DNA from: an uncultured Flavobacteriaceae bacterium
GTDB taxonomy: Bacteria > Bacteroidota > Bacteroidia > Flavobacteriales > Flavobacteriaceae
Length of the DNA: 64,000 nt
Reading direction: 5' to 3'
Assembly (NCBI GenBank): GCA_937929935.1
Contig: CALFUL010000004.1
Span: forward strand, 310,001-374,000
The translations under genes and the position numbers were made by a program. This document shows, piece by piece, positions 1 through 64,000 of this stretch; within the stretch, counting starts at the first letter, position 1, and every line of letters begins with the position of its first letter. The notes under the pieces are model-generated. The model made no database searches. It was not told the origin of the DNA and saw only the letters and a list, made by a program, of their open reading frames with translations.

Positions 1-1712
1 GGCAAGGTAAGGCAAGTGGTTTTACAAAAGGTCGCGACCGCAGTTTTCATTTTGGTACACAGCAGTATAATATTGTGGGTATGATTTCTCATTTAGGTCC
101 GCAATTAGGAGTTGCTGACGGTATTGCTTTGGCGAATGTTTTGAAAAACAACAAGCATGTAACCGCAGTATTTACTGGTGAGGGTGGAACCAGCGAAGGA
201 GATTTTCACGAAGCTTTGAATGTAGCAGCAGTATGGAATTTACCTGTATTGTTTTGTATAGAAAATAATGGCTACGGACTGTCAACTCCTACCAATGAGC
301 AATATAAATGTGAAAATTTAGCCGATAAAGGTATTGGCTATGGCATTGAATCTCATATTGTTGATGGAAACAATATTCTTGAGGTGTATAGCACCGTAGA
401 TGCGCTTTGTAAAAAGATGCGTAAAAAGGCTGCGCCTATTCTTTTGGAGTTTAAAACCTTTAGAATGCGTGGTCATGAAGAGGCAAGTGGCACAAAGTAT
501 GTTCCTGAAGAGTTAATGAGTGCTTGGGCTGAAAAAGACCCGATAGCGAATTATGAAAAGTATTTGATTAAAGAGAATATTTTAGACGAAACCAAAATAA
601 AGTCCTTCCGTCAAAAAATTGAGGATGAAATCAATGAAAATTTAAAAATTGCCTTTGAAGAAGATGCTGTTGAAAATAGTTTAACTAATGAGTTAAATGA
701 TGTTTTTAAAGAATATGATTATAAAGAAGTTAAAGAAGGTAGTGTTATAGAAAATATTAGACTAGTTGATGCTATTTCTAATGGTTTAAAACAGTCAATG
801 AGTAAGCATGATAATCTTGTTATTATGGGGCAAGATGTTGCAGAATATGGTGGAGTTTTTAAAATTACTGATGGCTTTGTTGCGTTGTTTGGTAAAGAGC
901 GCGTGCGAAATACTCCAATTTGCGAATCAGCAATTGTTTCAGCAGCTATGGGACTTTCAATTAATGGGATGAAGGCTGTCATGGAAATGCAATTCGCTGA
1001 TTTTGTGAGTACTGGCTTTAATCCTATAGTGAATTATTTGGCTAAGTCACATTACCGGTGGGGCGAAAATGCAGATGTAGTTATCCGGATGCCTTGCGGG
1101 GGTGGTGTAGGCGCTGGTCCGTTTCATTCTCAAACCAATGAGGCATGGTTTACTAAAACACCGGGCTTGAAAGTGGTTTACCCAGCATTTCCAAAAGATG
1201 CTAAGGGACTATTAATTTCTGCTATAAATGACCCGAATCCGGTGTTGTTTTTTGAACATAAGGCCTTGTATCGCAGTGTGTATCAAAATGTGCCTTCTGA
1301 TTACTACACCCTTCCGATAGGTAAGGCGAGTGTTTTAAAAGAAGGAAATGAAATCTCTATTGTAACTTATGGCGCTGGTGTTCATTGGGCTTTAGAAACC
1401 TTAGAAAAGCATCCTGAAATTAGTGCGGATCTTATTGATTTAAGAACTTTAGCACCTTTAGATACGGCTTCTATTTACGCATCAGTTCAAAAAACAGGAA
1501 AACTAATTATCCTTCAAGAAGATAGTATGTTTGGCGGTATTGCAAGTGATATATCTGCCTTGGTTACTGAAAATTGTTTTGAAGCTTTAGATGGCCCCAT
1601 CAAACGAGTGGCGAGTATTGAAACCCCGATTCCGTTTGCTGCATCCTTAGAAAAAAACTATTTACCTAAAGAGCGTTTTGTTCATGAATTGTTAGAGTTA
1701 GTGGCTTATTAA
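1..1712 (+). CDS. Branched-chain 2-oxo acid dehydrogenase E1, alpha/beta fusion (5' end missing)
   Basis: The open frame runs from base 3 without a start, so the gene begins before the window. The first half is the alpha (TPP-binding) part, with GEGGTSEGDFHEAL followed by the IENNGYG end of the thiamine diphosphate motif. The second half, from about base 740, is the transketolase-like beta part (QDVAEYGGVFKIT, then GGGVGAGPFHSQ). Alpha/beta fusion in one chain is common in Bacteroidota. The enzyme decarboxylates branched-chain 2-oxo acids (possibly pyruvate) and passes acyl groups to E2, feeding branched fatty-acid starters. It lies in the same direction as the polyketide operon, 77 bp upstream. 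Substrate is inferred from the family only. Confidence 0.9.
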   Translation, partial: QGKASGFTKGRDRSFHFGTQQYNIVGMISHLGPQLGVADGIALANVLKNNKHVTAVFTGEGGTSEGDFHEALNVAAVWNLPVLFCIENNGYGLSTPTNEQYKCENLADKGIGYGIESHIVDGNNILEVYSTVDALCKKMRKKAAPILLEFKTFRMRGHEEASGTKYVPEELMSAWAEKDPIANYEKYLIKENILDETKIKSFRQKIEDEINENLKIAFEEDAVENSLTNELNDVFKEYDYKEVKEGSVIENIRLVDAISNGLKQSMSKHDNLVIMGQDVAEYGGVFKITDGFVALFGKERVRNTPICESAIVSAAMGLSINGMKAVMEMQFADFVSTGFNPIVNYLAKSHYRWGENADVVIRMPCGGGVGAGPFHSQTNEAWFTKTPGLKVVYPAFPKDAKGLLISAINDPNPVLFFEHKALYRSVYQNVPSDYYTLPIGKASVLKEGNEISIVTYGAGVHWALETLEKHPEISADLIDLRTLAPLDTASIYASVQKTGKLIILQEDSMFGGIASDISALVTENCFEALDGPIKRVASIETPIPFAASLEKNYLPKERFVHELLELVAY

Positions 1713-1789
1713 TTTATTAAAAACACCGTAAGTTTCTTCTTTTAAAACGACTTACATTTTAGTTTAATTTCTGTAAAAAGCAAAAGCTG

Positions 1790-2920
1790 TTGTCAAACAA
1801 TTTTGAAGTTATTATTGTTGGTGGAGGTTTGGCAGGTTTAACGGCTGCAATTCACTTGTCTAAAGAAAAGAATAGGGTATTGGTTATTGAAAAAAAAACG
1901 TATCCTCACCATAAAGTATGTGGTGAATATGTGTCGCATGAAATTAGTCCGTATTTAGAAAGTCTTGATGTTTCACTTCAAACTTCGAAAGCCGTTGCTA
2001 TTGATACCTTAACTTTAAGCACTGCTACGGGAAAATCAGTACAAACTAAACTACCGTTAGGTGGCGTAGGTATTAGCCGTTACGGTTTCGATAATTTATT
2101 ATACCAAAAAGCACTTAAAAACAAGGTTCAGTTTGTTTTTGAAACTGTGAAGAACATTCATTTTGAAGACGATGCCTTCGAGGTGTTGACTGAAAATGAG
2201 CAGAAATATGAAGCTAGAATAGTTATTGGAGCTTATGGTAAGAGAAGTAGTATTGACAAGCAATTAAAACGTGAGTTTATCAATAAAAAGTCTGCTTGGC
2301 TTGGAATAAAGGCACATTATGAATTTCCTACTTTTCAAAAAAATCACGTGGCTTTACATAATTTCAAAGGTGGGTATGGCGGATTGTCTAAAACCGAAAC
2401 GGGAGCAGTGAATTTCTGCTATTTAGCATCTTATGAAAGTTTTCAAAAAGAAAAGAATGTTGATTCTTTTAATGAAAAGGTAGTTGCAAAAAACCCATTT
2501 TTATATGAGTTTTTAAAAAATGCAAAGCCAATGTTTGATGAGTCCTTGTCCATAGCTCAAATATCTTTTGAGCAAAAACAGGTAGTGGAGAATCATATTA
2601 TTATGTGCGGTGATACTGCCGGACTCATTTATCCGCTTTGTGGTAACGGTATGGCTATGGCCATTCATTCAGCTAAGATTGCTTCTGAAAATATTCATAA
2701 CTTTTTATCTAACAAACAATTTTCTAGAACTGAATTAGAACAGCAATATACTAGATCTTGGAACGCTACTTTTAAAAAACGCCTTTGGATGGGGCGACAA
2801 TTACAATCATTAATGATGAATGAACACCTTTCAAACCTAGCTTTAACCGCCGTGACAAAATCTCCGGCATTACTCAGAAAACTCATAAAATCAACACATG
2901 GAAAACCTATTGTATGTTAA
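1790..2920 (+). CDS. FAD-dependent oxidoreductase of the polyketide operon
   Basis: 376 residues. An N-terminal dinucleotide-binding motif GGGLAG (residues 11-16) follows a beta strand at once, and a second FAD motif, MCGDTAG followed by PLCGNGMAMA, lies near residues 270-290. This is the pattern of the geranylgeranyl reductase/UbiH-like flavoprotein group. HKVCGEYVS near residue 45 resembles FAD-ribose binding regions of that group. The start is TTG at 1790, because the FAD motif begins only 10 residues in and no ATG is nearby. The stop overlaps the next gene by 7 bp. By analogy with the Streptomyces srs operon it may hydroxylate or oxidise the phenolic product; this is inference. Confidence 0.85.
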   Translation: MSNNFEVIIVGGGLAGLTAAIHLSKEKNRVLVIEKKTYPHHKVCGEYVSHEISPYLESLDVSLQTSKAVAIDTLTLSTATGKSVQTKLPLGGVGISRYGFDNLLYQKALKNKVQFVFETVKNIHFEDDAFEVLTENEQKYEARIVIGAYGKRSSIDKQLKREFINKKSAWLGIKAHYEFPTFQKNHVALHNFKGGYGGLSKTETGAVNFCYLASYESFQKEKNVDSFNEKVVAKNPFLYEFLKNAKPMFDESLSIAQISFEQKQVVENHIIMCGDTAGLIYPLCGNGMAMAIHSAKIASENIHNFLSNKQFSRTELEQQYTRSWNATFKKRLWMGRQLQSLMMNEHLSNLALTAVTKSPALLRKLIKSTHGKPIVC

Positions 2921-3633
2921 TTGACTTATCAAAAAGAAGCGAGCAAGCTGAGTTGATGGATGACTTTCGGGATACGAAACAAAACCTACGATTGGTTTTT
3001 GCTGATATAAATAGAGTGAACACCATTTTAGGCGGTAGTAGTATAACAATCAATGCTGTGGTTGAATTAATGCAGTCACAACCAAAAGATATGTATACAA
3101 TAGTAGACATGGGGTGTGGTGATGGGTATATGTTGCGTAGGCTTTCAGCGTATTGTAAAAAACAAAATATTGAGGTTCGTTTGGTGGGTATTGATTTGAA
3201 TGCTCAAGCCTTACAACTCGCAAAAGAATTTTCAAGTAATTATGACAATATCGAGTTTCATCATCAAGACATTCTTGCTCTTAAAAGCACTGATTTTAAT
3301 TGTGATATTATCATGAACACGCTTACCATGCATCATTTTTTGGATCTTGATGTGATTACTTTTTTAAGAAAATTTAATCAACTGGCGTCTATAGGCGTGG
3401 TAATCAATGACCTGCATCGAAGTAGGTGGGCTTATTATCTTTTTAAGGTCTTTAGCCTTATTTTTATAAAAACCAAAACTGCTAAAATTGATGGATTAAT
3501 TTCTATTAGCAAAGGTTTTACTAAATCTGATTTAATACAGTATTCTAAGAGCTTGCCAAATAGTAAACATCATATTGAATGGAAATGGGCCTTTAGATAT
3601 ATATGGATTATGAAACCAAATCAATTGAATTAA
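2914..3633 (+). CDS. Class I SAM-dependent methyltransferase
   Basis: 239 residues. Motif I is VDMGCGDGY (residues 64-72), an acidic residue closes beta-2 in VGIDLN (D94), and post-motif segments HHQDIL and IIMNTLTMHHF follow in the usual order. A hydrophobic stretch near residue 175 (YYLFKVFSLIFI) may touch the membrane or a lipid substrate. The gene starts inside the end of the flavoprotein gene, and its stop is directly followed by the polyketide synthase ATG, so the three are translationally coupled. Probable role: O- or C-methylation of the polyketide product. The acceptor is not visible from sequence. Confidence 0.85.
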   Translation: MLIDLSKRSEQAELMDDFRDTKQNLRLVFADINRVNTILGGSSITINAVVELMQSQPKDMYTIVDMGCGDGYMLRRLSAYCKKQNIEVRLVGIDLNAQALQLAKEFSSNYDNIEFHHQDILALKSTDFNCDIIMNTLTMHHFLDLDVITFLRKFNQLASIGVVINDLHRSRWAYYLFKVFSLIFIKTKTAKIDGLISISKGFTKSDLIQYSKSLPNSKHHIEWKWAFRYIWIMKPNQLN

Positions 3634-4692
3634 ATGAAGAATGAAACCAGAATAGTAACGGTTGCTAAAGAACTTCCTAAATATTGTAGAAAAACGGCTG
3701 ATATTCTTCCGTTTGTTGCCTTGTGGTTGGCTGATGAAGATGAGCGTTTTCGAAGAAAAGTGATAAAAATATTTGAAGGTGCTGCGGTTGATCAACGGTA
3801 TGGTATTATGAGTATTGAAGAAGTGTTTACAGCAACTTCCTTTGCAGAAAAAAATGATATTTATGTTCGAGAGGTCAAGAAGCTAGGTAAATCTGTTTTG
3901 CAAAAGGCTTTGAATAACAGTGGATGGAAGGCGAATTCTATAGATTATATCATTACGGTAAGCTGTACAGGTATTATGATTCCTTCTTTAGACGCCTATC
4001 TTATTAATGAATTAGATTTAAAACAAGACGTAGTTAGGCTTCCGGTTACTGAAATGGGGTGTGCTGCTGGTGTTTCTGGCTTGATTTACGCTAATAACTT
4101 TCTTAAGTCAAACCCTAATAAACGTATTGCTTTGGTGGCCGTTGAGAGTCCTACGGCAACCTTTCAGCTTCAAGACCATTCTATGGCCAATATGGTCAGT
4201 GCCGCCATATTTGGCGATGGTGCCGCTTGTGTGTTGTTATCTTCTGAAGATGACGCTATAGGTCCTAAAATTGTGGGTGATGAAATGTATCATTTTAAAG
4301 ATGCTACCTCAATGATGGGATTTGATCTAACCAATCATGGTTTGAAAATGATTTTAGACCCCGCTGTGCCAGAAACAATTGCGAATCATTTTCCTGATAT
4401 TGTACATCCGTTTTTGAAAAAATATGGGAGTAGTATTGAAAATGTAGATCACTTGATCTTTCATCCGGGCGGACGTAAGATTGTACAAACCGTTGAAGCG
4501 CTTTTTGGTAAATTAGGAAAGAACATTGATGATACTCGTGATGTTTTAAAAGAATACGGTAATATGAGTAGTGCTACTGTTTTATACGTTTTAGAGCGTT
4601 TTATGAAAAAAGACTTGGCGAAAGGTGAACAAGGTTTGGTGTTAAGTTTTGGACCTGGTTTTTCAGCACAACGTGTTTTGTTAGAGTGGTAG
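3634..4692 (+). CDS. Type III polyketide synthase (chalcone synthase-like)
   Basis: 352 residues, normal for bacterial type III PKS. The catalytic triad is visible: Cys143 in TEMGCAAGVSG, His277 in IFHPGGRK, Asn310 in YGNMSSATV. The C-terminal SFGPGFS (338-344) is the GFGPG loop of the family. Such enzymes extend an acyl starter with malonyl-CoA and cyclise it to resorcinols, pyrones or phloroglucinols. The ATG touches the preceding stop with no gap. A dedicated ACP, ketosynthase, dehydratase and enoyl reductase downstream suggest the starter is a tailor-made acyl chain, as in phenolic-lipid pathways. Product identity is inference. Confidence 0.93.
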   Translation: MKNETRIVTVAKELPKYCRKTADILPFVALWLADEDERFRRKVIKIFEGAAVDQRYGIMSIEEVFTATSFAEKNDIYVREVKKLGKSVLQKALNNSGWKANSIDYIITVSCTGIMIPSLDAYLINELDLKQDVVRLPVTEMGCAAGVSGLIYANNFLKSNPNKRIALVAVESPTATFQLQDHSMANMVSAAIFGDGAACVLLSSEDDAIGPKIVGDEMYHFKDATSMMGFDLTNHGLKMILDPAVPETIANHFPDIVHPFLKKYGSSIENVDHLIFHPGGRKIVQTVEALFGKLGKNIDDTRDVLKEYGNMSSATVLYVLERFMKKDLAKGEQGLVLSFGPGFSAQRVLLEW

Positions 4693-4723
4693 CCTTACCC
4701 CAACCTTTACTTAAAATAAAAGA

Positions 4724-5551
4724 ATGAAAGCAAACTCAAATAGTGATATAGGTATTTATTCTTCGGGTGAACAAAAAAGGGCCTGGGCTTTGATACTAGG
4801 CGGTAGTGGCGGACTCGGTCTTGCTAGTGCTAAAAAGTTAGCCATTGAAAATTATAATATTATAATCATTCATAGAGACAGAAAAGTTGATTTAGAAGAG
4901 ATTACAAGACATTTTGAAGAAATTACTTCAAGTGGTGTTCTTCTTCATCATTTTAATGCTGATGCCTTAAATACAAGCAAGCGATCGAGTTTAGTGGCAG
5001 AGATCAAATCTGTTTTAGGTTCAGAACAAAAGATAAAAGTATTGGTTCACAGTATTGCTAAAGGAAGCTTAAAACCAATGAACGCTATAAACAAAACTGA
5101 GCTAAGTCATCAAGATTTTCAGATAACTATAGATGCCATGGCCCTTAGTCTTTATGATTGGACTAAAAACTTGGCTACAGAAAATTTATTCGCAAAAGAC
5201 ACCCGTGTCATTTCTTTTACTAGTGAAGGCAACACCAAGACATGGCCAAACTATGGCGCTGTTTCTGTGGCAAAAGCAGCCTTAGAAGCATTGACAAGAA
5301 ATATGGCGTTAGAATTCGCTTCTTTGGGCATAAAAGTGAACTGTATACAAGCTGGTATAACCAATACAAAGTCTTTTCAAATGATTCCGGGTAGTGAATA
5401 TTTAAAGAAAAACGCCCTTGCAAGAAACCCTAATAATCGCCTAACAACCCCACAAGACATAGCAAATGTAGTTTACTTATTGAGTACTGATGAGGCGAAA
5501 TGGATAACAGGTACTATTATCAAAGTAGACGGTGGCGAAAGTCTACAATAA
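4724..5551 (+). CDS. SDR enoyl-ACP reductase, FabL/FabI-like
   Basis: 275 residues, Rossmann fold. The cofactor motif is GGSGGLG (residues 26-32). The active-site pair is Tyr177 and Lys184 with six residues between (NYGAVSVAK), the Y-x6-K spacing of FabI/FabL enoyl reductases rather than the Y-x3-K of ketoreductases. The C-terminal LSTDEAKWITGTIIKVDGG is typical SDR. It follows the polyketide synthase by 31 bp. It probably reduces the enoyl-ACP intermediate when the acyl starter is built. No dedicated ketoreductase (FabG) is seen in the operon, so that step would borrow the housekeeping enzyme or does not occur. Confidence 0.85.
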   Translation: MKANSNSDIGIYSSGEQKRAWALILGGSGGLGLASAKKLAIENYNIIIIHRDRKVDLEEITRHFEEITSSGVLLHHFNADALNTSKRSSLVAEIKSVLGSEQKIKVLVHSIAKGSLKPMNAINKTELSHQDFQITIDAMALSLYDWTKNLATENLFAKDTRVISFTSEGNTKTWPNYGAVSVAKAALEALTRNMALEFASLGIKVNCIQAGITNTKSFQMIPGSEYLKKNALARNPNNRLTTPQDIANVVYLLSTDEAKWITGTIIKVDGGESLQ

Positions 5552-5587
5552 GTATTTAAATTTAACTACTGAAGTTCTGTAAAATAT

Positions 5588-6037
5588 ATGCCGATGACCT
5601 TTGATGAAATACTAAAAAACCTACCCTATACCCAACCCTTTTTGTTTGTTGATGAGCTTCTGCATATTGATAGCAATGGCGTAAAAGGATGTTTTACATT
5701 TGACTCAACTTTAGAATTTTATAAGGGTCATTTTATAGAAAACCCTGTAACTCCCGGAGCTATTTTGACTGAATGTTGTGCTCAAATAGGGGTGGTTTCT
5801 TTAGGGATATATCTTTTAGGTATGCAAGAAGTGATTATTAATGATGCATTACAAATAGGATTAAGTAGTTCAGCAATGGAATTTTATGAAGTTGTTTTGC
5901 CCAATGAAAAAGTAACCGTCACTTCAGAAAAAGAATATTTCAGATTTCACAAGCTTAAGTGTCGGGTTAAAATGCATAATCAAGCCGGAAAATTGGTGTG
6001 TAAAGGTGTAATTTCAGGAATGCTAAAATCGAATTAA
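5588..6037 (+). CDS. 3-hydroxyacyl-ACP dehydratase, FabZ-like hotdog protein
   Basis: 149 residues. LPYTQPFLFVDEL opens the hotdog fold, and the catalytic pair His48 (KGHFIENP) and Glu62 (AILTECCAQ) has the 14-residue spacing of FabZ. The gene ends 1 bp before the ketosynthase ATG. Expected role: dehydration of 3-hydroxyacyl-ACP in the private chain-building cycle of this operon. It could also act as a product-shaping dehydratase or thioesterase-like hotdog enzyme, but the conserved His/Glu pair favours dehydration. Confidence 0.87.
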   Translation: MPMTFDEILKNLPYTQPFLFVDELLHIDSNGVKGCFTFDSTLEFYKGHFIENPVTPGAILTECCAQIGVVSLGIYLLGMQEVIINDALQIGLSSSAMEFYEVVLPNEKVTVTSEKEYFRFHKLKCRVKMHNQAGKLVCKGVISGMLKSN

Positions 6038-6038
6038 A

Positions 6039-7313
6039 ATGGCGAATCGTGTAGTTATTACTGGTCTTGGTGTGTGTGCGCCTAACGCAATTGGGTTAGA
6101 AGCATTTACCAAAGCCCTAAAAGAAGGTAAAAGCGGAATTCGTTTTGATGCCCAGCTGCGTGAATTGCAATTTGGTTGCCAAATAGCCGGAGAACCCCAA
6201 TTGACTGATGAAATAATTAGCAGGTATTTTGCGCCTTTACAACTACGCGGGTTAAATGCTAGCGGAATTTTATATGGCGTTATTGCTGGTACAGATGCCT
6301 GGAAAGATGCAGGACTTGCAATTAACGACAATGAAACACCAGATTGGGATTGTGGAATTATCTTTGGGACGGGAATTTTAGGTGTTGATAAATTTCGTGA
6401 ATCTATTCATTTGGTAGATGATAAAAATGTACGGCGCTTAGGAAGCACGGCGGTATTGCAAACAATGGCTAGTGGTATTAGTGCTTATTTGGGCGGAATT
6501 TTTGGCTGTGGAAATCAAGTAACCACCAACTCCTCAGCTTGCACAACAGGTACTGAAGGTATTCTCATGGCATATGACCGCATTGCCTCAGGCAAGGCAC
6601 AACGTATTTTAACAGGTAGCTGTAGTGATAGCGGACCCTATGTTTGGGGTGGTTTTGACGCCATGCGTATTTTACCTAGAAAATTTAATGACACACCAGA
6701 ACAGGCAAGTAGGCCCATGAGTGCTAATGCCTCAGGATTTGTACCGGGCAGTGGTGCAGGAGCACTCGTTTTAGAGTCATTGGAAAGTGCAAAAGAAAGA
6801 GGCGCTAAGATTTATGCAGAAGTATTGGGTGGTTGTGTGAATTCTGGAGGACAAAGAGCTGGCGGAAGTATGACCGCCCCGAATTCAATAGCTGTACAAC
6901 GTTGTATAGAGCAAGCCCTTGAAAATTCTAAAATTGAAAAATCAGAAGTTGATAGTATTAATGGCCATTTAACGGCTACCGCAAAAGACCCAGTTGAAAT
7001 AGAAAATTGGAGTGCTGCTTTGAATCGAAAAGGAGCTGATTTTCCGTTCATAAATTCTTTTAAAGGTTTATTAGGGCATTGTTTGGCAGCATCAGGTAGT
7101 ATTGAGAGTGTAGGCACGGTACTGCAATTTAAAGAGCAAGAGATTTTTGGCAATGTTAACTGTAATGAAATTCATGATAAAATTGGTGCGTTAGTTGACG
7201 CTTCTCAAATTCCAAGAAAAACAATATCAAAATCGCCTAAAATTATTGCGAAAGCAAGCTTTGGTTTTGGCGATGTCAATGCATGTGTTATTTTTAAATC
7301 TTTTAGCGACTGA
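6039..7313 (+). CDS. Beta-ketoacyl-ACP synthase (KAS I/II-like)
   Basis: 424 residues, thiolase fold. Active Cys168 lies in TNSSACTTG, the first His310 in SINGHLTAT, and Lys342 and His347 in FKGLLGHCLAASG, giving the Cys-His-His set of decarboxylating condensing enzymes. The usual NAHGTST loop reads INGHLTAT, a divergent version typical of specialised ketosynthases. It would elongate the ACP-bound chain with malonyl-ACP. The gene ends in TGA, followed by a 55-bp gap to the ACP gene. It is not a chain-length factor because the active cysteine is intact. Confidence 0.9.
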   Translation: MANRVVITGLGVCAPNAIGLEAFTKALKEGKSGIRFDAQLRELQFGCQIAGEPQLTDEIISRYFAPLQLRGLNASGILYGVIAGTDAWKDAGLAINDNETPDWDCGIIFGTGILGVDKFRESIHLVDDKNVRRLGSTAVLQTMASGISAYLGGIFGCGNQVTTNSSACTTGTEGILMAYDRIASGKAQRILTGSCSDSGPYVWGGFDAMRILPRKFNDTPEQASRPMSANASGFVPGSGAGALVLESLESAKERGAKIYAEVLGGCVNSGGQRAGGSMTAPNSIAVQRCIEQALENSKIEKSEVDSINGHLTATAKDPVEIENWSAALNRKGADFPFINSFKGLLGHCLAASGSIESVGTVLQFKEQEIFGNVNCNEIHDKIGALVDASQIPRKTISKSPKIIAKASFGFGDVNACVIFKSFSD

Positions 7314-7368
7314 TTGAAAAAGAGCATGTATCATACAAAAAATAAAACCTAAAAATAGAGACTATTAT

Positions 7369-7617
7369 ATGAGTACAAACGAACGCTACACAATTTTGAA
7401 AGATATTATAAAAATATATTTACCAGAAGATGTTGCCATAGAAGCAGTTTCAGAAGAAAGTCATTTTATAAACGAATTAAACATTAATTCAGCGCATTTA
7501 GTTGATATTGTGTTAGATGTAGAAGATGCTTTTGATATTCGATTAGAGAATGAAGATATGGATCAAATGCAAACCGTTAAAGATGCCCTTCAAATTATTG
7601 ACAATAAACTTTCTTAA
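7369..7617 (+). CDS. Acyl carrier protein
   Basis: 82 acidic residues forming the four-helix carrier fold. The phosphopantetheine serine is Ser41 in LNINSAHLVD; the usual Asp before it is replaced by Asn. The following VLDVEDAFDIRLENEDMDQM is the familiar helix II/loop of carriers. It sits at the end of the fatty-acid-like set, so it is probably the private carrier of this pathway rather than the housekeeping AcpP. A type III PKS does not itself need a carrier, so this ACP should serve starter synthesis and hand-over. Confidence 0.88.
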   Translation: MSTNERYTILKDIIKIYLPEDVAIEAVSEESHFINELNINSAHLVDIVLDVEDAFDIRLENEDMDQMQTVKDALQIIDNKLS

Positions 7618-7648
7618 AACGAGCGTGAATTTTATCAAAACTTTAAAA

Positions 7649-8089
7649 ATGACCAAATTTTTAGAATGGGCGAAGTCCAAATTAAATGTAGATAAAAGAC
7701 TTATTGCAATTTACTGCCTTGTTTATTTTACATGGGGTATGGCTATGAACTGGTTCGGGGCAGCTATTGAAATCGCTAAATTTACCTATTGGTGGCAGGT
7801 TATCACATGTTATATTTTATATATGGTACCCATTTCATTACTGTTAAGAAAGCTTCCTTTTCATGCGCAATATGCCTATGGTTTGATAGCCATGGGGTTA
7901 TTAGAATTAGGGGGCTATGCTTTAGAAACCTCATATGCTTATCCGAATAACCTTCTTGATCAATTATTAAATGAACGAAATTTCGCTTTGGGAATGGCAC
8001 TTTTTTTTGCACTTTACTTTCCGTTGGGTAATTGGGGGGTTGAAAAAATTTATAATGCCCTACGAGATAAAAAAAGAGACAATCTTTAA
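7649..8089 (+). CDS. Small multi-pass membrane protein of the polyketide operon
   Basis: 146 residues from the ATG at 7649; the frame is open further upstream into the ACP gene, but that part has no protein-like character. A GTG at 7625 is an alternative start. About four hydrophobic segments are visible (around IAIYCLVYFTWGMAMNWF, VITCYILYMVPISLLL, AYGLIAMGLLELGGYAL and FALGMALFFALYFPLG). No family was recognised. Its place at the end of the operon suggests a part in moving or anchoring the lipid-like product; this is inference only. Confidence 0.7.
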   Translation: MTKFLEWAKSKLNVDKRLIAIYCLVYFTWGMAMNWFGAAIEIAKFTYWWQVITCYILYMVPISLLLRKLPFHAQYAYGLIAMGLLELGGYALETSYAYPNNLLDQLLNERNFALGMALFFALYFPLGNWGVEKIYNALRDKKRDNL

Positions 8090-8090
8090 T

Positions 8091-8606
8091 TTACTTTAAT
8101 TCAAAAGACAATAGAATCTCTACTTTATTAGCTTCTCTGCTTTTTTTAATGATTTGAATATCAAAATCAGTACTATAAATTGTGGCGGTTCCTTTTAAAC
8201 GGTTTTCTTCTTTCGTAAATAAAAAGGTTATAGGCTTAGTAGTTTCTTTAATAGTTAGCTGACCTGTAACTTCAAAAGCATTATTATTTTTTTTGATTGA
8301 AGTACTTTCAAACGCAAGGGTCGGATATTTATCTACATCAAAATACTTGCTTCCCTTTAATGACCAGTTACGTAAAAAATTACCTGTATCTAATGTTTCG
8401 GTCTGTACTGAGCCTTTTAATTTTGAGTTTAAAAAATCATTAGTATCAATTACTGAAGTGGTAGAAAATCCTGAAATAGTTCCTTTTACCTTTTTCGATA
8501 CAAAAACAAAAGAAATATCGGCATCTGACAAGGTCATTTTATCCTGTGCTGTAGCAAAATTGATACCTAAAATTAGTGCAATTAGAATTAAAGAATATTT
8601 TTTCAT
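8091..8606 (-). CDS. YceI family secreted lipid-binding protein
   Basis: 171 residues with a signal peptide (MKKYSLILIALILGINFATA, cleavage near AQ). The mature part shows the YceI pattern: ISFVFVSKKVKGTISGF near the start, SLKGSKYFDVDKYPTLAFES in the middle and VTGQLTIKETTKPITF after it. YceI proteins are lipocalin-like barrels that bind isoprenoid or other long-chain lipids in the periplasm. It ends 1 bp after the convergent operon, so the two transcripts meet tail to tail with no visible terminator between them. Confidence 0.85.
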   Translation of the reverse strand: MKKYSLILIALILGINFATAQDKMTLSDADISFVFVSKKVKGTISGFSTTSVIDTNDFLNSKLKGSVQTETLDTGNFLRNWSLKGSKYFDVDKYPTLAFESTSIKKNNNAFEVTGQLTIKETTKPITFLFTKEENRLKGTATIYSTDFDIQIIKKSREANKVEILLSFELK

Positions 8607-8750
8607 TCGGTAACTACTTATACAACAGCAAGCTACGATTTTTTAGGATAAAAAGTATTGATTTATCGATTTGATGCGCACTTAAACCTGAAATTGCAAT
8701 TAGTTGCTAAAAAATTAATACATTGTACTCGAACACACTTTGAAATAACA

Positions 8751-9101
8751 ATGAAAAATCTATTTTTATTGCCTGTTTTTGTAATTGCCTTTATGTGCAA
8801 TACTACAATAGCGTTTGGGCAAGACACCTCCGTTAAAGTTGAAAAAACTAAAAAGGCCTCTATTGAAGAAGAAGAGGCAGGACCTTCTATGTTTAAATTT
8901 GAACCTAATTTTTTAGATTCAAAAGAAAAACGTCGTGAAGAAATGGCCCGTACACGAAGTATTATTGATACGTTAAAGATATCTGATACGCGACGAAAAA
9001 AACTATTACGTGATTTATATAAAAACGGGCTTACTAGGCGTCTTTCAAAGATTATAATTGCTGAATCGCATTTTGAAGACACCGCCTCAGAAAATAAATA
9101 A
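8751..9101 (+). CDS. Small secreted protein, paralogue of the next gene
   Basis: 116 residues from the ATG at 8751, chosen because a signal peptide (MKNLFLLPVFVIAFMCNTTI, ending AFGQ) starts there; the longer open frame from 8658 has none. The mature part is highly charged. The last 40 residues (TLKISDTRRKKLLRDLYK, then RRLSKIIIAESHFED) match the end of the next protein, so the pair arose by tandem duplication. No known domain was recognised. Role unknown. Confidence 0.65.
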   Translation: MKNLFLLPVFVIAFMCNTTIAFGQDTSVKVEKTKKASIEEEEAGPSMFKFEPNFLDSKEKRREEMARTRSIIDTLKISDTRRKKLLRDLYKNGLTRRLSKIIIAESHFEDTASENK

Positions 9102-9157
9102 AATTAATTCGCAGTTAAGTGTAGTTGCCTAGAATGCTCACTATTCTTAATTAATTA

Positions 9158-9200
9158 AAATTTTTAGTTCTAAACCTATTACAATTTGAACTAAAAATTT
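9158..9200 (+). promoter_or_regulatory. Perfect 13-bp hairpin in front of the second paralogue
   Basis: AAATTTTTAGTTC (9158-9170) pairs with GAACTAAAAATTT (9188-9200) around a 17-nt loop, ending 13 bp before the ATG at 9214. It could end transcription of the first paralogue or set expression of the second. The stem is AT-rich, and no clean U-run distinct from the stem follows. Confidence 0.4.
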
Positions 9201-9213
9201 AAAACAATTGAAA

Positions 9214-9603
9214 ATGAAAAATATAAATTTACTATTGGCTAGTGCCTTTATGTGCATCTCTGCATTAGGAATGGCTCAAGAAAAAGCTGAAAAAGAATCA
9301 CCTTCTGATAAAGAAAAACCAAAAGTAATTCTGAAGAAGGACTTTGAAATTGAAAAACACACCATAATGGAGCGTTTTGAAACTGATTATATGGTTTCTG
9401 CTGATGGTCGTGCTGATTTAAAAAAGAAGCGTATTGCTGATGCAGAACACACCCTAAAGGTGTTAGATACTATGGATATCTCGGAGCGTAAGAAACGTTT
9501 AATACTTAGAGATTTAAAATATAATCCGTTTTCTGAGCGATTAAGTAAATTCATTGCTGAAACTAAATTTGAAGAACAAGCTTCAAACGATAATAAGAAG
9601 TAG
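9214..9603 (+). CDS. Small secreted protein, paralogue of the preceding gene
   Basis: 129 residues from the ATG at 9214; a TTG six bases upstream is in frame but the signal peptide (MKNINLLLASAFMCISALGM, then AQ) fits the ATG. The mature part is rich in Lys and Glu. The C-terminal VLDTMDISERKKRLILRDLK and SERLSKFIAETKFEEQ match the preceding protein. A function is not recognisable. A strong terminator follows the stop. Confidence 0.68.
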   Translation: MKNINLLLASAFMCISALGMAQEKAEKESPSDKEKPKVILKKDFEIEKHTIMERFETDYMVSADGRADLKKKRIADAEHTLKVLDTMDISERKKRLILRDLKYNPFSERLSKFIAETKFEEQASNDNKK

Positions 9604-9622
9604 ACCTTTTTACTACAAGATT

Positions 9623-9667
9623 AGAATAGCGCACTAAAACTTTAGTTTTAGTGGGCTATTCTATTTT
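9623..9667. terminator. Bidirectional rho-independent terminator
   Basis: An inverted repeat, AGAATAGCGCACTAAAAC against GTTTTAGTGGGCTATTCT, has a 4-nt loop. It lies between two convergent genes and, with AT-rich flanks on both sides, can serve both strands. Confidence 0.8.
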
Positions 9668-9681
9668 AACTCAATAACTGA

Positions 9682-10899
9682 TTATACCGTATTTAATTTT
9701 ATCTTTTGTTTCGCTTTGAATTTTAGATAGTATAAAATGCAAACTGAAAGACCTGCACATATTGAAAATCCTATAAAAAGAGGTAGTGCTGAAGTGGTTA
9801 CAAATGAACCTATAAAGGTGCTAATAGGCACTGACATCAAAGTGGAAATAAACCCTGTAATTGCCGCTCCAATTCCTGCAATGTGGCCAATAGGTTGCAT
9901 GGCGATAGCTCTTAAATTTCCAAAAATAAAAGCAACGGCAAAGAACTGCAAAGAGAAAAATAAGAACAGTATTTCAAAAGGTGGATTTTCTCCGGTAAAA
10001 AATAATAAAACATAGGTTAAAGAAATACCTAAATAGGAAATCAATGAAAACGTGATTATCTTTTCCATACCGTATTTCAAAACCAACGTACCGTTTAAAA
10101 AAGTAGCCAAGCCAATGGTTATAGCAAGGCCTGCAAAAATCATAGGAAACTCTTCTTTTAAGTGGTATTGATCTTCAAAAATTTGCTGTGCGGTACTTAA
10201 GTATACTAAAAATGAACCCACAATGAAACCCGAAATAAAGGTAAAACCTAATGTTCTTGGGTACTTAATTAGTTCATTCCAGCCCTCTTTAAAAATATGT
10301 CTCGATAGCGGAATACGATTTTCGAGTTCTAAGGTTTCAGGCTGTCTTCTCCAGAACCATAACCCTACAAGTAACGCAAATAACAATTGAAAATAGAAAA
10401 TGGACTGCCAATTATACGCGTCTAAAATAAACTTGCCTATGGTTGGAGCAATTACCGGAATAAGAATAAAAATAGCTGTGATAAAAGACATGATACGTGC
10501 CATGAAATCTCCACTGTAAACATCGCGAACCATTGCAATACTTATGGTTCTTGGTGCTGAAAGCGCTATGCCCTGTAGTACACGGCCCAAGAGCATGACC
10601 TCCATGCTCTTTGCATAAATACAAAGAAAACTTGCTAGACAAAATATGATAAAACTTGAAATAACGGTAGGTTTTCTTCCCCATGAATCAGAAATAGGAC
10701 CGAAAATTAAGGGGCCCACGCCCAAACCTAGAAATATCATGATAATGATTTGTTGATTCTTTATTGGGTCTGTTTCCCCAACGGCTGCTCCAATAACATC
10801 TAAAGCAGGCAACAAGGCATCAATAGCTATGGCAACTATTGACATTAATAAAGCCATAAGTACTACAAATTCTAGCTGTGGAAGTCTTTTCAAAAACAT
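9682..10899 (-). CDS. Bcr/CflA family multidrug efflux MFS transporter
   Basis: 405 residues from the ATG at 10899 (an upstream ATG at 10917 adds six residues before the helix-rich part). Twelve hydrophobic segments are apparent. MFS signature GPISDSWGRKPTV lies in the loop after helix 2, and GRVLQGIALSAPRTISIAMV matches the Bcr/CflA drug:proton antiporter helix 4 region. It exports small hydrophobic compounds by proton exchange across the inner membrane. It stands alone, with no regulator beside it. The substrate is unknown; export of the polyketide product from the nearby operon is possible but unsupported. Confidence 0.88.
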   Translation of the reverse strand: MFLKRLPQLEFVVLMALLMSIVAIAIDALLPALDVIGAAVGETDPIKNQQIIIMIFLGLGVGPLIFGPISDSWGRKPTVISSFIIFCLASFLCIYAKSMEVMLLGRVLQGIALSAPRTISIAMVRDVYSGDFMARIMSFITAIFILIPVIAPTIGKFILDAYNWQSIFYFQLLFALLVGLWFWRRQPETLELENRIPLSRHIFKEGWNELIKYPRTLGFTFISGFIVGSFLVYLSTAQQIFEDQYHLKEEFPMIFAGLAITIGLATFLNGTLVLKYGMEKIITFSLISYLGISLTYVLLFFTGENPPFEILFLFFSLQFFAVAFIFGNLRAIAMQPIGHIAGIGAAITGFISTLMSVPISTFIGSFVTTSALPLFIGFSICAGLSVCILYYLKFKAKQKIKLNTV

Positions 10900-11097
10900 T
10901 CGGCAAAAATAGTTCATTTACAACCCAGCTTTTCTTTTAACTACTAAAATTAAAAAGAATAACACAGATGTGATTATAACTCTCTGATATAGTGCAAAAT
11001 ACGATTTAACGAAAATCATTACCATAGAACGAAATTGTTGGGAAACCTTCATCAAATTTATTTTCTTGAACCCTGAAACTAGAAAAATCTCATTCCT

Positions 11098-11871
11098 ATG
11101 TCTTTAAAAAACATCCTACTTACAGCTGCTTTAGTGGTCTTTCTTTCTTTTAGTTCAAACGCTCAAGAGAAATATTACAAGGGCACCATTCAAATAAGTT
11201 CAAAAAAATCAAAAGAAGCCTACATCTTAATTGATGCTACCAACCCGCAGAATTTTCAAAAAACCATTACCTACGTAGAACCAGTGTATTATGAAAAATA
11301 CAAGTTTACTGGTAAAGTGAAAAAAACTGCTAAGAAAACATTAGAGTCTAAAAATGTAATTGGTTTTACCCTTGAGAACGGTAGAAAATTTAAGACCATT
11401 AAGTATCGTAAACCTACTACAGGTTTAAAATCTACATTAGCGCCACAATATTGTTTAGAGCAATTAAGCGAAGGTCCTATAGAATTGTATAAGTTACGTA
11501 GTCATACTGATGGAGGTAAAGTAACACCTGAATTACTTGATGCCATGCACGAAAGTCTATCAGGTGATAGAACTGCCTTATTAGAATATATTGAAAACAA
11601 CTTTATCATTATTGCCCAAAAAGGTAAAAAAGGGCTTAAAGCGAATACGAAAAATATTTTAAGAGTTGATCTGATGAACCTTATTGGCGATAATCAAATG
11701 ATTGTTAAAAATTTTGAGAATAATCATTATGGTTTAAAAGAGCTCTTGATTTCAGAAAAGAATGAATATTACCAAGCAAACCCTGAAATGGAAGCTGCAT
11801 TAAAACATCTTGTGGCTGAATATAATGGGATTCAAACTGATAAAGCATTGAACACTGCAGGTTCTAAATAA
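11098..11871 (+). CDS. Secreted protein of unknown function
   Basis: 257 residues with a clear signal peptide (MSLKNILLTAALVVFLSFSS, then NAQ). The mature part begins with KYYKGTIQISSKKSKEAYIL, resembling secreted flavobacterial proteins that react to their own surface-deposited substrate, and continues as a mixed alpha/beta, Lys-rich chain. No catalytic motif was seen. It is a single gene closed by a strong terminator. Confidence 0.7.
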   Translation: MSLKNILLTAALVVFLSFSSNAQEKYYKGTIQISSKKSKEAYILIDATNPQNFQKTITYVEPVYYEKYKFTGKVKKTAKKTLESKNVIGFTLENGRKFKTIKYRKPTTGLKSTLAPQYCLEQLSEGPIELYKLRSHTDGGKVTPELLDAMHESLSGDRTALLEYIENNFIIIAQKGKKGLKANTKNILRVDLMNLIGDNQMIVKNFENNHYGLKELLISEKNEYYQANPEMEAALKHLVAEYNGIQTDKALNTAGSK

Positions 11872-11891
11872 AAGTTATACTAACTCGACTG

Positions 11892-11927
11892 AAAGGCTAT
11901 CTTTTTTAAAGATGGCCTTTTTTATTT
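11892..11927 (+). terminator. Rho-independent terminator
   Basis: AAGGCTATCTTT pairs with AAAGATGGCCTT (one G-U) over a short T loop, followed by a T-run. It lies about 20 bp after the stop of the secreted-protein gene. Confidence 0.85.
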
Positions 11928-12025
11928 CAATGATGTTCGTGTTTGCTATTCATTAAACACATTAGGTTATATGAAAATTGTAAATAGCTCTAAATGAGTA
12001 TTTCAAAGAATTTAAAGGAAATCAG

Positions 12026-12904
12026 TTACGAAAAAAGTTCGGATGATAAATACCGATCTCCGCGATCACATATGATGCTAACAATTATACCTTGATCAAG
12101 CTCTGAAGCTAGTTTCAAAGCTGCTGTTGTAGCGCCGCCACTGCTCATACCGGCTAGAATTCCTTCTTGGGTTGCAAGTCTTCGAGTCATGGCTATTGCT
12201 TCTTCACGACTTACCTCAATAGTTCTGTCTACTTTTGAGGCATCAAATATTTTTGGCAAATATTCTTCAGGCCATTTACGAATACCTGGTATGCTCGATC
12301 CTTCTTTGGGTTGCACACCAACGATTTGAACGTCTTGGTTTTGTTCTTTTAAAAAAGTTGATGTACCCATAATTGTTCCGGTGGTGCCCATTGATGAAAC
12401 AAAGTGGGTTATCATTTGCTCAGTATCTTTCCAAATTTCTGGCCCTGTGGTATGATAATGGGCTTTCCAATTATCCTCATTGGCAAATTGGTTGAACGAA
12501 AAGAATCCATCGTTTTTAACTTTTAGACCAGCATAATCACGCGCACCCTCAATTCCGTCAGGATGTAAAGTTACTTTTGCCCCGTATGCTTTCATTGTTT
12601 GCACGCGTTCTTTGGTTGCTTTTTCTGGCATGACCAACTCTATGTCTAATTTAAAAACTGCTGCAATCATTGCTAAAGCAATACCCGTATTACCACTTGT
12701 GGCCTCAATAAGCTTTGAGCTTTGATTTATATCACCTCGGTCTAGAGCGTTTTTAATCATAGAATATGCTGCTCTGTCTTTCACACTTCCGCCTGGGTTG
12801 TTTCCTTCTAATTTAAAATACAAGTCTACATTAGGGTTTGTATTGAGCGTCATTGATTTAACAAGGGGAGTATTTCCTATTCGATTTAGTAAAGTCTTAT
12901 TCAT
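12026..12904 (-). CDS. cysM: Cysteine synthase B (O-acetylserine sulfhydrylase)
   Basis: 292 residues, fold type II PLP enzyme. Lys42 in NPGGSVKDRAA is the PLP-binding lysine, EATSGNTGIALAM is the substrate loop, and the glycine-rich phosphate loop is SSMGTTGTIMGTS. The motif GILAGMSSGGATTAAL is typical of CysM/CysK. It makes cysteine from O-acetylserine and sulfide. Its start overlaps the end of the serine acetyltransferase gene by 8 bp, so the two form a coupled operon for cysteine synthesis. Length fits CysM better than the longer CysK. Confidence 0.92.
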   Translation of the reverse strand: MNKTLLNRIGNTPLVKSMTLNTNPNVDLYFKLEGNNPGGSVKDRAAYSMIKNALDRGDINQSSKLIEATSGNTGIALAMIAAVFKLDIELVMPEKATKERVQTMKAYGAKVTLHPDGIEGARDYAGLKVKNDGFFSFNQFANEDNWKAHYHTTGPEIWKDTEQMITHFVSSMGTTGTIMGTSTFLKEQNQDVQIVGVQPKEGSSIPGIRKWPEEYLPKIFDASKVDRTIEVSREEAIAMTRRLATQEGILAGMSSGGATTAALKLASELDQGIIVSIICDRGDRYLSSELFS

Positions 12905-13697
12905 TTTTCAAATCAGATTTGCTCAATATTTTTTCGTTTGATTCGTGTAAAATAATAGCGTTTTTCTTTACAGATTTCGTTATCCAGGTATTACCACCAA
13001 TAACGCTATTCTCGCCTATTACCGTATTACCTCCAAGAATGGTTGCATTTGCATAAATGGTCACATTTTTTTCAATGGTAGGATGCCTTTTTTTATTCTT
13101 GAGGCTCTTTTTGACCGTTAAAGCACCTAAGGTTACCCCTTGATATAGTTTTACATGTTCATGAATTTCAACTGTTTCACCAATCACAACGCCAGTGCCA
13201 TGGTCAATAAAGAAAAAATCGCCGATTGTGGCTCCCGGATGTATATCAATGCCCGTTAATTGATGTGCGTATTCAGTCATCAAACGAGGAATAAGCGGTA
13301 ATTTTAAATCGAAAAAAACCCCTGCCATTCTATAAATAGCAATGGCAAAAAAACCTGGATAAGCAAGGTATACTTCTTCTAAAGATTTTGCTGCTGGATC
13401 ATTGTCATAAATTGCTTGGGCATCTTTTTTTAAACTGCAAAATAAATCTGGAATTTGGCTTTTAAAATCGTGCCAAGTTTTACACGGAATTCCTTTAATT
13501 TCAGGGCAAGCAGCATCCCTAATATTTAAAAATAAAGTTTCTAATTCAGTTAATGCTTTTTCAGCATCAGTATCCACATCAAAAAGTGCATTAAAAAGTA
13601 ATTGTGTAAAACGTTGTGATTCTTTCTTTAAATGAATAGAAACTTGAATTTCTTCTTTTTGATTTTTTATGGCTTGAATAAGACTATTGTGCTTCAT
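12897..13697 (-). CDS. cysE: Serine O-acetyltransferase
   Basis: 266 residues. An N-terminal helical domain is followed by a left-handed beta-helix of hexapeptide repeats from about residue 150, with GIDIHPGATIGDFFFIDHGT and VVIGETVEIHEHVKLYQGVT, the signature of serine acetyltransferases; His in FIDHGTG is the catalytic base region. It transfers acetyl from acetyl-CoA to serine, the step before CysM. It is the first gene of the cysE-cysM operon. No riboswitch-like structure was noticed upstream. Confidence 0.92.
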   Translation of the reverse strand: MKHNSLIQAIKNQKEEIQVSIHLKKESQRFTQLLFNALFDVDTDAEKALTELETLFLNIRDAACPEIKGIPCKTWHDFKSQIPDLFCSLKKDAQAIYDNDPAAKSLEEVYLAYPGFFAIAIYRMAGVFFDLKLPLIPRLMTEYAHQLTGIDIHPGATIGDFFFIDHGTGVVIGETVEIHEHVKLYQGVTLGALTVKKSLKNKKRHPTIEKNVTIYANATILGGNTVIGENSVIGGNTWITKSVKKNAIILHESNEKILSKSDLKNE

Positions 13698-13888
13698 AGG
13701 GTGCTATAGACGTATAAATTATGAATTCTTTAATTATAAAACCTACTTTTTATGGTTCTATTAATCATTTTCAATTAAATTATTCTGAAGAAATTACAAG
13801 TTTTCAAAAATGTGCAATAGAGTCCATGGCTGTGGTAGATTTTTTTTAATCAGAATTTCTTGATAGATTTTTAATTAATTAAAAAAAA

Positions 13889-14500
13889 TCACATTTTTAA
13901 AAAGCGAGCACGCTCCATGAAATGCTCTTCAAAGCGCGCTAATAACGGATGCATTTGTTCTGTATACAACACATACTGACATTTTCTAATACTTTGCGTA
14001 ATGGAAAGCATCGCGGTATAATCTGATTTTTGCTTTAAAAAATCGCCATCATCAATACTACAAATCTTGAGTTGCGAAGTACTTACACCATTCAATAAAA
14101 ATAACTTATTTAAACTTCTTGGCGTAGTGATAAGAATATCAATGCCTTCAAATATTTCTGACTTTTGAACATCAATATGTAATTCTTTATACCCCACATA
14201 AACTCTTACCGAGCTCTGTTTCGTGTATTCTAAAAAGGAAGCATATAATTCTAGTGCACGCTCTTTATTTTCTACAATAACTAAGGCTCTTGGTGCAGTG
14301 CCCACGGCTTCACAATTGATTTTCTGCAGGGTTGTGAGTATTAAGCTTGTGGTTTTTCCGCTGTCTTTTGGTGCGATACAATAAACATTAGCTCCACTTT
14401 TTATAACGGGAATAGTTTTTGTCTGAAACGGAGTAGGTTCTTCTATTGCAAATTGTTCTAAGCGTTCTAAGAGGTGAGTATGTAGTTTTTTAAAGGACAT
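13889..14500 (-). CDS. Single-domain degenerate DEAD-box helicase-like protein
   Basis: 203 residues, only the first RecA-like domain. A Q-motif-like EEPTPFQTKTIPVI, a P-loop APKDSGKTT (residues 43-51) and a motif Ib-like ITTPRSL are present, but the DEAD box reads IDDGD (149-153) and the SAT motif is lost (YTEQ). There is no second domain. It can probably bind a nucleotide but is unlikely to unwind RNA. Similar short proteins are known in Flavobacteriaceae; a regulatory or RNA-binding role is a guess. Full DEAD-box genes lie 1.1 kb away on the other strand. Confidence 0.75.
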   Translation of the reverse strand: MSFKKLHTHLLERLEQFAIEEPTPFQTKTIPVIKSGANVYCIAPKDSGKTTSLILTTLQKINCEAVGTAPRALVIVENKERALELYASFLEYTKQSSVRVYVGYKELHIDVQKSEIFEGIDILITTPRSLNKLFLLNGVSTSQLKICSIDDGDFLKQKSDYTAMLSITQSIRKCQYVLYTEQMHPLLARFEEHFMERARFLKM

Positions 14501-14572
14501 TGTAACGTTTTGAATAACAAAGATAGTATCAATGCTTTATTTTGGATGATTAAAGTATAAAAATAGTAGTTC

Positions 14573-15472
14573 TTAAGTATATAGAATCAAAAATACCCCA
14601 ATCAATATACCTGCTAACGGAATTAACTTCTTGCGTTTGTTTTGTTCTTTAAATACCAACCCGCCAATAACAACGGCAATGATTAATTGGCTTCTTTTTA
14701 TAGCAGATAGTAACATGATTAGGGCTTCAGGGTCTTGAAGTGCTTTTAGATAAAAATAATCTGCTAATACAAGTAAAACACCCACTAGAGGTATAGACCA
14801 TCGCCATATAAATGCTTTTCTTTTCTCAATAAAAGGAAACCAAGTTATGCTAAGAATAATGAGTAAAATACCCATGGTGTAAAAGCTGAACCAAAATTGT
14901 AAAGTTTGAGGGTTTAAAGCTAAGTTTTGAATCAAAAACTTGTCGTACAGTCCACTTGAAGCTCCTAAAAAGGTAGCGCCAATAATGGCGAAAATCCATT
15001 TATTTTTCTTAAAATTAATGCCTTCCTTTTTACCAATTCTCGAATATAAAAGCACTGAAAAAATAATAATAAAGAAACCTACCCACTGCCAAAAGTTGGG
15101 TTTTTCTTGGTATATAAAAATCGCACCTATAAAAGTAAAAAAAGGTCCTGCCGACCGAATCGGAGTCACAATTGTAATAGGTAAGTGTTTTAGGGCTTGA
15201 TATGCGAGTATCCAAGAAGCTGACATGATTACTGATTTAATAGCAATAAATAGATGTGTTTTGCAAGAAACAGTAGTAATGTGTAACTGCATTTTAATCA
15301 TGTACTCAGGGTAATAGGTAGACCCAATATAAAAGGGTAGTAGTAATAAAAAGCCTGATGAAATAGTGCCAAACAAAACAGGAAAAACCTCGTTGCCTTG
15401 AACAGCATGTTTTTTACATAAATTATGTAAACCTAAAAATAAAGCCGCTAAGAGACCAAGGTACATCCACAT
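14573..15472 (-). CDS. EamA/DMT family transporter
   Basis: 299 residues with about ten hydrophobic helices in two repeated halves, as in drug/metabolite transporters. TIVTPIRSAGPFFTFIGAIF and IYQEKPNFWQWVGFFIII at the end of the first half and VIGGLVFKEQNKRKKLIPLA at the end of the second are the typical EamA repeat ends. It moves a small metabolite across the inner membrane; the substrate is unknown. It stands alone and is divergent from the helicase pair. Confidence 0.85.
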   Translation of the reverse strand: MWMYLGLLAALFLGLHNLCKKHAVQGNEVFPVLFGTISSGFLLLLPFYIGSTYYPEYMIKMQLHITTVSCKTHLFIAIKSVIMSASWILAYQALKHLPITIVTPIRSAGPFFTFIGAIFIYQEKPNFWQWVGFFIIIFSVLLYSRIGKKEGINFKKNKWIFAIIGATFLGASSGLYDKFLIQNLALNPQTLQFWFSFYTMGILLIILSITWFPFIEKRKAFIWRWSIPLVGVLLVLADYFYLKALQDPEALIMLLSAIKRSQLIIAVVIGGLVFKEQNKRKKLIPLAGILIGVFLILYT

Positions 15473-15637
15473 ATGGCGAGCAAAGATATTGGTTTTGCGA
15501 ACAGTGGTTTAATCTTTTCAAATGTTTATTCTCCGTTTCATTTATAGTGTCAACTAAAACAATTTCTTGTGCGAACAAGACAACCAATAAGTGCCGTTCT
15601 CAGTTTTCATGTACCTATCTTTGCTTAAACTTATTTT

Positions 15638-16936
15638 ATGTCAAAACAGTTCTCTGATTTAGGAATTAACAAACAACTACTGCAAGGTTTAGTCGATTTA
15701 GGTATTTCTATTCCTACAGATATTCAAAAGAAAACAATACCCATAGTCTTAGGTCAAAAAGAAGATGTAGTTGCTTTGGCAAAAACAGGAACGGGTAAAA
15801 CGGTAGCCTTCGGCCTTCCTTTACTACAATTGATAGACACTAAAAATACTGAGGTACAGGCTTTGATATTGGCCCCTACAAGAGAATTAGGACAACAAAT
15901 TTTCACGAACTTGGTTTCTTTTGCTTCCCAGAACACTGAAATTTCTATTGCAGCCGTTTGTGGAGGTATTCCTATTAAACCTCAAATTGAACGTTTAAAA
16001 GAAGTAACGCATATTGTTGTGGCTACACCGGGTCGATTAATTGATTTGGTTCAGCGTAAATCCGTCAGTATAAAAAACATAAAATATTTAGTTTTAGATG
16101 AAGCTGATGAAATGGTCAGTGCATTAAAAAAGGACATAGATGTAATAGCGGAAGAGATTCCTAAATCAAGAAGAACTTTATTGTTTACAGCTACTATGTC
16201 TGGTGCTATAAAGCAGCTGGTACAGAATTATATGTCAAAACATGTGGTGCATATAGAAGCAGATATGGCACAACTTGGGCATAAAGGTATCGACCATCAC
16301 TATGTGGTTGTTGAACCAATAGAAAAATTAGAGGTATTGCTTCATTTTCTACATTCTAAGGAAGGAGAACGAGGTATCATTTTTTGTAAAACCAAGGCTG
16401 CGGTAAATAAATTAGCAAAGAAGTTGGCCATCAATAAATTTTCATCAGGTGCTATTCATGGTAGTTTGTCGCAAGGTATTCGTGATCGAATTATGGGGCA
16501 ATTTAGAGAAGGCTTTATTGATATTCTGGTAGCCACTGATTTAGCAGCTCGGGGTATTGATGTAAAAGAAACGTCTTATGTTGTGAATTATCATTTGCCA
16601 GATACCTATGAAGCGTATGTGCATAGAAGCGGTAGAACGGCGAGGGCAGGAGCAAAGGGACTCTCATTAAGTATCATACAAGAAGATGAAGTTGCAGATA
16701 TTCCTGAATTTGAAAAAGAGCTTGGTTTGGTTTTTAGTGAATTTAAAAAGCAAAATGCTGAAAATAGAGAAGAAATCAATATGGTTTTATGGGCTAAAAA
16801 AGTATTTAAAACGAAGCCTGACCGTACAGTTTTACCAGAAACTAAAGATAAAATAAAAACCATTTTTCATCATTTAACCAAAGATGAATTGATTGAGAAA
16901 GTGCTAGCCGATTATTTGAAACAAAACACAAAGTAA
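15638..16936 (+). CDS. DEAD-box ATP-dependent RNA helicase
   Basis: 432 residues with all core motifs in order: Q motif (IPTDIQKKTIP), Walker A AKTGTGKT, PTRELGQQ, TPGRLID, DEADEM, TATMSG, and in domain 2 IFCKTKAA, VATDLAARGID and HRSGRTARAG. A tail of about 80 residues lacks a recognisable RNA-binding module. It unwinds short RNA duplexes in ribosome assembly or mRNA turnover. A TATCTTTG sequence at 15616-15623 fits the flavobacterial -7 promoter element, though no clear -33 element was found. The next helicase gene starts 4 bp after its stop. Confidence 0.92.
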   Translation: MSKQFSDLGINKQLLQGLVDLGISIPTDIQKKTIPIVLGQKEDVVALAKTGTGKTVAFGLPLLQLIDTKNTEVQALILAPTRELGQQIFTNLVSFASQNTEISIAAVCGGIPIKPQIERLKEVTHIVVATPGRLIDLVQRKSVSIKNIKYLVLDEADEMVSALKKDIDVIAEEIPKSRRTLLFTATMSGAIKQLVQNYMSKHVVHIEADMAQLGHKGIDHHYVVVEPIEKLEVLLHFLHSKEGERGIIFCKTKAAVNKLAKKLAINKFSSGAIHGSLSQGIRDRIMGQFREGFIDILVATDLAARGIDVKETSYVVNYHLPDTYEAYVHRSGRTARAGAKGLSLSIIQEDEVADIPEFEKELGLVFSEFKKQNAENREEINMVLWAKKVFKTKPDRTVLPETKDKIKTIFHHLTKDELIEKVLADYLKQNTK

Positions 16937-16940
16937 ACCT

Positions 16941-18254
16941 ATGGCAACTAGCATTCGTACTCAACAAGAAATTTTAGAAAAATTAAAGATACCTGCATTA
17001 AATGCAATGCAAGAAGAGGCCATTGCTGTTATTGAAAAAACAGTAAATACCGTGCTTCTTTCGCCAACGGGTACGGGTAAAACGTTGGCTTTTTTATTGC
17101 CCATTATCAAAACAATAAACCCTGATGTTACTGAGGTACAGGTATTAATTCTAGTACCTTCTCGAGAATTGGCCATACAAATTGAACAAGTGGTTCGCAG
17201 TATGGGTGCAGGTCTTAAGGTTAACGCGGTGTATGGGGGCAGACCCATGTCAAAAGATAAAATTGAACTAAAACATACGCCTGCCATTTTAATAGGAACA
17301 CCTGGTAGAATTCTGGATCATTTTGATGCTAATCGCTTTTCAAAAACTACGATTAAAACATTGGTGTTAGATGAGTTTGATAAATCGCTTGAAACAGGTT
17401 TTGAGGTAGAGATGAATGCTATTATTGATGAGCTAACTCATCTTGAGAAACGCATTCTTACATCGGCTACTCAGGGGGTTAAAATTCCAAGTTTTGTGGG
17501 CTTAGATAGCCCTAAAATTATTACGTATTTAAACAAGAAAAAAGAATCTAATCTCACTATTAAAACGGTAGTTGCTGATGATAAAGACAAACTAAAGACC
17601 CTAGGTAGTTTATTACTTCATATTGGTAATGAACCCGGAATCATTTTTTGCAATTTAAAAGATAGTATTGAACGTGTTAGCCACTATTTAGATAAGAACC
17701 ACATAAATCACAGTTGTTTTTCTGGTGGCATGGAGCAAAGAGATCGTGAACGCTCTTTAATAAAATTCAGAAATGGTACGTCACAGATATTACTAGCGAC
17801 AGACTTAGCCGCTAGAGGAATTGATATTCCGGAGTTAAAGTTTATTGTTCATTATGAGCTTCCTAGAGCCATAGAAGAGTTTACGCATCGAAATGGAAGA
17901 ACAGCTCGTGTAAATGAAAAGGGAACAGCCTATGTCTTGCAATGGAAAAATGAGCGCTTGCCTGATTTTATTAAAAAGGATGCACCATTAGATATTTCTA
18001 AAAAGGCTGCTCATAAACCTCAATACTGGGAAACGTTATTTATTTCAGGTGGCCGAAAAGATAAAATTTCAAAGGGCGATATTGCGGGCTTATTTTTCAA
18101 ACAAGGCGGACTCAAAAAAGACCAACTGGGTGTTATTGAATTGAAACAAGATTGTGCATTTGTTTCTGTGCCACTTTCAGTCGCTACAGATTTGGTTGAA
18201 AAATTGAATAATACACGATTGAAAAAGAAAAAGGTAAGAGTAACAGTACTTTAA
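16941..18254 (+). CDS. DbpA-like DEAD-box RNA helicase with DEFD motif II
   Basis: 437 residues. Core motifs: SPTGTGKT, PSRELAIQ, TPGRILD, motif II LDEFDKS (DEFD in place of DEAD), TSATQGV, IIFCNLKDS, LATDLAARGIDIPEL and HRNGRTARV. The last 75 residues (KGDIAGLFFKQGGLKKDQLG, ending LKKKKVRVTVL) form the small RNA-recognition fold of the DbpA C-terminus, which in E. coli binds 23S rRNA hairpin 92. It probably acts in large-subunit assembly. It lies 4 bp after a second DEAD-box gene, so the two are co-transcribed. Confidence 0.88.
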   Translation: MATSIRTQQEILEKLKIPALNAMQEEAIAVIEKTVNTVLLSPTGTGKTLAFLLPIIKTINPDVTEVQVLILVPSRELAIQIEQVVRSMGAGLKVNAVYGGRPMSKDKIELKHTPAILIGTPGRILDHFDANRFSKTTIKTLVLDEFDKSLETGFEVEMNAIIDELTHLEKRILTSATQGVKIPSFVGLDSPKIITYLNKKKESNLTIKTVVADDKDKLKTLGSLLLHIGNEPGIIFCNLKDSIERVSHYLDKNHINHSCFSGGMEQRDRERSLIKFRNGTSQILLATDLAARGIDIPELKFIVHYELPRAIEEFTHRNGRTARVNEKGTAYVLQWKNERLPDFIKKDAPLDISKKAAHKPQYWETLFISGGRKDKISKGDIAGLFFKQGGLKKDQLGVIELKQDCAFVSVPLSVATDLVEKLNNTRLKKKKVRVTVL

Positions 18255-18299
18255 ACGCAATAACTTTATAATTTTAGAGGAGGTAATTAGTACAGAGAA

Positions 18300-19856
18300 A
18301 TGCATAAAGAAAATAAAGAAACCGAAAAAAAACATCAAATTTCATCTGAAGAAATAGATAACTGTATTTCTATTTTAGAACAATTGGTTTCAGATACGGA
18401 TCAAATTTTTGATATCCCTAAAGAGAAGCGAACGGCCTTGATAAAGGCATCTGGAATGCTCTCTAGACCTAGTAGAGAAGAGTTTGACCGTAGAAAAAAA
18501 GACGGTAAGAAAGCAGCAAAACGTAAAAAAGCAGCCAAAGATAGGGTAGCACGTAAAGAAACAGGAATTCGTAGTGCTCGTGAGGCTGATATTTTTGTTG
18601 CTCCAAAACTACTTGCTGCTGCTACCTTATCAAATAAAGAAACCTTAGAATTACAATCGCCGAGAAATTGTTACGTCTGTAAAACAGAATTCACAAAACT
18701 GCATCATTTTTACGATACCATGTGTACAGACTGCGGTGATTATAACTATGCAAAACGTTTTCAAAATGCAGATGTAAAAGGTCAGGTAGCGGTTATAACA
18801 GGTTCTCGTTTAAAAATAGGATATCATATTACCCTCATGTTACTTCGTGGCGGAGCGACGGTTATTGCAACTACGCGTTTTCCGGTAGATTCTGCCTTAC
18901 GTTTTTCAAAAGAAGAAGATTTTACTGAGTGGGGGCATAGGCTTAAAATACACGGACTCGATTTACGCCATATTCCTAGTGTAGAGATTTTTTGTAATTA
19001 TATAGAGCAAAAATATGAACAGCTTGATATTTTAATCAATAATGCTGCTCAAACGGTAAGACGTCCAGCAGGCTTTTACGCCCATTTAATGGCGAATGAA
19101 GAAAGACCTTTTGAATCTTTGCCAAAATTTGCACGTGATTTGTTATCAGATCATATGGGCTGTCTTAGTGAACTGAAAGCACTGACTTCAGGGGCATCTT
19201 CAAATAAAAACATGCCGGTTACTTGGCATGGTCCAGAACCTGGTATTGGTTTAAGAGCTTCTGCAAAACTATCACAGATACCCTATAGCTTTGACAATTC
19301 TCTGGTTGCGCAAGAAGTTTTTCCGGAAGGGGAATTAGATGCCGATTTACAACAAGTAGATTTAAGAAAAACAAATAGTTGGCGTTTAAAGCTAGGTGAG
19401 ATTGAAACCACTGAAATGATAGAAGTACAATTGGTAAATTCAGTAGCGCCCTTTGTCTTGTGTAATCGTCTTTCTGAAATCATGAAGAAAAATAACACCG
19501 GACAAAAGCATATTATCAACGTTTCTGCTATGGAAGGAAAATTTCATCGTTTTTTTAAAGAAAGTCGTCATCCGCATACCAATATGGCGAAAGCTGCTTT
19601 AAATATGCTGACGCATACTGCAGCACAGGCCTTGGCAAAAGAAGGTATTTTCATAAATGCAGTTGATACTGGTTGGGTAACTGATGAAGACCCAATTGAA
19701 TTAGCTAAGAAGAAAGAAGAATTACATGATTTTCAACCGCCTTTAGATATTGTAGACGGCGCCGCACGTGTCATGGATCCTTTGTTTGATGGGATTAATA
19801 CCGGAAAACATTGGAGTGGTAAATTTCTAAAAGATTACAAACCTATTAGTTGGTAA
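18300..19856 (+). CDS. Large SDR-family protein with N-terminal extension and zinc ribbon
   Basis: 518 residues. The first 110 are helical and very basic near residues 60-90. A four-cysteine ribbon follows (Cys124, Cys127, Cys142, Cys145), and then a short-chain dehydrogenase domain starting [12 protein letters not shown] (residues 163-174) with ILINNAAQT. In the active-site region (VSAMEGKF, then [14 protein letters not shown]) the serine and lysine are kept but the catalytic tyrosine position is Thr, flanked by His. Co-oriented with two RNA helicases, 45 bp downstream. An unusually good Shine-Dalgarno (GAGGAGG, 18277-18283) stands 16 bp before the ATG. Function unknown; redox activity doubtful. 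Confidence 0.8.
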
Positions 19857-19966
19857 AGGTTGGTCAAACTTGTTTTTTAAATAGGGATTCCATTTTTAAC
19901 CTACAGTTTGTCAAAAACCTTCCAATGTACTAGTATTACGGAATTAATAATAAAAACCTAAGAAGT

Positions 19967-20140
19967 ATGAAAAGTACAGTACGAACTTATGTGATTGCAG
20001 GCGTATTTTTAACCTATTACGGACTCAAAGGCGACTTTGTGATTTGGTATAACGGTATAGCCCTAGTTCTTGGGATTTCTTCTTTTGTTATGGGGTATAT
20101 AGAATACCAAAAAGGCAAAGACATTGAAGACGGTTTGTAA
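19967..20140 (+). CDS. Small two-helix membrane protein (57 residues)
   Basis: The frame ATG 19967 to TAA 20138-20140 gives 57 residues, starting MKSTVRTYVIAGVFLTYYGL. Two hydrophobic segments (about 7-20 and 30-45) are joined by GDFVIWYNG, and the tail is charged (EYQKGKDIEDGL). No family was recognised. The regular hydrophobic pattern and the clean ATG support a real gene, but it has no operon partner. Confidence 0.55.
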   Translation: MKSTVRTYVIAGVFLTYYGLKGDFVIWYNGIALVLGISSFVMGYIEYQKGKDIEDGL

Positions 20141-20179
20141 GGCAAATGCGCTGAAGGGTATACCTTTTTAAAAAGGTAC

Positions 20180-20476
20180 TTATAAGGGTATGACAACTCC
20201 TAAACCTAAGGTTATGCCACTCAAGCCGGTGGTCACTTTACCACCGTTTTGGTAGGTTAAAAAGGCACCATCATCATTTCCGTTAAGTTTTAATTTAGTC
20301 CCCAAGAAAACATCTAAATCTACGTATCCTCTGAGTACAAAAAAGCTAACTGGGTACTCGCATAAAAATCCTGCTCCTAAACCGTAATCAAGTGAATTCA
20401 AATCAATAGAATCCTTGTCAATAAGTCCGTTTATATTGTTGTCAGAAGTTATATTGAACTGTGAATAGGCGAGCAT
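20180..20476 (-). CDS. Possible remnant of an outer-membrane beta-barrel protein
   Basis: 98 residues with alternating polar/hydrophobic strands (FFVLRGYVDLDVFLGTKLKL) and a final strand GLSGITLGLGVVIPL like the end of a small outer-membrane barrel. There is no signal peptide, and an in-frame TAA stands three bases before the ATG. So this is either the 3' end of a decayed barrel gene or a chance frame. The 300 bp upstream contain another short minus-strand frame (20495-20680) that does not join it in frame. Confidence 0.4.
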   Translation of the reverse strand: MLAYSQFNITSDNNINGLIDKDSIDLNSLDYGLGAGFLCEYPVSFFVLRGYVDLDVFLGTKLKLNGNDDGAFLTYQNGGKVTTGLSGITLGLGVVIPL

Positions 20477-20798
20477 CCCTTTAAACTGAACAAACTAATT
20501 GTATTTTTCACTAGGACTATAAATTGACTTATAATATTTGTATGTGAAAATATGACTTTTAAGTTCATTGGTCAGTCTTATATGACCAGAGAAATCAGCA
20601 GCAGATGTTTTTGCACCTGAAACCCTGTTTGAATAGGTAAATGAAGACTTCACACCGTCAAGGGTAAACCCTTGCAGCACACAATTTTTTTTAAGCTATC
20701 CTAATAAATTAACTTCTCAATAACAGTAAATTCCTACTTAGGGCATTACATTTATTGCCAAATTCAAAAGAACAAAAACCAACAATCTACTTCAGCCT
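20477..20798. other. Intergenic stretch without a supported gene
   Basis: It holds one 61-codon minus-strand frame (20495-20680, GTG start) that looks weakly protein-like but has no recognised family, and the leader of the next + strand gene. Nothing else was seen. Confidence 0.4.
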
Positions 20799-21758
20799 AT
20801 GAAAACGAGACTCCTTCTATTTTTATCAGTAATGGCATGGGTAACCATGAGCGCGCAAAGCGAAAATAAAGAACTCAATGAGGGGTCTCAAAACATCATT
20901 TCAGGTGTTGTTGCTGAAAAAACTAATGGCGCCCCGTTGCCTTATGCCTATTTGACCATAGCAAAAGTTGGATTAGGAACAGTAACTGATGGCGATGGGA
21001 AGTTTCAAATAGTGATTTCGGATGAATACAATTCGCTGACCATTACTATTTCTTATTTAGGTTTTGAAGATTTACCCTTAACAGTGTCTGATTTTAAAGC
21101 AAGAAATAAGGATGTATTCCGGTTGAAAGCAAAGGCTATGTCACTTAATGAAGTCGTTGTGAAATCAAGAAAGATGCCTAGTGCCAAGGCTTTATTAAGA
21201 AAAACCATTAAAAATATACCTAAAAATTATACCAATTCGACTGCTAAGCTCACGGGCTATTATCGTGAAACTATGAAAGAGAATGGGGTGTATATTAAGT
21301 ATGCTGATGCCGCTTGTGATTACTATGCCGCGCCCTACCGCAAAAAGAACTACAAATGGAGAGAATACCAGAATCCGTTTGATTTTTCATTTGGCATCGG
21401 TGCTTTTAGTAATAGTAATGACCTACATCGCATACATTTTCATCATAAAACTACTAAAGAAGAAAAGGTTAATATCATTGACTCACGATCAAGCGACAAC
21501 TTAAGCAAAAAAGATTTTGAGTCAAATATAGCTGGGGGTCCGTTGGGTTTGTTTGCTAGAAATAGAGTAAAATATCAAGAGAGTTTTTTAGGTAAAAAGG
21601 CCACTCGTGATTTTAATTATACGGTTTCTGAAGAACAAGACGAAACAGGTGCTTGGGTATATGTTTTAGATTTTCATACTAAGACTACAACAGCAGAATT
21701 AGATGCGCTTGAATCGACAAAAAAACCGCCGGCAATGGTTTTTGGCGAACAGGCGTAA
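20799..21758 (+). CDS. Carboxypeptidase-regulatory-like domain protein (N-terminal part of a frameshifted fusion)
   Basis: 319 residues. A signal peptide (MKTRLLLFLSVMAWVTMSAQ) is followed by a CarboxypepD_reg-like beta-sandwich (about residues 34-110: GVVAEKTNGAPLPYAYLTIA, then GTVTDGDGKF). The chain ends abruptly in PPAMVFGEQA. Dropping one A from the A7 run at 21719-21725 joins this frame to the next one, which goes on with the same protein (RRQWFLANRRKLLKGRIYID). The intact product would be a secreted protein of about 1,170 residues that carries a peptidase. The stop is either a real mutation or a homopolymer length error. Confidence 0.75.
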   Translation: MKTRLLLFLSVMAWVTMSAQSENKELNEGSQNIISGVVAEKTNGAPLPYAYLTIAKVGLGTVTDGDGKFQIVISDEYNSLTITISYLGFEDLPLTVSDFKARNKDVFRLKAKAMSLNEVVVKSRKMPSAKALLRKTIKNIPKNYTNSTAKLTGYYRETMKENGVYIKYADAACDYYAAPYRKKNYKWREYQNPFDFSFGIGAFSNSNDLHRIHFHHKTTKEEKVNIIDSRSSDNLSKKDFESNIAGGPLGLFARNRVKYQESFLGKKATRDFNYTVSEEQDETGAWVYVLDFHTKTTTAELDALESTKKPPAMVFGEQA

Positions 21759-24306
21759 ATTGTTAAAAGGTAGAATTTATATTGATAGAGATGATTTAGC
21801 CGTGGTGCGCTATGAATGTGCGGTACCCAATGATTTGAAAGAATATTTTTGTGGCTATACTTTTAATATAATTAAGCATTTTGACTACAAACTTGATGTA
21901 CGTTTCGCGAAAAAGAAAAACACCTATTACCTTGATGAAATTCGGCATGAAGATGAGTTTATTTTTAAAGACAGTATAAAAGAAACCACCACGTATTATT
22001 CAGCAATCTCCGAATTTAAAACAAAGACCCTTCAAACTGAAAATGTAAAAAAAATCTCAAAAGAAGAGAGTTTTGCGAATACCAACTTAAATCAGTTGCA
22101 TGAATTTCCGTTAGATTATAATGCATCCTTTTGGAAGGATTTTACTGAAGAAAATCCTTTAGCCACTATAGATACTATGATTAGAAAGGATATGGAGCTT
22201 GAAAAGCCTTTAGAAAAACAATTTCGTGACAAACATATTCGCAATGATTCTATGCCAGCACCTGTTGCTAAAAAAGAACCATCTAGCTTTAATATCCATG
22301 GAGAAAAATATACTGATGATTATGCATGGTTAAAAGATACCATCGCACCCAAGAATAATGAAGCGGTTATGAAGTATTTGCGAGCGGAAAATAAATACAC
22401 GGATAATTATAACATTCCGTTAAGAAGGGCGCAGCGTAATATTTATAAGTCTTTGGTTAGTTTGGTAGAAAAAAATACCACTTCATTGCCTACCAAAGAA
22501 AATGGTTATCACTATTACAGTAAGTATACTGAGGATGATGAATACCCCGTATATTATAGAAAAGCAGTTAATGATACGCTTGAAGTTGAATTGTTGAATG
22601 TCAATACTATGGCAAAAGACAAAATGTTTTATAACGCAGGATTAGGAGCCGTAAGCCCGAATAACCACTTAATCGCTGTTTATGAAAATACCACGGGTAC
22701 TGATGAATATATTTTAAAAATTAAAGATTTAAGAACCCAAACCTTTCTTACGGATTCAATTCCGCGTAGTGGTGGTATTGTATGGTTGAACGATTCTACT
22801 TTTTTGTATTCCAATGTAGAAAAAGCGACCTACCGATCATCAAAAATATTAAAGCATGTATTGGGTAGTAAACCTTCAGATGACTCCGTTATTTATGAAG
22901 AAATTGACCCCAGTTTTAATGTAGGTATTCGAAAATCTAAATCAAAAGATTATATTTTTTTGACCTCAAGTAGTAGTACGTCATCTGAAACATCATACTT
23001 GAAAACCACAGAAGCTACGGGCGAGTTTAAAATGATTCGACCACGTGAAAAGGGTCATATGTACTCAGTTTTTCATCACAATGACAAGTTTTATATGAGT
23101 ACTAATAAAGATGCTATCAATAATAAAATTGCAGCTGTTGCTATTGAAAATGTTTCAAAAGGGAAGTGGCGCGATGTGATTCCGCATCATGAGGGAGTCC
23201 TTCTTCAAGGCTTTCAAATATTTGATAATTATTTAGTCATAAGCGAAAAAGAGAATGCGCAATCGCGCATCAGAATTATTGATCAAACCACTCAAAAAAG
23301 TCATCAAATAAACTTTAAAGAGGAGTTTTATAATATAGGAATGGGATATAATCCTGATTTTGCTACAGACAGTCTGCAATTCAATTACAGTTCTTTTGAA
23401 ACGCCTTCTACCACCTTTAAATACCATATGCAGACCAAAGAAAAAAGAGTAGTTAAGCAACATAGCAAGGCACTTTTGAACCCCTTTCTAAAATATAAAG
23501 TTGAGCGTAAATGGGTACCTGCCAAAGATGGCAAACTAATACCTTTAACACTTATCAGTCATAAATGGCGCTTGAACACTAAAAAGAACAAACGTGTTTA
23601 TTTAACTTCATATGGGGCCTATGGTTTTGGGCAAGGTATTGCTAGAGGGTCAATGGTTCAACATTTGGTTAGTGCGGGTTATGTGTATGCGATAGCACAT
23701 GTACGAGGTGGCGATGATATGGGGCGTGAATGGTATGAAGATGGTAAACTATTTAATAAGAAAAATACCTTCTCAGATTTTATTAGCTGTGCCGAATATT
23801 TAATTACTGAAGAATATGCCGAAAAAGGAAGCATTGTTGCTGACGGAGCCAGTGCTGGAGGTTTATTGATGGGTGCTGTAGTCAATGAACGGCCAGAATT
23901 ATTTAATACCGTGGTTTTAAATGTGCCCTTTGTAGATGTGATTAATACCATGTTAGATGAGAAATTACCGCTAACGGCCGGCGAATTTGAAGAATGGGGA
24001 AATCCTAAGAATAAAAAGGAATATGCCTATATAAAATCATATAGTCCGTATGACAATGTGAAAGCACAAGCATACCCCAATCTTTTGTTTTTTACGGCTT
24101 TAAATGATACGCGGGTAGGGTATTGGGAGCCTGCTAAGATGGTCGCGAAACTTAGAGCCAAAAAAACCGATGATAATGTACTCTTATTAAAAACGGACTT
24201 CTTTAATGGTCATGGTGGCGGTTCGGGGCGCTTTTCAGCATATAGAGATGCTGCTTATAAACTGGCTTTGATTTATGAATTAGCAGAAGTACCTAAAATT
24301 GATTAG
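21703..24306 (+). CDS. S9 family prolyl oligopeptidase, oligopeptidase B type (C-terminal part of the fusion)
   Basis: 867 residues in the frame beginning at ATG 21703, which overlaps the preceding frame; this ATG is probably not the true start. The first 190 residues continue the regulatory-domain protein. The peptidase begins near APVAKKEPSSFNIHGEKY, with a beta-propeller and then an alpha/beta-hydrolase domain. The triad is Ser717 (GASAGG), Asp802 (ALNDTRVGYWEP) and His837 (NGHGGGSGR). Oligopeptidase B cleaves short peptides after basic residues. With the upstream signal peptide restored, the enzyme would be secreted. Confidence 0.85.
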   Translation: MRLNRQKNRRQWFLANRRKLLKGRIYIDRDDLAVVRYECAVPNDLKEYFCGYTFNIIKHFDYKLDVRFAKKKNTYYLDEIRHEDEFIFKDSIKETTTYYSAISEFKTKTLQTENVKKISKEESFANTNLNQLHEFPLDYNASFWKDFTEENPLATIDTMIRKDMELEKPLEKQFRDKHIRNDSMPAPVAKKEPSSFNIHGEKYTDDYAWLKDTIAPKNNEAVMKYLRAENKYTDNYNIPLRRAQRNIYKSLVSLVEKNTTSLPTKENGYHYYSKYTEDDEYPVYYRKAVNDTLEVELLNVNTMAKDKMFYNAGLGAVSPNNHLIAVYENTTGTDEYILKIKDLRTQTFLTDSIPRSGGIVWLNDSTFLYSNVEKATYRSSKILKHVLGSKPSDDSVIYEEIDPSFNVGIRKSKSKDYIFLTSSSSTSSETSYLKTTEATGEFKMIRPREKGHMYSVFHHNDKFYMSTNKDAINNKIAAVAIENVSKGKWRDVIPHHEGVLLQGFQIFDNYLVISEKENAQSRIRIIDQTTQKSHQINFKEEFYNIGMGYNPDFATDSLQFNYSSFETPSTTFKYHMQTKEKRVVKQHSKALLNPFLKYKVERKWVPAKDGKLIPLTLISHKWRLNTKKNKRVYLTSYGAYGFGQGIARGSMVQHLVSAGYVYAIAHVRGGDDMGREWYEDGKLFNKKNTFSDFISCAEYLITEEYAEKGSIVADGASAGGLLMGAVVNERPELFNTVVLNVPFVDVINTMLDEKLPLTAGEFEEWGNPKNKKEYAYIKSYSPYDNVKAQAYPNLLFFTALNDTRVGYWEPAKMVAKLRAKKTDDNVLLLKTDFFNGHGGGSGRFSAYRDAAYKLALIYELAEVPKID

Positions 24307-24545
24307 TAAACATTTATTCGATAATCGAGAGACATGAATTCAGGTTGGATAAAAAATTAGCAGGAAATAAGTGCTTCTTATGCGAGTAGATTATAATTTA
24401 ACTAAGCAAAGAGGTCGTTGGCTTATTGATTTAAGGTAACTGTCTTGACAAAAACTTATTAGGTCTACTGGCTAAAAACAAAAATCACGCTCAAAACACT
24501 TTTTTATAATTTGTGATATCTTTAGCGTTCATTTAAAAGATCTTC

Positions 24546-25118
24546 ATGCGCACTAAAATAACATATCTACTTTTTACATTTCTTATTTCATTACCTGCAT
24601 TGTCACAAAATGAAAGTCCTGCCAAACAGTTCTGGAACAACTTACAAGCGCATTGTGGCAAGGCCTACCAAGGTACTTTAGCCTTACCAGAAGAAGATGA
24701 AGATTTTGGAGGTAAGAAACTTGTCATGCATGTACGTTCTTGTAGCGATACCGAGATTAAAATACCTTTTTTTGTTGGAGAGGACAGATCGCGGACATGG
24801 ATTTTGACTTATGAAAATGACCGTATTGCTTTAAAACATGACCATAGACATGAAGATGGTACTGAAGATGCTATTAATTTTTACGGTGGTATAACTAGCA
24901 ATTCTGGTAAAGTTGGCGTACAAATCTTTTCCGCAGATGCAGATACACAACGTATGATTCCAGGGGCAGCCACTAATGTTTGGTGGATTACTATTGACGC
25001 TACCACATTTACTTATAACCTAAGACGTTTAGATACAGAACGTGTGTTTAAAGTTGTTATGAATCTTACAAAACCAATTGACGCTCCAGAAGCTCCTTGG
25101 GGTTGGGAGGGGGAATAG
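24546..25118 (+). CDS. Secreted protein of unknown function
   Basis: 190 residues with a signal peptide (MRTKITYLLFTFLISLPALS). The mature part starts with SPAKQFWNNLQAHCGKAYQG and contains two Cys, many acidic residues and a conserved-looking block WILTYENDRIALKHDHRHED. It is probably a periplasmic or outer-surface protein of a Bacteroidota-wide hypothetical family. The 240 bp in front of it hold no gene; a TATCTTTA sequence shortly upstream may be its promoter. Confidence 0.7.
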   Translation: MRTKITYLLFTFLISLPALSQNESPAKQFWNNLQAHCGKAYQGTLALPEEDEDFGGKKLVMHVRSCSDTEIKIPFFVGEDRSRTWILTYENDRIALKHDHRHEDGTEDAINFYGGITSNSGKVGVQIFSADADTQRMIPGAATNVWWITIDATTFTYNLRRLDTERVFKVVMNLTKPIDAPEAPWGWEGE

Positions 25119-25295
25119 TCATTTATAGTAAAGCACCTGGTGGGAAGCCCAGGAGACATTCGTAAGAAGAAAAAAATAGTAGCTTTCGAGACAAACCCCA
25201 GAGCATTTAATCTCGATTACCGAGTAAACTTCTGCATGATTACGGTAACTGGTTGAGAATAATGATGTAGTTTCGCGCCTTCAAAATACAGCAGT

Positions 25296-25745
25296 ATGAA
25301 ACGTATAAGTCAATATAAGAAGCTATTTGGTATTGAAAAAGAGATTGATCTTAAAACACTAAAAAAGGAGTACCGTAATTTGGTAAAAGAATGGCACCCT
25401 GATAAGTTTCAAGACGGCGATGCAAAAAAAGAAGAAGCCGAAGTACAAAGCCGTGCTATAATCGATGGCTATCATTTTTTGGTAAGTATAGCTCCAGAAA
25501 CTATTGCGGCAAATCTAGAAGCCTATACCGAAACTATAACAAATTCAGGTATTGCAGATTACTTTCATAGAGGCTTGCTGTTAGAAATCACTTTTTCAGA
25601 TGGCAGCACCTATGAGTATTTTGGTGTAACAAAGCCTGTATATCAAAAGATGATAAAATCAAACAAATTGAATCGTTTCGCGAAACGTTCTATCTATCCT
25701 AAGTATACCTATAGAAAATCAAAACGTGCGCTGCAAGAGGGGTAA
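25296..25745 (+). CDS. DnaJ-domain protein with C-terminal KTSC domain
   Basis: 149 residues. Residues 1-60 are a J domain with the HPD signature (VKEWHPDKFQDGD), which stimulates DnaK ATPase. Residues 85-140 match the KTSC fold (ITFSDGSTYEYFGVTKPVYQ, then NRFAKRSIYPKYTYRK). This combination is known in Flavobacteriia. Probable co-chaperone directed to a specific, unknown client. It is the last ordinary gene before the accessory island. Confidence 0.85.
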   Translation: MKRISQYKKLFGIEKEIDLKTLKKEYRNLVKEWHPDKFQDGDAKKEEAEVQSRAIIDGYHFLVSIAPETIAANLEAYTETITNSGIADYFHRGLLLEITFSDGSTYEYFGVTKPVYQKMIKSNKLNRFAKRSIYPKYTYRKSKRALQEG

Positions 25746-25787
25746 TGTTATTATAAATGCATTATTGCGATAATTACTGAAATTGTT

Positions 25788-26163
25788 CCATAATGTCTTG
25801 CGTTGTGCGGCATAAAAATAGAAGGTCTTGTAGACCTTTTGCTCTTTGCGCGAGTTGCAGTGCTGGCCTTATTTGGCATTACACTTTCTATATTTTTTTC
25901 TTTTTTTTACCAACGCTTCATCTCGCCTAAATTTTAAAAGATTATTAATCTTCCAAAATTATAGCGTCTCAAAAGATAATGAAGTAGAAAAGCAATTCCG
26001 CTTTGAGATTCATGAATACCTTTAAAAAGCAATAGACAAGCAATGAATAAACACTTATTATGCGCCGGTCCGACCTCTGGCGGAAGCCGACGGTAGAAGC
26101 GCAGCTTCATGAATTCCCATTATTAAAATAACTAGCCATGAATAAATGTGTGTGGAATGGGAA
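25788..26163. repeat. Repeat family B, copy 1 (long, interrupted form)
   Basis: This stretch has no gene. It opens with CCATAATGTCTTGCGTTGTG and closes with GTGTGTGGAATGGGAA, the same beginning and end as the copies at 28519-28680 and 29381-29540. The shared GCCGACG core is also present. Copy 1 is about 210 bp longer, so extra DNA lies inside it. It stands just before hipBA. Confidence 0.55.
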
Positions 26164-26186
26164 TATTCCAAAAAGATAAATAATAA

Positions 26187-26246
26187 AGTATATATTATTA
26201 TACTAAATTTATTTTTTTATATAAAAAAGTATATATAAGTATACTT
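26187..26246. promoter_or_regulatory. Two palindromes, candidate HipB operators
   Basis: AGTATATATTATTATACT (26187-26204, a palindrome with central TATTAT) and AAGTATACTT (26237-26246, a perfect palindrome within a longer AAGTATA-TATA repeat) share the half site TATACTT. They lie 70-130 bp before the hipB ATG at 26316, where HipB-type repressors bind their own promoter in known systems. The assignment is inference. Confidence 0.55.
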
Positions 26247-26315
26247 TTGTTGTATATAATCACTAAATGTATATTTATTTATACTATTTTAATATTTTTT
26301 CATATATTTATACAT

Positions 26316-26600
26316 ATGGATAATCAGATAACAATTACTACAGTCATAAATAAAATAGGACGAGTAATAGAATCGTATAGAGACAAAGAAGATTTAACTC
26401 AAGCTGAGTTAGGTAAAAGAATTAATGTTTCTCGCTTGACTATTATTAATATAGAGAAGGGCAAAGGGTCCAATACCCTAAATATTTTAAAAATTTTAAA
26501 ATACTTTGATTTATTACATGACTTAGACGTAAGTTTTAATCTAATGCTGGAAAAAGCCAATGAAGATGATGGTTTCAGTGAAATAAACTTATATGAATAG
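26316..26600 (+). CDS. hipB: HipB-like XRE family antitoxin
   Basis: 94 residues from the ATG at 26316; an open frame upstream from 26247 is only an AT-rich leader. The helix-turn-helix is complete: LTQAELGKRINVSRLTIINI, then EKGKGSNTLNILKILKYFDL. It represses the operon and neutralises the HipA kinase. The last bases overlap the toxin gene by 8 bp, the usual coupling of a type II toxin-antitoxin pair. Two TATACTT palindromes lie upstream. Confidence 0.85.
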   Translation: MDNQITITTVINKIGRVIESYRDKEDLTQAELGKRINVSRLTIINIEKGKGSNTLNILKILKYFDLLHDLDVSFNLMLEKANEDDGFSEINLYE

Positions 26601-27870
26601 CAAATTAGATAAGATAAAAGTTAGAATATTTGGAGAAGAAGTAGGCATTTTAGCCTATAATTCTATTAAAGCAGAAAGCTATTTTCAGTATAACAAAGTC
26701 TTTCTGGAACATAAACGTTATACCAATATTCTTCCATTCCTTATTAAACGTGTTTCCCAGACTCAAATATTTCGAAACTACAAAGAACACACATTTAGAG
26801 GATTACCTCCAATGATAGCTGATTCACTTCCAGACGATTTTGGAAATCAAGTTTTTAACGAGTGGATAAAATCCAAAGACATAAAAAAACATAAATTATC
26901 TCCAATCTACCAACTGGCCTATCTATCAAATAGAGGCATGGGTGCATTAGAATATTTTCCTGGAAAGTCATTGCCAAAAGCAGGAAAAATAAATTTGGAC
27001 TCCATTACTGATATATTAAGAAAAGTACTAGATGTAAAAAAGAACCATAAAGAATTAGAGCTATCAGATTTAGCACTTTTAAACATTTTTAAACTTGGTT
27101 CATCGCCAGGTGGAGCTCGCCCTAAAGTTATTGTGTCTGAGCATAAAAAGAGTAAAGAATTGATTCCTGGAGATGTGGAATATAGCAATGATTATAATCA
27201 TTATTTAGTCAAATTGAATATGAACAATGATGATGGTTATTCAAGAGAATTGATTGAGTATGGGTACTACAAGCTTGCTTTACTAGCTGGTTTAGATATG
27301 ATGCATTGTGAAATGATAGATAACAAACATTTTGCGACCATAAGATACGATCGTTTAAATGGAGAAAAGATTCATGTCCTTACGGCCACAGGAATTAGTG
27401 GTTATAACTTTCAAGACCCAGCTGTTTCTACTTATGAAAATGTATTTGAAATTGCCAATAACTTAAATCTTCCTTCGGGAGATATTGATGCATTATTCAG
27501 GAGAATGGTATTTAATTATGTTTTTCATAATGTGGATGATCATCTTAAAAATCATTCTTTCATTTATGAAAAGGATAATGACCGTTGGCGAATTTCCCCC
27601 TCATATGATATAAATTATTCTCTAAATGCGCTTAGAAAATGGCCAAATGCACCACATGTGCTTAGTTTAAATAATAAGAATACTCAAATAGATACTTCCG
27701 ATCTATTAACTATTGCTAAGACCTACGCTGTAAAAAGTCCTGAAAAAGTAATAATTGAAGTCTGTAAAGCCATATCTCATTGGGAAACTATTGCAACAGA
27801 ATTGAAGATTCCTGAAAGAGTTTATAATTCAATAAAGGAAGATTTTACAGATTATTCAAATATGTTCTGA
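26593..27870 (+). CDS. hipA: HipA family serine/threonine kinase toxin
   Basis: 425 residues, full length. Residues 1-125 are the N-terminal HipA subdomain (VRIFGEEVGILAYN, then PPMIADSLPDDFG). The kinase part has the serine loop KLGSSPGGARPK (169-178), catalytic Asp315 in NVDDHLKN and the metal-binding Asp339 in SYDINYS. HipA phosphorylates a translation factor (glutamyl-tRNA synthetase in E. coli) and causes growth arrest. The motifs look intact, so it is probably active. A second, split HipA lies at 56.9 kb. Confidence 0.88.
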   Translation: MNSKLDKIKVRIFGEEVGILAYNSIKAESYFQYNKVFLEHKRYTNILPFLIKRVSQTQIFRNYKEHTFRGLPPMIADSLPDDFGNQVFNEWIKSKDIKKHKLSPIYQLAYLSNRGMGALEYFPGKSLPKAGKINLDSITDILRKVLDVKKNHKELELSDLALLNIFKLGSSPGGARPKVIVSEHKKSKELIPGDVEYSNDYNHYLVKLNMNNDDGYSRELIEYGYYKLALLAGLDMMHCEMIDNKHFATIRYDRLNGEKIHVLTATGISGYNFQDPAVSTYENVFEIANNLNLPSGDIDALFRRMVFNYVFHNVDDHLKNHSFIYEKDNDRWRISPSYDINYSLNALRKWPNAPHVLSLNNKNTQIDTSDLLTIAKTYAVKSPEKVIIEVCKAISHWETIATELKIPERVYNSIKEDFTDYSNMF

Positions 27871-28036
27871 AAGTTTTCAAATCCTATTTGGCATAATATT
27901 AGGAGTACTTGAAGAAAAGCTTCAAACAAGACGAGAGGTTAGTAAGTGTACAGAAATTTATTTTTCTTAAATTTTGTACTCTTACGGCAAGCTGACGAGA
28001 ATGCTGTAGAAAAAAATATGACGTACATTTCCTTGA

Positions 28037-28058
28037 ACCTGCCTGCCGGCAGGCAGGT
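28037..28058. repeat. Perfect 22-bp palindrome inside repeat A
   Basis: The sequence is ACCTGCCTGCC followed by its exact complement, centred on CCGG. The matching place in the other repeat A copy (about 35338) has only a short unrelated linker, so the palindrome was inserted here. Such GC-rich palindromes are dispersed in many Flavobacteriia. It contains one CCGG, the expected site of the HpaII-type system nearby. Confidence 0.75.
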
Positions 28059-28117
28059 ACAAGAATTTTGAACTAATCTAAAAGGTTAGCTTTTAAATGG
28101 CGATGGCCAAGCGCTGG

Positions 28118-28135
28118 CCCCCGAAGCTTCGGGGG
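28118..28135. repeat. Perfect 18-bp palindrome inside repeat A
   Basis: CCCCCGAAGCTTCGGGGG is its own complement. The other repeat A copy lacks it. A further hairpin, ATAAAATTGATT-GAG-AATCAATTTTAT, follows about 20 bp on. No U-run and no gene end is near, so a terminator role is unlikely. Confidence 0.7.
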
Positions 28136-28401
28136 TGTTTAAATTTACGAGTGAATAAAATTGATTGAGAATCAATTTTATGAAGCTGCGAGTTGATGTT
28201 GCTGGCAAGCATTTTAGATTTTAAAAAGCAATCGAGCGTTTGCTAGCGGCAATTTTACATAACGACAAATTATGGTACAAATGACGGGTTAAATGCATTT
28301 AACAGCGAGTTGAAGCGTTGGCAAAGTCGCAGACACCGCTTAAAAAAAGTTGATGACCCTGTTCTGAATTTTAATTGATTCTCAGCAGTTTAAGGGATAT
28401 T

Positions 28402-28521
28402 TTACATAATAGAATTAAGACTTACGTTTTTCATTAAACCTTTAGTTATGTTGGCAGCCGCATCATCTTTCTTGATTATTGCTTCAGCCACTGGCTTAAC
28501 CAATAATACAAAATGTATCAT
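28402..28521 (-). other. Possible 39-residue gene remnant in the spacer
   Basis: A minus-strand frame with ATG at 28519-28521 and TAA at 28402-28404 reads MIHFVLLVKPVAEAIIKKDD, then AAANITKGLMKNVSLNSIM. It has protein-like composition, but no family was recognised. Its stop codon lies inside the motif ATTATGTAAAAT, as does that of the phosphatase relic at 34.8 kb. It may be the tail of a lost gene. Otherwise the spacer 27871-28766 holds only repeats. Confidence 0.25.
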
Positions 28522-28680
28522 AATGTTCCGCGTTATGTAACTTGAGCTTTGATTAAAAGCGAAAGTATCTATAAATCTTCTTTGATTTTTTTCTTTCTAA
28601 AAATTTTCTTCTAAAAGGTAATGGAACACTTATTATACGAGCCGACGATAGGAGGGGAGTGTAATGTGTGTGGAATGGGA
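28519..28680. repeat. Repeat family B, copy 2
   Basis: About 160 bp, colinear with 29381-29540: CATAATGTTCCGCGTTATG, then TTAAAAGCGAAAG, then TTTTTTTCTTTCTAAAAA, then GGTAATGGAACACT, then GCCGACGATAGGAG and TGTGTGGAATGGGA. It stands directly before parDE, and copy 3 directly after it. Confidence 0.7.
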
Positions 28681-28766
28681 GTCTTGAAAATAGGTTTATC
28701 TACTAGGAATATACTCAACTATTTACTATATTACACCAATAGTATGATGATTTAAATATTTAAGAT

Positions 28767-29024
28767 ATGGCAACTGTTCGCAAAACGGTAACCTTTACCG
28801 AACAACAAGATAAATGGATAAAAGCTCAAATCGAAGCTGGGGAGTATACAAATGATAGTGAATATTTACGAAATCTTGTCCGTCAAGACCAAGCAAATAA
28901 CACAAAGTTTCTTTCTCTTAAATCCAAACTCATGGAAGGACTTGAAAGTGGTGTTGGTACTAAATCTTTGCCTGAAATAATGAAAGAAGTAGAAATACGT
29001 ATGCGCGAAGATGGGCGTTTATAA
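28767..29024 (+). CDS. parD: ParD-like ribbon-helix-helix antitoxin
   Basis: 85 residues. MATVRKTVTFTEQQDKWIKA and GEYTNDSEYLRNLVRQDQ are the beta strand and helices of type II ParD antitoxins. It binds the operon promoter and ParE. It overlaps the toxin gene by 14 bp. The pair is framed by repeat B copies. Confidence 0.88.
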   Translation: MATVRKTVTFTEQQDKWIKAQIEAGEYTNDSEYLRNLVRQDQANNTKFLSLKSKLMEGLESGVGTKSLPEIMKEVEIRMREDGRL

Positions 29025-29310
29025 ACTCTCCAGAAAAGCCGAAATCGATTTGGCCGAAATGTATGAGTTCGGGATTCGTAAATTTGGTCTACTTCAGGCA
29101 CAAAAGTACTTTCTAGAAATGCACGATGTTTTTCAAGTACTTGATGAAAATGCAGATTTAGGTAGAGATGCTTCTGAATATATTGAAGATTTAAAACGAT
29201 TTGCTTTTAAGGCGCACACATTATTTTATTTACAAACTGCAAGCGGTATTTTTATTCTGAGAGTTCTAAGTCAACGCATGGATTACGAGCAAAACCTTAG
29301 CATAGTCTAG
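29011..29310 (+). CDS. parE: ParE/RelE superfamily toxin
   Basis: 99 residues: YKLSRKAEIDLAEMYEFGIR opens the fold, and LKRFAFKAHTLFYLQTASGI with ILRVLSQRMDYEQNL closes it, as in ParE gyrase-inhibiting toxins. It lies within a RHH-antitoxin operon. The sequence appears complete. RelE-type ribonuclease activity cannot be excluded but the ParD partner favours ParE. Confidence 0.87.
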   Translation: MGVYKLSRKAEIDLAEMYEFGIRKFGLLQAQKYFLEMHDVFQVLDENADLGRDASEYIEDLKRFAFKAHTLFYLQTASGIFILRVLSQRMDYEQNLSIV

Positions 29311-29380
29311 GAATTCGCTGAAATTACTTATAACTTATCGCTATTTGACCATAATGACGGATTATAGAACATTTTTGTAC

Positions 29381-29540
29381 TATAATGTCTTGCGTTATGA
29401 CACTTTGCTTTGGTAAAAGCGAAGTTATTTTCTCCAATCTTCTTTTATTTTTTTCTTTCTAAAAACTTCTTACAAAATGTAATGGAATACTCTTTGCCCA
29501 AGCGACGATAGGAGCGAAGTGGTAAAGTGTATGGAATGGG
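29381..29540. repeat. Repeat family B, copy 3
   Basis: About 160 bp matching copy 2: TATAATGTCTTGCGTTATGA, then GGTAAAAGCGAAG, then TTTTTTTCTTTCTAAAAA, then GTAATGGAATACTC, then AGCGACGATAGGAGCGAAGT and TGTATGGAATGGG. It fills most of the 356-bp spacer between parE and the methyltransferase gene. The remainder is an AT-rich leader with no other visible feature. Confidence 0.7.
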
Positions 29541-29666
29541 TTTTAAAACAAATAGAAATCAAATTCGAAAATGTTAAAAATTTTGTTTAAACTTAATTTT
29601 TAACTTCTTCAAATATTGCAATAAACTTATTAATTTGCATAACATTAAAGAACACTAGAATAATAA

Positions 29667-30947
29667 ATGGAGCTCAAAGAACGAATAACACTTGAGGATA
29701 TAAATGGAAAGAGCTTTAAGATAAGACTTATTGAGCCTGAGAGTCCAAGAAAAGCTGCTTTCACGCACTATTTGCATAATCATAAAAATGGTGTTTCTCA
29801 ATTTTACAAAAGTGATGCAATTGAATTTGTAAAAGATATTCTAACTCAGAAAAACCCTGATGAAAAAGTAACTCGTAAAGTTGCGGAAGAAGCACTTCAA
29901 TATTATCTCTTTGATTTTAAAAATAATGTACCCTTTCCAGAACCGAAAAACCCAAAATTCAAATTCATTGATTTATTTGCTGGTATCGGAGGATTTAGAC
30001 TAGCTTTTCAAAACTTAGGAGGTAAATGTGTTTTCACAAGTGAATGGGATAAGTATTCGAAAATTACCTACGAGACTAACTTTGGTGAAATTCCTTTTGG
30101 AGATATAACTAAAGAAAAAACTAAAAGCTATATCCCTGATAATTTTGATGTCCTTTGTGCTGGTTTTCCATGTCAAGCTTTTTCAATTGCAGGAAGAAAG
30201 GGAGGATTTGAAGATACAAGAGGAACATTGTTTTTCGATGTTGCGGAAATAATAAAAAGAAAAAGACCTAAAGCCATTTTTCTTGAAAATGTAAAAGGGC
30301 TTAGAAGTCATGACAAAGGTAAGACCTTGGCCACCATATTGAATGTTCTTAGAAACGAATTGGACTATTACGTACCTGAACCAGAAGTTATAAATGCCAA
30401 GAATTATGGAGTTCCGCAAAATAGAGAGCGCATATTTATTGTTGGTTTTAGAAAGGACTTAGGAATTACGGACTTTAAATACCCCAAGCCCACCGACAAA
30501 ACAAAGGTTTTGGAAGATATTCTCGAAACAAATGAAGTATCAGTAAAATACTACTTATCAAACACTTACATGAATACTCTTCGAGCCCATAGAACAAGAC
30601 ATGAGAGTAAAGGAAATGGTTTTGGTTACGAAATACATTCTAATGATGAAATCGCCAACGCGGTAGTTTGCGGAGGGATGGGAAGAGAAAGAAATTTAAT
30701 AATTGACAATAAGCTAACAAATTTCACACCTGTAACCAATATTAAAGGAGAAGTTAATAGGGATGGGATTCGTAAAATGACTCCTAGAGAATGGGCTAGA
30801 CTACAAGGTTTTCCTGATGATTTTAAAATTATTGTCTCCGATGCGCAAGCATACAAACAATTTGGCAATTCAGTAGCTGTTCCGGCCATTCAATCGACGG
30901 CAAATGCAATTTTAAAAAAATTAAAATCAGCAAATGACGGGGAATAA
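29667..30947 (+). CDS. DNA (cytosine-5) methyltransferase, probably HpaII-type (CCGG)
   Basis: 426 residues. C5-methyltransferase motifs are in order: I FIDLFAGIGGFRLAF (100-114), IV AGFPCQAFS with catalytic Cys169, VI ENVKGL, VIII QNRERIFIVG and X QFGNSVAVPA. The catalytic core begins only at residue 97; the first 96 residues are an extension with a helical, charged character, absent from minimal enzymes. It overlaps the HpaII-family endonuclease gene by 14 bp. The CCGG target is inferred from that partner. Confidence 0.92.
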   Translation: MELKERITLEDINGKSFKIRLIEPESPRKAAFTHYLHNHKNGVSQFYKSDAIEFVKDILTQKNPDEKVTRKVAEEALQYYLFDFKNNVPFPEPKNPKFKFIDLFAGIGGFRLAFQNLGGKCVFTSEWDKYSKITYETNFGEIPFGDITKEKTKSYIPDNFDVLCAGFPCQAFSIAGRKGGFEDTRGTLFFDVAEIIKRKRPKAIFLENVKGLRSHDKGKTLATILNVLRNELDYYVPEPEVINAKNYGVPQNRERIFIVGFRKDLGITDFKYPKPTDKTKVLEDILETNEVSVKYYLSNTYMNTLRAHRTRHESKGNGFGYEIHSNDEIANAVVCGGMGRERNLIIDNKLTNFTPVTNIKGEVNRDGIRKMTPREWARLQGFPDDFKIIVSDAQAYKQFGNSVAVPAIQSTANAILKKLKSANDGE

Positions 30948-32007
30948 AGGAGAATGGAGCGAACTTTTTGTTTTTTTTAAACTACTAGCTGACGGAAAAT
31001 TATTTTCTGCGGATAAAGATTTGAACAAAACAGAATCTTTTATTGAAGTGAATTCAATTTATAGAAAGGATTCTGGTAAAAGATTAGAATTTAAGATTAC
31101 AGAGAATATTAATTTAATAGACCAAACTACTGGCAAACTAATATTATCATTTCCTAAGGAAAAGGCTGAAGAAATCTCAAATAGGCTGCTTAAAGAAATT
31201 AATTCTGGAAAGAAAAAATCGGACGAATTAATTCAATCATTTAATGATTTACTAATTACTGAAGTAAGTGATAAATCTCAAAAAAAGGGAGATATTAATA
31301 TCCTTATTTATGACCCAACTCATGGAATTGAAAGCGACCAAAAATTTAGCATTAAGTCTTTCTTAGGAAGTAAACCAACTCTTTTCAATGCCAATAAGAC
31401 TACAAATATTATTTATAAAATAAATGATAAAACTGGGAGTGCAGTAAGTGATTCACACCTCAAAGAAATTAATTTAATAGCCAGTAGACATAAATATATT
31501 GATAGAATAAAGAGAATAATTGAATTGGGATATCAAATTAATTTTGATTCTTATCAAGATGACACCTTCAAATTAAATTTACAAATTATTGATAGTGATT
31601 TACCAGAAATCATTGCCGAAATAGTGCTTGATAAGTATGTAAACCGAGTAATTAATATTACTGAAGTAATTGAAAAGCTAAATCATGAAAATCCAATGTC
31701 TTATGATTTGTCCCAAGGGCACCAATTTTATGAATATAGAATAATCAACTTTTTGGTTGAAGTTGCTTTAGGAATGACCTCTAAAACTGTATGGTCAGGA
31801 GAGTATGATGTAATTGGTGGTATTATTATAGTAAAACAAGATTCGGAAATTGTTTGTTATCATTTAGTTGATTTTAATAAGTTTAAGACTTACTTAAAGA
31901 ATGCTACAAAGCTTGATAATCCCTCAGGTGGTAAAATGGGATATGGGGAAGTTTATATGGAAAATAATAGTTCATTTATAAAATTAAACTTTCAAATAAA
32001 AGCTTAA
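30934..32007 (+). CDS. HpaII family type II restriction endonuclease
   Basis: 357 residues, close to the length of R.HpaII. The opening MTGNKGEWSELFVFFKLLAD and KLFSADKDLNKTESFIEV resemble the start of that family as remembered. Middle GDINILIYDPTHGIESDQKF and KSFLGSKPTLFNA are also family-like. It should cut unmethylated CCGG. It lies directly after, and coupled with, the methyltransferase. The frame appears intact and AT-rich. Confidence 0.85.
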   Translation: MTGNKGEWSELFVFFKLLADGKLFSADKDLNKTESFIEVNSIYRKDSGKRLEFKITENINLIDQTTGKLILSFPKEKAEEISNRLLKEINSGKKKSDELIQSFNDLLITEVSDKSQKKGDINILIYDPTHGIESDQKFSIKSFLGSKPTLFNANKTTNIIYKINDKTGSAVSDSHLKEINLIASRHKYIDRIKRIIELGYQINFDSYQDDTFKLNLQIIDSDLPEIIAEIVLDKYVNRVINITEVIEKLNHENPMSYDLSQGHQFYEYRIINFLVEVALGMTSKTVWSGEYDVIGGIIIVKQDSEIVCYHLVDFNKFKTYLKNATKLDNPSGGKMGYGEVYMENNSSFIKLNFQIKA

Positions 32008-32060
32008 AAGATTTTAACAAAGGTTTTCGCAAAGGAATAAAGCGTAAAAAGTATAGTAAT

Positions 32061-33260
32061 ATGATAGTTAAATTTCTAGATAATCTTTTAGATAAAAAGT
32101 CTAAATGTCATAGTATTCTGGTCACTTTAAAAGTCTCTGAGTATCTAAACCTTATTAAAAAATCTTATGAAAATCAAGGGCAATTAGATGGTCAACGTGA
32201 TAAATTAAAGACAACTTCTGGCACAAGAATTAGAAGTCGAATGACTGAAGATTTTAAACAGAATGCGATTTTGCCCCCCGTAGTATTAGGTTTGGTTGTA
32301 GAGGAGGAAATATACGAGGAGATTGGGAAATTTTCTACGAAAGAAGAACTTGCTGAATTCTTAAAAAGCTGTGATAAAAATAAAATCAGCATAATAGATG
32401 GAATGCAAAGAACGACGGTCTATCTAGATACGGCCGAAACGACTAATGAATATATCATTAGATGTGAATTTTGGATAACAGCAAAAACAGAAAGTTTAAC
32501 CTACAGAATGCTTGTGCTAAATACTGGACAGGTACCATGGAATCTAAGACGTCAGGTTGAAGTTGTTTATGCTCCTTTACTTGAAGAAATTGAAAACAGA
32601 GTGTATGAATTTTATCCAGAACTAAAAGGCCCCTTAAATTTATATTCAATAGACGAAAAAGGAGCTAGAACCAAACCAGCAGATTTTCATAAAAATCATA
32701 TTGTAGAATTATATTTATCATTTGGGTTAAGGAAGGAAAAAATTGACACAGGTAATATCCTTGCTGAGGACTTTTCTAGGTTAGATATGATAGAAGCTAT
32801 GTCACAAAAAGAGTTTTTTAATGATTTCATACACATCTTTTCAATGCTTTGTAAGCTAGATATTGCTATTTCTGAAAACCTTAAAAATCCATTAAACGAA
32901 TATGATAAGATAGTTGTTGGACGCCATTTATTTGATAGTATGCCAGCTAAGGTTGGGTTTGTAGTTAGTGCCTCGCAAATCATATATGGTCGTCTAGGAA
33001 CCAAAAGAGCTTTTGAAGACCAAGAAAAATCTATTAAGTCAATAATATTAAGAGTTAATTCACTTATAGAAAAAATTGAATCAATTGAAGAGCCTAATAA
33101 AGAAGCATTTTATTCATTTTCCATTTTAAACGAACAAATAAAACATGCTCCAACTAACAGAATAGGTGATTGGCAAAGAACTTTTTATCTAGAATCATTT
33201 AGACTACTACTTACAGACACTTTTATTGAAAGCTTAGAACCAAGCTGGAGAGCTTATTAA
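32061..33260 (+). CDS. DGQHR/ParB-like domain protein, defence-associated
   Basis: 399 residues. The pattern ILPPVVLGLVV (70-80), then IIDGMQRT (111-118) and VLNTGQVPWNLRRQVE (152-167) matches the ParB/DUF262/DndB superfamily, whose members have DGQ-R loops and act on DNA or nucleotides in phosphorothioation and type IV-like defence. The DGQHR core reads DGMQR here. The C-terminal half is helical and unassigned. It follows the restriction gene by 53 bp and precedes a HEPN gene by 14 bp, so the two look like one unit. Exact function unknown. Confidence 0.6.
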   Translation: MIVKFLDNLLDKKSKCHSILVTLKVSEYLNLIKKSYENQGQLDGQRDKLKTTSGTRIRSRMTEDFKQNAILPPVVLGLVVEEEIYEEIGKFSTKEELAEFLKSCDKNKISIIDGMQRTTVYLDTAETTNEYIIRCEFWITAKTESLTYRMLVLNTGQVPWNLRRQVEVVYAPLLEEIENRVYEFYPELKGPLNLYSIDEKGARTKPADFHKNHIVELYLSFGLRKEKIDTGNILAEDFSRLDMIEAMSQKEFFNDFIHIFSMLCKLDIAISENLKNPLNEYDKIVVGRHLFDSMPAKVGFVVSASQIIYGRLGTKRAFEDQEKSIKSIILRVNSLIEKIESIEEPNKEAFYSFSILNEQIKHAPTNRIGDWQRTFYLESFRLLLTDTFIESLEPSWRAY

Positions 33261-33274
33261 TTTTCTAAAGTGTT

Positions 33275-33388
33275 ATGGCAAATACTATGATAGAGATAAA
33301 TCGTCGACTTTTTAGTAGATTGGAATCTCTGCTGCCAAAAGAGCATTCTGATTATGGAAATATTGTTATTGGTGAATCATCAATCTGA
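33275..33388 (+). pseudogene. 5' fragment of the HEPN gene, ended by in-frame TGA
   Basis: ATG 33275 lies 14 bp after the preceding stop and gives 37 residues (MANTMIEINRRLFSRLESLL, then PKEHSDYGNIVIGESSI) before TGA at 33386-33388. The same frame continues at once with HIKTNVQEETVLKEINLVHS into the long open frame of the next entry. The natural gene was therefore probably 33275-34423 (382 residues plus stop) with one nonsense codon. Confidence 0.55.
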
Positions 33389-33448
33389 CATATTAAAACC
33401 AATGTACAGGAAGAAACGGTTTTAAAAGAAATCAACCTAGTTCACTCA

Positions 33449-34423
33449 TTGAAAATAGGTCGAAAAATTAGTTGTTATGTCGTTGAATTTCAAGGTAGAT
33501 TTTTCTTTGTTTTATCAGGGGATAAAGAGGACTATAAATACGAATTTCAATATGGATTATTCGTTATAGAGTCAGATGAAGAAAATATTACCCATGATAA
33601 TTCTGGCTTAAACACCTTTTTATGGGCTCAGGATAATTTTCCTTTTGCACAAGAAAACATTGGTTTAGAATTGATTGAAACCGTTTTTTGTAGAGAAGGT
33701 AAAAAAAATGGAGAATTTGAAAATTTTGAAATAGAAAAATATTTTAAAGGCCATTACATCTGGGAAATTGATATTCAAATTCATAGCAATATCAATGAGT
33801 CAATTTTATATAGCTGGTTTTCTTCTATTTCAATGCAGTCATACGATTCTAAATATTTTCTTAACTATTCATCAAAAACTAAACAGGGTTATAGAGATGT
33901 AATTGAGAATTGCCCAATGGACCTAATAGGTACTATTATCTACAGGTCAATGTTTTCAAGAAGTTGGAATTATAGTTTTTTAGAGTTGTATCGATGCATT
34001 GAATTCTTATACCCAATACCTTATCTTAAAAGATTTTCGGATAGACTAGGAGATTCAACTTTATTTACTAAAATGTATATTGAAGCAGAAAATCAATTAG
34101 ATTGGAAACCAAAAGAAATGAATACGCTTGAAAAATTAATAAGAGAATATGGTGAATCAAATACCGAAATATTAGAATTTAAAAAATGTTTCGAGAAGGT
34201 AGAAAAAGTTGAGTTTGCAAAGGATTCTAAAAATTCAAATATCGTTGCTTCTCGTATATATAAGCTTAGAAACTCTATAGCCCACTTTAGACTGAATCTA
34301 TCTTATCCTATTAGTGAGGACAATGATTTCGACCATCTTATAAGATGTATGTTAGATTTGATTCGTGTGTTATATGACAAATATAGAATTGAAGTAAGCC
34401 AAATTAAGAATCTTACGACCTAG
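33449..34423 (+). CDS. HEPN-domain protein, probable RNase effector (5'-truncated)
   Basis: 324 residues from a TTG at 33449; translation of the original protein probably began at 33275 (see previous entry). The C-terminal helical region holds RNSIAH (Arg274 to His279), the Rx4H signature of HEPN ribonucleases, preceded by YRCIEFLYPIPYLK. The N-terminal 160 residues are beta-rich and unassigned (FQGRFFFVLSGDKED, then GHYIWEIDIQIH), resembling a sensor domain such as in ApeA-like proteins. Pairing with a DGQHR/ParB-like protein next to a restriction system suggests abortive infection. Function is inferred. Confidence 0.65.
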   Translation: MKIGRKISCYVVEFQGRFFFVLSGDKEDYKYEFQYGLFVIESDEENITHDNSGLNTFLWAQDNFPFAQENIGLELIETVFCREGKKNGEFENFEIEKYFKGHYIWEIDIQIHSNINESILYSWFSSISMQSYDSKYFLNYSSKTKQGYRDVIENCPMDLIGTIIYRSMFSRSWNYSFLELYRCIEFLYPIPYLKRFSDRLGDSTLFTKMYIEAENQLDWKPKEMNTLEKLIREYGESNTEILEFKKCFEKVEKVEFAKDSKNSNIVASRIYKLRNSIAHFRLNLSYPISEDNDFDHLIRCMLDLIRVLYDKYRIEVSQIKNLTT

Positions 34424-34452
34424 TATTTTGATTTTGGTGGTCTAAAAGAATT

Positions 34453-34494
34453 TTGCTAAAACAATAGGCGAGGGGAGAGGCCATATTCAAGAGC
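34453..34494. repeat. Repeat C, copy 1
   Basis: TTGCTAAAACAATAGGCGAG and GAGAGGCCATATTCAAGAGC recur at 34901-34943 with few changes. The two direct copies bracket the broken phosphatase gene. Confidence 0.7.
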
Positions 34495-34516
34495 TGTATT
34501 TTACAAATGGTTAATT

Positions 34517-34845
34517 ATGAAAAGCATATTATTTGTCTGTTCGGCTAATAAGGACCGTTCTAAAACTGCCGAAGACTATTTTAGTGCAAGCTTTCATATT
34601 TATGTTTTGATTCTGCAGGAACCAATAAAAACACCTGTAATAAGCTAGGAACAAACTACATAAGCAAAGAACAATTAGATTTAGCAGATGAAGTTTTTGT
34701 TATGGAAAACAAGCACTTGAAAACAATTAAAGAGCTTTTTGGTAATAAATACTACGATAAAATTACCGTGTTGAATATTAAAGACATCTATACATATGGG
34801 TCTAAAGAACTGATTAAAGTTCTAATAGCTAAAAATATTATGTAA
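34517..34845 (+). pseudogene. Frameshifted low-molecular-weight protein tyrosine phosphatase-like gene
   Basis: The start MKSILFVCSANKDRSKTAED has the P-loop CxxNxxRS of the family, but the frame is lost near 34597-34602 and another frame continues with FDSAGTNKNTCNKLGTNYIS, LADEVFVMENKH and ITVLNIKDIYTYG up to TAA at 34843-34845. The sum is a short, host-type low-molecular-weight phosphatase relative of about 110 residues. One indel breaks it. Its last codons lie inside the recurring motif ATTATGTAAAAT. Confidence 0.75.
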
Positions 34846-34900
34846 AATAGAATAGTGCGTTTCTACCCAGATGGAGGGTGGCAAAACGGCCTCAGAGAAC

Positions 34901-34943
34901 TTTGGTAAAACAATAGGCGAAATGAGCGGCCATATTCTAGACG
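34901..34943. repeat. Repeat C, copy 2
   Basis: TTGGTAAAACAATAGGCGAA and GAGCGGCCATATTCTAGACG match copy 1 at 34453. A stretch after it (GGCGAGTTGATGCGGCTG) also resembles part of repeat A copy 1 (CTGCGAGTTGATG, near 28187). Confidence 0.65.
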
Positions 34944-35190
34944 CGAGAAAATAGGTGCGACCAAAGGAGCATTTATTTTTCGGCGAGTTGATGCGGCTGC
35001 CTAGCCAGTAATAAAGTTTCTAACTGACTAAGGCCAACGGGCACCAGCTCGCTCCAAGCTAAAAATGTACTTTGGGTATATTTTCTTAACGCTCAGCCGT
35101 CTGTAAGCCTTGATTTTTTTGTTTCTTTTTTTATCAAGAAAAAAAGATAAATAAAAACCTTACTGGTTACGATATTGAAAGTCTATTTTA

Positions 35191-35598
35191 CATAATGTTA
35201 GGAACACGTTCAAAAAAACTTCAAACAAGACGAGAGGTTAGCAAGGGCTAAGAATTTTGCTCGCAGAGAAAATTTTAGCTGTTGCGGCAAGCTGACGAGA
35301 ATGCTGTAGAAAAAAATCTTGCACATATTTCCTTGAATACGAGGATTTTGAACAAATCTAAAAGGCTTGCTTTTAAATGGCGTTGGCAAGCGGCGGCAAA
35401 TTGTGTTTAAATTTAAAATGCGTTTTTCAGCATTTTAGAATTTAAAAAGCAATCAAGCGTTTGGCAGCGGCTATTTTACATAACGGCAAATTATGGTACA
35501 AATGAAAATATGCGTCGCAGACACCGCTTAAAAAAGTTTAATGACCCTGTTGTAAGTTTTAATCAATTCTCAGAGGGTTAAGGGATATTTTACATAAT
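35191..35598. repeat. Repeat family A, copy 2
   Basis: It is colinear with 27885-28410 and opens CATAATGTTAGGAACACG, ending GGGATATTTTACATAATAT. A local hairpin AAAATGC-GTTTTTCA-GCATTTT stands where copy 1 has a different hairpin. The 957-bp region 34846-35802 holds only this repeat, repeat C and copies of ATTATGTAAAAT on either strand. No gene was seen. Confidence 0.7.
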
Positions 35599-35802
35599 AT
35601 AGAATTATGAATTACAACTAAGATGTTGACCCTTAATTACTTAAGTTTACTTTTGTATCATAATTTATATTATGTAAAATAGACTATTTCAAATCTAGCG
35701 CCTCATCTCGCCGCCTTTTATATAATCCGCAGGATGATTAAAAAAACTCGTGTGTAACAAACTTATATTAGCTTAGTCTTTATGCAAATAAAGAACTTCG
35801 CT

Positions 35803-36300
35803 ATGAAAATTTTTCTACAGACTTCCATATTCCTTTTTGTATTTTGCACAACTTCCATGGCTACCGCACAATCTTCAATTGCCCCTGAAGAATTTAAAGA
35901 ACTTATTGGCAATTGGTCGGGTTCGCTTACGTATACCAACTATAGTGATGGTTCGTCCTTTAGCATGCCCGCAGAATTGGAGATAAAAACAGGAAAAAAC
36001 AATTACCAACTGAGGTTATTCACGAGTTACCCCAATGAACCTAAAGCCAATAGTAAGGGTATGCTCAAACTATCAAAAGATGGTACACAAATCAATAATG
36101 AATCCATCACATCCATCGAAAAATCAGCCAATTCAGTTACTCAGATTACTACCGAATACCAAGGAAAAGACAATCGAAAAAATGCACGTATCAAGAACAT
36201 TTACATTTTCGCTAAATCAAGGCTTATCATTAGAAAAGAAGTCAAATTTGAAGGTGCTAAAAATTGGATTTTGCGCAATGAATATAGTTATGTAAGATAG
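35803..36300 (+). CDS. Secreted protein, possible lipocalin-like domain
   Basis: 165 residues from the ATG at 35803, where a signal peptide begins (MKIFLQTSIFLFVFCTTSMA, then TAQ); an ATG at 35782 adds seven residues. The mature part, with LIGNWSGSLTYTNYSDGSSF near the start and alternating strands after it, looks like a small beta-barrel (DUF-type, lipocalin-like). No catalytic residues were seen. It marks the return to ordinary chromosome. Confidence 0.65.
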   Translation: MKIFLQTSIFLFVFCTTSMATAQSSIAPEEFKELIGNWSGSLTYTNYSDGSSFSMPAELEIKTGKNNYQLRLFTSYPNEPKANSKGMLKLSKDGTQINNESITSIEKSANSVTQITTEYQGKDNRKNARIKNIYIFAKSRLIIRKEVKFEGAKNWILRNEYSYVR

Positions 36301-36323
36301 TTTTTTCTAAAAAAAAATAGCGC

Positions 36324-36554
36324 CTAGAACATCTTCATCATGACCAAAGCTGATTTAGGATAAATTTCAGAAACTAGCTGTAAAATGTACAATCCACCTT
36401 CAGGGTTTCTGTAGTTCAACAAACGATACCCGGCCTCTGTAAATTATTTCTTGAAATCGATATTTTTATATGCTGGATCCTTAGCAATCTTAGCTCCATA
36501 GGTCCTGACTTGATCATGTTTTCCTGCAACAAACAATTCCGTTAAGTGATCCAT
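36324..36554 (-). pseudogene. Remnant of a hydrolase C-terminal tail (tetratricopeptide-like)
   Basis: On the minus strand, ATG 36554 to TAG 36324 reads MDHLTELFVAGKHDQVRTYG, IDFKK, an in-frame TAA, then FTEAGYRLLNYRNPEGGLYI and SEIYPKSALV. The second part resembles the usual C-terminus of Bacteroidota esterase or serine-hydrolase proteins with GY-LL and YP-S motifs. No upstream catalytic part remains. Clearly decayed. Confidence 0.55.
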
Positions 36555-36586
36555 AGGATAGAAAATGAGGCCACAGAAAAATTTAG

Positions 36587-36619
36587 AACAAAAAAAACCG
36601 CTCATTGCTGAACGGTTTT
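36587..36619 (-). terminator. Rho-independent terminator
   Basis: On the minus strand AAAACCG, a 12-nt loop TTCAGCAATGAG and CGGTTTTTTTT form a stem with a long U-run, 20 bp after the stop of the acidic-protein gene. Confidence 0.85.
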
Positions 36620-36638
36620 GCTACTATCTATTGTAACT

Positions 36639-37079
36639 CTATTTGAAAAGACTTTTCGCTTTGTCAAGTAAACCACCAGCATCACCACCAATTAGGCCCC
36701 TAAGATTTTCTAAACTAAACATAGAATCTCCTTCTTCGCTTGATAAAAACTTCTCTTTTAGGCCATCTACTAATCCCGGAGCAACATTTCCAGCTTCTGC
36801 TTCTGCTTCTTCAGCGTTCATACCTTTACTTTGAAGTATTTCAGAAAGTTTATCTTTTAAGTTTTGAACAATGCCGCTATCTTCGGTAGCATTACCATCG
36901 TTCGAAAATAAGCTTGTTATTGAGCTCATGTCTCCAGCACCTACTTTCTCCATCAGGCTATCAATAAGTGAAGAAGCTCCTTCTTCAGCTGCCCCATTTG
37001 TTGCTTCTGAATTCAAAGAGTTTGCTCCCATTTTTTCTTGTAATTTTTCAATAGCCAATTTTTTCAATTGTTCTAACAT
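36639..37079 (-). CDS. Acidic, Ala/Glu/Ser-rich protein of unknown function
   Basis: 146 residues, starting MLEQLKKLAIEKLQEKMGAN. It is rich in Glu, Asp and Ser, with an amphipathic C-terminal region (GLVDGLKEKFLSSEEGDSMF, ending LLDKAKSLFK). No signal peptide or membrane segment. A family relation to DUF937-like proteins is possible but was not shown. It carries its own terminator. Confidence 0.65.
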   Translation of the reverse strand: MLEQLKKLAIEKLQEKMGANSLNSEATNGAAEEGASSLIDSLMEKVGAGDMSSITSLFSNDGNATEDSGIVQNLKDKLSEILQSKGMNAEEAEAEAGNVAPGLVDGLKEKFLSSEEGDSMFSLENLRGLIGGDAGGLLDKAKSLFK

Positions 37080-37247
37080 AGTGTTTAATAATTTAAAGTT
37101 AATAGTATTGAAAGTTACTGAAGAAGCAATCTATTTCGCCTAAGTATGCACATATTATTTGTAAATATAGACCAACTACTATTCCACTACGATTAACGGT
37201 ACATTGCAACACGATAATTAAAAAGCAATTTGATAATTTTAACAAAA

Positions 37248-37275
37248 AAAGCCCCATCATTTCTGATGAGGCTTT
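37248..37275 (-). terminator. Rho-independent terminator of cspA
   Basis: On the minus strand AAAGCCTCATCAG-AAA-TGATGGGGCTTT is followed by Ts, directly after the cold-shock gene. Confidence 0.85.
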
Positions 37276-37296
37276 AAGTTTAAAGTTTTAAGCGTA

Positions 37297-37491
37297 TTAT
37301 TCTATAACTCTTACGTCAACCGCGTTTAATCCTTTTTTACCTTGGGTTAGTTCGAATTCAACTTCATCGCCTTCGCGAATTTCATCTACTAATCCAGAAA
37401 TGTGAACAAAATGTTCTTCGTTTGAACCTTCTTCTGTAATAAATCCGAAGCCTTTCGCATCGTTGAAGAATTTTACTGTTCCTTTACTCAT
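37297..37491 (-). CDS. cspA: Cold shock protein, CspA family
   Basis: 64 residues, one cold-shock domain. GTVKFFNDAKGFGFITEEGS carries RNP1 (KGFGFI) and EEHFVHISGLV carries RNP2 (FVH). It binds single-stranded nucleic acid and loosens mRNA structure. The 150-bp leader between it and the divergent lipoprotein gene is AT-rich, which would suit a cold-regulated 5' UTR, but no specific element was identified. A strong terminator follows. Confidence 0.93.
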   Translation of the reverse strand: MSKGTVKFFNDAKGFGFITEEGSNEEHFVHISGLVDEIREGDEVEFELTQGKKGLNAVDVRVIE

Positions 37492-37641
37492 AATTGTACT
37501 ATAATTTAATATTAATAATTACAATGAATCATTCAATTACTGTGCCACAAATTAAATTAGGCCCTTACATCATATATATGTTTTACATAAAGCTAACAAA
37601 ATCTATAATTTCTGTATATTCATCACGCTTAAAAAACACTC

Positions 37642-38121
37642 ATGAAATATAGTCTATACGTTCTCTTTTTTATCACATTACTTTCTTGTGGTTCTGATGA
37701 TACTACCCCACCACCTGCATTAAATATTGATTATACGGCGATTAATGAACAAGAAATAATAGATTATTTGAGAATCAATAGTCTTGAGGCTGAACGAACC
37801 GAAAGCGGTTTATATTATACTGTCGAAAACCAAGGCGAAGGCGTTATGCCTGAAGCTAACTCTCAAGTAACCGTATTGTATATAGGTACTTTGTTAAACG
37901 GAGTTGTTTTTGATCAAAATACCGATACAGGTATCTCAGCAGGCGTTTCTGATTTTATATTAGGCTGGCGCGAAGGCTTACCGCTATTCAATGAAGGTGG
38001 TTCAGGTACTTTGTTTGTACCTGCTCATTTGGGCTACGGTAGTGCAGGTGTTGGTGCTATACCTGGGGGTGCTGTTTTAATTTTTGATATTGAATTAGTC
38101 GCTGTTACGCCAATCAATTAA
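37642..38121 (+). CDS. FKBP-type peptidyl-prolyl cis-trans isomerase lipoprotein
   Basis: 159 residues. Lipoprotein signal with lipobox LLSC (Cys16). FKBP core with VTVLYIGTLLNGVVFDQNTD, FILGWREGLPLFNEGGSGT, FVPAHLGYGSAGVGAIPGGA and FDIELVAV, containing the active-site Tyr, Phe, Asp and Trp positions of the fold. It assists protein folding in the periplasm at the membrane. It converges with the sorbosone dehydrogenase-like gene, ending 9 bp from it. Confidence 0.88.
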   Translation: MKYSLYVLFFITLLSCGSDDTTPPPALNIDYTAINEQEIIDYLRINSLEAERTESGLYYTVENQGEGVMPEANSQVTVLYIGTLLNGVVFDQNTDTGISAGVSDFILGWREGLPLFNEGGSGTLFVPAHLGYGSAGVGAIPGGAVLIFDIELVAVTPIN

Positions 38122-38130
38122 TCGAATTTC

Positions 38131-39303
38131 TTAGTTGGTAACCACCGGTTTATTATACGTTACTCTATAAATAGCATCGCCAAAATCATCTGAGATAAGC
38201 ATAGAGCCATCTGCCAATTCTAATAGGTCAACAGGGCGCCCAAAACGCTCTTGACTCTCTTCATCAAGCCATCCGTCTATAAAGGTTTCATAGCCTTTTG
38301 AAACGCCGTTGTCGATTTTCACTAAGGCAATTTTATACCCTACTTTTTTAGTCCGGTTCCATGAGCCGTGCTCTGCAATAAAGGCGTATTGTTTATATTT
38401 TTCAGGAAACATATTTCCTGTATAAAATTTAACACCCAAAGGTGCTACATGTGCACCTAAGGCTTCCACCGGAGGCACAAAATCTTCACAAGGATGCTGA
38501 TCACCAAATTCTGGATCTTTCACAGTGCCACCATGACAAAAAGGATACCCAAAGTGCTGACCTAATTCAGTAACACGATTTAATTCACAAGGGGGAATAT
38601 CATCGCCCATCATATCTCTTCCATTATCTGTAAAATAAAGCTCCTTAGATTCCGGATGCCACGTAAAGCCTACTGTATTTCTCACTCCGTTTGCCACAAT
38701 TTCACGATTACTTCCGTCTGGGTCCATACGTGTAATACTCGCATATCTTTTATCAACTACGGCTGAATCACATATATTACACGGGGCGCCAACCGGAACG
38801 TATAATTTATCATCAGGCCCGAAGGCAATATATTTCCATCCATGATGAAATTCCGTAGGGTAATCATCATACACCACTACTGGTTTCGGCATCTTCTCTA
38901 AATTGGCTTCTATGTTATCATAACGCAGTAATCGGCCAGGTTCTGCAACATACAACGCACCATTTCTATAGGCAATTCCATTAGGCATTTGAAGCGCAGT
39001 ATCTATCACGATAACATTATCTGCTCTAAAATCTTTATCACGATCTTGAATCGCATATACGGTATTTTCATTACGTGTACCCACGAAAAGGGTGCCATTC
39101 TCTCCCATCGCCATGGATCGAGCACCGTCTATACTATCTGCATATACTTCAATTGAAAAGCCTTCTGGTAAATTCAACTTTTCAATAGGAAGCACAGCGG
39201 CCGCCTCTTCATATTGCTTGATGGGTTTACCCTCAGTAGTTTCTTTACACGCACTAATGCTAATGATAGTTGCGACAAGGACTAGTTTTAAAATTGTTTT
39301 CAT
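38131..39303 (-). CDS. Sorbosone dehydrogenase-like beta-propeller lipoprotein
   Basis: 390 residues with lipobox ISAC (Cys19). The six-bladed propeller of soluble quinoprotein sugar dehydrogenases is recognisable from NLPEGFSIEVYADSIDGARS, EFHHGWKYIAFGPDDKLYVP, RMDPDGSNREI and VDLLELADGSMLISDDFGDA. These use PQQ or no cofactor to oxidise sugars or sorbosone-like aldehydes. Its start overlaps the stop of a sugar isomerase gene by 4 bp, indicating a joint carbohydrate role. Whether PQQ is bound is unknown. Confidence 0.82.
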   Translation of the reverse strand: MKTILKLVLVATIISISACKETTEGKPIKQYEEAAAVLPIEKLNLPEGFSIEVYADSIDGARSMAMGENGTLFVGTRNENTVYAIQDRDKDFRADNVIVIDTALQMPNGIAYRNGALYVAEPGRLLRYDNIEANLEKMPKPVVVYDDYPTEFHHGWKYIAFGPDDKLYVPVGAPCNICDSAVVDKRYASITRMDPDGSNREIVANGVRNTVGFTWHPESKELYFTDNGRDMMGDDIPPCELNRVTELGQHFGYPFCHGGTVKDPEFGDQHPCEDFVPPVEALGAHVAPLGVKFYTGNMFPEKYKQYAFIAEHGSWNRTKKVGYKIALVKIDNGVSKGYETFIDGWLDEESQERFGRPVDLLELADGSMLISDDFGDAIYRVTYNKPVVTN

Positions 39304-40199
39304 AAGTAAGGTTGTAGTTGTTTTTTGAAGTAATTCGCACTATCAGCTGCACTCTGCATTGAATTCTGTGCGTAATTACCACCTTGTTCTATATAATAAT
39401 ATTCAAGCGCATCTTTATCTATTTTTGATAGGATGTCAATATAGTCTATAGAACCATTGCCTAATTCTGAATAATCACGGGTTTGTTTATCCATATCTTT
39501 GATATGCCACATCACGTATCTTCCCGGATTTTGCGCAATGAGCTCAGCAGCTGTCAATTTTGAAGAATGGGCAACCCAATACATATCCATTTGTAATTTG
39601 ACCCATTCTGGATCTGTTTGCGACAAAATATAATCATAACCCTTTTCGCCATTGTGGTCAGTAAATTCAAAATCATGGTTGTGATAGGCAAACCCTAATC
39701 CATTTTTAGTAACCAACTCCCCCATTCTATTGAGTTTTTCAGTTAGTTGTTTGAAACCCTCTATATTTCTGTATTCAGGAGCTAACCATGGCCAGGTAAC
39801 ATATTTAGCGCCAATCACATGTGAGCCCTCTATACATTGCTCAAGATAGTTCTGCAGCGCACTAAAAGGTTTTGTAAAAAAGCTTGAAAAATCATAGTGC
39901 CCGCTAGTTACCGTAAAGCCTAAATCATCAATTACCTTTTTAAACTCGGTAGCTTTTAATCCATAAAAGGACTTGTTCTCGCCGTCATATCCAAAGAGTT
40001 CTGAGTCTTCATACCCAAAAGCGCGTACTTTTTTTAAGGTATCAATAGGATCCTTCGCCATGGCATCACGCACACTAAAAAGCTGGAGACCCATTTTAAA
40101 AGATTTCTTTGGTGTGCTTGCTGCACATGAGAATTGCAGTGGTAGCGCTGATGTGGCTAACAAAGCACCTGATTGTTTAACAAAGTTGCGTCTATTCAT
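39300..40199 (-). CDS. Sugar phosphate isomerase/epimerase family protein (exported)
   Basis: 299 residues. N-terminus MNRRNFVKQSGALLATSALP is a twin-arginine-type export signal (RRNF). The mature TIM barrel (KMGLQLFSVRDAMAKDP, then GLGFAYHNHDFEF, then WHIKDMDKQTRDYSELGNGS) fits AP endonuclease family 2-like xylose-isomerase-fold proteins. It probably acts on an extracytoplasmic sugar or polyol. It is translationally coupled to the sorbosone dehydrogenase-like lipoprotein. Confidence 0.85.
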   Translation of the reverse strand: MNRRNFVKQSGALLATSALPLQFSCAASTPKKSFKMGLQLFSVRDAMAKDPIDTLKKVRAFGYEDSELFGYDGENKSFYGLKATEFKKVIDDLGFTVTSGHYDFSSFFTKPFSALQNYLEQCIEGSHVIGAKYVTWPWLAPEYRNIEGFKQLTEKLNRMGELVTKNGLGFAYHNHDFEFTDHNGEKGYDYILSQTDPEWVKLQMDMYWVAHSSKLTAAELIAQNPGRYVMWHIKDMDKQTRDYSELGNGSIDYIDILSKIDKDALEYYYIEQGGNYAQNSMQSAADSANYFKKQLQPYL

Positions 40200-40245
40200 A
40201 AACTGGCCTTTAACTCTTTAAATATACTATAATTTAGAGTAATCA

Positions 40246-41136
40246 TCAGGAGTTCTTCGCAAATCGATAGCCCAATAGGCCCGCAATTATGAGGCTTCCA
40301 CCAATCAACTGAATGCCATATATTTTTTCCCCAAAGGGAAATGCGAGCAGTACCGCAAAAAACGGAATAAGATTCATGTATAAACTAGAACTAGTAGATC
40401 CTATTTTGGCAACACAATAATAAAAAGCGACATAGGCTGCGGCAGAACCCAAGAAACCTAAAAATAAGATACTTACCCAAAATTCAGGGTTTTGAGGAAG
40501 TGGCGCAGTCAACATTTCAGAAAAAGAAACCATAGCAAAACAGGCTAAACCAAATAGAATACTTAAGGTAGTTACTAAAATGGCATCTAAATGGGCTAAG
40601 TATTTGGCAATGACAATTTGCGATAAAGAAAATACCAATGCCATGCCTAAAATATAGAAATCTCCGAGTACAAATTGAAATTCAAATAAGCTTGATAGGT
40701 CTCCTTTAATAATAATGAGCACCACACCTGAGAAACTCAATAAAATAGCAAGCCATTGAAAGATTTTTAATCTTTGTTTTTCAAAAATATAGGAGAGCAC
40801 GCCTGTAATGGCCGGCGTTGTCGCAATAATCAAAGAACCATTAACAGCGCTGGTTGTTTCTAAACCTTTATTAAAGAAATAAATAGTTAGAAAAATACCT
40901 AAAAAACCCGTTAGAAAAGTATAGCCCCATTCTTTTGCATTCAATTTAATTTTAAAAAGACCAGTCTTATACTTAGAATAAAGGAGTGCTACCAAAGCTA
41001 CAGCTGATAGAAAAAAGCGCCAAGTGGCAATGCCTAAAGTACTGTAATAAAGCAATGCTATTTTGGTAAAGTGAAAGTTTGCAGCCCAAACTAACATCGT
41101 GCTGATCAATAGAAAAACCGGAAGCCATTTTTTCAT
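40246..41136 (-). CDS. EamA/DMT family transporter
   Basis: 296 residues, ten hydrophobic helices in two EamA repeats. LVWAANFHFTKIALLYYSTL and GIATWRFFLSAVALVALL are the usual first two helices, and FFAVLLAFPFGEKIYGIQLI with GGSLIIAGLLGY the last ones. Inner-membrane carrier of a small metabolite. Substrate unknown. A second paralogue lies at 14.6 kb. Confidence 0.87.
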   Translation of the reverse strand: MKKWLPVFLLISTMLVWAANFHFTKIALLYYSTLGIATWRFFLSAVALVALLYSKYKTGLFKIKLNAKEWGYTFLTGFLGIFLTIYFFNKGLETTSAVNGSLIIATTPAITGVLSYIFEKQRLKIFQWLAILLSFSGVVLIIIKGDLSSLFEFQFVLGDFYILGMALVFSLSQIVIAKYLAHLDAILVTTLSILFGLACFAMVSFSEMLTAPLPQNPEFWVSILFLGFLGSAAAYVAFYYCVAKIGSTSSSLYMNLIPFFAVLLAFPFGEKIYGIQLIGGSLIIAGLLGYRFAKNS

Positions 41137-41223
41137 GAGATACTTCCTAAAATAGAATTAAAAGAGTTGCGTAATATCAAGAATAAAAACAATGATGGTG
41201 CAATGAATACGGTGTTTTTTGAA

Positions 41224-42459
41224 CTACTCATTATTTTCTTCAAGTAAAAGTGACATCATCGCTCGAGCTGATTCAACACCTTTTGTTTTGATAAATTTAC
41301 GTGGGGTGTTATCGCCTATTTCATAAGTAATACCAGTAGCGCCAAATTGTCTGTTAAACCAACCACTTGATGTTGGTCGGGTAATTTTTCCAGCACTCTC
41401 ATTGATATCTTCTAAACCTGTAGCTACACGTATTTTTTCAAGCCACGCTTTTGTAAATGCCGGTATTTTACGCGGTACACTTTCATGCGGTGTGTAATAG
41501 ACATCACGATAGGTACTATGAAAATCTAAGCCTAAAAGCACTTCATTTTTATGCAGGGTAGTTTCATAAACCATATGGTTGGTAACCTGCTCAATTTCAG
41601 GTTGATGGTAGTTCGCCCAATCACGATTCAAATCAACGCCACCCGTATTATGTCTAAAATGCCCTAAATCTACCCCATCAGGATTCATTAAAGGATACAC
41701 CAGCAATCGATATTTGTCTAAAAAGCCATTGGTAGCCCCTTCTGAAACAATTGTTTCAATAAAGGCTTTCATGCATAAAAAGCCTGTGACTTCAGGCGGA
41801 TGCTGACGACTAATAATGAGTATCGCAGGTTTGTTCTGAAAATTTTCTGAATTGTGAATATTCAAGTGATATAAAGAGCGACCCTCTGCACTTTTTCCTG
41901 CAAAACTCTTACGTACTGCTGCATTCTCAGCTATTTTATCTACCCACTGCCCTACGCGCTTATGGTCTTGAATTTCTTGTGCTGCTACCCATAAGGTGTC
42001 TTTTGTGAGCGGTAAACGTAAAACAGCTTGCGTGGTATCTCTAAGCAATTGAATGGCACTTGAATCAATGGGCGTCCAGTTTTGACCATCTGTACTTAAT
42101 TTAGGCCAGTAGCGATGTTTTTGACCGTTTGAATAATCTAAGACCAACGCAATCTTTCTCTCTTCTTTTGACCATATTTTAAAAGCATACCAAGGACTAG
42201 GGTTTATTGGAAAATTCTCTGCCCAGATTCGCGCTTCATAGGTTGAATCATTAAGCTGAATCATATCATTTAAACGTGCTGACGGAAAATCATTAGTCGC
42301 TGCAATATCTTTAAAAGAAAATACTTGCTTCTTTTGTGTTTGCACCGGTCTTTTGGTGGTGTTTACAGGATTAGGGTAGCTATGTTTTGTGGCAATTAAC
42401 GGTTTTGTAGCCGTACATGAAAATAGAAGAATACAGCTTAGAAAGACAATTTTTTTCAT
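41224..42459 (-). CDS. M14 zinc carboxypeptidase-family lipoprotein
   Basis: 411 residues, lipobox LLFSC (Cys15). Residues 50-190 form a beta-rich N-terminal domain. The metallo-carboxypeptidase fold follows with zinc ligands His220 and Glu223 (RQHPPEVTG), His314 (LDFHSTY), the substrate-binding pair Asn278-Arg279 (GVDLNRDW) and catalytic Glu380 (TYEIGD). It would remove C-terminal or cell-wall-linked amino acids outside the inner membrane. All key residues are present. Confidence 0.88.
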   Translation of the reverse strand: MKKIVFLSCILLFSCTATKPLIATKHSYPNPVNTTKRPVQTQKKQVFSFKDIAATNDFPSARLNDMIQLNDSTYEARIWAENFPINPSPWYAFKIWSKEERKIALVLDYSNGQKHRYWPKLSTDGQNWTPIDSSAIQLLRDTTQAVLRLPLTKDTLWVAAQEIQDHKRVGQWVDKIAENAAVRKSFAGKSAEGRSLYHLNIHNSENFQNKPAILIISRQHPPEVTGFLCMKAFIETIVSEGATNGFLDKYRLLVYPLMNPDGVDLGHFRHNTGGVDLNRDWANYHQPEIEQVTNHMVYETTLHKNEVLLGLDFHSTYRDVYYTPHESVPRKIPAFTKAWLEKIRVATGLEDINESAGKITRPTSSGWFNRQFGATGITYEIGDNTPRKFIKTKGVESARAMMSLLLEENNE

Positions 42460-42513
42460 GTGTTCAAGATACTGAACAAATACGAAAGTAAAAACGACCT
42501 TGGCGATTGTCTA

Positions 42514-42550
42514 TAAAAAAAACCTCATACTAGTTGTAGCATGAGGGTTT
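42514..42550 (-). terminator. Rho-independent terminator
   Basis: On the minus strand AAACCCTCATGC and a loop pair with ATGAGGTTTT followed by a U-run, downstream of the lipoprotein gene at 42570. Confidence 0.8.
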
Positions 42551-42569
42551 GTATGGAATTTGAATGAGA

Positions 42570-43364
42570 TTAATCAGTCAAATTAAATTCTTCATTTGAA
42601 CCGTCAGGATGCGTAATTGTGGCGACCGCATTACAGTCTCCATTTCCAAAACTAACAGTAGTTACTAATTCGTTTTTAATTAATGACATAACGCCACTAG
42701 TAATGTAATCACAGCTAAAGCTTGATCTCAATGGGGTTGTAATTGATATTTCATAAACATCATTGTTATTGACAATGGTCCAATCTCCTTCAATTGTAAC
42801 TGCAAAATCAAGAATATTAGTGGTCGTAAATGATATAGTTAAGGTTTTTGTTCCTGTTTCTGCTAAAACTGAATCATCAGCCATGGCAACGGTCATATCA
42901 CTTACCACATTAATTACAACGGTAGCTTCATCGCCACTTACCTCAAAACTTCGTGTACCATTAAGAACAACCTCACCTACACTTACATTATTATAGGTCG
43001 CTGTAAAAGCCGCATCTTCGTTACCTTCTTCAAAAACAACGTTTAAAGAGCCATTTAATACTTCATCACTACCATCAACTGTACAATTGTCAAAGGTTAC
43101 GGTATAGCCAGTGCTGGTAACATCTGTAATGGTACAATCAACTTTTTGGGTTGATGACTTACCTGCTTGGTTACTTTGAAAAGCTGAAACTAAATAGGTG
43201 TCAATGGTACTTGAAAAAGTATCGGTATTTAATATTAGATTTACTTCAGAAGCTTCTAATTTTTGTTCTTCTACAATACTCTCAACTTCAGGATCATCTT
43301 TACCACAGCTCCAGACAAAAAGCATGGCAAAGGCAAAAAATAAAAAGTTTTTAGAGTTTTTCAT
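42570..43364 (-). CDS. Beta-rich lipoprotein of unknown function
   Basis: 264 residues from the ATG at 43364 (MKNSKNFLFFAFAMLFVWSC, lipobox VWSC; an ATG four codons upstream is possible). After an acidic linker (GKDDPEVESIVEEQK), the chain is made of Thr/Val-rich strands, with Cys residues and repeated TVTFDNCTVDGSDEVLNGSL-like elements. Probably a cell-surface beta protein. No enzyme motif. Confidence 0.65.
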   Translation of the reverse strand: MKNSKNFLFFAFAMLFVWSCGKDDPEVESIVEEQKLEASEVNLILNTDTFSSTIDTYLVSAFQSNQAGKSSTQKVDCTITDVTSTGYTVTFDNCTVDGSDEVLNGSLNVVFEEGNEDAAFTATYNNVSVGEVVLNGTRSFEVSGDEATVVINVVSDMTVAMADDSVLAETGTKTLTISFTTTNILDFAVTIEGDWTIVNNNDVYEISITTPLRSSFSCDYITSGVMSLIKNELVTTVSFGNGDCNAVATITHPDGSNEEFNLTD

Positions 43365-43487
43365 AATCAAATTCATAGTTATTTTTTTTAGTTAATACAA
43401 GTGTAAAACGTAGGTTTTACCTCATTTAGTGTTTATTACTATTCAAAATTAGGAAAAAGAATAATACGCTTTATCTGTAACAGTTAG

Positions 43488-44186
43488 CTAATTTTTGATG
43501 GCGTAGTTATAAGAGAGTCCGATAATGTAGAGATTATCTTTAATAGCTTCGTTTATACTGCTCTCTATTCCCCAGAAAAAAGAAACACTACTCGCATTAG
43601 TAAACTCGTAGTTAGAACCTATTGTAATCCGATATTTATCGAATCTAGAATCGGTGTTGTTTTCAAAGCGTCTAAACAATTCGCCACTAAAAATTGGATC
43701 CAACGGCCAATCTTTTATTTTATAGGCTAAGCTTGTTTTAAGCCGGAGTCTGTTTACCCTGAAATTTTCAATTCCGTCTGATAAACCCAATTCTTTCCTG
43801 CTTTGATATCGTATACGATATCCTACACGTACTCGATTAACACTGTGTTTATAGGTAGTTTGAAAGTGATAACGCAAATGGCTTTCGTATCCTTGAATAG
43901 CTCCTTGATTATCATTTCGTTTTGAGTACCGTAAAGCAGCACCTATTTTAAAACCTTTAAAAAGTCTTCGCTTTACCCCTATTTGTCCAAAATATTCATC
44001 AACAGCATTAAAATTTTCTTTGAGTCTTAGTTGCCCTTTGAAATCGGTCTCCCAATCCTTATTCAATTCATAGCCCAACGCAATACCATTCCATGACGCT
44101 AAATCGCGATCTGTTTGCGTTTGTGCACACTGGCAGCTCAATATAGCTAGGTATAGCAGAAAAGGTTTGAGGCGTAATCTGAACAC
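43488..44186 (-). CDS. DUF2490 outer-membrane beta-barrel protein
   Basis: 232 residues with signal peptide (MFRLRLKPFLLYLAILSCQC, then AQTQ). WNGIALGYELNKDWETDFKG, FNAVDEYFGQIGVKRRLF and KIGAALRYSKRNDNQ show regular amphipathic strands, and the chain ends in an aromatic-type strand (NLYIIGLSYNYAIKN). This fits DUF2490, a barrel family of Bacteroidota. It starts 4 bp after the DUF4956 gene, so they are an operon. Confidence 0.82.
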   Translation of the reverse strand: MFRLRLKPFLLYLAILSCQCAQTQTDRDLASWNGIALGYELNKDWETDFKGQLRLKENFNAVDEYFGQIGVKRRLFKGFKIGAALRYSKRNDNQGAIQGYESHLRYHFQTTYKHSVNRVRVGYRIRYQSRKELGLSDGIENFRVNRLRLKTSLAYKIKDWPLDPIFSGELFRRFENNTDSRFDKYRITIGSNYEFTNASSVSFFWGIESSINEAIKDNLYIIGLSYNYAIKN

Positions 44187-44190
44187 AGTA

Positions 44191-44793
44191 TTAATTGTTT
44201 AAGTAATAAAATATTCGAAGATCAACTACTTGACGTGAATAATCAATATTTCCAATTTTAATGCTGTTGATGGTTAAACCTGTTCTTTGTTCTAAATCAG
44301 CTTTAAGCGCTTCAGCGTTTTCAGGAAGTATATTTTCAATGTTCTCATAAACAATTTTCTTAGACACCTCATTTTTAAGCAAAACAAAATTATCTATAAC
44401 TAAGATAAGTAGTACAACCAATGTATTAGCGCCTAGAATTTCAGCGTAGCTCATCTTTTTATTGGCCAAAGCATTGATTACTGAAACACCAATAATGACA
44501 AATAAATAGGTCATTTCTTTGATAGGAATGGTGTCAGTTCGATACCTAATAATACCGAAAATAGCAAAAAGTCCAAGGGCCATACCTAAATCAATTTCAT
44601 ACTTTTTCAGTGTAAAGCAGAGAAAGAACACAATCGCACTGATCATAAAGTACGTAAAGAGGTAGTCTTTGTTCTTTGCTTTTGGGTAGTATAAAAAACG
44701 AACAATAATTGTTAGAAAAATGAGATTGATTCCAAAACGAAAAATCATTTTGTAAAAATCGTCGTCAAAAAAAGGAATCTCAAATATTTCCAT
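44191..44793 (-). CDS. DUF4956 inner-membrane protein
   Basis: 200 residues with five hydrophobic segments and the family signature GMALGLFAIFGIIRYRTDTI, followed by PIKEMTYLFVIIGVSVINAL. A soluble C-terminal alpha/beta tail (about 55 residues) follows. DUF4956 proteins often sit near polyphosphate or VTC-type genes; none is adjacent here. It is co-transcribed with the DUF2490 barrel gene. Confidence 0.85.
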   Translation of the reverse strand: MEIFEIPFFDDDFYKMIFRFGINLIFLTIIVRFLYYPKAKNKDYLFTYFMISAIVFFLCFTLKKYEIDLGMALGLFAIFGIIRYRTDTIPIKEMTYLFVIIGVSVINALANKKMSYAEILGANTLVVLLILVIDNFVLLKNEVSKKIVYENIENILPENAEALKADLEQRTGLTINSIKIGNIDYSRQVVDLRIFYYLNN

Positions 44794-44881
44794 TATGTAG
44801 CCCTATAAACCTATAGAAAATTCTTCAGTATCGGTTTGGTTGCGATACTAGACAACACCTTAAGCTATGTTTGTAAGTTAT

Positions 44882-45337
44882 TTATGATTCTAACTTAACA
44901 CGCACTGCATTCATTCCTTTTAAGCCTCTTTCTAATTCAAAGCTCACCTTGTCATTTTCTGCAATTTCATCAATCAAGCCACTAACATGAACAAAATATT
45001 TTTCTTGGTTAACAGAATCTGTAATAAAACCAAAACCTTTAGAAGTGTCAAAGAAGGCAACTTTTCCTTTTCTGATTGGATCCTCTTCTTCTTGCTCTTC
45101 TTTTTTAGGAATACCTAAAACAATACTTTCAGCATCAATTTTAACTTTCTTTGTAGGGTCAGGAGGCGTGTCAGTAAAGTGTCCGTTTTCATCAACATAA
45201 ACCAGCATTTCTTCAAAAGTGGCACCTGATTTTGCATTAGCTTGACGTTCTGCTTTTCTTTTTGCCTTGAGTTCACGCTTTTTTAAACGTTTCTTTTCTC
45301 TTTCCTTTTTTCCAAAAGTTTCTTGCGCTCTAGCCAT
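44882..45337 (-). CDS. Cold-shock-domain protein with basic N-terminal extension
   Basis: 151 residues from the ATG at 45337 (MARAQETFGKKEREKKRLKK), chosen because the open frame upstream to 45421 looks unlike a protein. The first 45 residues are very basic (Lys/Arg-rich), probably RNA binding. The C-terminal 65 residues are a cold-shock domain with KGFGFITDS and EKYFVHVSGLI. It is divergent from a GntR regulator gene, with a palindromic site between them. Confidence 0.85.
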   Translation of the reverse strand: MARAQETFGKKEREKKRLKKRELKAKRKAERQANAKSGATFEEMLVYVDENGHFTDTPPDPTKKVKIDAESIVLGIPKKEEQEEEDPIRKGKVAFFDTSKGFGFITDSVNQEKYFVHVSGLIDEIAENDKVSFELERGLKGMNAVRVKLES

Positions 45338-45468
45338 ATGATGGTAATCAATTTTTTTAGTGAATGCCCCAAATATACTGTGACATTGCCATTTTAACAA
45401 GCAGATGCCCATATTTTTCAAAGGTTAAGTGGCTATAACAGACAATTAATACTATATTGGCTCGTTAA

Positions 45469-45480
45469 ATCGTATACGAT
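45469..45480. promoter_or_regulatory. Perfect 12-bp palindrome, candidate GntR operator
   Basis: ATCGTATACGAT is its own complement. It lies 15 bp before the GntR-gene ATG and 130 bp before the divergent cold-shock-domain gene. FCD-type GntR regulators bind ATnGTATACnAT-like sites, so autoregulation is likely. Confidence 0.65.
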
Positions 45481-45494
45481 ATTAAAATAGCCTA

Positions 45495-46130
45495 ATGTTA
45501 GTCAAAACCATTTTTAGAGATGAAGTTCGTGAACATTTGCTTTTAGAGATGCGTCAAGGCAATCTTCAAGAAGGTCAAGTGATTAATCTAGCTGCACTAG
45601 CTAGAAAGCTTGGCGTTAGCGTTACACCTATTCGTGAAGCTTTAACGCAATTACAGCAAAGTCGTATCATCACAGCCATACCTAATCGGGGTTTTATCAT
45701 CTCAGAATTAAGCTTAAAAGAAGCTCAAGATTTGTATGATTTGGTGGCTGACTTAGAAGTACTCGCTTTAGAGAATTCTAGCTTTGATGAAGCGTCAATT
45801 GAAAAATTGAAGAGCCAACAAGTGGTTTTTAAGAATGCTGAAGATACTATTGCCCGTATTGGAGCTAAATTAGAGTTTCATCGCCTTTTAACAGAGAATT
45901 ATAGTAATGCTTTGGCGCAACGTATTTTGGAGGATTTAAAGATTCGGATATTCTTTTACGAACGTGAATTCATGGCTGATGACCTACTCTATTCAAAATC
46001 AGATAATCAACACGACGCTATAATTTCTGCTATTACAGATGATAATTTACCTACCGCATGTTTGGTGCTTAAAATGAATTGGATGCTGATTCTTGATTAC
46101 ATTCAAAAACAACTCTTAGAAGCGCTATAA
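45495..46130 (+). CDS. GntR family transcriptional regulator, FCD type
   Basis: 211 residues. The N-terminal winged helix (EGQVINLAALARKLGVSVTP, IREALTQLQQ) is typical of FadR-subfamily GntR proteins, and the C-terminal helical FCD domain carries a ligand/metal-binding His region (KLEFHRLLTENY, SDNQHDAII). It probably represses itself and perhaps the divergent gene through the ATCGTATACGAT site. Effector unknown. Confidence 0.9.
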   Translation: MLVKTIFRDEVREHLLLEMRQGNLQEGQVINLAALARKLGVSVTPIREALTQLQQSRIITAIPNRGFIISELSLKEAQDLYDLVADLEVLALENSSFDEASIEKLKSQQVVFKNAEDTIARIGAKLEFHRLLTENYSNALAQRILEDLKIRIFFYEREFMADDLLYSKSDNQHDAIISAITDDNLPTACLVLKMNWMLILDYIQKQLLEAL

Positions 46131-46136
46131 ATCAGG

Positions 46137-48479
46137 CTATTTCTTCGGATTTAATATCATTTTCTCTGCTGTGACTTCTTCAATTTTTTCGCGCGTATAG
46201 TAGGCCGGAAAGTATTCATTCTTTGCCCAAAGCTCAAAAAGATTGTCATAATACGCACTATTAGGGTCTTCTGATTGCCCCGGGGAGTTAATCATCAAAG
46301 TTTTATCCCAATCACTGAGATCCGTAATAAACTTAAAGGTTCCGCCATGATTTTGATTGTCATAATGGCCCGTAGAATTTACGGTATACCCGCTGCCGCC
46401 TCTCGGTATCGGACCCACATTAATTTTATCACGTTTTAAAGAATCTATAAATGGCGACATGACGTTTTTCATCTCTGAATGCTTGTATTTTGCTTGTCCG
46501 TATTGCCATTTGCTCATATCGTTTCCTAGTTTCGCCTCCAATTCTTGCACCGCTAACTCGAATGTCCGTTTTAAAAACGCATCTTTCTTTAGGGTAGACC
46601 AACTCGGACCAAAAGTTGGTGCCTCAGTATCAAGCCAACTAACAATTTTTTGTAATTGAAGGCTTATTAAGCCCGCTACTTTCTTCGGAATAAAAGCTTT
46701 CTCAGCCTCTGCGCGTATTGTTCTTTCCCACATGATATAAATAGCCGCTTCTTTAGAATCAGTGTTCAAATCATGAGTCCAATTTTGAAGTACTACTTTG
46801 GCTTCTTGTGCTTTTGGGTTTGCTAGATTAATATCCTTTAGCATAGGGGTTAGAATTCGCGCTGATATAGATTTATAATCTGTTTGTAATGATTTCATAT
46901 CCAATAAACTAAAGTTTTTATATTGATGTAAAACTTCATCTATTCTTTCTCCACGATAGTCATCTGCCCAAACATAGTTTAAGGTGTTCATGTGCTTATA
47001 ATTTTCAGGAGTTACATCTTCATTGGCAGTTGCTAAAAATCCTTTCTCCGGATTAAATAACATGGGGCGTTCTTCAATAGGTAAATACCCTTCCCAATCA
47101 TGACTTCCATCGCCTGGTACAGGAATTAATCCACTATGATTTTTACGTATGGGCGTTATGCCTACGGCTTGCCAACCAATGTCGCCATCTTTATCTGCCC
47201 ATACCATATTCTCAGCCGGAATATTACTGTAGGTACAGGCTTCTTTGAATTCTTCCCATGTTTTGGCTTGATCCATACGTAAAGAAGCTAAATACGGTGC
47301 CCCGCCATTTTCTAACCATGCGCATTTCACTGCATATGCTTTATGGTTTATTGAGTCGATATAGGTTACAGGTCCGTGTTTGGTATACCGTAAGGTTGTA
47401 CTCACATCAGCCTGACCTTTTACTTTTATGGTGTCTTCTATTTCAGTCATGGTAGCCCACACCCCTTTGTATTTATATTGCGAAAGGTTTTCCGGATTCA
47501 AGTCATAGACGAACAAATCTTCGCCATCTGTTCTAAAAATAGTTAATCCCCAGGCCCCGTATTCATTATGCCCTATAGAGATACCTGGAATTTCAGGTTC
47601 TCCACCTCCAATGACATTCCATTCTGGCGAAACCAAATGTACCATGTAACGTAATGATGGTAGCGCCACTCTGCGGTGTGGGTCGTTGGCTAGCAAGGGT
47701 GCGCCTGATTCAGTTTTAGACCCATGAACAGCCCAATTATTACTACCGTCATCCCATTCTGTGTCAACAATGTCAGCCTTTTCGAAATTGACCCCTGTTG
47801 CATAAGCACTATGTAATTCTAATATTTTTTCTGAAAGTAGCGACGCATCTATTGCTGCATCAAATTCTAAGTTTGGTTCGTTCGGATGAAACCACATCAA
47901 TTCCTTAACCTTATCGGCCCCTATCTTCGCAACAGCCATTCCCAAATCAAGTTCTTGATTTACATTTCCTTTTAAACCTTGATGTCTTGAAATAACCACT
48001 TCTGGTGTCCATGCCTTGGGTTGTATCCCTAGTAATTTAAATTGCATGGGCAGTTTTTCAGGTGTTTGATTGATTTCAGCGATATAGGCGTTGACACCTG
48101 CTGTATACGCTCTGATTATTTCAGAACCATCATCATGATAATGATTTAGTTCGCTTTCTAAGTCGCCTCTAAATTGGAATAAACGCGTGCCTATGTCTCT
48201 TTTTAATTCATCAGGACCCAGTATTTCAGCAACTGTGCCAGTGGCCTGTCTACGCCATATTTCAAATTGAAAAAGACGGTCTTTCGCTGCTGCATAGCCT
48301 TGCGCAAAAAAGAGGTCTTTTTGATTTTTGGCATAGATATGATTAACCCCCCATTGGTCACGAAGAATTTCTACAGGCTCATCTAAGCCTGAAATTGTAA
48401 CGCTATTCTTTTCTTGAGCTGTTCTGCAAGATAAAGCGAGAACCGCGATTAACAATAGTCCTAAAATAGATTTATGCAT
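46137..48479 (-). CDS. Penicillin acylase family lipoprotein
   Basis: 780 residues. Lipobox ALSC (Cys18). N-terminal alpha-subunit segment (WGVNHIYAKNQKDLFFAQGY) and Ntn-hydrolase nucleophile Ser246 in DDGSNNWAVHG, the first residue of the processed beta subunit. Later ANDPHRRVALPSLRYMVHL, and near the end PRGGSGYTVNSTG. Such enzymes self-cleave and hydrolyse amide bonds such as penicillins or acyl-homoserine lactones. Its true substrate is unknown. It converges with the GntR gene, 6 bp apart. Confidence 0.9.
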   Translation of the reverse strand: MHKSILGLLLIAVLALSCRTAQEKNSVTISGLDEPVEILRDQWGVNHIYAKNQKDLFFAQGYAAAKDRLFQFEIWRRQATGTVAEILGPDELKRDIGTRLFQFRGDLESELNHYHDDGSEIIRAYTAGVNAYIAEINQTPEKLPMQFKLLGIQPKAWTPEVVISRHQGLKGNVNQELDLGMAVAKIGADKVKELMWFHPNEPNLEFDAAIDASLLSEKILELHSAYATGVNFEKADIVDTEWDDGSNNWAVHGSKTESGAPLLANDPHRRVALPSLRYMVHLVSPEWNVIGGGEPEIPGISIGHNEYGAWGLTIFRTDGEDLFVYDLNPENLSQYKYKGVWATMTEIEDTIKVKGQADVSTTLRYTKHGPVTYIDSINHKAYAVKCAWLENGGAPYLASLRMDQAKTWEEFKEACTYSNIPAENMVWADKDGDIGWQAVGITPIRKNHSGLIPVPGDGSHDWEGYLPIEERPMLFNPEKGFLATANEDVTPENYKHMNTLNYVWADDYRGERIDEVLHQYKNFSLLDMKSLQTDYKSISARILTPMLKDINLANPKAQEAKVVLQNWTHDLNTDSKEAAIYIMWERTIRAEAEKAFIPKKVAGLISLQLQKIVSWLDTEAPTFGPSWSTLKKDAFLKRTFELAVQELEAKLGNDMSKWQYGQAKYKHSEMKNVMSPFIDSLKRDKINVGPIPRGGSGYTVNSTGHYDNQNHGGTFKFITDLSDWDKTLMINSPGQSEDPNSAYYDNLFELWAKNEYFPAYYTREKIEEVTAEKMILNPKK

Positions 48480-48597
48480 GATATTTGGTTGAAGGTTGAA
48501 TTCTAAAAATACGAATTACTTTCGATCTCAAATTCAGTATACTTCAGCGTTTAGAAAACGTGCCAATCATAATGCGGATTAATCAGGTTTGAAAATT

Positions 48598-49197
48598 TTA
48601 TTCTAACTCTTTCAATATGTTTTCTGCTGAATTAGTTATTTTGCTGTAACTACGGTAGCCCCAATAAGAGGTAAAGCTCACAAAAACAAGGGCTAGAAGT
48701 ATAGAAAAGTTTGCCCAAATATTTCTTTCTACTAAAAAAAAATCCTTATTACCTAATATTTTAGCACCAACCCCAGAAGCTGCAATCATTACTACAAAAC
48801 TAGCCGCAACAGCTCCTTTTTGAATATTCATGAGGTTTTTCTTGGCTTTAGAGAAGTCTAAAAGAGCTTCTTTAAAACTTTTATTTGTAATATTAACCGC
48901 TCTAATTTTACGCAATGCCCTTAAAGCCAAAACAGGTAGACCTAATAGAAAGGCTACCATTATAACACCGCATAGCATTAGATACCAAGTATCTAGCTTA
49001 GAAAAATTCGCAAGAACGCAAACACCAATTGTAAAACAAAATATGGCCCCAATAGTCTCTATTGTTGTGATTGTTCTAAACTTATTCGAATACTTTTCTT
49101 GAGTCATGTTCATAATAATTTTATCGGTTAATTTTTTTTGATGATCTAATTGATTCGTTAGATCAGACCATAAAGCTTGCATCTCTTCTAGTTCCAT
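48598..49197 (-). CDS. Membrane protein paired with an ECF sigma factor
   Basis: 199 residues. A soluble N-terminal 35 residues (MELEEMQALWSDLTNQLDHQ) resembles the ends of anti-sigma regulators, then four hydrophobic segments: IGAIFCFTIGVCVLANF, WYLMLCGVIMVAFLLGLP, AVAASFVVMIAASGVG and WANFSILLALVFVSFTSYW. It is the next gene after the sigma factor, 28 bp downstream of the sigma gene's second stop. A cognate sensor or anti-sigma role is likely, although a typical zinc motif is absent. Confidence 0.75.
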   Translation of the reverse strand: MELEEMQALWSDLTNQLDHQKKLTDKIIMNMTQEKYSNKFRTITTIETIGAIFCFTIGVCVLANFSKLDTWYLMLCGVIMVAFLLGLPVLALRALRKIRAVNITNKSFKEALLDFSKAKKNLMNIQKGAVAASFVVMIAASGVGAKILGNKDFFLVERNIWANFSILLALVFVSFTSYWGYRSYSKITNSAENILKELE

Positions 49198-49264
49198 TGT
49201 CTTATTTTTTTACCCTGAACTTGTTTTAGGGTCTAATTTGTTTTGTCAATTTTTGCTTAATTCG

Positions 49265-49711
49265 TTAGATCTTAGTTCCAACGTTGGTAGGTGTAAGTCC
49301 TGTTATTTCAGCAATCTCTTCATATTTTTTCCCTTCCAAAAGTAAAAGCATGAGTCCTTTTTCTATTTGATTCAATTGTTTGATATGAGCGTATAATACT
49401 TTTAGGCGCTCTTCAAATTCAGGGTCATAATTTTCCGTTTGCTCGAGCACTACCCTATTAATAGAAACAGAATTACCCATTCGCTTGCTTTTCTTAAGTT
49501 TTGTTAGTGCAGTGTTTAAAGCAATACGATACATCCAAGTGCTGATTTTTGATTCGGCTCTAAAGGTTTCAAATGATTTCCATAACTGGTAGACCACCTC
49601 TTGATACAAATCTTTTTGATCATCTCCATTGTTTGTATACATGGTCGTGATTTTAAAGATCACACCTTCATGTTGTTTGATAATACGAACAAATTCTTGT
49701 TCCTTTTGCAT
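49265..49711 (-). CDS. ECF-type RNA polymerase sigma factor, truncated by an in-frame TAA
   Basis: 148 residues. Sigma region 2 (DLYQEVVYQLWKSFETF, then SKISTWMYRIALNTALTKLK) and region 4 (LNQIEKGLMLLLLEGKKYEE, then IAEITGLTPTNVGTKI) are present. The stop at 49265-49267 falls in the recognition helix. In the same frame the next codons read RIKQKLTKQIRP and then TAA at 49226-49228, exactly the usual end of such proteins with a missing Asn (NVGTKI-N-RIKQKL). So a nonsense change replaced an Asn codon and removes the last 13 residues. Confidence 0.85.
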   Translation of the reverse strand: MQKEQEFVRIIKQHEGVIFKITTMYTNNGDDQKDLYQEVVYQLWKSFETFRAESKISTWMYRIALNTALTKLKKSKRMGNSVSINRVVLEQTENYDPEFEERLKVLYAHIKQLNQIEKGLMLLLLEGKKYEEIAEITGLTPTNVGTKI

Positions 49712-49817
49712 GCTTGAATATTGAGGTCTACAAGGTTAGTATCAACACCATTTAAATTATCACAAAATTTTTAGAAAAAAGATGTAAAACCTAGTGTTTT
49801 GAGAAGTTTGAGTGTAA

Positions 49818-49854
49818 AAAAAATCCTCTAATCAGAGGATAAAGAGGATTTTTT
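49818..49854. terminator. Bidirectional terminator
   Basis: AAAATCCTCT and AGAGGATTTT pair around a 13-nt loop, with A- and T-runs on either side, after the amidohydrolase gene (minus strand). Confidence 0.8.
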
Positions 49855-49874
49855 TAATTGACAATTTAAGGCGC

Positions 49875-50960
49875 TTAATCTTTCGGAAATAAACTTGCGT
49901 CTAAACCTGGAATGATTCTTAAAGCATTTTTGTAATACACCTTTTTTAAAATATGATCAGGTAAGTTTAACCCGTACATTGCCCAGTAAGCATGGTACTT
50001 TTTGTAATACGGAAAGTACTCATCATCAGATTCTAATACTCTAAAATAGGTAGAAAACTCTTCAGGTTTCCAGCTATCTTTTCCAAATAGAATACGATCT
50101 TGATACTTTTCAAAAAATGCATTTGCATTTTTAGGCTGTCTGCCCAATTCAGCAATAACAGCAGCTATACCAACATTCATATTCGGAATTTCATCTAACA
50201 ACTCTCCTAGCCTTCCAAGATCGTTAGCATACCAACCCATATGCGCATTTATAAAAGTGGTATTGGGGTGCTTTTTAAACATGTTATGTTGCTCGTCAAT
50301 AATTTGTTGCCAAGGCGCCGGATTGGTGTCTGAACGTTTTCTTCTTGGGCGTGTTTTTAATTCTAACCAACGTTCATTATCGCTGTTCATGGGGTCCCAA
50401 AAAGATTTTGGGTCTGCAGCATGTATAAGTACAGGAACACCTAATTCGCCGCACTTCGCCCATATAGGGTCTAATCTTGGGTCGTCTATAGCTAAAAGAT
50501 TGCCGTCACTATCTTTATAGCGCAAGCCTAAGCTTTTATATATTTTTAAGCCTTTTGCGCCGGCTATGATATCTTTTTCTAGTTGCGTCGTTGCCTTTTC
50601 TGTCCACCCTGTAGTGCCTACACTATCAAAATTAACATTGGCAAAAACAACAAATCTATTCGGATATATCTTTTTAATACTTTCAATTTTTTCTAAAAGA
50701 GCGTTCCCTGAACCACCACTTAAATTAACCATGATGCCTTCGTTTAAGGCATCCATATCTGTGATTAGCTTTGTTAAAGCTACGGCTGACATTGAACGTT
50801 GATGGCTATGTACATCAATAAATGGAAATTTTGCTTTTTGAATAGGATTTTCAGGCACCACCAAAGTAGACTTCGGATTATAGTCTTCAAAACTCATTTC
50901 TTGCGCTGAAACTGAAACAAATGTTAATAATAAAAATATAATTATAAACTTGATATTCAT
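49875..50960 (-). CDS. Secreted amidohydrolase family protein (TIM-barrel metal hydrolase)
   Basis: 361 residues with a signal peptide (MNIKFIIIFLLLTFVSVSAQ). Metal site pattern of amidohydrolase-2: His51 and His53 in FIDVHSHQRS, LIHAADPKSFWDP, FINAHMGW, and Asp in LFGKDSWKPE. Usually acts in decarboxylation or hydrolysis of small carboxylates. The substrate cannot be told. A terminator lies downstream; the MobA-like gene is upstream by 14 bp. Confidence 0.8.
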   Translation of the reverse strand: MNIKFIIIFLLLTFVSVSAQEMSFEDYNPKSTLVVPENPIQKAKFPFIDVHSHQRSMSAVALTKLITDMDALNEGIMVNLSGGSGNALLEKIESIKKIYPNRFVVFANVNFDSVGTTGWTEKATTQLEKDIIAGAKGLKIYKSLGLRYKDSDGNLLAIDDPRLDPIWAKCGELGVPVLIHAADPKSFWDPMNSDNERWLELKTRPRRKRSDTNPAPWQQIIDEQHNMFKKHPNTTFINAHMGWYANDLGRLGELLDEIPNMNVGIAAVIAELGRQPKNANAFFEKYQDRILFGKDSWKPEEFSTYFRVLESDDEYFPYYKKYHAYWAMYGLNLPDHILKKVYYKNALRIIPGLDASLFPKD

Positions 50961-50974
50961 AGCTTTATGTTTAT

Positions 50975-51586
50975 TTATTTCAATTTATTATTTAATAAAT
51001 TTTGATAAGCTTCCCAGGTATCAATATCAAACGCTTTGCCTTCTGGATCTACTGCTGTAACCACATCTTTATTAGCGGCAATGATATTTTTTGCACCAAA
51101 ATCTTTATTCAATTTCAACAAATCATTAAAATGTTCTTTCCCAAATATTGCGGGTACGCCTGACCTACTTTGATAGTGCGTGGTTATGATTTTTTCAGAA
51201 TCTGCTTGCCATAATTCCACCATTCTATTTAAATACTTATAATCAATCAAAGGCTGATCGGCCAACGTAATTAATACGGCATCATAGTGAAGCGACATTG
51301 ATTCAAAATAAGTAATTCCTGCTGTTATTGAACTTCCTAAGCCGTTATTCCAATCATGATTTAGAATAACTGTGCAAGCTGTTAAATCAGTTTGCGCTTG
51401 AATACTTTGGTTATGAGCACCTAGAACAACATAGATGTCCTCACTTGTTGACGCTTGAGCTGCTTTGATGGCATTTCCTAATAAATTAGTGTCATTATAG
51501 GCTAGCAACTGCTTAACATGTTCACCCATCCGTATTGATTGACCAGCGGCAAGTATAAGGGTCGCGATATTTTTTTCGGCTTTCAA
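50975..51586 (-). CDS. MobA-like nucleotidyltransferase (molybdenum cofactor cytidylyltransferase type)
   Basis: 203 residues. The NTP-binding signature LILAAGQSIRMGEHVKQLLA lies at the N-terminus, and DAVLITLADQPLI is the DxP-type metal motif of the MobA/MocA group. SGVPAIFGKEHF and DFGAKNIIAANKD complete the fold. It transfers a nucleotide to a cofactor precursor. It is co-oriented with the amidohydrolase gene. Whether it is the genuine MocA depends on molybdenum enzymes elsewhere in the genome. Confidence 0.82.
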   Translation of the reverse strand: MKAEKNIATLILAAGQSIRMGEHVKQLLAYNDTNLLGNAIKAAQASTSEDIYVVLGAHNQSIQAQTDLTACTVILNHDWNNGLGSSITAGITYFESMSLHYDAVLITLADQPLIDYKYLNRMVELWQADSEKIITTHYQSRSGVPAIFGKEHFNDLLKLNKDFGAKNIIAANKDVVTAVDPEGKAFDIDTWEAYQNLLNNKLK

Positions 51587-51696
51587 ATCAGTAGCAAACT
51601 ACAAAATCTTAACATTGTTTAACAGATAAATTACGTTGCACTCATAATTAAAAAAAAAAATGACCGTTGTGATGTAGGACCGCAATACTTAAGAAA

Positions 51697-52785
51697 ATGA
51701 AATTTTACTCCAAGTTATTTTTTATTTTATTAACCACAGCTTTTCTGGTTTCATGCGGAAACGCTGATGATGACGTTAATTTTAACCTAAATACAGGGGC
51801 CCTAGGTATGGGAATTCCTGTTAATGATTGCTTAGATTTAGAGCAAAGTAATCTTATACTTTCAATTCAAGAACAATTCACAAGTTTACCGGGCAAAGTT
51901 TCTATTTTATTTAAAGTAAGTGATTTACAGGGCAATCCGGTAGCAGGTTTGCAGGCCGATCAGTTTACCATATATGAGCAAGGGCGTAATGATGATTGTT
52001 TTAATACTATTTCAGCATCAGAATCATTCGCACGCATTTCATCAAATTCGCAAGTATTTACTTCAAACACTATTCTTGTTCTTGATTTGAGTAACAGTGT
52101 ATTGAGCAGTAGTCTTGATGAATTAAAATCAGCAAGCGTTAGTTTTATAAATAATGTGATGCCCCAAGAAACTAATGAATCTTTCAGAATGGCCATCTAT
52201 TGGTTTGATGGCGAAGACAAATTACATTTACTAAACCCTATTACCTCGAACAGAGCAGAATTAACACAGGCAGTTGATGCGATAGATACTGATATCAGTG
52301 ATGACCCTTCTACAGATTTGTATGGGGCGGTTATTAAATCAACTGACATTGCTGCCGAATTATTGAATTCAAGTACTGAAGATGATAAAATTGGTGCTGC
52401 TTCTGTTGTGATTTTTACGGATGGAACCGATCAAGCTTCGCGATACACTGAAGAAGCGGCACAACAAAAGGTAGATCAGGCAGCTGCTAATATTTCTTTC
52501 TTTACAATTGGTTTAGGAAGCGAAATAGATGAACAAGTACTTTCTAACCTCGGGAAGACTTTTAGCGTATTTGCAAGCGATAAGAATGAGTTAGAAAACA
52601 CTTTTAATGATATATCAATACGTATATCAGAAAGTGCAAATAGTTTTTATCTTTTTGAATATTGTAGCCCTAAGAGAGATGGCAGTGGCGAAAACAACCT
52701 TGCTATTCAAGTGATTAATCAAAACGGACAAGGGGCTGTGCAGACTTCTTTTAATGCTACAGGCTTTGAAGCTGGCTGTGAATAA
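51697..52785 (+). CDS. VWA domain lipoprotein
   Basis: 362 residues, lipobox FLVSC (Cys20). A beta-rich N-terminal domain with GLQADQFTIYEQGRNDDCF precedes a von Willebrand A domain whose MIDAS motif is DLSNS (Asp130, Ser132, Ser134), with VVIFTDGTDQAS later. The end contains FEYCSPKRDGSGENNLAI, with Cys residues. Surface-exposed metal-dependent binding is expected. Partner unknown. The gene is single. Confidence 0.85.
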   Translation: MKFYSKLFFILLTTAFLVSCGNADDDVNFNLNTGALGMGIPVNDCLDLEQSNLILSIQEQFTSLPGKVSILFKVSDLQGNPVAGLQADQFTIYEQGRNDDCFNTISASESFARISSNSQVFTSNTILVLDLSNSVLSSSLDELKSASVSFINNVMPQETNESFRMAIYWFDGEDKLHLLNPITSNRAELTQAVDAIDTDISDDPSTDLYGAVIKSTDIAAELLNSSTEDDKIGAASVVIFTDGTDQASRYTEEAAQQKVDQAAANISFFTIGLGSEIDEQVLSNLGKTFSVFASDKNELENTFNDISIRISESANSFYLFEYCSPKRDGSGENNLAIQVINQNGQGAVQTSFNATGFEAGCE

Positions 52786-52975
52786 TAGCACAGCGCATCG
52801 TTTATCTTAAACTAGATGTTGTTCATCGATAATCTTTCGCTTTAGCGACTAAATGGGCTTTTCAACCAAATAACTATACTAGAAATAGAAATAGGGCTTT
52901 ACTTTGTATGTCCCTAAAGTCCCTATTGAAATCTACCTACATTCATGACTATGTTAACATAGTACAAACGTCCGA

Positions 52976-53173
52976 ATGAACACCGGACCCCTAAAATTGA
53001 AAATGATGAATGTATTTCACGGAATTATCGAAAACAGCGCTTTAAAAGGAATGCCTATGTGGGCTAAAGCAGTAAGTGTTACTTTACTTACTCTAATTGT
53101 TGGCGTTTTAATTTTTACAACTGTAATGTTAATGATTTACGGTCCTGACATGAATATTCGTTACGGATATTAA
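52976..53173 (+). CDS. Small single-pass membrane protein (65 residues)
   Basis: MNTGPLKLKMMNVFHGIIEN is followed by one long hydrophobic segment (AVSVTLLTLIVGVLIFTTVM) and a short polar tail. No family known. A strong terminator lies about 100 bp downstream, which supports a real transcript. Small membrane proteins of this shape are common in Flavobacteriia. Confidence 0.5.
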   Translation: MNTGPLKLKMMNVFHGIIENSALKGMPMWAKAVSVTLLTLIVGVLIFTTVMLMIYGPDMNIRYGY

Positions 53174-53270
53174 TGTTTCGCTTAAGCAAGCGATTCCTAC
53201 ACTAATACAACCACCAAAAATATTAGCTGTTCCAGTGCGCTATTGATTTAGTTTCGCATTGCCTGATAGC

Positions 53271-53311
53271 AAAAAAAGCCCTGCCTTTATCATGAAGGCA
53301 GGGTTTTTCTT
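53271..53311. terminator. Strong rho-independent terminator
   Basis: AAAGCCCTGCCTT and AAGGCAGGGTTTTT pair with a loop of about 7 nt; A-run before and T-run after make it bidirectional. Confidence 0.88.
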
Positions 53312-53317
53312 TTGCTC

Positions 53318-53510
53318 ATTAGATTATTGAATTTCTAGATTGTTGGATTGCTTGATTTCTAGATTGTTGGATAATTAGAATATTGGAAGTTTAATTACCT
53401 AATACTATTTACTTATGACTTTATACTCTTTACTTATAAACTCCTAAACTAATCAACTCATTACTCTTTTTACATTGTACCTAATACTTAGTACTGTTTA
53501 CTACTAAACT
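53318..53510. repeat. AT-rich low-complexity repeats
   Basis: GATTGTTGGATTGCTTGATT and TCTAGATTGTTGGAT recur around 53320-53390. Then come variants of CTAATACT and ACTAAACT up to 53510. No gene is present in 53174-53520. It looks like accumulated simple repeats between a terminator and the next gene. Confidence 0.55.
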
Positions 53511-53520
53511 CATTTCGCAT

Positions 53521-53865
53521 TTACCTAGCTATAAATTCAACCTTTAGACTGTCTCTATAAACGCCATAGTGTATGGTCAATTCTTTTACACCCCACTCTT
53601 TTGCCTTATCAACATCAGTTCCCATATAAATATCGATACGGTTAAGAAATCTACTATTCATTTTATCTCGTACTAAGAACACTTCGTCAAAACCTTCTAT
53701 TTTAACAGGTGTGTCATGTTTTAAGCCTAATGCGATTAAGTTTCTTGAAACCGCTATCGAAGGGGTATTTGTATCTAAAGAATCGCCCCAAGCCCCAATA
53801 AATGGATTACCTTGAGTTTGGGCTGGCACAGAGTTATAAGCAGTTGCTATAACTTCTAATGGCAT
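53521..53865 (-). CDS. 3D-domain protein, original lipoprotein start lost
   Basis: 114 residues as an open frame. It is a 3D (three-Asp) domain of the RlpA/MltA-like double-psi barrel: VIATAYNSVPAQTQGNPFIG, GALD-like SLDTNTPSIAVSRNL, LVRDKMNSRFLNRIDIYMG (catalytic-type Asp in RNRIDIYMG). Upstream in the same frame, ATG 53946 gives MKSSSVYLIVFGLLIASC, a perfect lipoprotein signal, then TGA at 53890-53892, then RSDDEYIWMPLEV. The gene was therefore a lipoprotein of about 141 residues that is now cut by one stop codon. Confidence 0.8.
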   Translation of the reverse strand: MPLEVIATAYNSVPAQTQGNPFIGAWGDSLDTNTPSIAVSRNLIALGLKHDTPVKIEGFDEVFLVRDKMNSRFLNRIDIYMGTDVDKAKEWGVKELTIHYGVYRDSLKVEFIAR

Positions 53866-54000
53866 CCAAATATACTCGTCATCGCTACGTCAACACGAAG
53901 CTATGAGAAGACCAAAAACTATTAAATACACGCTACTACTTTTCATTATTGATTACCTATATTCGTTTTTAAAAGTACAACATATAAAATTTCTGCTATT

Positions 54001-55347
54001 TTGAAACGCTTCAAACTATTCTTTTTTGCCCTCTTGATTATACTTGCAATCATTGGGTTTTTCAACTACCCAAAATTAAATATTATTTCTGGCTTCGCTT
54101 CAAAAAACCTAGCAAGTACTATGTATTTGTCTGAAAGATCGGCAGCCTCAATAATAGAAAATGATCATAATGTGCCGCTTATTAAACTGGCTGACGAAGC
54201 CTATGACGCAAAAAAATCTTTTGCGTTTGCTACTATTTTCGGATTGATGGAACGTGAAACTATTTGCCGAGACGGACTGGGTTGTGTGCTTATTAATGAT
54301 GATTATGACAAAACCAAGTCCTTATTAAAACCTAATAGAACGCGCATTGAAAATGATTTACCTTTTCCGTATGGAAATCAAGGTATTCAGGATACGCTGT
54401 TTAAAAACATTAATTATGAGCGGTTGAACGCTGCAATCGCCATGGCTTTTGAAGATAATGTCGTGCAAAAAACGAGAACCGTTGCTGTGCTTTATAAAGG
54501 ACATTTAGTTGGAGAACGCTATTTAGACGGCTTCACTGCTGATACTCCCATATTGGGTTGGTCTATGACCAAAAGTGTTTTAGCTACTTTGTACGGTATT
54601 CTTGAATACCAAGATAAAATTGGTGTTGCAACCTATGCTCCTTTTCCTGTGGATAAGAATCCGCCATTAACAACTAAAAACGGAATTACACTGAACCACT
54701 TGTTACGTATGCAAAGTGGTTTGGCTTGGGATGAGGACTATAAGTCTATTTCAGATGTAACAGAAATGCTGTTTTTAGATGCAGATATGACAGAAAAGCA
54801 AGCGGTACAAAAAGTAATTGCCGAACCAGGGGAAGTATGGAATTATTCTTCAGGAACTTCAAACATGTTATCGGGCATCTTGAGAGAGCAATTTAAAACA
54901 CATCAAGAATATTTAGATTTTCCGTATTCAGCATTAATCGATAAAATAGGAATGAACTCTATGCTCATAGAAACTGATATGGAAGGTAATTTTGTGGCTT
55001 CTTCTTACGGATGGGCCTCTACACGTGATTGGGCAAAATTCGGACAACTACATTTAAATAAAGGGAATTGGAATGGAGAACAACTTTTTGCTCCCCAATG
55101 GATTGATTACATTACCCGACCTACTGCCCTTTCTGATGGCACTTACGGCGCACATTGGTGGTTGAATTCTGAGGGAATATATCCTGATGTGCCAAAAGAC
55201 TTGTATTCTGCCAATGGCTATCAAGGGCAGTATGTGTTTGTGATTCCTTCAAAAGACCTAGTGGTTGTGCGTACCGGACTCGCTGAACCGCCTAATTTCA
55301 GGGCAAACGACTTCTTGAAAGAAGTTGTTTCTGCAGTAAAAAATTAG
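54001..55347 (+). CDS. Serine hydrolase (beta-lactamase class C/PBP4-like), membrane-anchored
   Basis: 448 residues. TTG start at 54001 with an N-terminal membrane segment (LFFFALLIILAIIGFFNY). The penicillin-binding fold has SxxK at Ser188-Lys191 (GWSMTKSVLATL), a YxN-type YSSGTSN and a later GAHWWLNSEG in place of the KTG loop. Such proteins act as D-aminopeptidases or esterases on the periplasmic face. Start choice: no ATG lies near, and the membrane helix begins at once. A strong terminator follows. Confidence 0.85.
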   Translation: MKRFKLFFFALLIILAIIGFFNYPKLNIISGFASKNLASTMYLSERSAASIIENDHNVPLIKLADEAYDAKKSFAFATIFGLMERETICRDGLGCVLINDDYDKTKSLLKPNRTRIENDLPFPYGNQGIQDTLFKNINYERLNAAIAMAFEDNVVQKTRTVAVLYKGHLVGERYLDGFTADTPILGWSMTKSVLATLYGILEYQDKIGVATYAPFPVDKNPPLTTKNGITLNHLLRMQSGLAWDEDYKSISDVTEMLFLDADMTEKQAVQKVIAEPGEVWNYSSGTSNMLSGILREQFKTHQEYLDFPYSALIDKIGMNSMLIETDMEGNFVASSYGWASTRDWAKFGQLHLNKGNWNGEQLFAPQWIDYITRPTALSDGTYGAHWWLNSEGIYPDVPKDLYSANGYQGQYVFVIPSKDLVVVRTGLAEPPNFRANDFLKEVVSAVKN

Positions 55348-55487
55348 GTTGATAACAAGAATTCACTAGTTCACCACAAAATCGGCTTATCTGACAACAA
55401 TAATTACCAAGAGGTCTTATATGGTGGTAAGTTTACACTGTAATTAATAACGAAATAAAATTTTTCATTTTCATATAGTGTTCTCAT

Positions 55488-55522
55488 AAAAGGGCTTGGT
55501 TTCAAAACCAAGCCCTTTTTAG
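55488..55522 (+). terminator. Strong rho-independent terminator
   Basis: AAAAGGGCTTGGTTT and AAACCAAGCCCTTTTT form a near-perfect stem of 15 bp with a 2-nt loop, 140 bp after the serine-hydrolase stop. Confidence 0.9.
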
Positions 55523-55579
55523 ATTATAAAGCCCCTCTAGCCACCAAAGGGCGAATTTTAAGACTAAATCTCATTTAGA

Positions 55580-55622
55580 TGTCAGTTCGAGTGAAATTCT
55601 AAAGAATTTTGTATCGAGAACT
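55580..55622. repeat. REP-like palindromic element
   Basis: AGTTCGAGTGAAATTCTAA and AGAATTTTGTATCGAGAACT form an imperfect palindrome, a kind of dispersed intergenic element common in Flavobacteriaceae (AGTTCGAG...CTCGAACT). The surrounding 55523-55839 has no gene; only this element and AT-rich DNA were seen. Confidence 0.5.
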
Positions 55623-55839
55623 TATCCAACTAGGCTTAGAAACTATTCCTAATTGATTGCAGAAAATCAAACTAACATCTAAAGTGAATAAGACTCCAGA
55701 TAACCAGAAGTGCATTTATCGTTTAAAAAGTGATATTCTTATCAAAATCTTTTTGTAACGTCATAGAAATCGAACTGACAATCAATTGAAATTTACCACT
55801 TCTTTTGAGCCAAAGAGTTCCCCTTTGGGGGTCAGGGGG

Positions 55840-56682
55840 CTACGGTATCCATTTATCTTTACCAAAGTCTGGCTTTCTTTTTTCAAGAAAAGCATTTCTA
55901 CCTTCTTTAGCTTCATCAGTGCCATACGCTAGCCGTGTCGCTTCGCCGGCAAAGACTTGCTGCCCTACCATACCATCATCAGTTAAATTCATAGCGAATT
56001 TTAGCATTTTAATAGACGTTGGCGATTTCTCTAATACTTCTTGTGCCCATTGATAAGCAGTTGCTTCTAATTCTTCATGAGGTACAACAGCATTGACCAT
56101 ACCCATTTCATAAGCTTCTTGAGCAGAATAGTTTCTTCCTAAGAAAAAGATTTCACGGGCTTTCTTTTGTCCCACCATTTTTGCCAGATAAGCAGAACCA
56201 TAACCTCCATCAAAACTCGTAACATCGGCATCAGTTTGTTTGAAAATTGCATGTTCTTTGCTAGCCAAGGTCATATCACATACTACGTGTAAACTATGAC
56301 CGCCACCAACTGCCCAACCTGGTACCACTGCGATAACCGCTTTTGGCATAAAGCGAATTTGGCGTTGCACTTCTAATATATTTAAACGATGCATACCGTC
56401 TTCACCAACATAACCTTGCTCTCCCCTCGCCTTTTGATCACCGCCACTGCAGAATGAATAAATACCATCTTTAGTTGAAGGACCTTCAGCTGATAATAAT
56501 ACCACCCCAATTGAAGTGTCTTCTTGCGCATCATAAAAGGCTTTATACAATTCGCTTGTAGTTTTAGGTCTGAACGCATTACGTACGTTAGGTCTATTAA
56601 AAGCGATACGGGCTACGCCATCACTTTTTTGATAGGTAATATCTTCAAACGCTATAGCTGTTTTCCAGTTGGGTGATTTCAT
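55840..56682 (-). CDS. menB: 1,4-dihydroxy-2-naphthoyl-CoA synthase
   Basis: 280 residues, crotonase fold. EDITYQKSDGVARIAFNRPN, FCSGGDQKARGE (oxyanion loop), VPGWAVGGGHSLHVVCDMTL, and TDADVTSFDGGYGSAYLAKM (the MenB-specific DGGYGS) are clear. It closes the naphthoate ring in menaquinone synthesis. It stands alone here, without other men genes. The product is exceptionally well conserved. Confidence 0.95.
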   Translation of the reverse strand: MKSPNWKTAIAFEDITYQKSDGVARIAFNRPNVRNAFRPKTTSELYKAFYDAQEDTSIGVVLLSAEGPSTKDGIYSFCSGGDQKARGEQGYVGEDGMHRLNILEVQRQIRFMPKAVIAVVPGWAVGGGHSLHVVCDMTLASKEHAIFKQTDADVTSFDGGYGSAYLAKMVGQKKAREIFFLGRNYSAQEAYEMGMVNAVVPHEELEATAYQWAQEVLEKSPTSIKMLKFAMNLTDDGMVGQQVFAGEATRLAYGTDEAKEGRNAFLEKRKPDFGKDKWIP

Positions 56683-56850
56683 GGTTATTATTTATGATGC
56701 AAAGATAAAGGTTCTTGTTAAAGAGAATATGTAATCATAAGGGATATACTGTATTGACTGAGTATTATAATTGTACGAATTTTCAACTAACTTCATTATC
56801 TTTCGCAAGAAGAAATTAAATCTTTATTCTATCTTCAGTAAATTATAGTT

Positions 56851-57867
56851 ATGGGTAAAAAAGCTAAGACTAGTTTTAAGCATGTTTCAAAACTTTCAAT
56901 CCTAAAACTAAGTGGTTTTCAACCAAAATTTTGCGATATTGAAACTGCTAAAAAACATAACTATTGTGTTATCAAAGGTGTTGCTGTCACGGGAGATGCG
57001 CCCAAAGATATTATTAGATATTATGAGTACGGAAATTCAAAAAAAGATAAAACAAAATCATGGCCCATTTACATTGCTAAGCTCGGGCATAAGTATTATC
57101 CTTTGGAATCAATAACTGAACAATTGATTTCTGATATAGGAAAATGGTATGGTTTTAACCTTGCTGAATCCAAAATTTGTTTAATCGGAGGGCAAATAAG
57201 ATTCCTTTCACAATATTTTTTAAAAGAGCATACTGATGAACTTTATCATGGAGCCGACATGTACGCTGGTTATTTAAGTGACAAACAATTTGTTGATGAT
57301 ATTGAATTAAAAAGAATGACACAAGATTTCTTTACTATCTCATTTACAAGGGAAGTACTTACTCATTTCTTCGAAGATTCATTTAATGAAATTTTCAAAT
57401 CATTTATGCTAATGTTATTTTTTGATGCATTGACAGGAAATAATGACAGACATATGTATAATTGGGGTATTATAAGAGATGTTTTTGGACAAAAAACAGC
57501 TGATTTTTCACCAATATATGATTCGGCACGGGGTTTGTTATGGAATGAAACTGAAAAAAAGATTGTAGAAATTTTGACAACTAAAAATAGAAAAGCGGAA
57601 TTCATAAAAAAATATTGTAATAACAGTCGTCCTAAAATTGGAATCGAAAATAAAAAAAGTGTTAATCATTTTGAATTAATTAGCTCGTACGATACTTACT
57701 ATAAAAATACTAAGTTTATAGAAGATCTTTTTCAGGAGAACAAAATTGATTATGTTATTAAAAAGTTAAATGAAAAATATAAGACTTTAATTAGTAAAGA
57801 AAGGCGTTTATTGATAACTGATATACTTAAATATAGATTTAAGGAATTAAAAAAAATTGTAACTTAG
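56851..57867 (+). CDS. HipT-like kinase: HipA kinase domain without N-terminal subdomain
   Basis: 338 residues. Instead of the usual HipA N-terminal domain it starts with a short helical lead. Kinase features: Lys77 in YIAKLG, catalytic Asp199 in TGNNDRHMYNWGI and metal-binding Asp224 in IYDSARG. The lost part (the HipA N-domain) seems to be encoded separately by the next gene, 7 bp downstream. This is the organisation of HipBST-type systems but with kinase first and no HipB in sight. The kinase is likely active on a tRNA synthetase or similar target; inference. Confidence 0.78.
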   Translation: MGKKAKTSFKHVSKLSILKLSGFQPKFCDIETAKKHNYCVIKGVAVTGDAPKDIIRYYEYGNSKKDKTKSWPIYIAKLGHKYYPLESITEQLISDIGKWYGFNLAESKICLIGGQIRFLSQYFLKEHTDELYHGADMYAGYLSDKQFVDDIELKRMTQDFFTISFTREVLTHFFEDSFNEIFKSFMLMLFFDALTGNNDRHMYNWGIIRDVFGQKTADFSPIYDSARGLLWNETEKKIVEILTTKNRKAEFIKKYCNNSRPKIGIENKKSVNHFELISSYDTYYKNTKFIEDLFQENKIDYVIKKLNEKYKTLISKERRLLITDILKYRFKELKKIVT

Positions 57868-57874
57868 GTAATTG

Positions 57875-58285
57875 ATGAAAGAAAAACTAAAAATACTATT
57901 AAAGAAGTTGACGCCATGGTCTGAAGATGCTGATTTTTTAGGTGAATTTGATTCTGAAAACCAAGAAGGAAAGTTCGAGCTACTCTTTAATGAGAAACTT
58001 ATAGGCACCTTAGAATTTAAACATAAGAAATGGATATTTGAATATTCAGATATTTTTAAAAAAGAGCAATTCGTACTTCCGCTAATTGATTTTCCCGATA
58101 TAGATAAAAAATATGAGTTCGACGATTTAATGCCTTTTTTTGCTTCACGAATTCCCAATTTGAATCAACCCTATCATGAAATGAAATTAGAAAAGCAAGA
58201 TGGGGATAAAACAAATTTGGTTTCTCTTCTAAAAATTTTCGGAGAGAAATCGATAAATAATCCATTTAAATTGAAGTATTTATAG
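57875..58285 (+). CDS. HipS-like protein: stand-alone HipA N-terminal domain
   Basis: 136 residues from the ATG at 57875 (a TTG stands directly before it). The pattern KFELLFNEKLIGTLEFKHKK, followed by FVLPLIDFPDID and the signature KYEFDDLMPFFASRIPN, is that of the HipA N-terminal subdomain, where the last block often reads FFxGLLPEG. The tail SLLKIFGEKSINNPFKLKY also fits. It should bind and control the kinase encoded just upstream. No other domain is present. Confidence 0.65.
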   Translation: MKEKLKILLKKLTPWSEDADFLGEFDSENQEGKFELLFNEKLIGTLEFKHKKWIFEYSDIFKKEQFVLPLIDFPDIDKKYEFDDLMPFFASRIPNLNQPYHEMKLEKQDGDKTNLVSLLKIFGEKSINNPFKLKYL

Positions 58286-58456
58286 GGCCTCCAAAAATCA
58301 AAACACTAAATATTCTTGAGTTATTATAATTTTCAATTACTTTAAAAAGTAAACGACTTGTCTCCTCCTGAATTCACATAATAGAAAAGTTAAGATTCAT
58401 AATCCAACAAAATTGGAATTGCATTTTATAACAGGAATCCTCAAGTGTTTTTTAAG

Positions 58457-59701
58457 TTATTTATATTTTGAATTCTTCTCCTCAATCCATTTTGACATAT
58501 ACTTAGAGGCCTGCATTGACTGATGTTGTAAAAGGCTACCCGTAAAATTCTGAAGTCTGTGTTTGTCAAGATTTGAGCTAACTGATTCTGTTTTTTGATT
58601 CAATTGATTTTGCCAATCATCTTTATTATAATGCGTGTTGATAATTTTAATTCCGTTTTGCTGAGCTTGCCGCCATGTACTTTCTTCTTGATAGAGGTGA
58701 ACAGCAGCATCGGCGAATTCTTGAGCATTGTCAGCTATAACGCCACACCAGTTGATCTCGTCATGCATGCCCTCTGCTCCTATTTTTGTAGTAACGCTTG
58801 GTGTGCCATTTTGCATGGCTGTGATGAGTTTTCCTTTGAGTCCCGCACCAAATCGCAGTGGCGCTAAGTTAACTCTAGCCTTCTGCATTACATGGTGTGC
58901 GTCTGGTGCCCAGCCATGAATCAAGAATCCTTCTTTTGTGTTGTGCATTTGTTCAATATGATTAGGCAAATAAGCGCCGTAAATATTCAAATTTGCTTTG
59001 GGTAGGCTTTTTTTAATGAGTGGCCATATCTCTTTCTTTAGCCAAACTAATGCATCAACATTTGGTGCATGCATCCCGTTGCCAATGCAGATGAAATCTT
59101 GACGATTTACGAAGGATTTCCATGATTTACTTTCATCCGTAGAAATAGTATCTAAAAGAAAGGGTAAATGCATTATTAGTGAGCTGTCAATGCTAATTAT
59201 ATTCTTCAATAAATACATTTCATAAGAAGATATAACTAATGTTATATCAGATTTATAGATGCCTGCCAATTCTCTTTTAGTTGTTTCGTTTTTAAGCCAT
59301 TCATCAGTAGCAAAAGAAATGTTATTTTTAAAACATTTTTCTCTTGTTAAACGCAAAGAATGCAGATCTTCAGTATCTAAGATGCGTAGTGCTTTTGAAG
59401 CAAATTCAGCCACCCGCCAACCAAACTGTTCTTCGGTTATAAAGCGATCAAACAGAACAACATCAGGATTCAAACCAGACACAAAATCATCAAAACTTGA
59501 ATGATTTAGTTGAATAGCTACCTTTTTAATTTGAAGTTCTGAAAGCGCTAATGAATGTTTAGATTCTGCAGCTGTACTCGCAATGGTTATGTGATAATTT
59601 TGCTTTTGAAAGCATTGAATGAGTTGTAAGATGCGACTTCCTGCCGCCGTAGTGGTCGGCTCAGGCCAAACTTGAGCAATGATTAAGAGCTTCTTTTGCA
59701 T
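58457..59701 (-). CDS. Glycosyltransferase, GT4-like
   Basis: 414 residues from the ATG at 59701 (MQKKLLIIAQVWPEPTTTAA); the longer open frame reaching 59812 overlaps the next gene and carries a non-protein-like lead. C-terminal Rossmann half: FICIGNGMHAPNVDALVWLK, NLNIYGAYLPNHIEQM, and the nucleotide-sugar site RVNLAPLRFGAGLKGKLITA, QNGTPSVTTKIGAEGM. Transfers a sugar to a cell-surface glycan. Alone, without neighbours of a sugar cluster. Confidence 0.85.
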   Translation of the reverse strand: MQKKLLIIAQVWPEPTTTAAGSRILQLIQCFQKQNYHITIASTAAESKHSLALSELQIKKVAIQLNHSSFDDFVSGLNPDVVLFDRFITEEQFGWRVAEFASKALRILDTEDLHSLRLTREKCFKNNISFATDEWLKNETTKRELAGIYKSDITLVISSYEMYLLKNIISIDSSLIMHLPFLLDTISTDESKSWKSFVNRQDFICIGNGMHAPNVDALVWLKKEIWPLIKKSLPKANLNIYGAYLPNHIEQMHNTKEGFLIHGWAPDAHHVMQKARVNLAPLRFGAGLKGKLITAMQNGTPSVTTKIGAEGMHDEINWCGVIADNAQEFADAAVHLYQEESTWRQAQQNGIKIINTHYNKDDWQNQLNQKTESVSSNLDKHRLQNFTGSLLQHQSMQASKYMSKWIEEKNSKYK

Positions 59702-59747
59702 TACGTATAAAGTTTGCGGCACAGCATTTTTATAGCTCAAACAAATG

Positions 59748-61259
59748 CTACATTTTGGCAGCAAATTTCTGAGAAATACTTGAGCGCAATTTACGTTCAT
59801 AGTCTTCTTCAAGCCATTCTTTGTAGTTCTTAGTATTGTTCATGATGCAATATGAATATTGTTTGACACGAAACTGTATTTCGTCTTTCAACTTTTTAGC
59901 CAAAATACGAGCATCAAAAACATCTTCAGCATTTTCAACACAAATGTTCGCATGCTGTTCTATACTGCGTTCTAATACGGTTTTAGACTTTAAGCCTTGA
60001 GCAAATATCTTCTTATATTCTTCTTTAACATTGAACTCGATAGTTTCAGACTTAGAAAATTCTTGACGTAAGGCATCAGGCATTTCATAAATAAATTCAC
60101 GCTCAATATCTTCATCATTTTTGATGTTCTCAAGGTAAAAATCAGGAAAATGAAAAATTTCTTGCCAATCAATAGGTGCACTCCACATACCAAAGCGAGC
60201 CACATTGTTTCCTAAATCTATAACAGAGAATTCACTTTTCTTGGGCAATACCCTTGACCCCCTACCAATCATTTGAAAGTATAGTGTCAATGAGCGTGTA
60301 GCCCTATTAAGCATAATGGTTTCAACGGTAGGCTCATCAAAACCTGTGGTTAAAATACTAACTGATGTTAGAATGGCATCTGGTGTATTTGAAAACCAAT
60401 CTAAAATTTCACGCCTTTCTGTGGCGTTATTTTTATTATCTAAATGACGTACATTATAACCAGCCTTTTTAAAGGTTTCATACACATAAAGTGATGTGTT
60501 GATTCCGTTATTAAAAATCAAGGTTTTTGTGCCTTTGGCAACCTCATTATAGGCAGTTAATAACTTACCTAACATACTTTGATTGCCGTAAAGTTCATCA
60601 GACGACTTAACGGTATAATCGCCACTAATGCCTAATTTTAGGCTTTGTAGACTCACATCATAATTATACATATTCGCCTTGGCTAAAAACTTTTTCTTAA
60701 TCAAAGCTTCAATTGACTGACCAATAATCAACTTTTGATAGTTGTCTTTCATTGGTAGTTTTATATTTGAACTTAAGGGTGTTGCTGTAACCCCCAATAT
60801 GACTGAGTGTTCAAAATATTTGAATAATTTTCTAAAAGAATTATAGTGTGCTTCATCAATAATAACAAGACCTATATTATTGATTTCAACTTTTTCTTCT
60901 TGCAGCCTATTGTTCAAGGTTTCAACCATGGCCACAAAGCACATGAATTCATCTTGATCTTTTAATTCTTTAACTTCGCTATTGATAATCTTGTTCTTAA
61001 CCCCAAAACCAGTAAGCATTTTAGAGGTTTGCACACTTAACTCAATGCGATGGGTTAGCACCACTACTTTCTTTTGATTTTTTTCAATATAGCGTTTAGC
61101 AATCTCAGAAAACACAACCGTTTTACCACCACCAGTTGGCAATTGGTATAAAATATTAGCAGCTTCATCTGATTCTTCAAGACATTTGAAGATGGTATTT
61201 AAATCTTCTAATTGATAATCGTAAAGTTTCTTTTCAATTTTGTCTTTTTGTAACTCCAA
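59748..61259 (-). CDS. Superfamily 2 DEAH-box DNA helicase
   Basis: 503 residues. Domain 1: LYQLPTGGGKTVVFSEIAKR (Walker A), LTHRIELSVQTSK, VIIDEAHYNSF (DEAH), VTATPLSS (motif III). Domain 2: TLIFNNGINTSLYVYETFKK, AILTSVSILTTGFDEP and FQMIGRGSRVLPKK. It has the layout of type III restriction/UvrB-like translocases common in Flavobacteriia, with an unassigned C-terminal helical region. Role in DNA repair or defence is open. Confidence 0.85.
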   Translation of the reverse strand: MELQKDKIEKKLYDYQLEDLNTIFKCLEESDEAANILYQLPTGGGKTVVFSEIAKRYIEKNQKKVVVLTHRIELSVQTSKMLTGFGVKNKIINSEVKELKDQDEFMCFVAMVETLNNRLQEEKVEINNIGLVIIDEAHYNSFRKLFKYFEHSVILGVTATPLSSNIKLPMKDNYQKLIIGQSIEALIKKKFLAKANMYNYDVSLQSLKLGISGDYTVKSSDELYGNQSMLGKLLTAYNEVAKGTKTLIFNNGINTSLYVYETFKKAGYNVRHLDNKNNATERREILDWFSNTPDAILTSVSILTTGFDEPTVETIMLNRATRSLTLYFQMIGRGSRVLPKKSEFSVIDLGNNVARFGMWSAPIDWQEIFHFPDFYLENIKNDEDIEREFIYEMPDALRQEFSKSETIEFNVKEEYKKIFAQGLKSKTVLERSIEQHANICVENAEDVFDARILAKKLKDEIQFRVKQYSYCIMNNTKNYKEWLEEDYERKLRSSISQKFAAKM

Positions 61260-61365
61260 ATCTTAGCTATTAATTAAAAATCAAAATCTTATTTATCGCA
61301 ATCTTGCAAAACTACTAGATTTTTACGCTTACAAAAAATTCTAACTGATAAATCTGTGATAAGTT

Positions 61366-62295
61366 TTAATAGCCACTTTTGAATGACACTAAATGCAGTA
61401 ATTCTTTGCCCGCTTTCATGCGTTTATAATTTTCTAAAATTTGAGGCACAACAGATTGTGTATCAGAGACACTAGCACAATGCGGCGTAATATGTATTTT
61501 TTTATGTTGCCAAAAAGGATGGTTCTCGGGCAGGGGCTCTTCATGAAACACATCAAGACAAGCCCCAGAAACATGCCCTTTATCAATCATTTTGATCAAA
61601 TCTTCATCAACCAAATGGCCACCACGTGCCACATTTATAACATAGGCACCCATAGGTAGTTTTTCGAACAGCGTAGTGTTCAATATGCCTTTGGTTTTAG
61701 GCGTTAATGGCAGTAAACAAATTACTATTTCTGAAGTTGCTAAAAAAGCATCTAACTCAAGCGGCCCCGCGAAGCTATTCACTTGAGGTAAAACTTTTTT
61801 TGTATTAGACCAGCCCTGGGTTTTAAAACCAAAGCGCACTAAATCTTTTGCTAACGCCTGGCCTAAAGTTCCTAATCCTAAAATACCCACTTTAAAATCA
61901 GTAATACGACGATACCCGGTGGGATTCCATTGCGAATTAATTTGATTGATCTTATGACTATTAAAATTTTTTAAATACGAAAAAATAGCGCCGATAACAT
62001 ATTCAGACATATCACTAGCGAGCATATCATCAACCACCCGTGTAATTGGAATATCTTTAGGAAAGTCAGGATCTTCAAAAATAAAGTCAACCCCTGCCCC
62101 ACCAGAAGCAATATATTTTAAGTTTTTGTACGGTTTTAGACTCCCTTTTGGGTGTTTCCAAACCATGGCTACTTCAATTTCATCAACAGGATGGTCTTCT
62201 AAATAGCTGTATATTTTTATATCAGAATTAGCCGTACTTAAAGCATTTTTCCAGAGATCTATTTTCTCATCTTGACGAATAATTACAATGCTCAT
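61366..62295 (-). CDS. Glyoxylate/hydroxypyruvate reductase A-type dehydrogenase
   Basis: 309 residues. NAD-binding motif GILGLGTLGQALAKDLVRFG, the conserved Arg-loop VINVARGGHLVDED, and catalytic His in ITPHCASVSD are in order for D-2-hydroxyacid dehydrogenases of the GhrA group. Reduces glyoxylate or hydroxypyruvate. Single gene. The start codon (62295) is followed directly by the fold. Confidence 0.88.
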   Translation of the reverse strand: MSIVIIRQDEKIDLWKNALSTANSDIKIYSYLEDHPVDEIEVAMVWKHPKGSLKPYKNLKYIASGGAGVDFIFEDPDFPKDIPITRVVDDMLASDMSEYVIGAIFSYLKNFNSHKINQINSQWNPTGYRRITDFKVGILGLGTLGQALAKDLVRFGFKTQGWSNTKKVLPQVNSFAGPLELDAFLATSEIVICLLPLTPKTKGILNTTLFEKLPMGAYVINVARGGHLVDEDLIKMIDKGHVSGACLDVFHEEPLPENHPFWQHKKIHITPHCASVSDTQSVVPQILENYKRMKAGKELLHLVSFKSGY

Positions 62296-62382
62296 GGGTT
62301 ATGGGTTTCGAGTTTCAGGTTACAGTTAAAATTTCATCTACATTTAATACTTAGCATTCAAAATTTAAAACTTAATACCAAC

Positions 62383-62892
62383 TCAATCTAAAATATCAAG
62401 GGCCCGAGAAAATTCCTCTTCAAAAAGCCAATGATTATCTTGGGTAAATTGATACACTTTTAAAATTCTGTCTTTAAATTCAGGCAACATTCCGTTTACT
62501 GAAACATAATGCGTAGCCTCAGTAAATGAATTCAACAAACTTTTATAGAAAGAATCGGCCACATTACGTTCTAAAGAAAAACTTTGGGCAATTTCAATAT
62601 TATATAACATGACATCAGCAATCAAATGTGGGGCTACGCCCAAATTTATAAAGTGTTTAATAAATTTTTGCGCTACGGATCGCCTGGCTTTGGGTTTTCT
62701 TCTTTTTACCGGGTAGTATTCATTAGAAATACGAACCTTGGCATTTTGAATTAACTTATCTTCTTTAGGGTTAAAAGCAAAATCATAGAATTCTTTTACA
62801 ACTGGAAATCTTTCATACAAATCAATCAATTGACTTTCGAGTTCTTTTCGTTTTAATTCTTTAATATATTTTTGAAGATTTCTTTTGCTCAT
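62383..62892 (-). CDS. DUF6155 family protein
   Basis: 169 residues from the ATG at 62892 (MSKRNLQKYIKELKRKELES); a further ATG upstream adds seven residues. It is helical, with VVKEFYDFAFNPKEDKLIQN and basic KRRKPKARRSVAQKFIKHF. No catalytic motif. Matches the DUF6155 type of Bacteroidota proteins by pattern. Function unknown. Confidence 0.75.
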   Translation of the reverse strand: MSKRNLQKYIKELKRKELESQLIDLYERFPVVKEFYDFAFNPKEDKLIQNAKVRISNEYYPVKRRKPKARRSVAQKFIKHFINLGVAPHLIADVMLYNIEIAQSFSLERNVADSFYKSLLNSFTEATHYVSVNGMLPEFKDRILKVYQFTQDNHWLFEEEFSRALDILD

Positions 62893-63063
62893 ATTTAAAT
62901 TCCTAAAATTCAAAAATAAACTTTGTCAATGAGAATACGAGCTGACTCTGAATATTCTTAAGATTATGACAAAATATGTATAAGTTCTTCTTAATCCCCT
63001 TGCAAAAGACACTATTTAGATGTAATATGTTGTCTTGTTCAACAAATAAACCATTACAACTAT

Positions 63064-63927
63064 ATGAGGCAACTAAAGATAATCAAGCAGGTAACCAATA
63101 GAGAATCAAAATCTTTGGATAAGTACTTGCAAGATATCAGTAAAATAGATTTAATAACCGCAAGCGAAGAAGTCGAACTAGCCCAGCGCATTCGTGAAGG
63201 TGATCAAAAAGCACTAGAAAAGTTAACAACTGCCAACCTTAGGTTTGTAGTATCAGTAGCAAAGCAATATCAAAATCAAGGATTAAAATTACCTGATTTA
63301 ATTAATGAAGGAAATCTTGGTTTAGTAAAAGCAGCGAAACGTTTTGATGAAACTCGTGGTTTCAAATTCATATCATACGCTGTTTGGTGGATACGTCAGT
63401 CAATTCTTCAGGCATTAGCAGAACAATCAAGAGTGGTACGTTTGCCTTTGAATAAGATTGGATCAATCAATAAGATTAAGAAAACCTTTTCATATTTAGA
63501 GCAGGCGCATGAGCGTCCGCCATCTGCAGAAGAGATTGCTAAAGAATTAGAAATGACTGTAAGTGAAGTAAAACAGTCAATGAAAAATTCAGGGCGTCAT
63601 GTTTCTATGGATGCACCTTTACGTGAAGGAGAAGATTCAAACCTGTATGATGTTTTAAAGGCAGGAGAATCGCCTAAGCCTGACAGACTATTGATGCAGC
63701 AGTCTTTGAATACTGAAATCAATAGAGCATTAGAAACTTTATCGCCAAGAGAAGCAGATGTAGTAAAGCTATATTACGGTATTGGTGATCAGCAATCAAT
63801 GACCTTGGCTGAGATTGGTCAAACCTTTGATTTAACACGAGAACGTGTACGTCAAATCAGAGAAAAAGCCATTCGTAAATTACGTCACAATTCAAGAAGT
63901 AAATTATTAAAGACTTATTTAGGATAA
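63064..63927 (+). CDS. rpoD: Primary RNA polymerase sigma factor (RpoD/SigA)
   Basis: 287 residues, the short form of Bacteroidota. Region 1.2 ([20 protein letters not shown]), region 2 ([40 protein letters not shown]), region 3 ([20 protein letters not shown]) and region 4 ([35 protein letters not shown]) are all intact. It recognises the TTTG/TAnnTTTG promoters of the phylum. A strong terminator follows. Confidence 0.97.
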
Positions 63928-63951
63928 GTTTTAATACTCATTATAATTAAC

Positions 63952-63987
63952 AAAGGCCCATACTGTTTAGTATGGGCCTTTGTTTTT
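63952..63987 (+). terminator. Rho-independent terminator of rpoD
   Basis: AAAGGCCCATACT-GTTT-AGTATGGGCCTTTG followed by TTTTT, 25 bp after the stop. Confidence 0.93.
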
Positions 63988-64000
63988 GAGTTTTGTATTC

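What the first reader, a model, noticed from the sequence alone, without database searches (positions are those of the whole stretch)
56851..58285. Split HipA: kinase gene followed by a stand-alone N-domain gene, without HipB
The first gene has the HipA kinase motifs (GNNDRH, YDSARG) but no N-domain, and the second gene is the N-domain alone. In HipBST the N-domain-like HipS is the antitoxin and precedes the HipT kinase. Here the order is reversed and no XRE antitoxin is visible. A full hipBA also lies 30 kb away.
Basis: partly seen in the sequence, partly recalled or inferred. Interest (0 to 1): 0.6.

Follow-up and report, generated by a model that had tools for sequence, protein, structure and literature searches.

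The report
Split HipA kinase with downstream partner
Two neighbouring bacterial genes encode the two halves of a HipA-type kinase, the kinase first and its probable restraining partner second; this layout was described before, and the pair belongs to a separate branch whose partner protein lacks the DNA-binding part of its nearest relatives.

Summary
A 338-aa HipA-type kinase without N-subdomain-1 (56851-57867) is followed after 7 bp by a 136-aa protein with the HipS/HipA N-domain fold (57875-58285; first 19 Foldseek matches). No HTH gene adjoins; an ordinary hipBA lies 29 kb away. The pairing is conserved: 17 of 18 related kinase loci found have the second gene directly downstream; the exception is a kinase fragment. 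The layout is in print: hipIN and hipJS (PMC8262856); hipIN pairs match PADLOC's phage-defence candidate PDC-M03. The window pair fits neither cleanly: its kinases form their own clade on the HipI/HipM/CtkA-like side, and its second protein, closest by profile to HipN, lacks HIRAN (0 of 17, against 17 of 19 HipN). HipJ sequences could not be read, so hipJS membership stays open. Two relatives have an upstream XRE gene, two follow type IIG restriction genes, and four congeners lack the pair at the matching site. Best reading: a mobile kinase-antitoxin pair, perhaps anti-phage. Binding, inhibition and toxicity are inferred. New variant of a known kind.

The parts
56851..57867 (+). HipA-type kinase without N-subdomain-1 (338 aa)
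   Evidence: Pfam HipA_C; PADLOC PDC-M03A E 8.6e-33; AF2 pLDDT 85.5, pTM 0.86; CtkA Z 25.4, Legionella HipT Z 17.7, HipA Z 17.1
56986..57006 (+). Gly-rich loop, residues 46-52 VTGDAPK, aligned with HipT ITGVQPK and HipA GGARPK
   Evidence: alignment; G48, A50, P51, K52 invariant in 13 rows
57436..57468 (+). catalytic loop GNNDRHMYNWG, residues 196-206
   Evidence: DRH as in the HipI, HipM and CtkA-like rows, against DMH in HipT and DDH in HipA rows
57517..57531 (+). metal-binding motif YDSAR, residues 223-227
57875..58285 (+). stand-alone HipS-like protein (136 aa), likely antitoxin
   Evidence: Pfam Couple_hipA; PDC-M03B E 3.9e-10 over residues 43-112 only; AF2 pLDDT 83.7; Legionella HipS Z 12.7
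57875..57967 (+). N-terminal stretch of the second protein (residues 1-31), predicted helix 3-12 at low confidence; KLTPW in the nearest relatives, looser farther out
   Evidence: no counterpart in the HipN and HipS rows aligned, except that the HipS ORF of L035 opens early
57968..58282 (+). HipS-like domain (residues 32-136), no HIRAN domain after it
   Evidence: HIRAN in 0 of 17 second proteins; PF08797 finds nothing in the window's genome

Best explanation
The two genes are a mobile, toxin-antitoxin-like kinase module of the hipIN/hipJS kind. Gene 1 is a Ser/Thr kinase of the HipA superfamily, with its catalytic residues intact, that lacks N-subdomain-1; gene 2 is that subdomain as a separate protein. 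Most likely the second protein sits on the N-lobe of the kinase next to its Gly-rich loop, as HipS does on HipT, and holds the kinase inactive; loss or displacement of the second protein, for instance during phage infection, frees the kinase to phosphorylate a cellular target and stop growth. Shown here: gene order, predicted folds, conserved catalytic motifs, conserved pairing, and absence of the pair at this site in congeners. Inferred: binding, inhibition, toxicity, target and the phage trigger.
For: 17 of 18 kinase loci found have the second gene directly downstream on the same strand; the exception L056 is a 258-aa fragment without the Gly-rich loop and lysine, so no complete kinase was seen without the partner. 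K77, E90, D199, H201, N204 and D224 are invariant in 13 kinases. Folds: second protein = HipS/HipA N-domain; kinase = HipA core. In HipBST the HipS protein is the antitoxin and acts at the Gly-rich loop / ATP site (PMC10627512, PMC9325769; passages). PDC-M03A and PDC-M03B match both proteins; three hipIN pairs match the same models, while the one HipBST HipS tried matches no PDC-M03B model. Defence genes beside relatives: type IIG restriction genes overlapping the kinase start by 4 bp in L048 and L050, a Drt2-type reverse transcriptase beside L006, PDC-S56 directly upstream in L072, PDC-M48B about 2 kb from L007. Mobility: the glycosyltransferase lies directly beside the menB-like gene without the pair in 4 of 12 congeners with that gene; the kinase is absent from the 13 other same-genus genomes searched; GC 28.4% against 34.9% for the window; two copies on viral contigs.
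Against: No experiment. The two HipS residues that act on HipT in E. coli (Glu63, Trp65; PEGW) are not conserved: 14 of 17 rows have P-x-x-x-QP there, the other three differ again, so the HipS mechanism cannot be copied over as it stands. Legionella HipS has Ile at position 65 and still inhibits, so this is not fatal. The complex itself was not modelled. The HipA-S150-like place (G-3) holds no conserved Ser; a Ser/Thr at G-1 occurs in 9 of 13 kinases. Of 16 loci with at least one neighbour scanned against PADLOC, 11 gave no specific defence hit.
Confidence: 0.66

Rival explanations
1. The second protein is a necessary subunit rather than an inhibitor: kinase and N-domain together rebuild a working HipA, as N-subdomain-1 does within one chain in HipA.
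For: The two models together cover HipA almost end to end; in HipA the same domain belongs to the toxin; the HipS residues Glu63/Trp65 are missing; an XRE gene that could be the real antitoxin lies upstream in L007 and L008.
Against: The stand-alone N-domains tested in the papers seen (HipS of E. coli O127 and Legionella) are antitoxins (PMC10627512, PMC9325769; passages); 13 of 15 loci with readable upstream DNA, the window included, have no XRE candidate directly upstream.
Confidence: 0.2
2. A broken hipIN module that lost its HIRAN half and is decaying without function.
For: The second protein is closest by profile to HipN and lacks HIRAN; the kinase frame is broken in L009 (near its start), L010 and L055.
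Against: All 17 second proteins lack HIRAN, yet keep 129-136 aa and 14 invariant columns; the kinases are their own clade. A recent decay would not give this.
Confidence: 0.05
3. A secreted or host-acting kinase like CtkA, its nearest solved structure, with the second protein doing something else.
For: CtkA is the best PDB match by profile (E 1.3e-12) and by fold (Z 25.4).
Against: Conserved partner gene; defence genes beside some relatives; the plasmid kinases L044 and L047 (called CtkA-like by me) do not group with this family, and no ORF in those two loci matches the second-protein profile. Secretion was not tested, and CtkA itself is not in the tree.
Confidence: 0.05

Closest known systems
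hipJS (Gerdes et al. 2021, PMC8262856; passages read)
   Same: Short kinase without N-subdomain-1, downstream gene for a HipS-only protein, no HipB.
   Different: The paper's HipS of hipJS branches with HipBST HipS and HipA; here the second protein scores nearer to HipN and has an N-terminal stretch. Whether the kinases are HipJ could not be tested.
hipIN, whose pairs match PADLOC PDC-M03A/B
   Same: Kinase-first order; both window proteins match PDC-M03 models; closest HipS-like domain by profile.
   Different: HIRAN in 0 of 17 second proteins against 17 of 19 HipN; 129-136 aa against 216-260 aa; kinase in a separate clade.
HipBST (E. coli O127, Legionella)
   Same: Kinase split from a HipS-fold protein.
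   Different: There: hipB, hipS, hipT order and HipS Glu63/Trp65 (E. coli); here kinase first, other residues, and a kinase on the other side of the tree from HipT.
CtkA (PDB 3AKJ/3AKK/3AKL)
   Same: Nearest solved kinase by fold and profile.
   Different: The window kinase is about 27 residues longer at the N-terminus and has a conserved partner gene.
hipBA
   Same: Together the two proteins cover HipA.
   Different: Two genes, no HTH antitoxin in the window.

Membership tests
hipJS | short kinase lacking N-subdomain-1 with the core motifs | tested here: met
   (338 aa; the paper gives 279-321 aa on average for HipG/I/J/M, so slightly longer)
hipJS | downstream gene for a HipS-only putative antitoxin, no HipB | tested here: met
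   for the window; relatives L007 and L008 do have an upstream XRE gene
hipJS | kinase falls in the HipJ subclade of clade XI | not testable with these tools
   HipJ sequences are in a supplement that could not be read; only the HipI/HipM/CtkA-like side was shown (100/99)
hipJS | second protein branches with HipBST HipS and HipA N-subdomain-1 | tested here: inconclusive
   trees unresolved (holding second proteins with HipN against HipS plus HipA is not rejected, AU p 0.30); profile scores lean to HipN: 12 of 19 HipN, 1 of 5 HipS, 0 of 3 HipA at E < 0.001
hipIN / PDC-M03 | second protein has HipS-like plus HIRAN domain | tested here: not met
   Pfam HIRAN in 0 of 17 second proteins, in 17 of 19 HipN run the same way; 0 matches of PF08797 in the window's genome
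hipIN / PDC-M03 | kinase is HipI | tested here: inconclusive
   PDC-M03A matches, but 13 family kinases are one clade apart from 10 HipI rows; HipT of L018 also matches PDC-M03A weakly (E 1.4e-9)
HipBST | gene order hipB, hipS, hipT | tested here: not met
HipBST | HipS fold of the stand-alone protein | tested here: met
HipBST | kinase of the HipT clade | tested here: not met
   HipT plus HipA rows are split from this family at 100/99
Toxin-antitoxin module | kinase toxic alone and neutralised by partner | not testable with these tools
   needs expression assays

The most novel reading that the evidence does not exclude
A HIRAN-free branch of the PDC-M03/hipIN defence modules in which the second protein's N-terminal helix takes the sensor role proposed for HIRAN elsewhere, and which in some bacteria is coupled in one operon to a type IIG restriction enzyme as a back-up that arrests the cell when restriction fails.
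Probability: 0.13. Interest if true: 0.65.

Novelty: new variant of a known kind. Interest (0 to 1): 0.33.

Why it matters
Gerdes et al. list no experimentally analysed module for clade XI (hipIN, hipJS and others; 2021), and the paper searches made here showed none since in their listings; preprints were not held. A compact pair without HTH and without HIRAN is a simple form for asking whether a bare HipS-fold protein suffices to restrain such a kinase, and the loci with type IIG restriction genes offer a direct test of a role in phage defence.

Tried and rejected
Rejected: chance adjacency (17 of 18 loci keep the pair); SGFQPK at residues 21-26 as the Gly-rich loop (a first guess by eye; the alignment puts it at VTGDAPK 46-52). 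Led nowhere: plasmids searched with the window's own proteins (no match); the viral scan with alignment A2 (none; A9 found two); N-domain trees (unresolved). The promoter and terminator scan was no better than shuffles and the repeats were weak. Paper searches: PDC-M03 names 0 papers; CtkA with HipA 0; hipJ/hipJS/hipIN as words 16 papers, 15 listed, of which only PMC8262856 is relevant. PADLOC hits to neighbours that look like UvrD, ClpB, DEAD-box, GlgB, RelA/SpoT and DprA proteins were judged generic by recall of those families and not counted; the ATPase beside L008 has only a partial Ppl match and was not counted.

Results against the HipN lean of the second protein: 7 of 19 HipN score worse than E 0.001, all seven from genomes of the window's own phylum, and the HipBST HipS of L018 scores above them; in the reverse search the HipN and HipS profiles hit L073's second protein about equally (E 2.2e-6 and 5.2e-6) and only the HipS profile hit L072's; in the free trees the second proteins are not even one clade.

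Rows dropped before counts: L010, L055 (frameshifted kinases) and L056 (fragment) are not in the kinase alignment or tree; L009 enters after a probable frameshift near its start; L049's kinase start is unsettled; L072 and L073 were found after the kinase tree and are not in it. L011 and L051 (contig ends) and L056 are left out of the XRE count. Neighbours scanned with PADLOC were chosen, mostly the adjacent large ORFs; none was scanned for L051 and L056. The genome search scored at most five first-look candidates per genome, so copies may be missed.

Full report
What is there. Two same-strand genes lie at 56851-57867 and 57875-58285, 7 bp apart. The first encodes a 338-aa protein matching Pfam HipA_C (E 5.2e-9), the second a 136-aa protein matching Couple_hipA, the HipA N-terminal domain (E 1.6e-7). 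On the left lies a divergent gene at 55840-56682 (menB-like; name recalled from the sequence, from no call), on the right a glycosyltransferase. No HTH gene is beside the pair. A separate hipBA lies at 26247-27870. The genome has four HipA_C hits and four Couple_hipA hits; apart from the split pair these are three full HipA proteins, each with a short upstream ORF that looks like an HTH protein (Pfam-checked only for the copy in the window).

Folds. AlphaFold2 with 15 family members models the second protein at pLDDT 83.7, with 90 residues at 90 or more, nearly all after residue 30. Foldseek's first 19 PDB matches are HipS, HI_0666 or HipA entries (the entries titled 'MDT protein' are HipA by recall); VIA-align gives Legionella HipS Z 12.7 (99 residues, 2.1 A) and HipA residues 2-106 Z 11.6. 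The kinase model (13 rows, pLDDT 85.5, pTM 0.86) matches CtkA Z 25.4, Legionella HipT Z 17.7 and HipA Z 17.1, the last from HipA residue 118 on. So the two proteins are complementary pieces of a HipA.

Motifs. The Gly-rich loop is VTGDAPK (46-52), aligned with HipT ITGVQPK and HipA GGARPK; the catalytic loop is GNNDRHMYNWG; the metal motif YDSAR. DRH is shared with the HipI, HipM and CtkA-like rows and differs from HipT (DMH) and HipA (DDH). A Ser/Thr precedes the loop's Gly in 9 of 13 kinases.

Conservation of the pair. Related kinases came from one scan of genome contigs (6 loci), a sample of 395 genomes of the phylum (3 beyond the window's own), one of 395 of the class (6 beyond its own; the samples overlap in part) and viral contigs (2): 18 loci with the window. 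Weaker hits looked mainly like HipI or HipT kinases and were used as references. None was found in the 38 other genomes, 13 of them of the same genus. 17 of 18 loci have a 129-136 aa HipS-like gene directly downstream, gap -8 to +25 bp. The exception, L056, is a kinase fragment. The kinase frame is broken in L009 (near the start), L010 and L055; the second gene is open in all three. Pfam finds Couple_hipA in 17 of 17 and HIRAN in 0 of 17 second proteins; of 19 HipN references, 17 show HIRAN and all are 216-260 aa.

Phylogeny. In a tree of 34 kinases the 13 family members are one side of a branch (100/99), on the HipI/HipM/CtkA-like side and apart from HipT and HipA (100/99); where they join within that side is open. 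N-domain trees are unresolved and do not even hold the second proteins together. Profiles lean to HipN: hhalign probability 98.4 against 11 HipN, 36.2 against 5 HipS, 4.7 against 3 HipA N-domains, and with more rows 98.7 (19 HipN), 92.4 and 10.3; at E < 0.001, 12 of 19 HipN and 1 of 5 HipS. All three second proteins tried (window, L050, L072) match PDC-M03B, while the one HipBST HipS tried (L018) does not. The HipS set is small, seven HipN of the window's own phylum score worse than E 0.001, and the reverse search is about even, so this is a lean, not a proof.

Mobility. In 4 of 12 same-genus genomes with the menB-like gene (L060, L061, L068, L069) the glycosyltransferase lies directly beside it without the pair; in the other 8 the right flank did not match or the contig ended. 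GC of the pair is 28.4%, reached by 1.1% of the overlapping 1435-bp windows of the 64 kb.

Defence context. PADLOC PDC-M03A matches the kinase (E 8.6e-33), PDC-M03B the second protein over residues 43-112 (E 3.9e-10) of a 245-position model. Three hipIN pairs (L016, L021, L032) match both models, so PDC-M03 is hipIN by content. PMC11706625 (passages) spells PDC as phage defense candidate and says that HIRAN/HipA gene pairs were predicted by others to be phage defence. Of 16 loci with at least one neighbour scanned, five have a specific defence hit: L048 and L050 (type IIG restriction gene overlapping the kinase start by 4 bp; in L048 only an ORF of 651 aa, matching the C-terminal part of the model, lies on the contig piece), L006 (Drt2-type reverse transcriptase), L072 (PDC-S56 directly upstream) and L007 (PDC-M48B, about 2 kb off). 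The neighbours were chosen and no background rate was measured, so this is suggestive only. L007 and L008 have an XRE gene directly upstream.

Mechanism. In HipBST the HipS protein, not HipB, is the antitoxin; E. coli HipS wedges Trp65 beside the Gly-rich loop (PMC10627512, passages), Legionella HipS shifts the P-loop and blocks ATP (PMC9325769, passages). The window protein has the fold but PNLNQP in the place of PEGW, so if it inhibits it does so by other contacts. The inferred course is: complex inactive; partner lost or displaced; kinase free; growth arrest. Binding, inhibition, toxicity, target and trigger are all untested.

Known or new. Gerdes et al. (PMC8262856; abstract, section 4 and passages read) describe hipIN (HipS-like plus HIRAN) and hipJS (HipS only), both downstream of the kinase and without HipB, and find it tempting to speculate that hipJS arose from hipIN by loss of HIRAN. 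The window pair has the hipJS layout with a second protein nearer to HipN. Without HipJ sequences I cannot say whether it is a hipJS member or a parallel HIRAN-less branch; either way it is a variant of a described kind.

Noticed in passing
L048:66-3441 and L050:5483-10344: The kinase start overlaps by 4 bp the end of a type IIG restriction-methyltransferase gene (Eco57I/TaqI_C type and MmeI type), as if one operon.
   Followed up: partly
L007:5669-5929 and L008:5561-5824: XRE/HTH genes directly upstream of the kinase, giving the order B-kinase-S.
   Followed up: partly
L010:6001-7016, L055:6980-7989, L009 near 4770: Kinase reading frame broken while the downstream HipS-like gene is open; assembly errors not excluded.
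   Followed up: no
L072:2713-4126 and L073:3926-5339: Nearly the same pair on two viral contigs with different left flanks, both followed by a RadC-like gene (name by eye).
   Followed up: no
window 59748-61259: ResIII/SWI2-SNF2-type helicase ORF two genes from the pair; matches several PADLOC helicase models in part, none decisive.
   Followed up: partly
L046:2860-4602: Selenomonas plasmid with a HipM-like kinase followed by a recombinase-family gene, the hipMP layout.
   Followed up: no
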